A stretch of 42,204 nucleotides of DNA from Erwinia endophytica (lineage in GTDB: Bacteria > Pseudomonadota > Gammaproteobacteria > Enterobacterales > Enterobacteriaceae). The stretch covers positions 1 through 42,204 of the forward strand of contig NZ_RQVV01000056.1 in assembly GCF_009295515.1 (NCBI RefSeq), read 5' to 3'. Positions within the stretch are counted from its first letter, which is position 1. Every line of letters begins with the position of its first letter. Both the position numbers and the translations under genes were made by a program. Positions 1 to 42,204 of this stretch are shown here, piece by piece. Under the pieces are notes generated by a model that did no database searches, was not told the origin of the DNA, and saw only the letters and a list, made by a program, of their open reading frames with translations.

Positions 1-59
1 TCGCTGCAAACTATCGCAGTGGCAAAAATGATACGGCTCAAAACGATGTTACTAGTTAA
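1..59 (+). CDS. possible 3' end of an unidentified gene
   Basis: Frame 3 is open from the window edge to a TAA at 57-59 and gives 18 hydrophilic residues ending NDVTS. The composition (Asn, Asp, Ser, Lys) would suit the C-terminus of a secreted or surface protein. The stretch is too short to identify. A hairpin at 263-282 is a possible terminator for it, although it lies about 200 bases downstream. The assignment is an inference from composition only. Confidence 0.25.
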   Translation, partial: AANYRSGKNDTAQNDVTS

Positions 60-327
60 GTGTCGGCTTAATTATTGGGGGCAGGTCACGGCGGCAAGCT
101 GTACTGGAGATATTGCAATCTGGAGGCCGTTATTCATAATTTATCCAGTAAGAACAATTATTTATTGATAGTCAATAATTCTACTGCGTTACGTAAAAAG
201 TGTTGTCGCCTGACAATCATGGTTCTGTTATCCCCTCTCAATCATCGAAACCTCGCCAACCAGTTGCCTTGTGCAAGGCAACGTTTGTATCCCTGTACAA
301 CTTCATTAGCTGCCAGGCTCGGTTCTG
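60..327. other. intergenic stretch, no convincing gene
   Basis: No reading frame here has both a plausible start site and protein-like composition. The 100-codon plus-strand frame that crosses it runs antisense into the LysR gene and looks spurious. The only structure seen is the hairpin at 263-282. Confidence 0.5.
263..282 (+). terminator. hairpin, possible terminator
   Basis: GTTGCCTT and AAGGCAAC form a perfect 8-bp stem with a GTGC loop, followed by GTTTGT. The T-tract is weak, so termination is uncertain. It lies between the possible upstream gene tail and the convergent LysR gene. Confidence 0.35.
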
Positions 328-1197
328 CTAATTATGAACCCGTTCTTGCAGTAAAGATCGCAGTGCCTGCAAGTTAGCGGAGCGGGTGTTTTTCTTCCAC
401 CATAGCCAGATTTGCGTTGATTGAAAGTTTCCCTTAAGCGGCCAGATACTGAGGTTGTGTTGGGCACCAGGAATGGTAGCCAGAATGCTTTGCGGCGCTA
501 ATGCCAATCCGGCTCCAGCACTGACACATCCCAACATACCATGATAGGACTCCATTTCGGATATTTTGCCAGGACGGACATTTTCAGCTTCGAACCACGA
601 TTCAAAATAGCGGCGATAGGAGCAGACTCTGCGAAATGCATAGAGTTGTGCGCCAGCGACATCTTTCGCGCAGGTGATTGGCGGATGGTTTTTCGCTGCA
701 ACCACCATCATCTGTTCCGTCCACAATGGCATCCCCTCCAGTAAAGGATGCGGTATCGGTCCATCAATAAACGCGGCAGTCAGGCGTCCTTCCAGTAAAC
801 CATTGACCATATCGTCTGAGGCGCCGGTAGAGAAATCCAATTCGACATGTGGGTAACGTTGATGATAAGCCGCCAGGATATCGGGAGCCCTGACCGCTGC
901 GGTGCTCAGTATGGCCCCCAGGCTGAAGCTTCCTTTGGGTTCCGAACTGACCACGGCTTCGCGGGCTTCATCCAGAGTCATAAGAACTTTTTCAGCATAC
1001 TCCAGAAAAATTTTGCCTTGCTCTGAGAGATGCAACCGTAGTTTTTCACGAATGAACAGATCAGTCCCCAGTTCATTCTCAAGCTGTTTGAGTCGGGTGG
1101 ATATATTGGATGGTACCCGGTGCAGAACCTTTGCCGCCTGGCTAATTGATCCTTCACGCGCAACGCTGCAAAAAACTTTTAATTGACTGATGTCCAA
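328..1197 (-). CDS. ptrR: LysR-type transcriptional regulator, PtrR/YneJ-like
   Basis: A 289-residue LysR regulator, the usual family length. Residues 1-60 form the winged helix-turn-helix (SISQAAKVLHRVPSNISTRL), and the rest is a periplasmic-binding-protein-like effector domain. It resembles E. coli PtrR (YneJ) along its length, including the segments FIREK, TAAFIDGPI and EMESYHGML. The start is an unusual TTG. AGGAG lies five bases upstream of it, and the nearby in-phase alternatives lack such a site. It is divergent from the MHS transporter across a 647-base gap, so it may control the transporter and amidase pair, as LysR regulators often act on divergent neighbours. That role is inference. 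The effector is unknown. Confidence 0.85.
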   Translation of the reverse strand: MDISQLKVFCSVAREGSISQAAKVLHRVPSNISTRLKQLENELGTDLFIREKLRLHLSEQGKIFLEYAEKVLMTLDEAREAVVSSEPKGSFSLGAILSTAAVRAPDILAAYHQRYPHVELDFSTGASDDMVNGLLEGRLTAAFIDGPIPHPLLEGMPLWTEQMMVVAAKNHPPITCAKDVAGAQLYAFRRVCSYRRYFESWFEAENVRPGKISEMESYHGMLGCVSAGAGLALAPQSILATIPGAQHNLSIWPLKGNFQSTQIWLWWKKNTRSANLQALRSLLQERVHN

Positions 1198-1844
1198 ACC
1201 ATCTCCTGGAGAGAATGTTACCTTCTCAATTATTCACTATTCAAAATGTTCCCACATTCTTAGATTAAAACGGTGGATTTTTCAACATGCAAACGCAGGA
1301 AAGCACCGGGATGAAGGATGGTGTCACTTTGAAGGTTGAGAACCTTAATGTCAGTAACCCTCGTCGTTTCCGCCAATCCATTAAATGGCGGATGACTCGT
1401 CAGCTATGTCTTTAGTGTGCGAGACCATGGGCTGCGGATATTCGATGATTTATCTTCGGTAGAATTATGGGGACGGTAATTCAGTCATCAGTGATATGCG
1501 AAATTTTCAAAAAAATAGCGCAAATGATTGGCCGAAACAGATAAAGAGATCGGCAACACGATAATGGCTGAGCATCAGGACGAGAATGGATTGGTCAGTG
1601 GGTGTTGTTATTTTTTCTTACATGTGTTTTTTGACATGGTAACTGTCAGGGAAAGTTAAATTTTATTGAATGAACTTTGATTTATAAGAAATTAGTATTG
1701 TTTAAAATAATAGCACTTATGGATAATTGATTACTATAAACTCAAGATCGTATTTTTATTTTTCTAATTTTTTATTCATTATCGTTTGGGATGGTGGATT
1801 ATATTTCATGAGCATTATGCTCTAAATGAATTTAAGAGGGTGGA
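1198..1844. other. long divergent intergenic region
   Basis: This 647-base region separates the LysR gene from the transporter. It becomes strongly AT-rich from about 1600 to 1840 and presumably carries both promoters. A 42-codon frame at 1287-1415 has no recognisable product and no good ribosome site. I see no clear LysR box (T-N11-A) that I would defend by eye. Confidence 0.4.
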
Positions 1845-3119
1845 ATGAAAAGGCAACCTGTCAAAGCCTCAATGGCTTCATTTATCGGAACAATGGTTGA
1901 ATGGTATGACTATTATATTTATGGTACCGCGTCGGCATTAATATTTGGAGCAATATTTTTCCCCTCTGATAATGAGTTTATCAGTACTATTTCATCGTTT
2001 GCGACTTTTGCCGTCGGTTTCCTTGCGCGTCCGTTAGGCGCTGTGCTTTTTGGCGGTTTGGGGGATAAAGTCGGCCGTAAAAAATCTTTGCTGATTACTA
2101 TTTCTATGATGGGGATATCGACATTTCTAATTGGGTTACTACCAGGTTATGCATCCATTGGTATTTGGGCACCCATTTTATTAATCCTGCTCCGATTAAT
2201 CCAGGGGCTTGCCGTGGGGGGAGAATGGGGCGGTGCTGTACTGATTGCTGGTGAACATGCTGAAAAAGGAAATCGAACCTTTATGGCATCGTTTGCTCAG
2301 TTGGGTAGTCCCGCGGGTCTGATTATTTCAATACTCATATTCAAAGTCATTACCGGTTTTGATAATGAATTTATCATGACGATTGGTTGGCGTATTCCAT
2401 TCCTGTTAAGTATTGTTATGCTTGCTATTGGTTTGTTTATACGTTTGGGCATTAATGAATCACCTGATTTTACTGAAGTAAAAGAGAAAAATGAATTGTC
2501 AGATAAACCGGCGAAAGAAGTCTGGCTCCGCCAACCTAAAATTTTAATTGTGACAATTTTCAGTAATGCATTGGGTATCGCCGGTTCATACTTTATTAAT
2601 ACCTTCATGCTATCGTATTGTGTACAAACGTTGAAACTTGAAAAAGAAACGATTCTAAGTTGTCTGTTTATTGCCGCTATCGTTCAATTTTTAATGCAAC
2701 CGGTCAGCGCATGGGCATCTAAGTTCATTGGTGCGGGTAGAATGTTGCTGATCAGTTCATTCGCCGGAGTCGTGGTACCTTATGCCATGTTCAGTTTAGT
2801 TGATACACGAGACTACCATTATATAACGCTGGGTATGAGCCTGGGGATGATCGCAATGTGTAGTTTCTATGCGGTCATTGCAGGATATTTATCAGGAATA
2901 TTCCCCACGCGCTATCGCTACACGGGGATTTCTATCTCTTACCAATTCGCTGGCGCAGTTTTTGGTGGGTTTACTCCAATGGTAGGCGCGCTTCTTTCCC
3001 ATAACATACCGGGTAGCTGGATGCCGTTGGCCATATTTTTCTCAGTCATCTCGCTCTGTTCATTCTTATCGGTACTGTACCTGGAAACGCATAAAAATCT
3101 CTTTGAGGGGGCGGAATGA
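1845..3119 (+). CDS. MFS transporter, metabolite:H+ symporter (MHS) family
   Basis: A 424-residue inner-membrane transporter with about 12 hydrophobic segments. The MFS motif GGLGDKVGRKK lies at residues 70-80. The MHS signature RLIQGLAVGGEWGGA follows in the fourth helix region, and the N-terminus has the typical GTMVEWYDYYIYG. The family includes ShiA, ProP and dicarboxylate carriers, which use proton symport to import organic acids, betaines and similar solutes. AAGAGGG precedes the ATG. The stop overlaps the start of the amidase-like gene by four bases (ATGA), which indicates translational coupling. The natural substrate is therefore likely to be the amide or a related solute hydrolysed by the next gene (inference). 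Specificity cannot be read from the sequence. Confidence 0.85.
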   Translation: MKRQPVKASMASFIGTMVEWYDYYIYGTASALIFGAIFFPSDNEFISTISSFATFAVGFLARPLGAVLFGGLGDKVGRKKSLLITISMMGISTFLIGLLPGYASIGIWAPILLILLRLIQGLAVGGEWGGAVLIAGEHAEKGNRTFMASFAQLGSPAGLIISILIFKVITGFDNEFIMTIGWRIPFLLSIVMLAIGLFIRLGINESPDFTEVKEKNELSDKPAKEVWLRQPKILIVTIFSNALGIAGSYFINTFMLSYCVQTLKLEKETILSCLFIAAIVQFLMQPVSAWASKFIGAGRMLLISSFAGVVVPYAMFSLVDTRDYHYITLGMSLGMIAMCSFYAVIAGYLSGIFPTRYRYTGISISYQFAGAVFGGFTPMVGALLSHNIPGSWMPLAIFFSVISLCSFLSVLYLETHKNLFEGAE

Positions 3120-5233
3120 TTGGTTATTTGTCAGAACTTGACTGTCGACCTGGTGATAAACTGGATGTGATGGTGAGCAGTGATGCCGCTGAGGTCAGCA
3201 TTGATCTTGTCAGGTTAATTAATGGCGATGATCGCCCTGAAGCGCCAGGGCTGCGGTATCAAATCATTGAGAATGTTCCTCAGCAAATTATAAAACCTCA
3301 GTTGCATAAAACGGCTATCGGCTCTTATGGACATTGTGCAGTTGATGTCGCGTTTAAGGGGGCCTTAAATTTTGTTTGTGAATTATATCCCACGTTGTCA
3401 AAAAATGATGTGGAACAAGGAATATTTTGGCTGCCTGGTCTGGATGTTCGCTTATCGATCAATAATCATTCTCGCTTAATGTTAGTATTAAGAGATAATG
3501 TTTTGCTCGAAAGTGATACGTTGGATTTTCATCAGTGGATAAATATCAACGTTACTCTCAGTGAGGAAAAAATCACTCTTATTTTAGACGGTAATACGGT
3601 AACGGAGAAAATTTTTACCGGTAATGGGGTGGTATTAAAGGGTTACAGTCATATTATCATTGCTGCGGCAGGCGGTGCGCCAGATGATGGACGTTTTATT
3701 CCTTCGGGGATCTTTAACGGGAAAATCTCTAATCCACAATTTTCGAGTGGTAATGTACTGATCGCCGGATGGGATTTCTCAACAAACATCAAAGGCCAGT
3801 TTGTTCCGGCGATGACGGCAAGCCAATGCCAGAATCGACTGGATTTAATCAATGCCCCGCAGCGGGCAGTCACAGGCCCGCAATGGAAAGCGAAATGTTA
3901 TGACTGGACGCAGGTTCCAGAGCAATATAACGCGATTCATTTTCATGATGATGATCTGTCAGATGCATGTTGGCCCGTCGCAGCGACCCTGGTTATTCCT
4001 GAAGATCTTGCAAGTGGTATTTATGCGGTTCGGCTTCATGCGGAAGATTTACGTGATGATTTAATCCCGATCATTATTACGCCTGGCAAGGTGGTTGATC
4101 AAAAGCCAGTTTTGCTTGTGTTGCCAACCTATACCTATATGGCTTATGCCAATGAGCGACTGACTGAAGGGGATTACAATAAAACCAGTAAATTACCGCT
4201 TAATCGTGGGGTATGTGAAGATCTGTTGACCAAAAATCCTGAGTGGGGAAAAAGCGTTTATGATCGCCATAATGATGGCTCTGGAGTTGCTTATACCTCT
4301 TCTCGCCGTCCGATCCCCAACTATCGTCCTGATTATCAATTCTGGGGGTTTAGTGGCCCTCGTCGTTTTCCAATTGATTTATATATTGTCTGGTTTTTAA
4401 CCACGTTTGGTTATGAATTTGATGTTATCTCTGAGCACTATTTAGATGCCGTTGGAAGTAAGGCCTTTGATGGATATAAAGCCGTGCTAAGTGGATGCCA
4501 GCCGGAATATTGCAGTGAAAAGATGCTTGATGCCTGGCAGGATTATTACCATTCAGGCGGTAATCTGATGTATCTGGGAGGTGATGGTTTTTATTGGGTT
4601 ACCACCGGTTTCAGTGATGCGCCCTATTTACTTGAAGTACGCAAATCGGAAGGATTCAGACATTGGGAATGTGAGCCGGGTGAACGATATCATGCATCAA
4701 CCGGTGAATTAGGCGGATTATGGCGCACCCGTGGCCGTAGCGCCCATAAACTTTTTGGCGTAGGTATTGGCGGTGCCGGCTGGGATGAGACTACGCCTGG
4801 ATTCACTCGCAGCGCGGTGTCATACCAGGATAAATATGCCTGGATCTTTAAGGATATCAGGCAGTCCGTTATTGGTGACTTCGGTTTAATTATGAATGGT
4901 ACGAGTGGTGATGAAATCGACCGCGTAGACTACAGACTGGGTACACCCAAGTCCACGGTTATTCTGGCCTCTGCTATTGGACATAGTGAGTGGTTTGTAA
5001 CCATACCAGAAGACATTATGAAAGTTTCTAACCGTCTGAATGCGACATATAATCCGGGGGTCCGGTCCGATATGGTGATGATTGGCGAACCCGGCCATGG
5101 TTGTGTTTTCTCCGTGGGATCTATTACTTTCTGCGGTGGGTTACCGGTAAATAATGGTGATAATAATGTCGCACAGTTAATAAGAAATTTATTGGATGGC
5201 TTCATAAATACCCCGATTTTGGGCAGTCAATAG
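3116..5233 (+). CDS. N,N-dimethylformamidase large-subunit family protein
   Basis: A 705-residue protein related to the large subunit of N,N-dimethylformamidase (DMFase). DMFase hydrolyses the amide bond of dimethylformamide to dimethylamine and formate at a mononuclear iron centre bound by two tyrosines and a carboxylate. Residues about 110-230 look like a laminin-G/concanavalin-like beta domain. The conserved catalytic half starts around residue 331 with PVLLVLPTYTYMAYANE. It continues through YDRHNDGSG (from 382), a GGNLMYLGGDGFYWVT block, and EPGERYHASTGELGGLWRTRGR (around 521-542). There is no signal peptide. The enzyme's small subunit (about 130 residues in characterised DMFases) is not seen next to this gene. 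The substrate may well not be dimethylformamide. Four-base overlap with the transporter suggests a two-gene uptake and hydrolysis unit. Confidence 0.8.
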   Translation: MIGYLSELDCRPGDKLDVMVSSDAAEVSIDLVRLINGDDRPEAPGLRYQIIENVPQQIIKPQLHKTAIGSYGHCAVDVAFKGALNFVCELYPTLSKNDVEQGIFWLPGLDVRLSINNHSRLMLVLRDNVLLESDTLDFHQWININVTLSEEKITLILDGNTVTEKIFTGNGVVLKGYSHIIIAAAGGAPDDGRFIPSGIFNGKISNPQFSSGNVLIAGWDFSTNIKGQFVPAMTASQCQNRLDLINAPQRAVTGPQWKAKCYDWTQVPEQYNAIHFHDDDLSDACWPVAATLVIPEDLASGIYAVRLHAEDLRDDLIPIIITPGKVVDQKPVLLVLPTYTYMAYANERLTEGDYNKTSKLPLNRGVCEDLLTKNPEWGKSVYDRHNDGSGVAYTSSRRPIPNYRPDYQFWGFSGPRRFPIDLYIVWFLTTFGYEFDVISEHYLDAVGSKAFDGYKAVLSGCQPEYCSEKMLDAWQDYYHSGGNLMYLGGDGFYWVTTGFSDAPYLLEVRKSEGFRHWECEPGERYHASTGELGGLWRTRGRSAHKLFGVGIGGAGWDETTPGFTRSAVSYQDKYAWIFKDIRQSVIGDFGLIMNGTSGDEIDRVDYRLGTPKSTVILASAIGHSEWFVTIPEDIMKVSNRLNATYNPGVRSDMVMIGEPGHGCVFSVGSITFCGGLPVNNGDNNVAQLIRNLLDGFINTPILGSQ

Positions 5234-5529
5234 GGAGGGTGTGTTGGGTAAGGTCTCTGTTGAGAACGTTGTATCTGCTCAGCAAGGCTGTCGCGCTGTG
5301 GCGTTTATTTTATCTGCAAGGGCGGTTCAATATCGCTTTCTTGACCGAGCGTGAGCCGCTGGAGTGAACCGGTTAAAACAGACAGATGCACTGTTTAAAT
5401 TGCAGGCGAAAAAAATTTCGTCATTCAGACTTGAAATGTATCAAACCGTTCTTATCTGGATGAGCAGGTCAAGCTGACAACGCTCCCACGTGAACTTTTG
5501 AATATATGGGATAATTCAGGAGATAAATC
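5234..5529. other. intergenic region upstream of hsp20
   Basis: No gene is supported. A TTG-initiated frame from about 5243 to 5356 has protein-like composition but no recognised match and could be a remnant. The 3' half holds the heat-shock promoter candidate at 5430-5457. No obvious terminator follows the amidase-like gene. Confidence 0.4.
5430..5457 (+). promoter_or_regulatory. candidate sigma-32 (heat-shock) promoter of hsp20
   Basis: CTTGAAA at 5430-5436 matches the sigma-32 -35 consensus exactly. After a 14-base spacer, CTTATCT at 5451-5457 matches five of seven positions of the CCCATNT -10 element. It lies about 70 bases upstream of the small heat-shock protein start, as expected for an ibp-type gene. 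The call is by eye. Confidence 0.6.
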
Positions 5530-6030
5530 ATGGCGCTTAGAAAATTGTCATTTTTCCCCAGTTTTGTTGACTCTGGTGTTGCAGACCGTTTCAATCGATT
5601 TGATCGCCTCCTTAGTCAGATCTCTGACGATGAAAAGCGGGTCTCTCCCCCTTCTTATGATATTCGTCAGTGTGATGACACGCATTACCATTTAACGATT
5701 AGTGTACCGGGCTGGTCAGAAGATGATTTGGAAATCGAAACGGTGGGTGGACAGCTGACCATTAATGGTAAAAAAGGGACTGAAGAGAAGGATGATGAGG
5801 ATAAATGGATACACCGGGGAATTAATCGCTCTGATTTCCAGTTAACTTATTCTCTTCCAGAGAATGTAAAGGTTACGGGAGCCCGGCTTGAACGTGGCTT
5901 ATTGACGATCCATCTTTATCATGAAATACCTGAGAGTGAGAAACCGAAGAAAATCAGTATTGATATTCGTAAGGATGCAGTAGCGACTGAAAGGGAGGTG
6001 ATTGAGCATCACGCTGATGAGTTGAATTAA
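5530..6030 (+). CDS. small heat-shock protein, Hsp20/IbpA-like
   Basis: A 166-residue Hsp20 chaperone that would bind unfolding proteins in the cytoplasm and pass them to DnaK/ClpB. The alpha-crystallin domain spans about residues 42-130 (YDIRQCDDTHYHLTISVPG at the start). It includes the hallmark ARLERGLLTI at 118-127. The IbpA-type tail IPESEKPKKI follows at 133-142 and carries the I-x-I-like partner motif. It is about 30 residues longer than E. coli IbpA, with an extended N-terminus and an acidic tail. AGGAG precedes the ATG by seven bases. A sigma-32-like promoter lies upstream and a strong terminator downstream, so it is a single-gene unit. It is probably an extra paralogue rather than ibpA or ibpB itself. 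Confidence 0.9.
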   Translation: MALRKLSFFPSFVDSGVADRFNRFDRLLSQISDDEKRVSPPSYDIRQCDDTHYHLTISVPGWSEDDLEIETVGGQLTINGKKGTEEKDDEDKWIHRGINRSDFQLTYSLPENVKVTGARLERGLLTIHLYHEIPESEKPKKISIDIRKDAVATEREVIEHHADELN

Positions 6031-6057
6031 TCCAATCGTCCATATCCTGACAACATT

Positions 6058-6087
6058 AAATAGCCCCGATTTTCATCGGGGTTATTT
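6058..6087 (+). terminator. rho-independent terminator of hsp20
   Basis: CCCCGAT and ATCGGGG pair around a TTTC loop. The flanking AAATAG and TTATTT extend the stem and supply the T-rich tail. It starts 27 bases after the hsp20 stop. Confidence 0.8.
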
Positions 6088-6530
6088 AATGTCACCAATC
6101 GGTGGCGCGTTGGCGTTGTTCAAAGAATGCGGTTTTTTTCTCAGCATGGTAGGAATAATCTGATCGCGAATCTGAAGAGGACAGGATATTTATGGGTAAA
6201 AGCCCGCAAAGCGGGCAGTGCTGAAGGGCTATCGAACAAATTGTATGCAGAACCAGACTACAATAATCATTGGTGCTATTAAACTCCAATGTTTCTGAGA
6301 TATTTCTGAGTTTTGCCTTTTTGTACCCATTCATCCGCCATACTTCAGCTTATTCGGATATTACTTCAGTCCACTTTGCCTGTAGTTTGGTTACGCTTGT
6401 CGGTGCCTGAGTTGATGCTGCGGTGTTCTGTATCCAATAAGGCGTGGGAATATTAAAGGAGCAGGGCGTTTTCAATTGAGAACGGCCACGCTTCAGATTA
6501 TGGTGGCTCGTTCTCGCTGACGGATATGGC
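6088..6530. other. intergenic stretch, no supported gene
   Basis: Minus-strand frames at 6092-6334 and 6350-6622 do not read like real proteins. A GCCCGC/GCGGGC hairpin lies near 6197-6212, and an imperfect 18-base palindrome (CGTTTTCAATTGAGAACG) lies near 6463. Neither has an obvious role. Confidence 0.35.
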
Positions 6531-6629
6531 TCAGGTACCTGGCATCCAGGCACCGCTGGCGATAAACCAGACCAGTAGTACAACACCCGCAATACCGACC
6601 GCAGCCGGGAACAAATAGCCAATTTTCAT
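6531..6629 (-). CDS. putative 32-residue membrane protein
   Basis: ATG at 6629 opens a 32-codon frame beginning MKIGYLFPA, with one continuous hydrophobic helix and ending WMPGT. GGAG sits six bases upstream of the ATG, which is a strong ribosome site. It lies 32 bases downstream of a second tiny membrane ORF on the same strand, so the two could be co-transcribed. I do not recognise a family. Single-span peptides of this size in enterobacteria often tune larger membrane complexes, but no partner is evident here. Support rests on the ribosome site, the start codon and the membrane-like composition. Confidence 0.5.
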   Translation of the reverse strand: MKIGYLFPAAVGIAGVVLLVWFIASGAWMPGT

Positions 6630-6661
6630 CTTTTGCTCCTGCAATGAGGTTAATCTGCAGC

Positions 6662-6751
6662 TTACCAAGGGTAGCGGCTATCCGTCATCATAAAGAAAAC
6701 CGCGATTAAAGCCAGAATAATCAACATTGCTGGTATAATCAGGTATTTCAC
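6662..6751 (-). CDS. putative 29-residue membrane protein
   Basis: A GTG at 6751 opens a 29-codon frame that begins MKYLIIPAM. It has one hydrophobic helix and a charged, aromatic tail ending DSRYPW. A GGGGGG run five bases upstream could act as the ribosome site. It is the first of two tandem tiny membrane ORFs and is divergent from the YicN-like gene. It is too short for ordinary gene finders and has no recognised family. The arrangement, with two similar small membrane peptides each behind its own ribosome site, makes chance less likely. Confidence 0.45.
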   Translation of the reverse strand: MKYLIIPAMLIILALIAVFFMMTDSRYPW

Positions 6752-6982
6752 TTTATCCCCCCAATTCGTGATTGTGCCACTTATCTTATTACAAGATATC
6801 GAAAATGCTTAAACAAGTCAGCTCGATATCGTTTTCGTTGTTGTCCATCGCTTCATCCCCTGGATACCGATACCTCGGCCCTGTTCAGCCTGCCGGGATT
6901 TGCCTGGCTATCGGGCTGCTGTTATTCTGTCGGCCTTTCTTGTTTTATCCGTATTACTACGCGGTGCTCTACTGGACGATTA

Positions 6983-7477
6983 ATGATCTGGCTGATGTTC
7001 CTGACCCTGGCGGTGGTTTTTTTTATTGGTTTTCGCGTGATTAATTCGCAGACACGCCGGGCTTCACGTGCTTTAACGAAGCGGCTGAACCTTGAACCGG
7101 TTTGGGTAGAATCGTTGATTAACCTGATGGGGCGCACGGCAGGAGAAGAGTTTGTCGCTTATCTGGCGCGGGATACCGAAGCGCATTTGAGCAATGCAGC
7201 CAGTGTATTATTGATTTATCAGGTATTCATCGTTGATGAATCAGAAGAAAACATGGCTTTTTGGCGTGATGTGTTGCGCAAAGCTTATTTCCCGACGGAG
7301 ATCTCCAGTGAGCATGTCCGCCTTGCTTTGGTTTTTTTGAGAGAACTGGAACCCGATGCGCAGGAAATGCATGCTTTTCGCTTACGCTATAATGTTCGTT
7401 TCTCTGCTTCTGAAGATCTTCATTGCGCTGAAGTCAGCAATGTCTATTCCATTCACTCGTGTGTGAATCGTCACTAA
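6983..7477 (+). CDS. yicN: DUF1198 family protein, YicN-like
   Basis: A 164-residue protein matching E. coli YicN closely at the N-terminus (MIWLMFLTLAVVFFIGFRV). That segment is one membrane helix, so the protein should be anchored in the inner membrane with a cytoplasmic domain. Further matches are VESLINLMGRTAGEEF, NAASVLLIYQ and VRLALVFLRE. The C-terminus is about 14 residues longer than in E. coli. The ribosome site is weak. The function of the family is unknown. It appears monocistronic here. Confidence 0.8.
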   Translation: MIWLMFLTLAVVFFIGFRVINSQTRRASRALTKRLNLEPVWVESLINLMGRTAGEEFVAYLARDTEAHLSNAASVLLIYQVFIVDESEENMAFWRDVLRKAYFPTEISSEHVRLALVFLRELEPDAQEMHAFRLRYNVRFSASEDLHCAEVSNVYSIHSCVNRH

Positions 7478-8046
7478 ATCGTTCACTCTTTTTCTCTTCT
7501 GCGGGGCGCTATTACCAGAATTTCTGGCCGTTTTGCATTTTTCCGACTATACCCATCATTGGCTACATTCGATCAGCAGAGTCACTTAGTTGAACATGTT
7601 GCTCATCAGGCTCCCTTTTCTGTCTCTGCTGCTTTCCTGCAATCTGCCGTATTTTTAGCATGATTTGATTGAAAAGTAACCTTCTTATAACTAATTGATA
7701 TTAGTGCGAGTTTTTTTTAAATTAAAAATCCGGAATTAGGCGATTTTTTCAAATTTGTTTCCTGATTTTACTATTACTTAGTGAAATTATTTCCGGATGA
7801 TTGCAGGGAAGAACGGCTCTAAACCAGCACAAAAACAGGGGGTATATACTATTGTTAATCATAAATGGTATTTTATCATTTGTTTTTTTAAGTGTATCTA
7901 ACATGATAAATGCTTAACTATAAATATTTTTATTTAAATATTTACATTTTGAATTGTCACCATCCATAGAATTACCCAAAGATTCACCAATAACTATATC
8001 TATTAACTCAAATTACATTTTATTATCATGTGAGAGTCGTAATGTT
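7478..8046. other. AT-rich leader of the gluconate dehydrogenase operon
   Basis: The region is very AT-rich from about 7660 to 8040 and must carry the promoter of the gluconate dehydrogenase operon. TATACT at about 7844-7849 is a good -10 hexamer, but I find no convincing -35 at 16-18 bases from it. An in-frame upstream extension of the first gene to 7954 is possible but would place a non-signal leader before the Tat signal. Confidence 0.4.
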
Positions 8047-8772
8047 ATGCTCCTTCAAAAAGCAACTACTCGCCGTAAGTTTTTATTAGGATCGCTGTTG
8101 GCATTACCACTCAGCGATATGGTACTCAGGGGACTAACGGCAGCGCAGGCTGCTGAAATGGCTGCGCCTGACCTGGCTGATTACAAACCCATCTTTTTTT
8201 CCGCCAATGAATGGCAATTTATCATGGCTGCCTGTGATCGTTTGATCCCGGCTGGCGGCAAAGGTAAGGCGCCAGGCGCGTTAGAGACTAATGTGCCGAT
8301 TTTCATTGATCAGCAGATGCATGGCGATTTCGGTGAAGAAATCTTCTTGCAGGGACCGTTCAATGTTAATGCTCCAGCCACTATGGGGTATCAGATCCCA
8401 TTCCGCCCCCAACAGATCTATAAAACAGGTATCAAGCTGATCGAAGGCTGGTGCCAGACTCATCATCAGAAATCGTTTCATGAACTTTCAGATGCGGATA
8501 AAGATGCCGTACTGACTCAGGTTCAGAAGAACACCATCAACTTCAGTGAATTAGGTGAAAGCTCTCTGAAAGGATCGCAGTTTTTCAGCGAACTTCTCTC
8601 GGATACCAAACATGGCTACCTTGCTGATCCGATGTATGGCGGCAACAAAGGGATGAAAGCGTGGATTGCGATTGGTTTCCCAGGTGCGCGCGCCAGCTAC
8701 ACCGAATGGGTTAAGCAGCACAACATTCCGTATCCGCTTGGTCCGGTAAGCATCAAGGGCGAACGCGCCTGA
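8047..8772 (+). CDS. gluconate 2-dehydrogenase small subunit (subunit 3), Tat-exported
   Basis: The small subunit of the membrane-bound, FAD-dependent gluconate 2-dehydrogenase. This enzyme oxidises gluconate to 2-keto-D-gluconate on the periplasmic side and passes electrons to ubiquinone. I place the start at ATG 8047, giving 241 residues. The start puts the twin-arginine motif TTRRKFLLG at residues 7-15, followed by a hydrophobic stretch and AQA. This Tat signal is known in the family and serves to export the folded FAD subunit by piggyback. A longer frame starts at 7954 but would bury the signal. GAGAG lies about 10 bases upstream. The body (FFSANEWQFIMAACDRLIPA) matches the gluconate dehydrogenase subunit 3 family. 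It is the first of three genes and lies 40 bases before the FAD subunit. Confidence 0.88.
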   Translation: MLLQKATTRRKFLLGSLLALPLSDMVLRGLTAAQAAEMAAPDLADYKPIFFSANEWQFIMAACDRLIPAGGKGKAPGALETNVPIFIDQQMHGDFGEEIFLQGPFNVNAPATMGYQIPFRPQQIYKTGIKLIEGWCQTHHQKSFHELSDADKDAVLTQVQKNTINFSELGESSLKGSQFFSELLSDTKHGYLADPMYGGNKGMKAWIAIGFPGARASYTEWVKQHNIPYPLGPVSIKGERA

Positions 8773-8812
8773 GTGCGCTCCTATACATTTTCTGAAGATT
8801 GCAGGATTTAAG

Positions 8813-10582
8813 ATGGCAACTGTAAATAAAGAAGAAGTCGACGTTGTGGTCGTTGGCCTGGGTTGGGCCGGGTCGATAATGAGTATTGAGCTGGCTATGG
8901 CTGGCCTGAAAGTGCGAGCGCTTGAGCGTGGCGGTGACCGCTCTTATGACGATTTTCTCTACCCAAAACCGGCGGATGAATATGCCTACGGTGTGCGTAA
9001 CAAAGTGATGGCGACACCGGCGGAGGCGGCAGTCACCGTTCGCTATAACATGAGTGAGACAGCGCTCCCAACGCGTAAATGGGGGGCTTTCGCACCGGGA
9101 ACGGGCGTTGGTGGTTCAGGTTTGCACTGGACAGCGGTATTGATACGTCCGACACCGACGGATCTGAAACTGAAAACCTACGCAGATCAGGCCTATAAGC
9201 CGGGTATTCTGCAGGACGATATGCGCATCAAAGACTTCCCGCTCACCTGGGATGAAATTGAGCCGTATTACACCAAGTTTGAGCACATTTGCGGACAGTC
9301 CGGTAATACCGGTAATTTGCGTGGTCAGATTATGGAAGGCGGCGACCCATTTGAAGGACCGCGTTCTGAGCCGTTTCCCTTGCCAGCACTGGAAGATACG
9401 TTGAATACCACCATGTTTTCTGCGGTGGCGAAGAAGCTGGGGTATCACCCGTTCCCGAACCCGTCAGCCTGCGTTTCCCGAGCCTGGACCAATCCTTACG
9501 GCAACCAGATTGCACCGTGTAACTACTGCGGTTTTTGCAGTAAATACCCGTGTCTGAACTATTCAAAAGCTTCACCACAAACCGCGGTGATGGATGCCTT
9601 GAAACGCATGGATAACTTCTCTTACGAAGTGCATGCCAATGTGATGAAAGTGGTGCTGCATGACGACAAGAAAACCGCCAAAGGCGTAATCTATATCGAT
9701 GCACAGGGTAACGAATGTTTTCAGCCAGCGAAAATCGTGATTCTGAGCAGCTTCCAGTTCTGTAACGTCCGTCTGATGCTGCTGTCCGGTATTGGCAAGC
9801 CTTATAATCCGATAACGGAAGAAGGGGTGGTGGGACGTAACTATGCTTTCCTGAGTAATGGTAGCGCGACGCTGTTTTTCAAAGATAAAAACTTCAATCC
9901 TTTTGCGACGGCGGGGGCGACCGGACAGATGTTTAACGACATCTCGCCAGGCAACTTTGATGGTCCGTCACTGGGTTTTATCGGTGGCGCAAAAATTCAC
10001 AGTTCCCAGGCGACCGGCACGCCAATTGCTGCTTCGTTACCGAAAAGCACACCAGCCTGGGGAACCGGCTGGAAAGAAGGCCTGGAAGAGTGGTACGGCC
10101 ATTCGATGAAGATCAGTATCACCACCTCCTGTCAATCTTATCGTGATATCTATCTTGACCTGGATCCGAACTACAAAGATGAGCATGGCTATCCGCTGCT
10201 GCGCATGACCTTTGACTGGAAACAGAACGAACTCAAGCTCCAGCAGTATCTAAAGGGTATCGTGAGAAATATTACCCAGGAGCTCAATCCGGATAGCGTC
10301 ACTGAAAGTTTCCTGCCGATGGATGCGCATTTTGACCTGACTAAATACGTATCAACCCACAATGTTGGTGGCGCGATAATGGGCGATGATCCAAAAACAT
10401 CAGCATTGAACAAGTACTTGCAGAGCTGGGATGTGCATAACGTCTTTGTGCCAGGAGGAAATGCATTCCCGCAGAACTTCCAGGCGAACCCGACGGATAC
10501 TATCGGCGCATTGTCGCTGATGGCAGCGAAGGCCATCAAAGATATTTATCTTAAAAATCCCGGCCCACTGGTACAGGCATAA
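8813..10582 (+). CDS. gluconate 2-dehydrogenase FAD (GMC) subunit
   Basis: A 589-residue GMC-family flavoprotein, the catalytic subunit. The FAD-binding VVGLGWAGS lies at residues 14-22 and the GMC block GTGVGGSGLHW at 97-106. A cysteine cluster C236-x2-C239-x2-C242-x4-C247 is like the one that carries an iron-sulfur cluster in the related fructose and gluconate dehydrogenases. The C-terminal catalytic pair is probably His516 (STHNVGGAIMG) and Asn559 (FQANPTDTIG). It has no signal of its own, as expected if it is carried out by the Tat signal of the small subunit. It sits between the small subunit and the cytochrome subunit in the usual order. Oxidation of 2-ketogluconate (a related enzyme) is an alternative specificity. 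Confidence 0.9.
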   Translation: MATVNKEEVDVVVVGLGWAGSIMSIELAMAGLKVRALERGGDRSYDDFLYPKPADEYAYGVRNKVMATPAEAAVTVRYNMSETALPTRKWGAFAPGTGVGGSGLHWTAVLIRPTPTDLKLKTYADQAYKPGILQDDMRIKDFPLTWDEIEPYYTKFEHICGQSGNTGNLRGQIMEGGDPFEGPRSEPFPLPALEDTLNTTMFSAVAKKLGYHPFPNPSACVSRAWTNPYGNQIAPCNYCGFCSKYPCLNYSKASPQTAVMDALKRMDNFSYEVHANVMKVVLHDDKKTAKGVIYIDAQGNECFQPAKIVILSSFQFCNVRLMLLSGIGKPYNPITEEGVVGRNYAFLSNGSATLFFKDKNFNPFATAGATGQMFNDISPGNFDGPSLGFIGGAKIHSSQATGTPIAASLPKSTPAWGTGWKEGLEEWYGHSMKISITTSCQSYRDIYLDLDPNYKDEHGYPLLRMTFDWKQNELKLQQYLKGIVRNITQELNPDSVTESFLPMDAHFDLTKYVSTHNVGGAIMGDDPKTSALNKYLQSWDVHNVFVPGGNAFPQNFQANPTDTIGALSLMAAKAIKDIYLKNPGPLVQA

Positions 10583-10587
10583 GCGAT

Positions 10588-11856
10588 ATGAAGATGATGA
10601 AACTGAAGAGTTTTTTAATCGCCAACACAATGCTGCTGAGCGCGGGTTATATGTTGTCGGCGCAGGCCGATGATAGCAATGATGCGGCCTTACTGAAGCA
10701 GGGGGAGTACATCTCCCGGTTGGGCGACTGTGGTGCCTGTCACTCGATCCCAGGGAAACCGGCGTTTTCTGGCGGTCTGGCGATTGAGTCGAGCCTGGGC
10801 ACGATCTATTCGACCAATATTACTCCAGATAAAGATCACGGTATTGGCAACTACAGTGAGCAGCAATTCTCTGATGCAGTACGCAAAGGGGTGCTGCCGG
10901 ACGGTACACGTTTGTACCCGGCGATGCCGTATCCTGATTATGCCAAAATCAGTGATCAGGATATGCATGCGCTCTATACCTGGTTCATGAAGGGCGTACA
11001 GCCGAGTGCGGAAACGCCGACAAAAACCGATCTCAGTTTCCCATTTAACCAGCGCTGGGGCATGCGTTTCTGGAACCTGGCGTTCACTTCTGACCGGCCA
11101 TTCCAACCCATCGGCGGTGCGTCCGCAGAAGTGAATCGCGGGGCTTATCTGGTTGAAAGCCTGGGACACTGCGGCAGTTGTCATACGTCTCGTGGCCTGG
11201 CGATGAACGAAAAAGCGCTCGATAGCAGCGATAATAAATTCCTCTCGGGGGGGAGTCTGAATGGTTGGGAAGTGCCTTCCCTGCGTGGTCTGCCTCACTG
11301 GACGGAACCGGAAATTGTCGACTATCTGGCGACAGGCCGTAATGACAAGGCAGCGGTAGGCGGTGAGATGACGTCAGTCATCGAGCACAGCACCTCTTAC
11401 ATGACTGAGGCTGATCTGAAAGCAATCGCTGCTTATTTGAAGTTCCTGGGCGGTAATCAACCTGTGCCTGTGGCAGAGGATAACGCGGTCAGTGCCACCG
11501 AGGCTAAACTGACCAGTGCGAAGGATCTCACCACTGGCGAACGTCTGTATCTGGATAATTGTGGAGCCTGTCACTTTGTGACCGGTAAAGGCGCGCCTGG
11601 CGTATTCCCACAACTGGATCAGGCCACCATTGTGAATGCGGGTGACCCGACCGGGTTGATTCATACCATTCTGGCCGGGGCACAACAGCCTTCTACCGCC
11701 AAATCCCCTTCGACACTGGTCATGCCGGGTTTCAAATCGCGTCTGAGCGATGATGAGGTGGCACAATTGGCGACCTTTATCCGCCAGGGCTGGAGCAACA
11801 AGGCTTCAGCGGTGACGGCGGATCAGGTTGCGAAGGTCCGAAAAACCCTGAAATAG
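10588..11856 (+). CDS. gluconate 2-dehydrogenase cytochrome c subunit (triheme)
   Basis: A 422-residue triheme cytochrome c, the membrane-anchoring and electron-transfer subunit that passes electrons from the FAD subunit to ubiquinone. Residues 1-27 form a Sec signal peptide ending in AQA. Three CxxCH heme motifs are visible: C48-G-A-C-H52, C195-G-S-C-H199 and C325-G-A-C-H329. Length and heme spacing match the family. Maturation would need the Ccm system, not in this window. The gene starts five bases after the FAD subunit stops and is followed by a strong terminator, closing a three-gene operon. Two early ATGs (codons 1, 3 and 4 region) make the exact start uncertain by a few residues. Confidence 0.9.
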   Translation: MKMMKLKSFLIANTMLLSAGYMLSAQADDSNDAALLKQGEYISRLGDCGACHSIPGKPAFSGGLAIESSLGTIYSTNITPDKDHGIGNYSEQQFSDAVRKGVLPDGTRLYPAMPYPDYAKISDQDMHALYTWFMKGVQPSAETPTKTDLSFPFNQRWGMRFWNLAFTSDRPFQPIGGASAEVNRGAYLVESLGHCGSCHTSRGLAMNEKALDSSDNKFLSGGSLNGWEVPSLRGLPHWTEPEIVDYLATGRNDKAAVGGEMTSVIEHSTSYMTEADLKAIAAYLKFLGGNQPVPVAEDNAVSATEAKLTSAKDLTTGERLYLDNCGACHFVTGKGAPGVFPQLDQATIVNAGDPTGLIHTILAGAQQPSTAKSPSTLVMPGFKSRLSDDEVAQLATFIRQGWSNKASAVTADQVAKVRKTLK

Positions 11857-11883
11857 TCCGTTGTCATGTTATCGTTTTTCTGA

Positions 11884-11916
11884 AGAGAGAGGTTCTTACC
11901 TCTCTCTTTTTTTTGT
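11884..11916 (+). terminator. terminator of gluconate dehydrogenase operon
   Basis: AGAGAGAGGT and ACCTCTCTCT pair perfectly around TCTT and run into a T-tract. It begins 28 bases after the cytochrome stop codon. Confidence 0.85.
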
Positions 11917-12231
11917 TCACTGACGGCGGTAAGTATCAGGATTGTTATCACTCCCTTGAGGATGCTTCAAGGGAGGATGGTGTGGTATTGGCTGGTGTGT
12001 TCATTGGGGACGGTGGAAGGGCGCTTGAGACCATGTGCCATGACTTAACATAAAACTTTCCTGTCGAAAAGATCCTTAATTTACTCATAGTGTTAAGAAT
12101 GCGATAAGTTGAGGTAAAGTACGGTAATATTGGCGGTTTTAAGATATTTGGCGATATTTTTGTGATTCCTGTTGACCAATAGTATTTGCTAACGGCGCAA
12201 CATAAGCCGTTAGCAAATTGAGGATATCACC
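11917..12231. promoter_or_regulatory. leader of the first RcnB-like gene
   Basis: There is no gene in this stretch. Its 3' end holds a perfect 12-bp inverted repeat at 12185-12217, which is listed separately. No certain promoter is seen. Confidence 0.4.
12185..12217 (+). promoter_or_regulatory. perfect 12-bp inverted repeat in the leader of the RcnB-like gene
   Basis: TTTGCTAACGGC and GCCGTTAGCAAA are exact reverse complements separated by nine bases. The repeat ends two bases before the ribosome site GAGGAT (12220-12225) of the RcnB-like gene. It has no T-tract, so it is more likely an operator or an RNA element controlling translation or RNA stability than a terminator. Confidence 0.55.
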
Positions 12232-12753
12232 ATGAAAAAAACAACTCTGACACTTCTAATGACTGTTTTCACAGCAAGCTCTTTGTTCTCTACAGTGACT
12301 CAGGCTGATGGCCCTCCGGGACAGACATGGCACCAGCAGGGTGGGCAGGGTGGTTCAAATGGACACGGTGGCCCAGACGGACACGGTGGGCAGGGTGGTT
12401 CAAATGGACACGGTGGCCCGGATGGACACGGTGGGCAGGGTGGTCCAGGTGGACATGGCGGCCCAGACGGACATGGTGGTCATGGCGACCATGGGCATGA
12501 TAACCAGGGGGCGAATCGCCATTTTGACGAGCGAGATCATTTTGCCTGGCAGGGACATGATTTCCGTCGTGGTGAACCGCTGCCACCTAATTTCCGCGAC
12601 GATAATTACCGTGTCGATGACTGGCGGAATCGCGGTCTGGCTGAACCTCCTCACGGAGAACACTGGGCGTATATTGACGGCAACTATGTCCTGATTGCGG
12701 CGGCGACAGGCGTGATCACCTCCATTCTGCTCAATAATGCTTTCCATCATTAA
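12232..12753 (+). CDS. RcnB-like secreted protein with Gly/His repeats
   Basis: A 173-residue protein. Residues 1-25 are a Sec signal peptide ending in TQA. Residues 37-81 are three tandem 15-residue repeats of the type GGQGGSNGHGGPDGH, followed by a His/Asp-rich stretch. The C-terminal RcnB-like domain (about 106-173) has FRRGEPLPPNF, VDDWRNRGL and IDGNYVLIAAATGVITSILL. E. coli RcnB is a periplasmic protein needed for nickel and cobalt homeostasis. The His-rich repeats make metal binding plausible here (inference). No rcnA or rcnR is present nearby. A second RcnB-like gene faces it at 12962-13618 and shares the C-terminal domain but not the repeat composition. Confidence 0.8.
   Translation: MKKTTLTLLMTVFTASSLFSTVTQADGPPGQTWHQQGGQGGSNGHGGPDGHGGQGGSNGHGGPDGHGGQGGPGGHGGPDGHGGHGDHGHDNQGANRHFDERDHFAWQGHDFRRGEPLPPNFRDDNYRVDDWRNRGLAEPPHGEHWAYIDGNYVLIAAATGVITSILLNNAFHH
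12340..12474 (+). repeat. 45-bp in-frame tandem repeat, three units
   Basis: Three 45-base units encode GGQGGSNGHGGPDGH, GGQGGSNGHGGPDGH and GGQGGPGGHGGPDGH. The first two units are nearly identical in DNA, so copy number may vary by slippage or recombination. Confidence 0.85.
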
Positions 12754-12761
12754 TCCCTTTA

Positions 12762-12785
12762 AGGCTGGCGCTAACGTGCCAGCCT
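12762..12785 (+). terminator. hairpin after the first RcnB-like gene
   Basis: AGGCTGGC and GCCAGCCT pair around GCTAACGT, nine bases after the stop codon. The tail is GTTCCC, without a T-run, so termination efficiency is doubtful. Confidence 0.45.
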
Positions 12786-12911
12786 GTTCCCAGCCCAGGG
12801 CCGAGAATGGCTGACAAACAGCTGCGTTTTGACGGTGAATTGCAGAATGCGAAAAACGCGGTAAACAAAAGATAAGATTGGATAACTTACCTGAACCAGA
12901 TAATGAACAGT

Positions 12912-12944
12912 AAAAAAGGGCTGATCCTGTACGGGCCAGCCCTT
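12912..12944 (-). terminator. terminator of the second RcnB-like gene
   Basis: On the minus strand AAGGGCTG and CAGCCCTT form an 8-bp stem that runs into TTTTTT. It lies just after the stop of the minus-strand RcnB-like gene. Confidence 0.75.
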
Positions 12945-12961
12945 CATTTTTCCGATAATTA

Positions 12962-13618
12962 TTAATGATGCGCGATAACGGACGTAATCACCCCTGTGGC
13001 GACGGAGATCAACACGTAGTTGCCGTCAACGTTCTGCCAACGATGATCGGCAGGTGGTTGCTGCAGACCACGCTGTTGCCAGTCATTGACCTGGTAGCCT
13101 GTGCTACGGTATTTTTCCGGCAATGGGCGACCTTTACGGAAATCCGGGTTCTGCTGTTGATGCTGCGACCGATTACTGCTCAGACCATCTTGTGGCCGGT
13201 TGTGGCCCTGTGATTGATTGTCGCGTTGGCCATCTTGTGGTCGGTTGTGGCCTTGTGATCGATTGTCGCGTTGGCCATCTTGTGGTCGGTTGTGGCCCTG
13301 TGATCGATTGTCGCGTTGGCCATCTTGTGGTCGGTTGTGGCCTTGTGATCGATTGTCGCGTTGGCCACCTTGTTGCTGGTTGCGCCCCTGCGACTGGTTG
13401 CCGCGTTGGTCACCTTGTTGCTGGTTGCGCCCCTGCGACGGGTTGTTGTGTTGTCCGTTTTGCTGTTGACCAGCAGCATGCTGTTCATTCTGTGATGGAC
13501 GTTTGATCGATTGTTGTTGTTGATCGTCAGAACTTTGCTGTGGGCCTTCGGCAAAAGCGCTGAGACCGGTGGTGGCAAACAGCAGCGTGGAAAACGCAAT
13601 AATTCCTGATTTTTTCAT
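12962..13618 (-). CDS. RcnB-like secreted protein with Gln/Asn/Arg repeats
   Basis: A 218-residue protein with a Sec signal peptide (residues 1-24, ending AFA). A Gln-rich linker comes next, then six tandem 15-residue units at 59-148 of the form NRSQGHNRPQDGQRD. The C-terminal RcnB-like domain (about 160-218) has FRKGRPLPEKY, VNDWQQRGL and VDGNYVLISVATGVITSVI. It is a paralogue of the convergent gene at 12232-12753: the domain is the same and so is the repeat period, but the repeats are basic and polar rather than Gly/His-rich. GGGAAG precedes the ATG. The role in the periplasm is unknown. Metal homeostasis is suggested only by family. Confidence 0.8.
   Translation of the reverse strand: MKKSGIIAFSTLLFATTGLSAFAEGPQQSSDDQQQQSIKRPSQNEQHAAGQQQNGQHNNPSQGRNQQQGDQRGNQSQGRNQQQGGQRDNRSQGHNRPQDGQRDNRSQGHNRPQDGQRDNRSQGHNRPQDGQRDNQSQGHNRPQDGLSSNRSQHQQQNPDFRKGRPLPEKYRSTGYQVNDWQQRGLQQPPADHRWQNVDGNYVLISVATGVITSVIAHH
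13175..13444 (-). repeat. 45-bp in-frame tandem repeat, six units
   Basis: Six 45-base units lie inside the RcnB-like gene. Units 3-5 encode the identical peptide NRSQGHNRPQDGQRD and are nearly identical in DNA. The outer units have diverged (GRNQQQG versions), a pattern expected if recent duplication expanded the centre of the array. Confidence 0.88.
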
Positions 13619-13769
13619 TTTTCTTCCCTATGGTGTGGATCTGTCATTTTGTTGACAAGTCTAATTTGGGGGGCCGTGAGGAGCAGGACAAGTTCAATAA
13701 TCTGAAGAAGCGCTTTATTAATGATAAATTTACGCTTTCCTTGCAAAATACTGCGACTTCCTCTCACCG

Positions 13770-14036
13770 TTAGAAGGGCGTTTCCACTACGCCTCCATCA
13801 ACCCGCAGTGCGGCACCGGTGGTTGCTGAAGTAGAGTGGGGAACAGATATAGACCACCATGTTACTGACTTCTTCTACGCTGGCGGCCCGTTGAATAATG
13901 GACGTCGGCCGGTTTGCCTTCACAAAATTCACGCTGAGTTCTTCCAGGTTTGCCCCCTGCGCCAGCTCTTCCTGAAAGAAGTGGGCAAAATCATCTGAAA
14001 GCGTTGGACCAGGCAATACAGCATTCACGGTTAGCC
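13770..14036 (-). pseudogene. 3' remnant of a short-chain dehydrogenase, frameshifted
   Basis: This is the last third of an SDR-family oxidoreductase. On the minus strand one frame reads RLTVNAVLPGPTLSDDF and continues to SVEEVSNMVVYICSP. The family tail STSATTGAALRVDGGVVETPF then continues in another frame to a stop at 13770. A single-base indel near 13835-13845 therefore separates the halves. The N-terminal Rossmann fold and the catalytic YxxxK are absent, because the sequence begins abruptly next to the lipoprotein stop codon at 14039. This is a decayed gene joined to unrelated DNA. Confidence 0.75.
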
Positions 14037-14038
14037 GC

Positions 14039-14431
14039 TCAGAGCGTCCGTGATGGGCAGTTGAAGGTGATCATTTTATCCTGTGGCGCATTAATAACAC
14101 AGAAGCGGTGGTCGGAAAGGCGCTGAGCCAGCCATCCCTCGCGGGTCACTGCGGAAGGGATATACTGTTGCCGGTCAGCAGACTGAAGAGGACCACTTTC
14201 CAGCCGTTGATCGGCCAGTATCACGCTAAAAGAGCTAAAACGGTCAACTATTCTGCCTTCAATCTTACCTTGTGGCTGACCTGAGAGCGTTTGCACGTAT
14301 CCTGCACAGAGCATCCCTTTCTCCCTGGTCGAGCAGGCGCTTAGCAATAAGGTCATCATCACGAGTAATGTCAATTTCGATGCAAGAGAAGGGGAGGATT
14401 GTGCCGATTTTTTGCTGTCCTGCCAGAGCAT
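14039..14431 (-). CDS. putative small lipoprotein
   Basis: A 130-residue protein with a signal sequence and lipobox LLSAC, whose cysteine at about residue 33 would be lipidated. The start is ATG 14431, with AAGGA six bases upstream. The mature part has no recognised domain and includes three further cysteines, which could form disulphides in the periplasm. It ends directly at the edge of the SDR remnant, so its own C-terminus could have been altered by the rearrangement. It is divergent from pqqU. The function is unknown. Confidence 0.55.
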   Translation of the reverse strand: MLWQDSKKSAQSSPSLASKLTLLVMMTLLLSACSTREKGMLCAGYVQTLSGQPQGKIEGRIVDRFSSFSVILADQRLESGPLQSADRQQYIPSAVTREGWLAQRLSDHRFCVINAPQDKMITFNCPSRTL

Positions 14432-14894
14432 AGGATGTCCTTATTGTTTAGGGTGGATCTAAGTATAGACGGGAATGCAGCAAGTTTATCTGATAACAAA
14501 TCTTTGACAAAAGCCCCTGAGAATAGCGGTGTGTCGTTATGTTTTGCAGGCAATGTAGCTAAAACATTATCATTTTGTGTCTTTCGACTGAATCAATTCA
14601 GCTGAATTGATAACAGCAGTTCGCAAATGAATTATTGGATGTTACAATCCCTGCCACTTTTGCTACTTTCTCCTGAGTATCCAGCAGGAAATCGCTATTT
14701 TCTTCGACTGAAAATGAAATAACCTTGTTTTTATCGTGGAAATGAAGTCGCTAATATCGAGACGGTTTGTATACTTTTTCTGCGATGATGTATTTGTGCT
14801 TCTCAACGCAACGTCCAGACGAAATGAGGCATGATTTACCGGGCGTCAGGCGGGGAAGTAACTGGCGGTTAACTTTATTAATCGAACTGATCCT
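14432..14894. promoter_or_regulatory. divergent regulatory region between the lipoprotein and pqqU
   Basis: There is no gene in this 463-base region. It holds a perfect 20-base palindrome at 14592-14611. A weak Fur-like AT-rich motif (AAACATTATCATTTTG) lies near 14562-14577. A promoter for pqqU is not clear by eye. Confidence 0.4.
14592..14611. promoter_or_regulatory. perfect 20-bp palindrome, candidate operator
   Basis: ATCAATTCAGCTGAATTGAT is its own reverse complement. It lies about 280 bases upstream of pqqU and 160 bases upstream of the divergent lipoprotein. Perfect symmetry with no loop fits a dimeric DNA-binding protein site better than an RNA hairpin. The cognate regulator is unknown. 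Confidence 0.45.
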
Positions 14895-17054
14895 GTGAAC
14901 AATAAAACCTCAGCTTTTGTTTTGACACCGCTGTTTTTCTTGCAGCCTGAACTCAGTTACGCACAGTCAGCGCCCCCCCCGGCCAGCGAGGTTCCTTCTT
15001 CGGCGCAGGATGGATCGTTAATCGTAATTAAGCAGCGCAGAGGCTTGTCTGAGCTGGATACTCCCGCTGCCGTCAGTGTGGTTGGTGGGCAGGGCCTGCG
15101 CAACAGTACGCCGCAGGTTAACCTGTCGGAATCGCTGGGCAGCGTGCCGGGTTTGCAGATTCAGAACCGCCAAAATTATGCGCAGGATCTGCAACTCTCG
15201 GTTCGGGGTTTTGGTAGTCGGGCAATGTATGGGGTTCGCGGCGTTCGCGTTTATGTTGATGGTATTCCTGCCACCATGCCTGACGGGCAGGGGCAGACCT
15301 CCAATATCGATATCAATTCGATTGATAAAGTAGAAGTGTTGCGCGGGCCATACTCCGCCCTTTATGGCAATGCCTCAGGCGGTGTGGTCAATATTGATAC
15401 CGAAACGGGCAGCCAGCCTACCACGCTGACTGCCGGTACGTATTACGGCAGCTTCGGTAGCTGGCGCAACAGTGTCAAGGCCTCCGGTGCCACAGGCGAT
15501 GGCACCCATGCTGGTGATGTAAATTACACTGTTTCCGGCTCGCGCTTTACAACCCATGGCTATCGTGATCACAGCGGCACGCAAAAAAACCTCGGTAACG
15601 GTAAGTTGGGCGTGCGTATTGATGACGTTAGTACGCTGACACTGATGCTTAACAGCGTTTCTGTTGATGCTAATGATCCCGGCGGTCTGACCAAATCAGA
15701 ATGGGAAGCCAATCCGCGGCAGTCCCCGCGTGGTGATAAGTTCAACACCCGTAAGAGTCTGGATCAAACCCAGGTTGGTCTGCGCTACCAGCGCGAAATG
15801 AGTGATAAAGATCAGCTCACGTTGACCACCTGGCATGGGGAACGTCACACCACGCAGTATCAGTCGATCCCGGTCAGCGTGCAGCAAAATCCGGCCTATC
15901 CTGGCGGGGTGATTGTGCTGGAGCGCAAATATTCCGGTGTGGATACCCACTGGCGGCATGATGATCAATTCGGCGCGGTGCCATTGAGCATCATCGGTGG
16001 GCTGGATTATGAAACGATGACCGAACGCCGTCAGGGGTTCCAGAACTATGTAATAAACAACGGCGCTATTGAGCTTGGTGAAAAAGGCGATTTACGCCGG
16101 AATGAGAAGAACGTGATGTGGAATCTCGATCCTTACCTGCAGAGCCGTTGGAATCTGACGTCGAAATGGACGCTGGACGCCGGTATGCGTTACAGCACCG
16201 TCAGTTTCGACTCCACCGATGACTACATCACTCCAGGCAACGGCGATGACAGCGGCAGTAAACGCTATCACAAAATGTTGCCAATGGGCTCCCTGAACTA
16301 TGCGGTGACCGATGCCTGGAATGTCTACCTCTCGGCCGGACGCGGTTTTGAAACGCCAACGATCAATGAGCTCTCTTACCGTTCGATCAGCGGCGATGAA
16401 ACGGGACTGAATCTTGGGTTGAAGCCGTCAACCAGCGACACCGTTGAGCTCGGCAGTAAAACCCGTGTCGGCTACGGTCTGTTCACCGCCGCGTTGTTCC
16501 AGACGAATACAGACAATGAACTGGTCGTGGCTGAAAGCAGCAATGGTCGCGCGGTGTATAAAAATGCCGGTAAAACGCGGCGTCGTGGTCTTGAGCTTTC
16601 TTTTGATCAGCAGTTTGCTGAAAACTGGCAGATGAAAATGGCCTGGACACTGCTGGATGCAACTTACCGTGATGCAGCCTGTGACGACGAAGGGCGTTGT
16701 ATTCCAGCGGGCAATCGTCTGCCTGGCGTGGCACGTAATATGGGGTACGCCTCACTGGCATGGGCTCCGGAAGCGGGGTGGCATGCGGGGATGGAAATTC
16801 GCTATATGAGCAGCATTGAGGCTGATGACGAGAACGATGCAAAAGCACCGGCTTATACCGTGACTAACCTGAATGGCGGCTATCGTTTTAACTGGAATCA
16901 GTGGTCGCTCGATACCTTCGCTCGCGTTGATAATTTGTTCGACAAAGAATACGTCGGCTCGGTGATTGTCAATGAGGGGAACGGACGGTACTACGAGCCG
17001 GCGCCGGGCCGTAATTATGGCGTCGGCGCCACGTTGACTTACACCTTCCAGTAA
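14895..17054 (+). CDS. pqqU: TonB-dependent PQQ receptor PqqU (YncD)
   Basis: A 719-residue outer-membrane receptor closely resembling E. coli YncD, now called PqqU, which imports the redox cofactor pyrroloquinoline quinone. A signal peptide is followed by a TonB-box-like DGSLIVI (about residues 39-45). The plug domain contains LSELDTPAAVSVV, VPGLQIQNRQNYAQDLQLSVRGFG, YVDGIPATMPDGQGQTSNID and VEVLRGPYSALYGNASGGV. The 22-strand barrel follows and ends in aromatic FQ. The start is a GTG with a weak ribosome site. It lies directly before gcd, whose product needs PQQ, which independently supports the substrate assignment. Transport would use TonB-ExbB-ExbD, not in the window. Confidence 0.9.
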   Translation: MNNKTSAFVLTPLFFLQPELSYAQSAPPPASEVPSSAQDGSLIVIKQRRGLSELDTPAAVSVVGGQGLRNSTPQVNLSESLGSVPGLQIQNRQNYAQDLQLSVRGFGSRAMYGVRGVRVYVDGIPATMPDGQGQTSNIDINSIDKVEVLRGPYSALYGNASGGVVNIDTETGSQPTTLTAGTYYGSFGSWRNSVKASGATGDGTHAGDVNYTVSGSRFTTHGYRDHSGTQKNLGNGKLGVRIDDVSTLTLMLNSVSVDANDPGGLTKSEWEANPRQSPRGDKFNTRKSLDQTQVGLRYQREMSDKDQLTLTTWHGERHTTQYQSIPVSVQQNPAYPGGVIVLERKYSGVDTHWRHDDQFGAVPLSIIGGLDYETMTERRQGFQNYVINNGAIELGEKGDLRRNEKNVMWNLDPYLQSRWNLTSKWTLDAGMRYSTVSFDSTDDYITPGNGDDSGSKRYHKMLPMGSLNYAVTDAWNVYLSAGRGFETPTINELSYRSISGDETGLNLGLKPSTSDTVELGSKTRVGYGLFTAALFQTNTDNELVVAESSNGRAVYKNAGKTRRRGLELSFDQQFAENWQMKMAWTLLDATYRDAACDDEGRCIPAGNRLPGVARNMGYASLAWAPEAGWHAGMEIRYMSSIEADDENDAKAPAYTVTNLNGGYRFNWNQWSLDTFARVDNLFDKEYVGSVIVNEGNGRYYEPAPGRNYGVGATLTYTFQ

Positions 17055-17071
17055 AACAGAGATCCAGAACT

Positions 17072-17103
17072 GCCTGCCTGAAGACGTAAGCCTGAAGGCA
17101 GGC
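17072..17103 (+). terminator. hairpin between pqqU and gcd
   Basis: GCCTGCCT and AGGCAGGC form an 8-bp stem with a 16-base loop, 18 bases after the pqqU stop. No T-tract follows. It may attenuate or protect the transcript rather than end it, leaving room for some read-through into gcd. Confidence 0.4.
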
Positions 17104-17202
17104 CCAAAACACCGGGATGGATAATCAGTAGGAAACCGGGTGTTTTTTGAGATTCAGCTTGCGACTGAATCGAAGATGTTAAATTTTGGTAAGGTTTATA
17201 CT

Positions 17203-19596
17203 ATGCAAAGTAAAGCACCTGTATCACGTATTCTCGTGATTCTCACGGCTGTGTTTGCCGCGCTCAGTGGATTATATCTGTTGATCGGCGGTATCTGGCT
17301 GGCTAAGCTGGGCGGCTCGTTTTATTACATTATCGCTGGTGTGATTGAACTGCTCGTTGCCTGGTTACTGTTTCGCCGCCGTTCTTCGGCGTTGTTGCTG
17401 TACGCCGTATTCTTGCTGGCGACCCTGATTTGGGCGCTGTGGGAGGTCGGGTCTGATTTCTGGGCGCTGACGCCGCGTTTAGACGTCACCTTCTTCCTCG
17501 GCTTGTGGCTGGTTCTGCCATTTGTTTACCGTGGTTTGTCCCAGGGGAAATTTGCCCGTGGCGCGCTGAGCCTGGTACTGGTGGTGACGGTGATTGCCCT
17601 GGCTTATTCCGTGTTCAACGACCCGCAGGAAATCAACGGATCCCTGAGTCCGGAACAGGCTGCGAACATCAACAAATCTGCTGATGGTATCGCGGCAGGC
17701 GACTGGCCGGCGTATGGCCGTACCCAGGGAGGAACACGTTATTCGCCGCTGACGCAGATTAACGACAAAAATGTGGGTCAGTTGCAACAAGCGTGGACGT
17801 TCCGCACGGGTGATATGAAGCGTCCAACGGATCCCGGTGAGTTGACCGATGAAGTGACGCCAATCAAAATTGGTGACTCGCTGTATCTGTGTACGCCACA
17901 TCAGATCCTGTTTGCTTTGGACGCGGCGACCGGTAAAGAGAAGTGGAAATTTGATCCGCAACTGAAAACCGATCCTTCTTTCCAGCACGTCACCTGCCGT
18001 GGTGTTTCTTATCATGCTGAGTCGGATGCCGCGACGATGCCTGCTGGTGGCAAACCTGCCTTGTGTTCGCGCCGTATCCTCCTGCCGGTTAATGATGGTC
18101 ATCTGTATGCGTTGGATGCGGAAACCGGTGCCCTGTGCCCGGACTTTGGCGACCACGGTAAGCTGGACCTGCAGCAGAATATGCCTAACGTCCGTGCCGG
18201 TGCTTATGAGCCGACATCTCCCCCTATCGTCACGGATAAGGTTATCGTGATTGCTGGTGCCGTGACTGATAATTACTCGACGAAAGAACCGTCAGGTGTT
18301 ATCCGTGGTTTCGATGTCAACACGGGTAAGCTGTTATGGGCATTCGATACCGGCGCTAAAGATCCCAATGTTCTGCCAGGCGGCAAACAGGAGTATACGC
18401 CTAATTCACCGAACTCCTGGGCGCCTGCGGCTTATGACGCAAAACTGGATTTAGTTTACTTGCCTATCGGCGTGCAAACACCAGATATCTGGGGCGGCAA
18501 CCGTACGCCGGAAAGCGAGCGTTTTGCGAGCGGCCTGCTGGCACTGCATGCGAGCACCGGTAAGCTGGCCTGGTTCTACCAGACAGTGCACCACGATTTG
18601 TGGGATATGGACGTTCCGGCACAACCGACGTTAGCGGATATTACCGATAAAAACGGTGAGACCGTGCCGGTAATCTATGTTCCGGCGAAAACCGGTAACA
18701 TCTTTGTCCTTGATCGTCGTACGGGTAAAACGGTTGTTCCTGCTCCAGAAACTCCGGTTCCGCAGGGGCCTGCAAAAGGCGACCACCTGTCACCGACTCA
18801 GCCTTATTCGGCACTGACCTACCGTCCGAAAAAGAACCTGACCGGCGCGGATATGTGGGGTGCCACGATTTACGATCAGCTGATCTGCCGTGTGATGTTC
18901 CACAGACTGCGCTATGACGGTCCATTTACGCCGCCTTCAGAGCAGGGAACTTTGGTATTCCCGGGGAACCTGGGCATGTTTGAGTGGGGGGGGATCTCTG
19001 TTGACACCGACCGTCAGATAGCGGTGACTAACCCAATGGCGCTACCTTTCGTTTCCCGTCTGATCCCGCGTGGTCCAAATAACCCGTTGTGGCCTAACGA
19101 GAACGACAAAGGCGGCAGTGGTACTGAAACTGGCGTTCAGCCACAGTATGGCGTGCCATACGGCGTGACGCTGAATCCGTTCCTGTCACCACTGGGCTTT
19201 CCTTGTAAACAGCCATCATGGGGATATGTATCGGCTATTGACCTGAAAACGAACAATATCGTGTGGAAAAAACGCATCGGTACTGTACGTGACAGCTCAC
19301 CAATCCCACTGCCGTTCAAGATGGGGATGCCGATGCTGGGCGGACCCATTTCTACTGCTGGTAACGTGATGTTCATTGGTGCGACCGCAGATAATTATCT
19401 GCGCGCGTTTAATGTGACTAACGGTAAAACCCTGTGGGAGGCGCGTCTGCCCGCTGGCGGTCAGGCAACGCCAATGACCTATGAAGTGAACGGCAAGCAA
19501 TATGTGCTGATCGTTGCTGGCGGTCATGGTTCTTTCGGTACCAAGCTGGGCGATTATGTCATGGCCTGGGCTTTGCCGGATAATGCTAAGAAGTAA
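17203..19596 (+). CDS. gcd: PQQ-dependent membrane-bound glucose dehydrogenase
   Basis: Quinoprotein glucose dehydrogenase, which oxidises D-glucose to glucono-lactone in the periplasm and passes electrons to ubiquinone. The start is set at ATG 17203, with AAGG eight bases upstream. This gives 797 residues against 796 in E. coli; the longer frame from 17140 adds a leader not found in the family. Residues 1-150 carry five membrane helices. The rest is the periplasmic eight-bladed PQQ propeller, with repeated blade motifs such as ALDAATGKEKWKFD, RGFDVNTGKLLWAFD and LALHASTGKLAWFYQ. The conserved HHDLWDMD and VPAKTGNIFVLDRRTGK contain the active-site aspartate and lysine region. It needs PQQ and a divalent metal. 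It follows pqqU by about 150 bases. Confidence 0.95.
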   Translation: MQSKAPVSRILVILTAVFAALSGLYLLIGGIWLAKLGGSFYYIIAGVIELLVAWLLFRRRSSALLLYAVFLLATLIWALWEVGSDFWALTPRLDVTFFLGLWLVLPFVYRGLSQGKFARGALSLVLVVTVIALAYSVFNDPQEINGSLSPEQAANINKSADGIAAGDWPAYGRTQGGTRYSPLTQINDKNVGQLQQAWTFRTGDMKRPTDPGELTDEVTPIKIGDSLYLCTPHQILFALDAATGKEKWKFDPQLKTDPSFQHVTCRGVSYHAESDAATMPAGGKPALCSRRILLPVNDGHLYALDAETGALCPDFGDHGKLDLQQNMPNVRAGAYEPTSPPIVTDKVIVIAGAVTDNYSTKEPSGVIRGFDVNTGKLLWAFDTGAKDPNVLPGGKQEYTPNSPNSWAPAAYDAKLDLVYLPIGVQTPDIWGGNRTPESERFASGLLALHASTGKLAWFYQTVHHDLWDMDVPAQPTLADITDKNGETVPVIYVPAKTGNIFVLDRRTGKTVVPAPETPVPQGPAKGDHLSPTQPYSALTYRPKKNLTGADMWGATIYDQLICRVMFHRLRYDGPFTPPSEQGTLVFPGNLGMFEWGGISVDTDRQIAVTNPMALPFVSRLIPRGPNNPLWPNENDKGGSGTETGVQPQYGVPYGVTLNPFLSPLGFPCKQPSWGYVSAIDLKTNNIVWKKRIGTVRDSSPIPLPFKMGMPMLGGPISTAGNVMFIGATADNYLRAFNVTNGKTLWEARLPAGGQATPMTYEVNGKQYVLIVAGGHGSFGTKLGDYVMAWALPDNAKK

Positions 19597-19636
19597 GTTT
19601 TATTCGCGGCATTGAGCCGTAGCAGCAAGACCAAAG

Positions 19637-19664
19637 GGGCAACCAATCCGGTTGCCCTTTTTTT
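19637..19664 (+). terminator. rho-independent terminator of gcd
   Basis: GGGCAACC and GGTTGCCC pair around AATCC and are followed by seven Ts. It lies 40 bases after the gcd stop. Confidence 0.9.
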
Positions 19665-19780
19665 GTGGAAAAGGTGATAAGGATCGCACTAATAGTTAAT
19701 TTGCTAATAGTTAGCAGGATTATTATTACACCCATCGAAGGCACATTGCCTTGACCCAAACCTAAAGAAGGAATTTGACC

Positions 19781-20002
19781 ATGAAAACCATTAAAACTCT
19801 GACTATCGCTGCGGTTGCCACGCTTTCTTTGATCTCTTTCGGTAGCGTCGCGGCTGAAAGTATTTCCGCTCACGGTAGCACCCTGGATAGCGCCCAGTCA
19901 CAAATCGCTGCGAAAGCAAAAGCTGCTGGCGCGACGTCTTATAAAATCACCAGTGCTCGTGCGGATAACGGTGTCTATATGACGGCTGAAATCTACAAAT
20001 AA
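19781..20002 (+). CDS. DUF1471 (YdgH/BhsA/YahO-like) periplasmic peptide
   Basis: A 73-residue protein with a Sec signal peptide (residues 1-25, ending VAA) and a short DUF1471 domain. That domain has the usual form: a Gly/Ser-containing strand, an Ala-rich helix (SAQSQIAAKAKAAGA) and a closing strand pair (YKITSARADNGVYMTAEIYK). Members of this family are small exported proteins linked to stress and biofilm responses in enterobacteria. The exact role of this copy is unknown. The start at 19781 has AAGAAGGA eight bases upstream; an in-frame TTG at 19775 is less likely. It is a single-gene unit between two terminators. Confidence 0.85.
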   Translation: MKTIKTLTIAAVATLSLISFGSVAAESISAHGSTLDSAQSQIAAKAKAAGATSYKITSARADNGVYMTAEIYK

Positions 20003-20032
20003 CGGATGGTTGCATAACGGAAGTGCCAGAAG

Positions 20033-20057
20033 AGGCTGCCTGCGGGCGGCCTTTTTT
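20033..20057 (+). terminator. terminator of the DUF1471 gene
   Basis: AGGCTGCC and GGCGGCCT pair (one G-U) around TGCG and run into six Ts, 30 bases after the stop. Confidence 0.85.
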
Positions 20058-20498
20058 GTGTGTGGAGATAAACAGATCTGATGATGTTGTGCGGTTATCA
20101 ACATTTACAGGGGCAGAGGGGATCGTTAGCGTAATATTTTGTGAGTTTCCCCATTATTTTTTTAATTCATGCCAACGTTGGCTTGTAAAGTAAACCCTTC
20201 CTCAACCACATCTCTTTTTATGTTCGTCGGAGTCCCTTTCTCTTCATTCTCTTAATTTTCAGCTAAGGATTCTTCTTTATCGTTCAGGAAGCATTTAATT
20301 AGAGGCAGTTGCAGTATGTCATAATGATTCTGTTTGTCCTGAAGGGGGGATAGCGAAAATATGGACATTCCATGTCCTGAGAGATGGCAGCGACGCTATG
20401 CTATAAATGATATAGATATTCAACGAGTTATTTTTTATAGCGGTTCCAGTCGCGCATTCTGATGATGTAAATACCGATTATTATTAAAGAGTGGTGTA
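20058..20498 (+). promoter_or_regulatory. leader and promoter region of the arn operon
   Basis: There is no gene in this 441-base region. A PmrA-box-like sequence at 20251-20267 is followed by a possible promoter: TTCTTC at 20271-20276 and TTTAAT at 20294-20299 with 17 bases between. If this is used, the mRNA has a leader of about 200 bases before arnB. Confidence 0.45.
20251..20267 (+). promoter_or_regulatory. candidate PmrA (BasR) box upstream of arnB
   Basis: CTTAAT, five bases, then GCTAAG. The first half matches the PmrA half-site exactly and the second matches four of six. The 11-base phasing between the halves is right. It sits just upstream of a possible -35. In enterobacteria PmrA-PmrB activates arn in response to Fe(III), mild acid and, through PmrD, low magnesium. 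Confidence 0.4.
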
Positions 20499-21641
20499 AT
20501 GATGTCCGATTTTCTCCCTTTCTCGCGTCCGGCAATGGGTGAAGCTGAGCTGGCGGCTGTCAGCGAGGTGTTCAGTTCTGGCTGGATTACCACTGGTCCT
20601 AAAAATCAGCAACTGGAAAAAGCATTTTGTGATCTGACGGGCAACCAGCACGCCATTGCCGTGAGTTCGGCTACTGCGGGAATGCACATCACTTTAATGG
20701 CGTTGGGGATTGGTCCCGGCGATGAAGTGATCACGCCTTCGCTGACCTGGGTGTCCACACTGAATATGATCGCATTGCTCGGTGCGGAACCGGTGATGAT
20801 TGATGTCGATCGTGACACGCTGATGATAACCCCTGAACTGATCGAAGCCGCTATTACCCCGCGTACTAAAGCGATTATTCCGGTTCATTATGCGGGTGCC
20901 CCTGCCGATATTGATGCCATTCACGCGATAGGCCAGCGTCACGGTATCGCGGTGATTGATGATGCAGCCCATGCGGCGGGTACGTATTACAAATCGCGCC
21001 ACGTTGGGGCGAGCGGCATAGCCATTTTCTCTTTCCATGCCATTAAAAACATGACGTGTGCGGAAGGCGGGCTGGTGGTGACCGATGATGAGTCGCTGGC
21101 CAACCGGATCCGCAGCCTGAAGTTTCACGGGTTGGGGGTGGATGCCTTTGATCGCCAGACGCATGGTCGTGCGCCACAGGCTGAAGTACTGACCCCCGGC
21201 TATAAATATAATCTGGCGGATATTAATGCGGCTATTGCTCTGGTTCAGCTTGGCAAATTGCCACAGTTGAATGCCCGTCGTGAAGACATCGCGCAACGCT
21301 ACCTGCGCCAACTGGCGGACACGCCATTCCTGCCGCTGGCGTCGCCTGCATGGCCGCATCAGCATGCCTGGCATTTGTTTATTATCCGGGTTGACCGTCA
21401 GCGCTGTGGTTTAACGCGTGATGAACTGATGCAGGCGCTGAAAGAACGTAACATTGGTTCCGGTCTGCATTTCCGCGCTGCTCATACTCAAAAATATTAT
21501 CGTGAGCGTTTTCCTGAACTATCCCTACCCGCCACCGAATGGAATGCGGAGCGTATTTGCTCTATTCCGTTGTTTCCAACGATGACCGATGACGATGTTA
21601 GCCGTGTAATTACCGCGTTGCATGAGATCGCCGAGAAATAA
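20499..21641 (+). CDS. arnB: UDP-Ara4O aminotransferase ArnB
   Basis: A 380-residue PLP-dependent aminotransferase of the DegT/DnrJ/EryC1 family. It converts UDP-4-keto-arabinose to UDP-L-Ara4N in the cytoplasm using glutamate. The PLP lysine is expected at Lys183 in [14 protein letters not shown], and [10 protein letters not shown] contains the cofactor-binding Asp. Length and ends ([17 protein letters not shown] to [11 protein letters not shown]) match the enterobacterial enzyme. It is the first gene of the complete arn operon. ATG 20499 is followed at once by a second ATG, and GAGTGG lies upstream. ArnC begins one base after its stop. Confidence 0.95.
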
Positions 21642-21642
21642 T

Positions 21643-22623
21643 ATGACTGCTGACCTGCCAATTAATAAAGTCTCCGTAGTTATTCCTGTTTATAACGAGC
21701 AGGAAAGCCTGCCTGAACTGATTCGCCGAACCACTGATGCCTGTGCTTCGCTGCTGATAGATTATGAAATTTTACTGGTTGATGATGGCAGCAGTGACGA
21801 TTCTGCTGAAATGCTGACGGCGGCGGCTGAAGCTGAAGGCAGCCATATTATTGCCGTGCTGTTGAACCGTAACTATGGCCAGCACTCGGCGATTATGGCT
21901 GGATTCAGCCACGTCAGCGGCGATTTGATCATCACCCTGGATGCTGATTTACAGAATCCCCCGGAAGAAATCCCCCGTCTGGTTGCCACCGCTCAGGAAG
22001 GTTATGACGTGGTTGGCACGGTACGCCAGAAGCGTCAGGACAGTTGGTTTCGCAAGATGGCTTCGCGCCTGATTAACCAGTTAATCCAGCGGACTACCGG
22101 TAAAGCGATGGGGGACTATGGCTGCATGCTGCGTGCCTATCGTCGTCACATTATCGATGCCATGTTGCACTGCCATGAGCGCAGCACCTTTATTCCGATC
22201 CTGGCGAATATCTTTGCCCGTCGGGCGATTGAGATCCCGGTACATCACGCGGAGCGTGAATTTGGTGATTCCAAATACAGCCTGATGCGTCTGATCAACC
22301 TGATGTATGACCTGGTAACCTGTCTGACCACCACACCGTTACGCATGCTTAGCGTTATTGGCAGTCTGATTGCGCTCGCCGGATTTGCTTTCTCACTGTT
22401 ATTGATTTTATTGCGTTTAGTCTTCGGTCCGCACTGGGCAGCTGACGGGGTGTTTATGTTATTTGCCGTGCTGTTTATTTTTATTGGCGCGCAGTTTGTT
22501 GGGATGGGGCTGTTGGGTGAATACATAGGTCGCATCTATAACGATGTTCGTGCTCGTCCCCGCTACTTTATCCAACGAGTGGTGAGTTCCTCCCTTCCTG
22601 TCCCTGAAAAGGATAATAAATAA
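21643..22623 (+). CDS. arnC: undecaprenyl-phosphate Ara4FN transferase ArnC
   Basis: A 326-residue GT2-family glycosyltransferase that moves formylated Ara4N from UDP to undecaprenyl phosphate on the inner leaflet of the cytoplasmic membrane. The N-terminal catalytic domain carries [27 protein letters not shown] and the nucleotide-metal motif [13 protein letters not shown]. Two C-terminal membrane helices anchor it. The start at ATG 21643 matches the family N-terminus ([11 protein letters not shown]). An earlier in-frame start at 21622 would overlap arnB and is not favoured. Confidence 0.95.
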
Positions 22624-24606
22624 ATGAATGCTGTTGTATTTGCCTACCACGATATGGGGTGCATTGGCATCAATGCGCTAATTAAGGCGGGTTATAAGAT
22701 TGACGCTATCTTTACCCATACGGATTCAGGGACTGAAAACCACTTCTTTGGCTCGGTAGCCCGTACGGCTGCGGAGCATAATATTCCCGTTTTTGCCCCG
22801 GAGGATGTTAACCATCCACTGTGGGTTGATCGCATTCAGGCGATGGCGCCAGAGGTGATTTTCTCTTTTTACTACCGTAACTTGCTGTGTGAGGAGATCC
22901 TCAGTTGTGCCCGCGTGGGGGCTTTTAACCTGCATGGCTCGCTGCTGCCGAAATACCGTGGACGAGCACCGCTGAACTGGGTACTGGTGAATGGCGAAAC
23001 CGAGACTGGCGTAACGCTACACCGCATGACGACCCGTGCAGATGCCGGGCCGATTGTGGCGCAGGAGAAGGTCACGATCACGGCTGAAGATAATGCCCTG
23101 ACATTGCACCATAAACTGAATGCCACCGCCGAACACCTGCTGGGCGGCTGCCTGCCGCTTTTGAAGGCTGGGAAAGTGACCGAGCGCGCCCAGGACGACA
23201 GCCAGGCAACGTATGTTGGCCGCCGCAAGCCAGAAGATGGTCGTATTGACTGGTCACAACCTGCCGATACGGTGAACAATCTGGTGCGGGCGGTGACCGA
23301 TCCGTGGCCGGGAGCGTTTGGCTACGTGGGTTCAGCGAAATTCTTTGTCTGGAAGGGGACGGTTCGTCAGGATCTGCCCGCCGCGAAAGCCGGTACTGTG
23401 TTGTCGGTCCGTCCGTTGATCGTTGCATGTGGACAGGGAGCCCTGGAAGTGGTCACGGGGCAGAGTGAAAATGGCGTCTACATGCAGGGCTCACAATTGG
23501 CCCAGACTCTGGGGTTGGTGAGCGGTGCGTTGCTGAACAACCAGCCGCTGACCGTAGCCAAACGTCGTACTCGCGTGTTGATCCTCGGTGTGAACGGTTT
23601 TATCGGTAACCACCTGACCGAACGTTTGCTGCAAGACGATAATTTCGATATTTACGGTCTGGACATTGGTTCTGATGCTATCAGCCGTTTTGTGGGGCAT
23701 CCGCGTTTTCAGTTTGTGGAAGGAGACATCAGTATTCATTCCGAGTGGATCGAATACCACATTAAAAAATGTGATGTGATCCTGCCGCTGGTCGCGATAG
23801 CCACGCCGATTGAGTACACGCGTAACCCGCTACGGGTCTTTGAACTGGACTTTGAAGAGAATCTGAAAATTATCCGTGACTGTGTGAAGTACAAAAAACG
23901 GATCATTTTCCCTTCCACTTCAGAAGTGTACGGAATGTGTACTGATCCGAACTTCGACGAGGATCACTCCAACCTGGTGGTTGGGCCGATTAACAAACAG
24001 CGCTGGATTTACTCTGTCTCCAAACAACTACTGGATCGGGTTATCTGGGCTTATGGCGATAAAGAATGCCTGCGTTTCACGCTATTCCGTCCGTTTAACT
24101 GGATGGGGCCGCGTCTGGATAATTTGAACGCGGCGCGTATCGGCAGTTCACGCGCGATCACTCAACTGATCCTCAATCTGGTTGAGGGGTCGCCGATTAA
24201 ACTGATCGACGGCGGCAGGCAGAAGCGTTGCTTCACCGATATTCGTGACGGTGTTGAGGCATTATTCCGCATTATTGAAAACAAAAATAATAACTGCGAC
24301 GGTCAGATAATCAATATCGGTAACCCGGATAATGAGGCGAGCATCAAAGAACTGGCAGAACAACTGCTGGCCAGTTTTGACCGTCATCCGCTGCGTGATC
24401 AGTTTCCGCCATTTGCTGGTTTCCGCGATGTCGAGAGCAGCAGTTATTACGGCAAAGGCTATCAGGACGTGGAGCACCGTAAGCCGGCTATCCGCAATGC
24501 CCGTCGTTTGCTGAACTGGACACCTGAAGTCAGCATGGACAAAACCATTGATGCCACACTGGACTTCTTTCTGCGCTCCGTTGACGGAGTGGAAGCGAAG
24601 AAATGA
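22624..24606 (+). CDS. arnA: bifunctional UDP-GlcA decarboxylase / UDP-Ara4N formyltransferase ArnA
   Basis: A 660-residue fusion enzyme, the same length as E. coli ArnA. The N-terminal formyltransferase (about 1-300) keeps the catalytic Asn102, His104 and Asp140 ([16 protein letters not shown] and TRADAG). The C-terminal SDR-type decarboxylase has the NAD motif [10 protein letters not shown], the FPSTSEVYG segment with Ser433-Glu434, and the YxxxK in YSVSKQ. It oxidatively decarboxylates UDP-glucuronate to UDP-Ara4O, and the other domain formylates UDP-Ara4N. The ATG directly abuts the arnC stop, and the stop overlaps arnD by four bases. A supply of UDP-glucuronate from ugd is needed and is not seen here. 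Confidence 0.96.
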
Positions 24607-25496
24607 GAAAAGTGGGCCTCCGTATTGATGTCGATACGTGGCGAGGCACTCGCGATGGGGTGCCTCGCCTGCTGGAAATCCTCAGCTTGCATCGCACACA
24701 GGCCACTTTTTTCTTCAGTGTCGGGCCGGATAACATGGGCCGCCATTTGTGGCGCCTGCTAAAACCGAAGTTCCTGTGGAAAATGTTACGTTCCAATGCA
24801 GCTGCGTTGTATGGCTGGGATATTCTGTTGGCTGGAACGGCCTGGCCGGGGCGCAATATTGGCAAGGGACTGGCGGAGATGATTCGCGCCACGATGGAGC
24901 ACCATGAGGTGGGGCTGCATGCCTGGGATCATTTTGCCTGGCAAACCTGGGCTGGTGTCTGGTCGTCGGAACAGCTGGCCCGGCAGATTCGCCTGGGGCG
25001 GGACGCATTGAGTCAAATTCTGGCTCAGCCGGTCACCTGTTCTGCGGTGGCGGGCTGGCGGGCGGATCAGCGTACAGTCGAAGTGAAGGAAACCTTTCAC
25101 TTTCATTATAACAGTGACTGTCGCGGCACCGGGCCGTTCCTGCCACTGTTGAACGATGGCAGCACCGGCACTGTGCAAATCCCGGTAACGTTGCCAACCT
25201 GGGATGAAGTGGTCGGCGCCTCGGTCAGTAAAGAGGATTTCAATGCCTTTATTATTGAACGCATCAAACAGGACCGTGGTACGCCGGTGTACACCATTCA
25301 TGCGGAAGTGGAGGGGATGGTGATGAGCGATATGTTCAGCGAATTGCTGAAGTTGGCAGAGCGGGACGGCATCCAGTTCTGTCCGTTGAGCGAGCTTCTT
25401 CCTGAGGATTTGAGCCGTCTGCCAACAGGAAAAATTGTCCGGGGTAGTCTCGCCGGCCGTGAGGGATGGCTTGGATGCCAGCAATTAGCTGAGTGA
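24603..25496 (+). CDS. arnD: Und-P-Ara4FN deformylase ArnD
   Basis: A 297-residue polysaccharide-deacetylase-like (NodB fold) enzyme that removes the formyl group from undecaprenyl-phosphate-Ara4FN, which allows forward flux of the lipid carrier. Visible family blocks are [17 protein letters not shown] at the N-terminus (metal and catalytic Asp region), [29 protein letters not shown] and [11 protein letters not shown]. It overlaps arnA by four bases. Confidence 0.94.
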
Positions 25497-25502
25497 CGAT
25501 GT

Positions 25503-27164
25503 ATGAAAATGATGAGAAATGGCCTTCTCCTGTTGGCGCTATTTTCCCTGTATTACCTGATACCTTTGGCGTTTCGCTCGCTGTGGCAGCCGGATGAAAC
25601 ACGTTATGCGGAAATCAGTCGGGAAATGCTGGTTAACGGTAATTGGGTGGTTCCTCATTTCTTTGGTCTGCGTTATTTTGAAAAGCCGATCGCGGGCTAC
25701 TGGATTAATAATCTCAGTCAACTGATTTTCGGTCATAACAACTTTGGCGTACGCTTTGGTTCGGTGTTCTCCATCAGCATCACCGCGTTGTTGGTCTACT
25801 GGCTGACGCTGCGCATTTGGCGAGATCGGACGACCGCGCTGATGGCGGGAATTATCTTCCTGACCAGTCTGCTGGTCTATGCTATCGGTACCTATGCGGT
25901 GCTCGATCCGATGATAACCCTGTGGCTGACCGCGGCGATGTGCGGTTACTGGCTGGTCGTGGAAGCGCCGACAACGGGTAAGAAAGTGCGGGCCTGGTTA
26001 CTGATGGGCTTTGCCTGCGGCATGGGCTTTATGACTAAGGGGTTTCTGGCCCTGGCCGTGCCAGTCATCGCGATTCTTCCCTGGGCTGTTCAGCAGAAGC
26101 GTTTTAAAGCGCTGTTAGTTTACGGCCCGTTGGCGGTATTGGGCGCGGCGGTGATCAGTGCGCCCTGGGTTATCGCCATTGCTCATCGCGAGCCGGATTT
26201 CTGGCACTATTTCTTCTGGGTGGAGCATATTCAGCGTTTTGCTGAAGCCAATGCACAGCACAAGGCGCCGTTCTGGTATTACCTGCCGGTGTTGCTATTG
26301 GGATGCCTGCCCTGGCTGGCGCTGTTGCCGGGGGCGCTGTGCAACGGCTGGCGTGACCGACAGAATAACAGCGGGAGCCGGTATTTGCTGAGTTGGGTAG
26401 TGATGCCGCTACTGTTTTTCAGCATTGCCAAAGGTAAGTTGCCGACCTACATTCTGCCATGCTTCGCACCACTTGCCGTACTGCTTGCCAGACAGGCGAT
26501 GCAGTTGATGGGAGTGAACGGCCAGGCGTTAAAGGCCAACGGCTGGATTAACCTGGGCTTCGGGCTGGTTTGCGCCATCGTGGTGCTGGGCTTTCTGGCA
26601 CCCTGGGGATGGGCAAAACATCCAGTTTACCGCCACCATGAAGGCATGAAAGTCGCCCTGGCGGCCGGTGCTTTCCTGTGGTGGGGATGGGTCGGTTATA
26701 TCACCCTGAAAGCGCCGACCCAGCGTTGGTGTTGGGCGGCACTGTGCCCGCTGGCGTTGGCGCTGGTGGTGGGGCAGGCCATACCGGAACGGGTGACGGA
26801 TTCCAAACAACCGCAGCAGTTTATTCAGCGCATGAAACCCGAGATTGCGTCAGGTCATTTTGTACTGGCCAATACGCCTGGGGTTGCTTCCGGGTTGGCA
26901 TGGGAACTGCAACGCAGTGACATTATCCTCTATGATCAACCCGGTGAGGTACAATATGGCCTGCGTTATCCGGATGCTAAGGGCCGGTTTGTCTCTGGAG
27001 CTGATTTTGCGCAGTGGCTGGAACAGCATCGTCGTGAGGGCAGCGTCACGTTAGTGATGTTGTTGTCGCGGGGGAATGAAAACTCTGATGCTGAGGTGCC
27101 TAAAGCCGACTTCAGTTATCGCCAGGGGCGTTTGGTGATGTACCAGTATCAGCAAACCCCATGA
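25503..27164 (+). CDS. arnT: lipid A Ara4N transferase ArnT (PmrK)
   Basis: A 553-residue integral-membrane glycosyltransferase (GT-C fold, about 12-13 helices). It transfers L-Ara4N from undecaprenyl phosphate to the phosphates of lipid A on the periplasmic side of the inner membrane, which lowers negative charge and gives polymyxin resistance. The first periplasmic loop has the key LWQPDETRYAEISREML with its acidic pair, and REPDFWHYFFWVEHIQRF is also conserved. The C-terminal periplasmic domain includes YPDAKGRFVSG. The start at 25503 gives a family-like N-terminus. It overlaps arnE by four bases. Confidence 0.95.
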   Translation: MKMMRNGLLLLALFSLYYLIPLAFRSLWQPDETRYAEISREMLVNGNWVVPHFFGLRYFEKPIAGYWINNLSQLIFGHNNFGVRFGSVFSISITALLVYWLTLRIWRDRTTALMAGIIFLTSLLVYAIGTYAVLDPMITLWLTAAMCGYWLVVEAPTTGKKVRAWLLMGFACGMGFMTKGFLALAVPVIAILPWAVQQKRFKALLVYGPLAVLGAAVISAPWVIAIAHREPDFWHYFFWVEHIQRFAEANAQHKAPFWYYLPVLLLGCLPWLALLPGALCNGWRDRQNNSGSRYLLSWVVMPLLFFSIAKGKLPTYILPCFAPLAVLLARQAMQLMGVNGQALKANGWINLGFGLVCAIVVLGFLAPWGWAKHPVYRHHEGMKVALAAGAFLWWGWVGYITLKAPTQRWCWAALCPLALALVVGQAIPERVTDSKQPQQFIQRMKPEIASGHFVLANTPGVASGLAWELQRSDIILYDQPGEVQYGLRYPDAKGRFVSGADFAQWLEQHRREGSVTLVMLLSRGNENSDAEVPKADFSYRQGRLVMYQYQQTP

Positions 27165-27493
27165 ATATGCTATTGATTGCTTTTGCCAGCGTGCTGAGCT
27201 GTGTGGGACAGTTGTGTCAGAAGCAGGCCGCGCATTATGGCTTGCTGAAAGGAAAATGGCATCTGGTGTTTTGGTTGGGGCTGAGCGTGGTACTGCTGGG
27301 TTGTGCGATGCTGGTCTGGTTGATGGTGCTACAACATGTGCCTGTCGGGGTCGCCTACCCGATGCTGAGCCTGAACTTTATCTTTATCGTGCTGGCTGCC
27401 CGCTGGCTATGGAAGGAACCGGTTTCGCCACGGCACTGGCTCGGCATTGCGTTGATTATGGCGGGTGTGGCGATGATGGGAGTGTACGCCTGA
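27161..27493 (+). CDS. arnE: Und-P-Ara4N flippase subunit ArnE
   Basis: A 110-residue SMR/EamA-like membrane protein with four hydrophobic helices. With ArnF it is thought to flip undecaprenyl-phosphate-Ara4N to the periplasmic leaflet. The SMR-type segment VPVGVAYPMLSLNFIFIVLAA is visible. Coupled at both ends: four-base overlap with arnT, and the TGATG junction to arnF. Confidence 0.93.
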   Translation: MNMLLIAFASVLSCVGQLCQKQAAHYGLLKGKWHLVFWLGLSVVLLGCAMLVWLMVLQHVPVGVAYPMLSLNFIFIVLAARWLWKEPVSPRHWLGIALIMAGVAMMGVYA

Positions 27494-27879
27494 TGGGCAT
27501 TATTCTGGCATTATGCAGCGTGCTGCTGGTCAGCGGCGCGCAGTTGTTGATGCGCTGGTCGATGATGAATTTGCCGGCAACCAGCGATCCTCCGGCACTC
27601 TTTGCGGCCCTGTTGGCGCTGTCTCCTGCCGCGCTGGGGCTGTTTGGCGGGCTGGCGGCTTATGCGGTGTCGATGGGGTGCTGGTTTCTGGCATTACGGC
27701 GGGTGCCTCTGAGCAAAGCTTATCCGTTGCTTAGCCTCAGTTATGTGCTGGTGTGGGGCGCGGCATTATATCTTCCCTCCCTCAATGAACCGTTTCAGTG
27801 GGGCAAACTGGTTGCTGTGGCGCTGATTTTTGGCGGCCTGCTGCTGATATGCTGGCCCTCAGCCAAAGGTAAGCACTGA
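27493..27879 (+). CDS. arnF: Und-P-Ara4N flippase subunit ArnF
   Basis: A 128-residue four-helix partner of ArnE. It begins MGIILALCSVLLVSGAQLLM and contains RRVPLSKAYPLLSLSYVLVW. The start is the ATG in the TGATG junction with arnE. An in-frame upstream extension to 27214 lies inside arnE and is rejected. It closes a complete arnBCADTEF set. A hairpin (CAACAC/GTGTTG, 27905-27920) follows, but without a T-tract. Confidence 0.93.
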   Translation: MGIILALCSVLLVSGAQLLMRWSMMNLPATSDPPALFAALLALSPAALGLFGGLAAYAVSMGCWFLALRRVPLSKAYPLLSLSYVLVWGAALYLPSLNEPFQWGKLVAVALIFGGLLLICWPSAKGKH

Positions 27880-28088
27880 CTAAAATATCAGTCATTCCAC
27901 GGGTCAACACCCCGGTGTTGCGCTTGCATGGGTCATGCTTCATCCCGGTCAGCGCGCACGTTTGACCACTGAGTTATCTACACGGCGGGATCCCAGGCCT
28001 TACTGTCTGCATGCTATTACGAATTGTGTAAAGTGTATTGATTCCTGACAAAAAAATAATGGAATACCCCAGGGGTATCGGTATATTC

Positions 28089-28107
28089 GCAAATGATTAT
28101 CGCTATT
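28089..28107 (+). promoter_or_regulatory. candidate Fur box
   Basis: GCAAATGATTATCGCTATT matches 13 of 19 positions of the Fur consensus, including the central ATGAT-AT core. It lies 25 bases upstream of the iron-complex binding protein start and just after a TATATT that could be the -10. Iron repression of the downstream gene is expected if it is real. Confidence 0.55.
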
Positions 28108-28132
28108 ATTTTTATTCTCACGGAGGCATTGT

Positions 28133-29245
28133 GTGACTATGCGTTTCTGGCTGTTGTTAGGGACTCTCGCGGCATCGGCTGGCTGTGCCGCGACCACGTA
28201 TCCGGTGCAGGTTACCGATATGGATAACCAAAAAATCACCCTGGAGAAAGAGCCGCAGCATGTTATTTTGCAAGATGGCCGCGATATCCTGGCACTGGCG
28301 CTGCTGGATCGTGAAGATCCTTTCAAACGCGTCGTGGCCTGGAATAATTTGCCGAAAAAACAGGATACGCAGACCTGGGATCTGCTGAAAAAGACCTGGC
28401 CGGAAGCCACTAAAATTATCGATATGGGCTTTAACGATCATGGGCAAGTGAACCTTGAAAGCGTGATAGCTGAAAAGCCAGACCTGATGATCGCCCAGTT
28501 GCGCGCCAAACCGGCTTTGCAACAAACCGGCGTGCTGGATACGTTGCATAAGCTTAATATACCGGTGGTCTTTGTCGACTATGAGCTGCACCCGGCGCAG
28601 AACACCGCAAACAGCATCACTCTGTTGGGCACGGTGCTGAATCAGGAAGCCAGAGCGAAAGAGTATACTGATTTCTATCATCAGCATTGGGATGCGTTGC
28701 AGCAGAAAATTGAGCAGGTCAGGCAGAAACCCACGGTCTTTATCGAACCCCTCGCGGGAAACGCCGATAACTGCTGCTTCACTCATGGCCGCAATGGCTG
28801 GGGTGGGTTAGTGGAAGCGGTCGGCGGGAAAAACATCGGTTCAAGCCTGCTACCGGGTTCATCAGGATTTGTGTCGCTGGAAAAAATAATCGCCATGAAG
28901 CCGGATGTTTATATTATGTCCGGCTCCAAACGTCCAAATAAGAACGTGCTGCCATTCGGCTACAATATTTCACGCGAAGAGGTGACGGCGACCTTTAATA
29001 AGCTTACCCGTCGTAGCGGTCTGCAACAGATTGCACCGGTGAAAGAAGGCAAGGTGTATGGGGTTTATCACCATTTCTACAACCACCCCTATAATATCAT
29101 CGGCATGGAAATTCTGGCTAAAGACCTCTATCCGGCACAGTTCAGTTCTCTTGATCCGACGGCAGATTTCCACCAGATTATTACTAAGTTCACCAAACTT
29201 CCTGATCAACCGATAACCCTGAGTTATACCCCGCAGCAAAAATAA
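28133..29245 (+). CDS. iron-complex (siderophore-type) ABC substrate-binding protein
   Basis: A 370-residue periplasmic binding protein of the FecB/BtuF-like type-III fold, likely to bind an Fe(III)-siderophore or heme-like complex. An N-terminal signal (residues 1-21) ends in ASAGCAA, which could also be a poor lipobox. Family features are YPVQVTDMDNQKITLEKEP, VIAEKPDLMIAQ, IPVVFVDYE, GGKNIGSSLL and IIAMKPDVYIMSG. GGAGG lies six bases before the GTG at 28133; ATG 28139 is the alternative start. The usual permease and ATPase genes are missing. The next genes are fetAB, which belong to another ABC class, so the partner must be encoded elsewhere. Confidence 0.8.
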   Translation: MTMRFWLLLGTLAASAGCAATTYPVQVTDMDNQKITLEKEPQHVILQDGRDILALALLDREDPFKRVVAWNNLPKKQDTQTWDLLKKTWPEATKIIDMGFNDHGQVNLESVIAEKPDLMIAQLRAKPALQQTGVLDTLHKLNIPVVFVDYELHPAQNTANSITLLGTVLNQEARAKEYTDFYHQHWDALQQKIEQVRQKPTVFIEPLAGNADNCCFTHGRNGWGGLVEAVGGKNIGSSLLPGSSGFVSLEKIIAMKPDVYIMSGSKRPNKNVLPFGYNISREEVTATFNKLTRRSGLQQIAPVKEGKVYGVYHHFYNHPYNIIGMEILAKDLYPAQFSSLDPTADFHQIITKFTKLPDQPITLSYTPQQK

Positions 29246-29267
29246 ACGTTACGTTTTTCCTGGTGAA

Positions 29268-29288
29268 AAGGCGACAATTTGTCGCCTT
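29268..29288 (+). terminator. hairpin terminator after the binding-protein gene
   Basis: AAGGCGACA and TGTCGCCTT form a perfect 9-bp stem with a three-base loop, 22 bases after the stop. The tail is only TTATC-like, so it is probably a partial terminator before fetA. Confidence 0.55.
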
Positions 29289-29337
29289 ATCGCGTTATGA
29301 TCGGTCTGATATATTTCTTCAGGTTGGTTAATATCTT

Positions 29338-30006
29338 ATGTCGCACACTTCGCGCCTGCTGGACGTGCAGGATATTTGTTTTGCGCAGGACGGTACACTG
29401 CTGTTGGCGCCGGTTTCACTGACACTGAATATCGGTGAGTTTATTTTACTTACCGGGCCCTCCGGCAGCGGTAAGAGCACGTTACTGAAAATTATCGCCT
29501 CGCTGCTGGAGCCCTCGGGCGGAGAGGTTATTTTTAAAGGTCAGCCGGTGAGCAGCATTAAACCTGAAAGCTACCGGCAGCAGGTTTCCTGGTGTGTTCA
29601 GACTCCCGCATTATTTGGTGACACGGTTTATGACAACCTGGCGCTACCGTGGAAAATTCGCCAGAAAAAGGTTGATGTCGCCGTGCTGAAGCACTGGCTG
29701 AAGCAGGTCAATCTGCCGGAAACGATGCTGGACAAGAAAATAGAACAGCTTTCCGGCGGTGAAAAGCAGCGCGTTGCCTTGTTGCGTAACCTGCAATTTT
29801 TGCCGGACGTGTTGCTGCTGGATGAAATCACCAGCGCACTGGATGCAGAAAACAAGCAGTTGATTCATCAACTGATCGCCGGGCTGGTAAAAGAGCAGGG
29901 CGTGGCGGTGCTGTGGATAAGCCACGATAGCGCGGAAATGAGTCAGGCACCGCGGGTGATAACCTTGCCATTGCCTGACGGGAGGGCGAAGAATGAATCA
30001 GCATAA
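29338..30006 (+). CDS. fetA: ABC transporter ATP-binding protein FetA
   Basis: A 222-residue ATPase with Walker A GPSGSGKST (near residue 40), signature LSGGEKQRV and Walker B VLLLDEIT. It matches E. coli FetA (YbbL) in length and in its pairing with FetB. FetAB is reported to export iron and protect against peroxide stress under iron overload. It overlaps fetB by 14 bases, which indicates coupled translation. Confidence 0.88.
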   Translation: MSHTSRLLDVQDICFAQDGTLLLAPVSLTLNIGEFILLTGPSGSGKSTLLKIIASLLEPSGGEVIFKGQPVSSIKPESYRQQVSWCVQTPALFGDTVYDNLALPWKIRQKKVDVAVLKHWLKQVNLPETMLDKKIEQLSGGEKQRVALLRNLQFLPDVLLLDEITSALDAENKQLIHQLIAGLVKEQGVAVLWISHDSAEMSQAPRVITLPLPDGRAKNESA

Positions 30007-30760
30007 TATTACCAACGAGTCTCTGGGACTGGCATTGGGGCTGGTGCTGATTGCACTGATAGTCAGTCGCAAAGAGAAGCTGGGGCTGGAAAAAGACATC
30101 GTCTGGAGCGTGTCGCGCGCTATCGTTCAGTTGATCATCGTGGGTTATGTGCTGAAGTCGGTGTTCGAGCTAAATAATGCCGCTTTGACCGTGTTGATGG
30201 TGCTGTTTATCTGTGTCAATGCGGCGCTGAATGCCCGTAAACGCAGCCGTAATATCGACCACGCATTTATTCTGTCGTTTGTTGCCATCACTCTGAGTAC
30301 CACGTTGACGCTGGTTATCCTGGTGTTGAGTGGCTCCATCGCGTTTATACCCATGCAAGTCATTCCGATTTCGGGCATGATCGCGGGGAATGCCATGGTG
30401 GCTGTTGGATTGTGTTATAGCAACCTCAATCAGCGTTTCGGTGATAACCGCCAGAAGATCCTGGAGATGCTGAGCCTCGGGGCCTCGGTTAAAGTCGCCT
30501 CTGCTGTGATCATCCGCGACAGCATCCGTTCTGCGATGATCCCCACTGTTGATGCGGCTAAAACCGTCGGGTTGGTCAGTTTGCCGGGGATGATGTCTGG
30601 CCTGATTTTTGCCGGTATCGATCCGGTCAAAGCGATCAAATATCAGATTATGGTCACGTTTATGTTGCTGGGCACGGCCAGTTTATCGACTATTATCGCG
30701 GGTTATCTGGCCTACCGACGTTTTTATAATGCCCGGGCGCAGTTAAAAGAGATTAAATGA
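29993..30760 (+). CDS. fetB: ABC transporter permease FetB
   Basis: A 255-residue integral-membrane protein with about six helices, of the FetB (YbbM, UPF0014) family. Family blocks are KDIVWSVSRAIVQLIIVGYVL, VIPISGMIAGNAMVAVGL and the coupling region PGMMSGLIFAGIDPVKAIKYQI. It forms the membrane part of the FetAB iron exporter. It ends 54 bases before the stop of the convergent porin gene. Confidence 0.9.
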   Translation: MNQHNITNESLGLALGLVLIALIVSRKEKLGLEKDIVWSVSRAIVQLIIVGYVLKSVFELNNAALTVLMVLFICVNAALNARKRSRNIDHAFILSFVAITLSTTLTLVILVLSGSIAFIPMQVIPISGMIAGNAMVAVGLCYSNLNQRFGDNRQKILEMLSLGASVKVASAVIIRDSIRSAMIPTVDAAKTVGLVSLPGMMSGLIFAGIDPVKAIKYQIMVTFMLLGTASLSTIIAGYLAYRRFYNARAQLKEIK

Positions 30761-30774
30761 GGCATTTCGGTGAG

Positions 30775-30798
30775 AAAAAAGCGGATCCGCAGATCCGC
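30775..30798 (-). terminator. terminator of the OprB porin gene
   Basis: On the minus strand GCGGATC and GATCCGC pair around TGCG and run into six Ts. The run of As on the plus strand at 30775-30780 gives little T-tail for fetB, so it serves mainly the porin. Confidence 0.8.
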
Positions 30799-30814
30799 CA
30801 GTGTAAGGTCATTA

Positions 30815-32155
30815 TCAGAAGTTGATGTTGGCGCTGATACCGCCGATAAACGCATTTTTAACTTCGCTGACCGCGCCAGGAGACGCGACATATTGCAAGT
30901 TTGGACGCAAATTCAGCCAGTTGGTGAGGTGCGCATTGTAGTAAAGCTCGTAGTTATACTCTGAACCGCTCTGGATGGGCAGATAGGTTGGGTCGTTATA
31001 ATCATTGACGCCGTTTTCCCGGTTAGTCTGGCGCAGCATTTTGGTGTAATCACTGTTGACATGAATACGGGCTGCGCCAAGGCCGATTTCGTCTTTCGGA
31101 CGAGCATCAAACGGACCTTTCCATACCAGCGCGACCGATTGGTAATTGTCGGTTTTCGAGGTTTTCTGATCGTTCATTACTGCCTGAACCGTGACCCCCA
31201 GCCCACGCTGATTGTCGCCACCCATTGCGGTCAACTGTTGTTGTAACAGCAAGTAACCGCCGTAGGCGTGGTTCTTCTTACTGTATTGGCCGTCGCTGTA
31301 AGAGCTGTAATTGTCGCCGTTAACTGAGGAGTAGTACATCCCGATACGGTAGTTACCCGGCAGCTTGTCTGGGCCAAAGGCTGGCTGCCAACCCAGTTCC
31401 ACGGGAACCATATTCCCCAGTGTCGGGCTGCCATCCAGACGGAAACCATTCCCCGTGTCATAGTTAGACGGTGTTTGATTATAGAATCCGACCTGGAAGA
31501 AGACTTCCGGGGTGATGTTTAATTTAATCCGACCGCCCCACTGTGAAACCGGCCAGTTGAACCAACGGTCACCACGCCAGTTACCGGGTTGGCCGCTGCC
31601 AAACGCCAGGTTTTGGAAATTACTCTGAAAGGAGTCGAAATCTTCTCCGACCGTTACCCGACCCGCTTTGACTTCCAGCAGATGGTCAAAGAAGCCTTTG
31701 TTCAGCCAGAATTGGGTCAGACGCCAGGTTTGTCCGCGGCCCCAGACTTCCTGTACGGAAGAGAGACCACCTGAACGCGGATCATTAATGTACTGAGTTA
31801 AATCCTGACCGTTACGGCCAGTGATGGTTGCCTGGAACTGAGTGTCGTTCCAGTTCAACAGTTTTTCCAGATCCAGCGTGGTACCGAACGCCCATTGATC
31901 GCTATAACGCGCCGAGGTTGACTGATTGTAGCCACCGGAGAAATTGCTGGCGGATTCCATGGTGTAGTTCACCTGGAAATCGACCCCATCCTGTTTCAGT
32001 TGGCTACGAACGCCACCCCAGTCGCCAAAAGCGTAGGGAGAGTCCAGGCTCAGCGGGGCAAAATCTGCCAACGCCTGGCCGGATAACAGCAGTAAACCTA
32101 AACCACAGAACGCCACCGATCTTTTTAATGTGGTTTTTGGGAGCTTGCTTTTCAT
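30815..32155 (-). CDS. carbohydrate-selective porin, OprB family
   Basis: A 446-residue outer-membrane porin of the OprB family, which in Pseudomonas admits glucose and other sugars. The signal peptide (1-30) ends in ALA. The family opening SPYAFGDWGGVRSQLKQDG is followed by barrel strands such as DTQFQATITGRNG, EVKAGRVTVGEDF and WPVSQWGGRIKL. It ends in the aromatic ANINF expected of outer-membrane barrels. AAGAAGG lies nine bases upstream of the ATG. It has its own terminator. With gcd and gluconate dehydrogenase in the same window, a role in glucose entry for periplasmic oxidation is likely (inference). Confidence 0.88.
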   Translation of the reverse strand: MKSKLPKTTLKRSVAFCGLGLLLLSGQALADFAPLSLDSPYAFGDWGGVRSQLKQDGVDFQVNYTMESASNFSGGYNQSTSARYSDQWAFGTTLDLEKLLNWNDTQFQATITGRNGQDLTQYINDPRSGGLSSVQEVWGRGQTWRLTQFWLNKGFFDHLLEVKAGRVTVGEDFDSFQSNFQNLAFGSGQPGNWRGDRWFNWPVSQWGGRIKLNITPEVFFQVGFYNQTPSNYDTGNGFRLDGSPTLGNMVPVELGWQPAFGPDKLPGNYRIGMYYSSVNGDNYSSYSDGQYSKKNHAYGGYLLLQQQLTAMGGDNQRGLGVTVQAVMNDQKTSKTDNYQSVALVWKGPFDARPKDEIGLGAARIHVNSDYTKMLRQTNRENGVNDYNDPTYLPIQSGSEYNYELYYNAHLTNWLNLRPNLQYVASPGAVSEVKNAFIGGISANINF

Positions 32156-32561
32156 AATGGAAAACCTTCTTGTTATTGGAATAACGCTGTCCTACTGGAT
32201 AACGGGCAGGCCAGATCACAGCAGTCAATCGGTCAACATATTCCCCCGCACACAAGGTACGAAAAGGAGAAAACAACTGACATTGTATAGAATTGACAGC
32301 ATGAACAAGATAAATGAAAGCATCATTTAGAAATATGAACATTGTAAATAGTGCGAATTCTTTCTGTTTTTACCAGAAAAAGTTAAATATCCAGGCAGGA
32401 TCACATTTTGATACAAGGTCGGAGGAGGGGGATGAAGCCAGACGGGACAATCATCAGGAAAAGCGGGCAATCTGCTCAGGGTATCCGACGGCCTAAAATC
32501 TTCATCACCAGGAAAACAGCGCCAGCGACAATTTTCAACGAAATAAAGGGATAATCCTGAA
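32156..32561. other. intergenic region between the oxidase operon and the porin gene
   Basis: No gene is supported. It should contain the minus-strand promoter of the porin gene. An AT-rich tract lies at 32330-32410. I see no convincing operator by eye. Confidence 0.4.
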
Positions 32562-32591
32562 TAAGAAAAGGAGCCGATAATGATCGGCTCC
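32562..32591 (-). terminator. terminator of the cio operon
   Basis: GGAGCCGAT and ATCGGCTCC form a perfect 9-bp stem with a four-base loop. On the minus strand it is followed by TTTTCTTATT, about 30 bases after the DUF2474 stop. Confidence 0.85.
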
Positions 32592-32620
32592 AGGCGTGTT
32601 ACTCAGCAATCGGCAAGATA

Positions 32621-32782
32621 TCAGTGTGACTTCATGCCTGCGGCGGTCATCATAAAGCGAAATAGCATCGCAACGACGCCCAGCGCCATTACACTGCCAG
32701 CATAAATAGCCACCATCCACAAAATACGTTTCCATGTTGGCGATTTTGCTCCTTGCTGAGGGAGATTTTGAACCATCATCAT
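32621..32782 (-). CDS. DUF2474 small subunit of the bd-type oxidase (CydX-like)
   Basis: A 53-residue single-span membrane protein starting at ATG 32782, with GGAG just upstream. Three ATGs in a row leave the start uncertain by two codons. The helix AIYAGSVMALGVVAMLFRFMMTAAG matches the DUF2474 family. Those peptides are encoded after cioB and are taken to be the counterpart of CydX, which stabilises the hemes of cytochrome bd. Encoded 76 bases downstream of cioB and just before the operon terminator. Confidence 0.82.
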   Translation of the reverse strand: MMMVQNLPQQGAKSPTWKRILWMVAIYAGSVMALGVVAMLFRFMMTAAGMKSH

Positions 32783-32858
32783 GTTCTCCAGAATACCGTC
32801 TCAGGCACCTTGCCGCCGTGTCAGCAGCACGGTGCCAGTGTGGTATCAGTGTGAATAA

Positions 32859-33866
32859 TCAGTGATAGCCTTCGTCCGGCTTGATTTTCCCGCGGAACAC
32901 ATAGTAGCTCCATGAAGTGTAAACCAGGATAACCGGGATGATCAGCAGGCCACCGACCAGCATAAAGCCCTGGCTCTGTGGTGGAGATGCCGCCTGCCAG
33001 ATGGTAATGCCTGGTGGGATAATGTTAGGCCAGATGCTGATACCCAGACCGGTGAAGCCAAGGAACACCAGCGCCAGTGTTAGCAGGAAGGGTGAGTAGT
33101 GTGCATGACGCTTCAGCGAACTCAGTAATTTCCATGAAACTAACAGTACCAATACCGGAACGGGCAGGAACCAGAACAGGTTAGGCAGAGAGAACCAGCG
33201 CTGCATGATGTTGGCATGTTCCAGCGGAGTCCAGATACTGACGACTGCAATGATAACCAGTAGCACCAGCAGCATCGGTTTAGTCAGCGCGGTCATTTTG
33301 CGATGCAGTTCATTCTCGGTCTTCATGATAAGCCAGGTGCTACCCAGCAGTGCGTATGCCGCGACCAGCCCCAGACCACAGAACAAAGAGAAGGGGGTCA
33401 GCCAGCCCAATTCCGGACCACTGTAAGCACGGTGAGTGACGGCAAAACCGTTGATGATTGCCCCCAGCGCTACCCCCTGACTGAAGGTCGCCATATATGA
33501 GCCGACAATAAACGCCTTGTCCCAGAATGGACGGTGCTTTTCAGTCGCTTTGAAGCGGAACTCAAATGCCACACCACGGAAAATCAGACCAATCAACATG
33601 ATAGTCAGTGGTGCGGACAGCGCATCGATAATCACAGCGTAGGCCAGAGGAAAAGCACCATACAGTGCAGCACCGCCCAACACCAGCCAGGTTTCGTTAC
33701 CGTCCCACACGGGCGCGACAGTATTGACCATCATGTCGCGTTCGGTGGCATCTTTGTTAAAGGGGAACAGGATGCCGATACCCAGATCGAATCCGTCCAT
33801 TACGATATACATCAGGGTCGAGAAGACGATGATGGCGAACCAGATAATTGAGAGATCAATACCCAC
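32859..33866 (-). CDS. cioB: cyanide-insensitive quinol oxidase subunit II
   Basis: A 335-residue CydB-family subunit with about eight membrane helices. It begins IDLSIIWFAIIVFSTLMYIVMDGFDLG and carries the conserved VAPVWDGNETWLVLGGAALYGAFP. Together with subunit I it oxidises ubiquinol and reduces oxygen to water. The start is a GTG one base after the cioA stop. It is shorter than E. coli CydB (379), as in the CIO class. Confidence 0.92.
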   Translation of the reverse strand: MGIDLSIIWFAIIVFSTLMYIVMDGFDLGIGILFPFNKDATERDMMVNTVAPVWDGNETWLVLGGAALYGAFPLAYAVIIDALSAPLTIMLIGLIFRGVAFEFRFKATEKHRPFWDKAFIVGSYMATFSQGVALGAIINGFAVTHRAYSGPELGWLTPFSLFCGLGLVAAYALLGSTWLIMKTENELHRKMTALTKPMLLVLLVIIAVVSIWTPLEHANIMQRWFSLPNLFWFLPVPVLVLLVSWKLLSSLKRHAHYSPFLLTLALVFLGFTGLGISIWPNIIPPGITIWQAASPPQSQGFMLVGGLLIIPVILVYTSWSYYVFRGKIKPDEGYH

Positions 33867-33867
33867 G

Positions 33868-35292
33868 TTATTTACCCTCTTCCTGCGAGTTTAACTTTTC
33901 CTGCACTGCAGACAGGGGACGTGAAGGGGTGTGCGACGTACCCGGCCCCCCTTCAGGGGTATGGCTACCCTCGCCTGATACTGGGCCTTTTTTGATCAGG
34001 TTGAACAGGTAGGTATAACCCACGCCGAATACAGACATATAAACCAGAACAAAGGCAATCAGACTCAGGCTCATATGCAAATCACCATGTGCGGAGACCG
34101 CATCTTTGGTTCGCAGCAGGCCATAAACGACCCAGGGTTGACGACCAATTTCGGTGGTAAACCAGCCGGCCAGGATAGCGATCAGGCCAGATGGGCCCAT
34201 CAGCAGAGTAAACCACAGGAACGGACGTGAGGTGTACATACGGTCACGGCAACGCAGCCACAGGCTGACCACACCCAACAAAACCATCAGCATGCCCAGA
34301 CCCGCCATCACGCGGAATGACCAGAAAATCACTGTTGAATCAGGACGATCTTCTTTCGGGAATGACTTGAGCGCTGGAACCTGGTCGTGCAGGCTGTGTG
34401 TCAGGATCAGACTGCCCAGATAGGGGATTTCCAGTGCGTATTTGGTTTTTTCCTGCTCCATATCTGGAATACCGAACAGGATAAGTGGGGTGGGCTCTCC
34501 CGGAGGGTTCTCCCAGTGGCCTTCAATCGCGGCGATTTTAGCTGGCTGGTGTTTCAGCGTATTCAGACCATGGGCATCGCCCAGGAAAGCCTGGATAGGG
34601 GAAACGATTAACGCCATCCACAGCGCCATGGACATCATTTTACGGATGGCCGGCGTGTCGTTTTTACGCAGCAGATGCCAGGCAGCGGAAGCCCCTACGA
34701 AGAAGGCGCTGGCCAGGAAGGCGGCGGTCGACATGTGGAGCAATCGGAATGGGAAGGATGGGTTAAAGACAATCTTGAACCAGTCAACCGGCACCACGAT
34801 CCCGTTCTGAATAGCGTAGCCCTGCGGGGTTTGCATCCAACTGTTAGAGGCGAGGATCCAGAATGTGGAAATAATGGTTCCCAGGGCGACCATGCAGGTG
34901 GCGAAGAAGTGCAGGCCTGGGCCCACGCGGTTCCAGCCAAACAGCATTACGCCCAGGAAGCCAGCCTCAAGGAAGAATGCTGTCAGTACTTCATACGTCA
35001 GCATTGGACCGGTTACGCTTCCGGCGAACTGAGAGAAACCACTCCAGTTGGTGCCGAACTGATAGGCCATCACCAGACCGGAGACCACGCCCATGCCAAA
35101 GTTAACCGCAAATATTTTCGACCAGAAATGGTAGAGGTCGCGATAATCCTCGTTTCTGGTCTTCAGCCACAGACCTTCCAGCACCGCCAGGAAACTGGCG
35201 AGCCCGATGGTGATAGCCGGGAAGATAATATGGAAGGAGACGGTAAACGCGAACTGTATCCTTGCCAGGTGGAACGCATCTAATCCAAACAT
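33868..35292 (-). CDS. cioA: cyanide-insensitive quinol oxidase subunit I
   Basis: A 474-residue heme-bearing CydA-family subunit. His21 in VSFHIIFPAI corresponds to a heme ligand of E. coli CydA. FRLLHMSTAAF and FWSFRVMAGLGML contain the other expected heme ligands (His and Met), and the GRQPW motif is present. At 474 residues against 522 in E. coli it lacks the long Q-loop insert, which places it in the short-Q-loop CIO class. That class tolerates cyanide and does not pump protons. GAGG lies close before the ATG. As a quinol oxidase it is a suitable sink for electrons from Gcd and gluconate dehydrogenase. Confidence 0.93.
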   Translation of the reverse strand: MFGLDAFHLARIQFAFTVSFHIIFPAITIGLASFLAVLEGLWLKTRNEDYRDLYHFWSKIFAVNFGMGVVSGLVMAYQFGTNWSGFSQFAGSVTGPMLTYEVLTAFFLEAGFLGVMLFGWNRVGPGLHFFATCMVALGTIISTFWILASNSWMQTPQGYAIQNGIVVPVDWFKIVFNPSFPFRLLHMSTAAFLASAFFVGASAAWHLLRKNDTPAIRKMMSMALWMALIVSPIQAFLGDAHGLNTLKHQPAKIAAIEGHWENPPGEPTPLILFGIPDMEQEKTKYALEIPYLGSLILTHSLHDQVPALKSFPKEDRPDSTVIFWSFRVMAGLGMLMVLLGVVSLWLRCRDRMYTSRPFLWFTLLMGPSGLIAILAGWFTTEIGRQPWVVYGLLRTKDAVSAHGDLHMSLSLIAFVLVYMSVFGVGYTYLFNLIKKGPVSGEGSHTPEGGPGTSHTPSRPLSAVQEKLNSQEEGK

Positions 35293-36188
35293 TGCTTACC
35301 TCGATCTAACATAAACTGCCTTTCTTTTTATTTACCGACAATTAACAATTGGGCTACATTTCAGCCAATGCAGTCCGTGTTATACGGGTATTTCATCGAA
35401 GGATTGATCCTGAGACCAATTCAGGTGAAGGAGTAGTAACAGTAATCGTGTTTTGGCCTATAACAGCACAAATCTTTGCGATTAATTGTTTCATATGCTG
35501 GTTAAAATATATGTATATTATGTTAATTTATTGGTTTTCTTTGGTGTTGTTATGTGAACTATGTGTTTTTGTTTGTCGTTTTTTACGGCAGGTAAGGGAT
35601 TTATTGCTGTTGATTAGTTGTAATTCAGAGAGGATTTTACAGCCCAATTACTTATATATTTCATGCTGATTATAACTTATTGACGTATTAATCGCGCCAA
35701 TAAGCGCACAAATTGGAAATTAATTGACAGATAGATTCTCTTTTTTTAGGGAATGTTATTTTGTTGTTACCATATGGAGAATGTGGTTTTAAATATTGCA
35801 ATATTGATTGTTATCTGTCGCGAGTGGCGCGATGAATGATCATCATTACCAGTGCAAATTACTGTAAATGTTAAACAGGAAAAATATATTATGATTCATT
35901 TAGAATAATATTATTACATTTGTCAGTGTTTTAAGCTGGTTTTTTTGTTTGAAGTCAAGGTATGTGACCTTGAATTATGCCTGTGCAAAATAGCATCACA
36001 GCACTATCCGTATCAGGCAGATCACAGAAGGTGCTGTAACAATGATGCGATAAATAAGCACTGGATTTGCAGTGGGCGTGGATTTACTGGTTGTGTGCTG
36101 TCGTGCCGTGGTGTCAAAAACGAGTGATAAGTGGAAAGTGAGTTATCTCTGATAGTCGATAAACATCAGTGTGTCTCTTTTATGTCAA

Positions 36189-36210
36189 AAGTTTGATCTT
36201 AATCTCAAAA
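36189..36210 (+). promoter_or_regulatory. candidate CRP-cAMP site upstream of gntT
   Basis: The 22-mer with core TTTGA-N6-TCTCA matches 14 of 22 positions of the symmetrical CRP consensus, including TGATCT and ATC at the centre. E. coli gntT is CRP-activated and GntR-repressed, and the same order of sites occurs here. Called by eye. Confidence 0.4.
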
Positions 36211-36247
36211 TGTAAATTCCTTCTCGCCAGGGCATTTCAGCCCTCTC

Positions 36248-36263
36248 ATGTTACCGTTAACAT
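36248..36263 (+). promoter_or_regulatory. GntR operator
   Basis: ATGTTACCGTTAACAT differs at one position from the E. coli GntR operator consensus ATGTTACCGGTAACAT. It lies about 130 bases upstream of gntT. GntR represses this regulon until gluconate is present. gntR itself is not in the window. Confidence 0.8.
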
Positions 36264-36393
36264 CTTTCCGGTATGCAATGAATAATCAATCATCCGTACC
36301 CTGATACTGATATCCGCCAGGCTTTGAGCAAGGTGGAAGATACTAATAATGTCCTCTTCACGACGGAAGGACACATTCACCGGAGATAAATGT

Positions 36394-37710
36394 ATGCCAT
36401 TAGTTATCGTCGCGATTGGCGTCGTATTGTTACTATTGCTGATGATCCGCTTTAAACTGAACGGTTTTATTGCCCTGATCCTTGTCGCACTGACGGTTGG
36501 TGTGATGCAGGGGATGCCGGTTAATAAAGTTATTGACTCTATTAAGTCTGGCGTGGGGGGGACGCTTGGCAGTCTGGCGTTGATCATGGGGTTTGGCGCG
36601 ATGCTCGGTAAACTGCTGGCCGACTGTGGCGGCGCGCAGCGTATTGCCACGACGCTCATCAGTAAATTTGGCGAAAAATATATTCAGTGGGCAGTCGTGC
36701 TGACCGGATTTACGGTTGGTTTTGCACTGTTCTATGAAGTTGGTTTTGTGCTGATGTTGCCGCTGGTGCTGACTATCGCGGCGGCAGCCCGTGTGCCGCT
36801 GCTGTTTGTCGGTGTGCCGATGGCGGCGGCATTGTCGGTTACCCACGGTTTCCTGCCTCCCCATCCCGGCCCGACGGCGATTGCGACCTTGTTCCATGCG
36901 GACATGGGTAAAACACTGCTGTTTGGTACCGTATTGGCAATCCCAACAGTCATCCTTGCCGGGCCGGTTTATGCCCGCTTTTTGAAAAGCATTGATAAGC
37001 CAATCCCGGAAGGATTGTATAACCCGAAAACCTTCAGCGACGCGGAGATGCCGGGGTTTGCCGTCAGCGTCTGGACCTCACTGGTACCGGTTATTCTGAT
37101 GGCGCTGCGGGCGATAGCGGAAATGGTCTTGCCGAAAGGCCATCTCTTGTTGCCGTATGCCGAATTCTTCGGTGACCCAATTATAGCGACACTGATTGCT
37201 GTGTTGATCGCGCTGTTCACTTTTGGTTTGAACCGTGGCCGTACCATGGATGAGGTCATGAACACGCTGACCGAGTCGATTAAAATTATCGCGATGATGC
37301 TGTTGATTATTGGCGGTGGCGGTGCATTTAAGCAAGTACTGGTGGACAGTGGGGTGGAAAAATACATCGCCAGCATGATGGAAGGGAGCACGGTATCACC
37401 GATCCTGATGGCCTGGTCTATTGCTGCCGCGCTACGCATCGCATTGGGATCGGCCACTGTCGCGGCGATTACCGCCGGTGGGATTGTCGCGCCAATTATC
37501 GCCACTACTGGCGTCAGTCCTGAACTGATGGTGATTGCAGTTGGGGCAGGAAGTGTGATTTTTTCTCACGTTAACGATCCCGGTTTCTGGTTGTTTAAGG
37601 AGTATTTCAACTTGAGCATCGGTGAAACCCTGCGCTCCTGGTCGGTGCTGGAAACGATTATCGCCGTGTGCGGCCTGGTCGGATGCCTGGCGCTACAGGC
37701 GATGCTCTGA
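36394..37710 (+). CDS. gntT: high-affinity gluconate:H+ symporter GntT
   Basis: A 438-residue GntP-family inner-membrane transporter with about 12-14 helices, close to E. coli GntT in sequence and identical in length class. Conserved blocks are GVGGTLGSLALIMGFGAMLGKLLADCGGAQRI, SVTHGFLPPHPGPTAIA and FSHVNDPGFWLFKEYFNL. The start is ATG 36394, with GGAGA seven bases upstream. It gives the family N-terminus MPLVIVAIGV; the longer frame from 36349 is rejected. A GntR operator and a candidate CRP site lie upstream. It would import gluconate formed by Gcd in the periplasm, competing with gluconate dehydrogenase for it. Confidence 0.93.
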   Translation: MPLVIVAIGVVLLLLLMIRFKLNGFIALILVALTVGVMQGMPVNKVIDSIKSGVGGTLGSLALIMGFGAMLGKLLADCGGAQRIATTLISKFGEKYIQWAVVLTGFTVGFALFYEVGFVLMLPLVLTIAAAARVPLLFVGVPMAAALSVTHGFLPPHPGPTAIATLFHADMGKTLLFGTVLAIPTVILAGPVYARFLKSIDKPIPEGLYNPKTFSDAEMPGFAVSVWTSLVPVILMALRAIAEMVLPKGHLLLPYAEFFGDPIIATLIAVLIALFTFGLNRGRTMDEVMNTLTESIKIIAMMLLIIGGGGAFKQVLVDSGVEKYIASMMEGSTVSPILMAWSIAAALRIALGSATVAAITAGGIVAPIIATTGVSPELMVIAVGAGSVIFSHVNDPGFWLFKEYFNLSIGETLRSWSVLETIIAVCGLVGCLALQAML

Positions 37711-38120
37711 CTCTGAATTAAAACCAGGCCTGTGAGACGGAATGGGGAAACTTCCCGCTGTCTGCAGGCTCTTCCCACAACCGTCTGGCTGTCATCAAAT
37801 GACCCGTAAATGAAATCCCAGGATCCCTCATTGCCATCTGTAATGCTGGCTGATCAACGGGCGGTGTCTGTTTAAGTCAAAGGTTGTTATCACTAACATG
37901 GTCTTTTCCTTTTTCTGTTTAATTTAATCCGTTGCTGATTTTATGCAGACACCATGCTACGCATGGTTGAAATTTTCTTTATGTGAACGGTCTCGGATTT
38001 AATTTTTTATTTTTATGCAGAGTGAGGTGATTGTCGAAATATGCTGGTCAGGGAAAATAGAATGTGCAATAAATAATATTATTTTTTATAAATCTTCTTC
38101 TGGCGTTTATTGGAGTATAA
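37711..38120. other. intergenic region between convergent gntT and hcxB
   Basis: There is no gene. A compound hairpin (outer GCCTG/CAGGC, inner GGGAA/TTCCC, 37728-37769) follows gntT but lacks a T-tract. The remainder is AT-rich and without recognisable structure. Confidence 0.4.
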
Positions 38121-38147
38121 GTAATAAACCCGACCGGATGCCGGGTT
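38121..38147 (-). terminator. terminator of hcxB
   Basis: On the minus strand AACCCG and CGGGTT pair around nine bases and are followed by TATTAC. It begins eight bases after the hcxB stop. Confidence 0.6.
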
Positions 38148-38154
38148 TTCACGG

Positions 38155-39228
38155 TTAAATAAATTCCGCCAGTTCACTCTCAGACATTCCGGCTTCACAG
38201 GCGGCAGCCAGAATCTGTTGCCAGGTATTGGCATCAATCGGTATGCCGTCGCGCAGGCGCGCAGTTCGTTGTGCTTCTTCGAATTCACCGGGAACCTGAA
38301 TCGGTTGTTCATCAACCTGCGGCGAGGATTTCACCCAGTCGATAAAGGCTTCTGCCTCTTGCTGCATTTGCGGGGCATCGAAGGCCTGTGGATCAAGAAT
38401 GATGGTGGTCATACTGTTGAAGATTGCGTCTACGCTGCTTTGCAATGAACTCTGATGCGTCGTTTGTCCACCAGACAGTGCCCCGCCGAGGATCTCGCAC
38501 ATCACTGCCAGGCTATAACCTTTATGCAGTCCAAACGCCAGTAGTGAGCCGTAAGGTGTTTCATGCATTACGGCAGGCGCGCAGGTTGGTTTTCCCTGAC
38601 TGTCGATCAGATAGCCTGGCGCGACTTCCACACCTTTATTCCAGGCGACGCGTGTTTTACCAAAAGCGATACCGCTGGTGGCGAAATCCAGTAGCAGGGG
38701 AGGCTGATCTTTGCGTGGGAAGATGGCGCAGAAAGGATTAGTCCCGAAGCGACGATCGCTGCCATGGAAAGGGGCCACCATCGGGTCGCCAACCACGTTA
38801 ACAAAGTGGAAGGAGATCAACCCGGCGCGGGCGCACTGTTCGGCCCAGTGACCAATGCGGCCAATATGATGCGTATTACGCAAGGCAATCGCGCACATAC
38901 CCAGCTGTTGCGCCCGTTCAATGCCCAGTGACATCGCTTCAAAAGCCGCAACCTGACCAAAGCCTTTATTACCCTCCACGGTCAGTACCGCACCGGCATC
39001 TTTCGCCACTTGTACATGCTGGTTCTGCCGCAGATACCCCTGCTTCAGCGAGCTCATATAGCTGGGGATCATGCCGACGCCGTGCGAATCATGTCCGGCC
39101 AGATTAGCCTGTACCAGATGGTCAGCTACCAGGCGGGCTTCCGTTTCGCTACTGCCTGCCGACCGCCACAGTGTTTGCACCAACGGGTGAAGCTTATCGC
39201 TGTCGATTCTTATTTCTCCCTGCTGCAT
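38155..39228 (-). CDS. hcxB: hydroxycarboxylate dehydrogenase B (YbiC), malate/L-lactate dehydrogenase family
   Basis: A 357-residue NAD(P)-dependent 2-hydroxyacid dehydrogenase of the Ldh2/YlbC family, closely matching E. coli HcxB (YbiC). Shared blocks are LVADHLVQANLAGHDSHGVGMIPSY, TLNTHHIGRIG-like RNTHHIGRIGHWAEQCA, VVGDPMVAPFHGSDRRFGTNPF and LHKGYSLAVMCEILGGALSGG. The family interconverts 2-hydroxy and 2-keto acids in the cytoplasm. I set the start at ATG 39228, where GGAG lies seven bases upstream. The ATG at 39246 lacks a ribosome site. It is convergent with gntT. A link to gluconate metabolism is not established. Confidence 0.88.
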   Translation of the reverse strand: MQQGEIRIDSDKLHPLVQTLWRSAGSSETEARLVADHLVQANLAGHDSHGVGMIPSYMSSLKQGYLRQNQHVQVAKDAGAVLTVEGNKGFGQVAAFEAMSLGIERAQQLGMCAIALRNTHHIGRIGHWAEQCARAGLISFHFVNVVGDPMVAPFHGSDRRFGTNPFCAIFPRKDQPPLLLDFATSGIAFGKTRVAWNKGVEVAPGYLIDSQGKPTCAPAVMHETPYGSLLAFGLHKGYSLAVMCEILGGALSGGQTTHQSSLQSSVDAIFNSMTTIILDPQAFDAPQMQQEAEAFIDWVKSSPQVDEQPIQVPGEFEEAQRTARLRDGIPIDANTWQQILAAACEAGMSESELAEFI

Positions 39229-40104
39229 ATTTTTTCTCCGGTTCATATTTAAGGACTACTTTTAAACGAAAAATTTCTCACTGTCGTTGTAGTGAGGTGA
39301 AAAATTCGCCGTAAAGCGGAAAGATTTCCCGGCGGGTACCGCCGCCTGGCGGCAGATGTTGGCGAGCCCAGGAGGAGGGCCACTGAGGCGGCACAGTCAA
39401 GTGAATGGTGAATCGAGACTTTAAAGCCAGCGTTCACCCTCTTATGTTAATGGGCGATGGCATAACGAGATATTGCTGACGCAGTCACCTTTTTAAGGTG
39501 ATATAACATGTTGAGCGGAACACTGTCGTGTTTAAATTTTGGGGCGGATAAGATTGTGGTGTTGAAGGCCTGACTGGCATCTCTCGTGGTATCAATTGGC
39601 TGCCGTCATAAAGCGTTTTGGGTCGGGTCGTCAGGTGCCTTAGAGGTTGGCTGTGTTCGATCCTCTCCTGTGACGGACGATACCCGTGTGCTAAAAAAAC
39701 AGTCTTTCAATGTGATTGGGTTATTGCAGCAGGCGCAAACAGCTCCATGGTGGTTACCGAAACGATCACCCCGGGATGTAAAAATGATCCTTGTATGTCC
39801 GCATCTCCAGCAACGTATCCACATGCTGGCACCTCTTTCTGATCGGCTTAAATTGAGATTAATCTTAGCAAAATTTAACGGTAGTTCGATAAATAATATT
39901 TATCATTTTCATATCATGATATTCACACATAACAACATGAATCAAAAGGATTAAGCCAAATTAACTCTGTATGTTTCGGCTTATTTACGATAAATACTGT
40001 TTGTTTTAGTCGTTTTATTTTAATTTTAGACTAAAAATTGACTAAAAGAGTAAATTTTATGACTTAGATCATTTTTATGCATTTCAGTAAAGGACTGTGA
40101 AATT
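39229..40104. other. intergenic region upstream of hcxB
   Basis: A GC-rich patch at 39300-39440 has protein-like codon texture on the plus strand (VKRKDFPAGTAAWRQMLASP) but stops on both sides, so it may be a gene remnant. A 122-codon frame at 39586-39954 has no recognised product or ribosome site. The stretch 39840-40100 is strongly AT-rich. No complete gene is supported. Confidence 0.35.
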
Positions 40105-40350
40105 TTAAATATCGCCCTTAATTAGGGCGTTAATGCCATTTTCACTTCCTGCGTGATACTTTTTCATATTAAGGGTGCTGATGACTGTTTGATCAACCTT
40201 TAATACGATACATGCATCTATGGATGAGAAGCCTGTCAGCCTGTTGTTGAATGTCTGGTATTTCAGCCTGATCTGGATTTTATTGCTGGGATCACAGCGC
40301 GTGATCATGGCAATGACATGTACTTCCCATTTTTTTTTATTTTTTATCAA
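40105..40350 (-). CDS. possible small protein of unknown function
   Basis: A frame of about 81 residues with balanced, soluble-protein composition. An example is IRLKYQTFNNRLTGFSSIDA, and the end is GINALIKGDI. No family is recognised. The nominal start is a TTG at 40350 with no ribosome site. The frame stays open for 16 more codons upstream, so the true start is unclear and the gene could be a fragment. A hairpin (40113-40129) lies inside its last codons and could double as its terminator. Support is from composition only. Confidence 0.3.
   Translation of the reverse strand: MIKNKKKWEVHVIAMITRCDPSNKIQIRLKYQTFNNRLTGFSSIDACIVLKVDQTVISTLNMKKYHAGSENGINALIKGDI
40113..40129 (-). terminator. hairpin at the end of the possible small ORF
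   Basis: CGCCCT and AGGGCG pair around TAATT. On the minus strand it is followed by ATATTTAAAATTT. It overlaps the last codons of the ORF at 40105-40350, which is unusual for a terminator. Confidence 0.4.
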
Positions 40351-40596
40351 TAAGTTAGCGCAGGGAGCTGTTCCAGATAACTTATATTTCAGTCACTGAC
40401 CTCATTGTGAGCGATAACCTCGTCTGGTTTCGTGGGCAGTTTTAACGGCGGAAATCATCCCAAATTGTGACATATCTGCCAAAAAGACGATATTTATCAC
40501 TTTTTCGTTGCTGGGCACTGGACAAAAGCCTCGGCAATTGCTGTACTAATTGACGACACAGTTTTAGTGTCCATTTTTCATGTAAAGGTAATATAG

Positions 40597-40806
40597 ATGT
40601 CTAAGATTAAAGGTAGCGTTAAGTGGTTTAATGAGTCCAAAGGATTCGGTTTCATTACTCCTGAAGATGGTAGCAAAGATGTGTTTGTACACTTCTCTGC
40701 CATCCAGAGCAATGGTTTCAAAACTCTGGCTGAAGGTCAGCGTGTAGAGTTTGAAATCACCAACGGTGCCAAAGGCCCATCTGCTGCTAACGTTGCCGCT
40801 ATTTAA
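40597..40806 (+). CDS. cspE: cold-shock-like protein CspE
   Basis: A 69-residue single cold-shock domain protein, nearly identical to E. coli CspE. RNP1 is KGFGFIT (residues 15-21) and RNP2 is VFVHFSAI (29-36). It binds single-stranded RNA and DNA and acts as an RNA chaperone and antiterminator. AAGGTAAT lies before the ATG. It has its own terminator. The other genes that flank cspE in E. coli are not present, so this may be a relocated or extra copy. Confidence 0.95.
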
Positions 40807-40830
40807 GTTATCAGACAGAATTCTAAAAAT

Positions 40831-40853
40831 CCGCCAAATGGCGGGTTTTTTTT
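40831..40853 (+). terminator. rho-independent terminator of cspE
   Basis: CCGCC and GGCGG pair around AAAT and run into GTTTTTTTT, 25 bases after the stop. Confidence 0.85.
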
Positions 40854-40932
40854 GTCCATAATCTGGTCAGTGATGTGGTTGACTGAACACGATCAACGCG
40901 CCAGCGACTGAGTCAGTGACGAGGATAAAGGA

Positions 40933-41037
40933 TCAACGGGAGAAGAATTGCTCAAGCCATACCACTATGGCGAGCACGCTGACCGCCGTAGCAATCACTT
41001 CATTCAGGGATTTTGGTATTGAGGTCATATTGGCCAT
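40933..41037 (-). CDS. putative 34-residue single-span membrane protein
   Basis: ATG 41037 opens a 34-codon frame with a hydrophobic helix (VIATAVSVLAIVVWLEQFF) and a basic end (SR). A second ATG at 41028 (31 codons) is better spaced from the GGAA ribosome-site-like sequence. It is convergent with cspE. No family is recognised. Support is from composition and start context only. Confidence 0.35.
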   Translation of the reverse strand: MANMTSIPKSLNEVIATAVSVLAIVVWLEQFFSR

Positions 41038-41252
41038 TTCCAGGGATTGTTCAGCTAAAGAGTATGGCGAAATATTATTAAGGAAACATTAATCATTGGG
41101 TTTTGCCACGACACGATGTCTCTCAGACACTGACTGGCAGAACAATAAACCCGTTTCTGTCATCATCCTCTGCCCGTAGGGGCGATCCATCTCCGTGATC
41201 GGTAAACATACGCATGCCAGGCTGTGAATCAGGATCAAACCGGAGGAACAAT

Positions 41253-41320
41253 ATGAACATCCGTATGGCGCAACCAAAAGACAGCGTTGCTCTAAGTGTC
41301 CTGTTGACCGAACCGGTAAG
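41253..41320 (+). pseudogene. 5' fragment of a GNAT-type acetyltransferase gene, cut by an IS
   Basis: ATG 41253 follows an excellent ribosome site (CGGAGGA). It opens MNIRMAQPKDSVALSVLLTE, which reads like the first strand and helix of a GNAT N-acetyltransferase. Similarity then ends, the frame enters the insertion sequence, and it stops at 41346-41348. The rest of the gene would be beyond the element, outside the window. The gene is inactivated unless the element excises. Confidence 0.55.
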
Positions 41321-42204
41321 TGTCAAGGTTGTTGTCACCCCTTGCTGATTCAGGCCGCCTGTTTTTCCCGCTCCGGATTTAATGTCACAGAGCCTGCCGG
41401 CTGCCAGTTTCTTGTCCTTCCTGACCAGCGTTCCGGATGGACCGAACGGGCCGACCGGTATACTTCATCGCGCCTCCTCAGTATTTCCCTGTCTTCACCA
41501 CGGTGTCGCTGAACCGGCGTTACATAACGGATACCGCTGTGCCGGTGTTCCCCGTTATACCACCGGGTAAATCTCTCCACCCACTCCCGCGCTTCTTCCA
41601 GCCTTACGAACCCAGATGACGGCCACTCCGGTACATATTTCAGCGTCCTGAACAGCGACTCCACATGTGCGTTATCGTTACTTACCCGCGGACGGCTGTG
41701 AGACGGGGTTATCGCCAGTTCCTGAAGCTTCACCTGCAATGTCTGTGACTTCATCGCCGCGCCATTATCCGCATGCAGCACCAGCGGCTGCCGATAACAC
41801 CGTTCCCGCAACACACTGCGTTGGATTAGTGCGGCCGCCTGTTCTCCGCTTTCGCTCTCATGCACTTCATAACCCGTGATTTTTCGGCTGTACAGGTCTT
41901 CGATAAGATACAGATAAAACCAGCGCCCTTTCACCACTGAGGCGAGCCAGGTGATATCCCACATCCACACCTGATTCGGCTCCGTCGCTTTCCAGGTGGT
42001 GGCCGGCCGGGCTTTCTCTCCCGTCCGCTGCCGCCCCCGTCGATGCGCTTCGCCATGCCGCCGCAGCACCCGGTAAAACGAGGACTCGCTCGCCAGATAT
42101 CTCCCCTCATCCGCCAGTCGCGGCACGATTTGCGACGGTGGCAGGCTGGCATATGCCGGCTGATGGCACACCGCCAGTATCTGCTGCTCTTCCTCCGACG
42201 CCAG
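41321..42204 (-). mobile_element. IS3-family insertion sequence, partial (runs off the window)
   Basis: The element begins at about 41321, where TGTCAAGGTTGTTGTCACCC has the TG start typical of IS3-family ends. It contains an OrfB transposase on the minus strand. The other end and OrfA lie beyond the window, so the inverted repeats and target duplication cannot be checked. The exact left boundary is an estimate from the break in the acetyltransferase reading frame. Confidence 0.7.
41350..42204 (-). CDS. IS3-family transposase OrfB (DDE integrase core), partial
   Basis: The open frame continues to the window edge, so the N-terminus is missing. A start at 42171 is only an internal GTG. The rve integrase core has the DDE triad: Asp in VWMWDITWLA, Asp in VLHADNGAAM and Glu in NDNAHVESLFRTLK. 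An HTH_21-like region precedes it (SQIVPRLADEGRYLASESSFYRVLRRHG). OrfB is normally made as an OrfAB frameshift product that cuts and joins the element ends. High GC content compared with the AT-rich flank is consistent with a mobile origin. The specific IS name is not recognised. Confidence 0.9.
   Translation of the reverse strand: MASEEEQQILAVCHQPAYASLPPSQIVPRLADEGRYLASESSFYRVLRRHGEAHRRGRQRTGEKARPATTWKATEPNQVWMWDITWLASVVKGRWFYLYLIEDLYSRKITGYEVHESESGEQAAALIQRSVLRERCYRQPLVLHADNGAAMKSQTLQVKLQELAITPSHSRPRVSNDNAHVESLFRTLKYVPEWPSSGFVRLEEAREWVERFTRWYNGEHRHSGIRYVTPVQRHRGEDREILRRRDEVYRSARSVHPERWSGRTRNWQPAGSVTLNPEREKQAA

Follow-up and report, generated by a model that had tools for sequence, protein, structure and literature searches.

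A probable acquired import-and-cleavage gene pair in Erwinia endophytica: an MHS-type transporter and a single-chain DMFA2-family enzyme with an altered active site

The sequence analysed here (the window, 42,204 bp, one complete contig of Erwinia endophytica that ends at base 1 on the side of a LysR gene) probably contains an acquired catabolic cassette, in which regulated import by an MHS-type transporter is combined with cleavage of an amide other than dimethylformamide (DMF) by a single-chain DMFA2 enzyme. In the proposed mechanism, a PtrR-type LysR regulator would control two coupled genes, the MHS-type symporter would bring in a small amide-bearing (N-acylated) compound, and the cytosolic DMFA2-type enzyme would cleave its C-N bond by metal-assisted hydrolysis. 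Tyr344, Tyr382 and Glu464 are predicted to hold the metal and Glu600 to act as the base, in a pocket that may have been retuned by the replacement of an essential His with Gln462 and of an oxyanion Asn with Asp490.

Locus layout and origin

The transporter (MFS, MHS-type, 424 aa; 1845..3119, plus strand; PF00083, PF07690) is a presumed importer, and the DMFA2-type protein (PF20254, 705 aa; 3116..5233, plus strand) a presumed single-chain hydrolase. According to the ORF coordinates, the two genes share four bases in an ATGA stop/start overlap (3116..3119, plus strand), which suggests translational coupling, and an RBS-like stretch, judged by eye, stands ahead of each. On the minus strand, a LysR gene (328..1197) points away from the transporter, whose start lies 647 bases from it. 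The overlapping pair opposite a LysR gene, as given in a preliminary description of this DNA, is therefore borne out. Pfam domains agree with these assignments: DMFA2_C (E=4e-78) in the enzyme, MFS/Sugar_tr in the transporter and LysR in the regulator. Divergent promoters and regulator sites presumably lie in the AT-rich intergenic region (1198..1844), but promoter-like matches across positions 1-6200 numbered 7 against a shuffle mean of 13.1, with no excess, and promoter sites in this part of the window are thus not demonstrated.

Several lines of evidence support acquisition of the transporter/enzyme pair. The GC content is 36.3% in the intergenic region, 42.3% in the MHS gene and 44.5% in the DMFA2 gene, against 50.8% across 7478-42204. 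GC3 is 0.40 in both the MHS and DMFA2 genes and 0.39 in the Hsp20 gene that follows (5530..6030, plus strand; PF00011, 1.6e-16), compared with 0.58 in the other DMFA2 gene of this genome; the Hsp20 gene probably belongs to the acquired stretch and stands outside the proposed mechanism. DMFA2 genes occur in just three of 37 genus genomes and four of 392 family genomes, own genome included in both counts, and those of the other two genus genomes are of an ABC-linked type (L089 and L090, the same places as L009 and L013), the enzyme type of the window being absent from the other genus genomes. The transporter is rare, being found in 2/392 family genomes at E<=1e-120 (own included) and, in a class-level search, in its own genome alone (1/350 at E<=1e-115). 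The best matches elsewhere in the genus reach 44% identity for the transporter and 58% for the LysR protein. Eight other genus loci have DUF1198 in common with the window, four of them the following oxidoreductase genes as well; against these eight, window positions 1-6198 gave no blastn match at E<=1e-4, similarity appears as scattered, out-of-line patches from 6199, and it runs in line from about 6923. A tRNA scan of the window with ARAGORN was negative. The earlier suggestion that an AT-rich flank marks acquisition therefore holds for the intergenic region and the two AT-rich genes, but does not extend to the LysR gene: at 50.1% GC it is not AT-rich, and may not have arrived with the pair.

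An enzyme of the DMFA2 family with two replaced residues and no small subunit found

The enzyme scored 263.9 bits for DMFA2_C against a curated cut-off of 27, which places it in PF20254. The family is large: 7995 candidates were scored, and 814 of them proved to be relatives at E<=0.001. A search of solved structures returned two kinds of DMFA2-family enzyme: the large subunit of Paracoccus N,N-dimethylformamidase (DMFase; PDB 6lvb; PF20254) and N-acetyl-(R)-beta-phenylalanine acylase (PDB 8huy, 8i59, 8i5a), the latter about 31% identical to the window enzyme. The predicted overall fold agrees with that of the acylase; the final structure model was built from 122 sequences, an earlier one from 36 sequences having been weak at the active-site loops (pLDDT 73). 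Searches of the open-licence literature found no paper on this acylase, nor any on DMFA2_C by name.

The preliminary description had proposed examining whether the iron site of Paracoccus DMFase, two tyrosines and one carboxylate, is kept. By alignment it is: the codons of Tyr344 (4145..4147), Tyr382 (4259..4261) and Glu464 (4505..4507), all on the plus strand, correspond to the iron ligands Tyr399, Tyr440 and Glu521, the two Tyr and one Glu expected of PF20254. Glu600 (4913..4915, plus strand) corresponds to Glu657, the proposed general base, a position occupied by Glu in all 127 aligned sequences. By homology, the metal would be Fe3+. The ligands alone are an incomplete measure, however, as the alignment also puts Gln462 (4499..4501, plus strand) at the position of the essential His519 and Asp490 (4583..4585, plus strand) at that of the oxyanion residue Asn547. 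The acylase keeps both His and Asn. Asp at the second position is common (34/127 sequences, with Asn in the other 93), while Gln at the first is confined to the window enzyme and three relatives (P0001-P0003), the remaining 123 of 127 having His. His is likewise present in 78/78 enzyme ORFs from 80 genome-contig loci, a set that partly overlaps the 127. The window protein matches 184 of the 218 positions that are invariant across 32 other A1 members.

These two replacements make DMF an unlikely substrate and suggest that the step carried out by His is performed differently. Since H519A and N547A each abolish the activity of Paracoccus DMFase (PMC7686228), the Gln/Asp enzyme may instead be inactive on amides. 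On that account, the Gln replacement ended amide hydrolysis and left a metal-binding relative with another job, either acting on a different bond or binding without cleavage; the restriction of Gln to a single clade, with His in every genome-contig enzyme ORF, is consistent with it. However, the relatives in this clade (70-98% identical to the window enzyme) retain the ligands together with Gln, the iron ligands and catalytic Glu being invariant throughout, and the transporter relatives examined below accompany C-N hydrolases. Loss of amide hydrolysis is thus considered unlikely, if still a serious contender, and we infer that the 705-aa enzyme is an active hydrolase. The Gln/Asp variant constitutes a natural experiment on which site residues are truly needed.

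The second departure from DMFase concerns the small subunit. The preliminary description noted that none is encoded beside the DMFA2 gene, and this stands; the adjoining gene at 5530-6030 was considered as a hidden small subunit and was rejected, its Pfam match being Hsp20. The genome search for a small subunit that was proposed alongside was carried out with a profile (A3) of 10 small-subunit sequences and found no match at E<=1 in the own genome, a draft of 61 contigs. A single small subunit used as query there, in a run without a control, gave nothing at E<=10, and the A3 profile had no match in the Erwinia typographi genome. All four positive-control genomes were matched by A3, of which only L060 is independent of the profile; L049, L051 and L077 supply rows to A3, so their matches arise by construction. 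The L049 genome also holds a second A3 match.

A two-chain enzyme, whose partner has diverged beyond recognition or is the second DMFA2 protein of the same genome in a mixed complex, is improbable. Small subunits are indeed short, and they vary widely, sharing 20-33% identity with the first A3 sequence, and three of the four profile controls were not independent, both of which leave room for a missed partner. Set against this are the empty A3 genome search and an iterated profile over 83 loci, which detected a small-subunit domain in 40 of them, as a short ORF of its own in 10, joined to a permease in 25, joined to the large subunit in three and within a longer ORF in two, but in none of the 14 loci from short ABC-linked branches (L005, L009-L021); the 43 loci lacking the domain include some ended upstream by a contig edge. 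In the PDB, moreover, the small subunit matches only six DMFase entries, the acylase shares the large-chain fold, and the listed chains A and B of 8huy are both the acylase itself. The absence first noted in the window is hence real as far as these searches go, but it is no oddity among such enzymes. The only open-licence paper found on the DMFase small subunit was PMC7686228, and none was found that describes a dimethylformamidase fused to a permease; with such fusions, whether the importer passes substrate on to the enzyme can be put to a direct test.

The enzyme is therefore a member of the DMFA2 family that departs from DMFase in two respects, the small subunit and the His519/Asn547 pair. 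It also has 57 fewer residues than its P. aminophilus counterpart and, as a further difference, its gene stands next to that of an MHS-type transporter. A true N,N-dimethylformamidase or N-alkylformamidase would explain the shared fold and ligands, but is very improbable: two DMFase-essential residues are replaced, the identity is only 30-32%, and a small subunit was not found in the genome, while the Paracoccus large subunit is inactive by itself (PMC7686228). Furthermore, in the accessible part of PMC4543880, a second dmfA1-dmfA2 pair of P. aminophilus is not found linked to DMF use.

Partners of the transporter and of the enzyme

The term MHS-type is used here in the sense of nearest to the TIGR00883 model, which was the best NCBIfam match of the transporter at 390 bits, below the cut-off of 443.45; membership of the MFS is clear, and the relatives L140 and L152 likewise fall below that cut-off. 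Relatives with 46-52% identity to the transporter were present in 14 plasmid records, of which eight were fetched, giving nine loci with the addition of G379. In all nine, a C-N hydrolase gene lies within three genes of the transporter relative. Seven have an M20 hydrolase (L139, L140, L141, L142, L143, L144, L146), two an arginase-type hydrolase (L143, which thus has both, and L145) and one an amidase-signature hydrolase (L152). The hydrolase is the next gene in each case except L139, where the M20 gene comes third. Both L141 and L142 are from Caballeronia, so the nine loci are not fully independent. These loci resemble the window in their transporter and nearby hydrolase and, at L140, L144 and L146, in a LysR gene facing away from the hydrolase-MHS pair; they differ in that the hydrolase belongs to an unrelated Pfam family. 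As a control, M20, arginase-type or DMFA2 matches were sought within 1.5 kb, a short flank, of nine distant MHS loci of the genus (36-44% identity) and found at none, the amidase-signature family lying outside the query set. An RraA-like neighbour occurs at two of these distant loci (L126, L127) and at L139, so the neighbour families of MHS genes overlap.

The preliminary description had read the pair as an import-and-hydrolyse unit, and the hydrolases beside the transporter relatives support this reading. The gene anatomy gives good support to uptake and subsequent C-N hydrolysis, import being the expected direction of transport.

The enzyme has its own pattern of partners. A second DMFA2 gene in the same genome (L005:7988-10096), whose product is 53% identical to the window enzyme, sits in an operon in the order periplasmic binding protein, double ATPase, permease, enzyme, MarR, and this order is repeated in six of six other Enterobacterales loci (L009-L014). 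These ABC-linked enzymes of about 700 aa are similar to the window enzyme in sequence (49-53% identity), in having Asp at the Asn547 position and in the absence of a small-subunit domain nearby, but differ in retaining His and in belonging to an ABC operon with a MarR gene in 7/7 loci. Four actinobacterial loci (L015-L017, L020) show the order enzyme, binding protein, ATPase, permease. An MHS-type gene stands beside a DMFA2 gene in one of 80 loci (L073, Amycolatopsis), and a sodium:solute symporter gene near one in L087. The MHS-DMFA2 pairing is consequently known from the window genome and one distant case, L073, and within the Gln clade from the window genome only.

In a FastTree phylogeny of 83 sequences, the Gln clade (the window enzyme and P0001-P0003) had a support of 1.0 and was sister to a 38-member group containing the ABC-linked enterobacterial enzymes, including the L005 copy (support 0.89; joint node 1.0); certain proteins are counted twice among the 38, once with a P and once with an L name. 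The next node down had a support of 0.09, which leaves the deeper branching order open. The separate position of the Gln clade rules out that the window enzyme is a recent duplicate of the ABC-linked copy. A single-sequence scan of genome contigs confirmed no relative, and an order-level search with A1 returned 2/394 genomes, the own genome and G470, the latter with partial, weak matches.

It was also suggested beforehand that the pairing would lose its meaning if homologues were consistently found without the transporter and with another conserved partner. Close homologues do lack an MHS gene, but their partner is likewise an importer, of the ribose-type ABC class. That usual ABC partnership is what might favour an accident of acquisition, in which transporter and enzyme adjoin while serving unrelated substrates. 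Such an accident has a low probability given the four-base translational overlap and the recurrence of hydrolase partners across the transporter group.

The regulator and a candidate substrate

The window LysR protein is not an anonymous member of its family, as it passes the NF047711 PtrR model, if marginally (411.7 bits against a cut-off of 400). Neither is it the ordinary PtrR of the genus: the other PtrR copy of this genome (L147:5223-6119, on C23) scores 458.2 bits, and the best genus match to the window protein is the one of 58% noted above. The LysR gene first described opposite the pair is thus confirmed, and can be refined to that of a second, diverged PtrR-type paralogue.

E. coli PtrR releases its site upon GABA addition, and a second enterobacterial PtrR group, without sad, adjoins an uncharacterised MFS gene, both according to the accessible part of PMC9068703. 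The window LysR gene does not face a sad-type dehydrogenase gene, as ptrR does in Group 1, but the MHS gene. It thereby resembles the PtrR (YneJ) Group 2 outlined in the same part of that source, in which LysR stands opposite an MFS gene and sad is missing beside it; the resemblance is one of layout. With two mismatches allowed, a pattern derived from the Group 1 (E. coli) sites of that source matched nowhere in the intergenic region. Over the whole window it had two matches, short of the 10.7 expected on average by chance, and both lie far from the transporter and enzyme genes. Control of the transporter/enzyme pair by the PtrR-type regulator is plausible from this arrangement.

The PtrR-type regulator, together with the arginase-type and deacylase genes that accompany related transporters, hints at an N-substituted putrescine- or GABA-like compound as the substrate. 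This is the weakest inference drawn here, and a different substrate would be the safer expectation. At least three of 120 listed transporter homologues carry the label 'acetylpolyamine or polyamine transporter' (P0152, P0205, P0237), a label given by the source and not evidence of function; the open-licence literature yielded no paper on an acetylpolyamine MHS transporter.

A broader proposal can be put forward speculatively, as a possibility that is less likely than not. The window enzyme may be a variant of the two-Tyr, one-carboxylate iron hydrolases that lacks the essential His and the small subunit, has been recruited as the hydrolase partner in a group of transporters that elsewhere use at least three unrelated hydrolase families, and cleaves an N-acyl compound to release an amine resembling putrescine or GABA. 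On a wider view, enzymes of the DMFase type might be amidases docked to importers, the small subunit serving for the docking and, in many bacteria, being fused to the permease. The swapped transporter offers a route to the real substrates.

Opposite the PtrR copy on C23 lies an ORF with a beginning similar to that of the L096 dehydrogenase. The best model for the L096 protein is succinate-semialdehyde dehydrogenase, at 683 bits, below the cut-off of 855, with the ORF cut at the locus end.

Small-subunit domains fused to an importer permease

Among the compared loci with DMFA2 (PF20254) large-subunit-type genes, a branched-chain-type ABC permease carries the small-subunit domain of N,N-dimethylformamidase (DMFase) fused at its C-terminus at L060 (6458-7984) and at 24 further loci (L031, L037, L038, L040, L041, L043-L047, L050, L052, L054, L055, L059, L065-L067, L069, L071, L076, L078, L079 and L082), with the permease domain present in all 25 ORFs of this type. 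At each of these loci the fused ORF lies just upstream of the large-subunit gene, an arrangement which suggests that the DMFase-type enzyme is docked at its importer.

Three actinobacterial loci encode the small-subunit domain (about residues 9-110) at the N-terminus of the large subunit in one chain (L068, 7605-10202; L074, 7608-10166; L075, 7605-10208).

Genomic settings of other DMFA2 genes

A two-subunit DMFA2 pair is present on a Burkholderia vietnamiensis plasmid (L004, 1598-13373), where the neighbouring genes encode an amino-acid ABC transporter, a D-amino acid dehydrogenase and an alanine racemase. This setting hints that the enzymes of this branch act on N-acyl D-amino acids.

The ABC-linked DMFA2 operon of the Erwinia endophytica genome itself (L005, 4449-11031) seems to share a common chromosomal site with those of two Enterobacterales loci (L009 and L013), as the flanking ORFs match in size and order, judged by size and by eye.

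Hsp20 gene in the window

The AT-rich Hsp20 gene that follows the DMFA2-type enzyme gene in the window (5530-6030) seems to belong to the acquired stretch.
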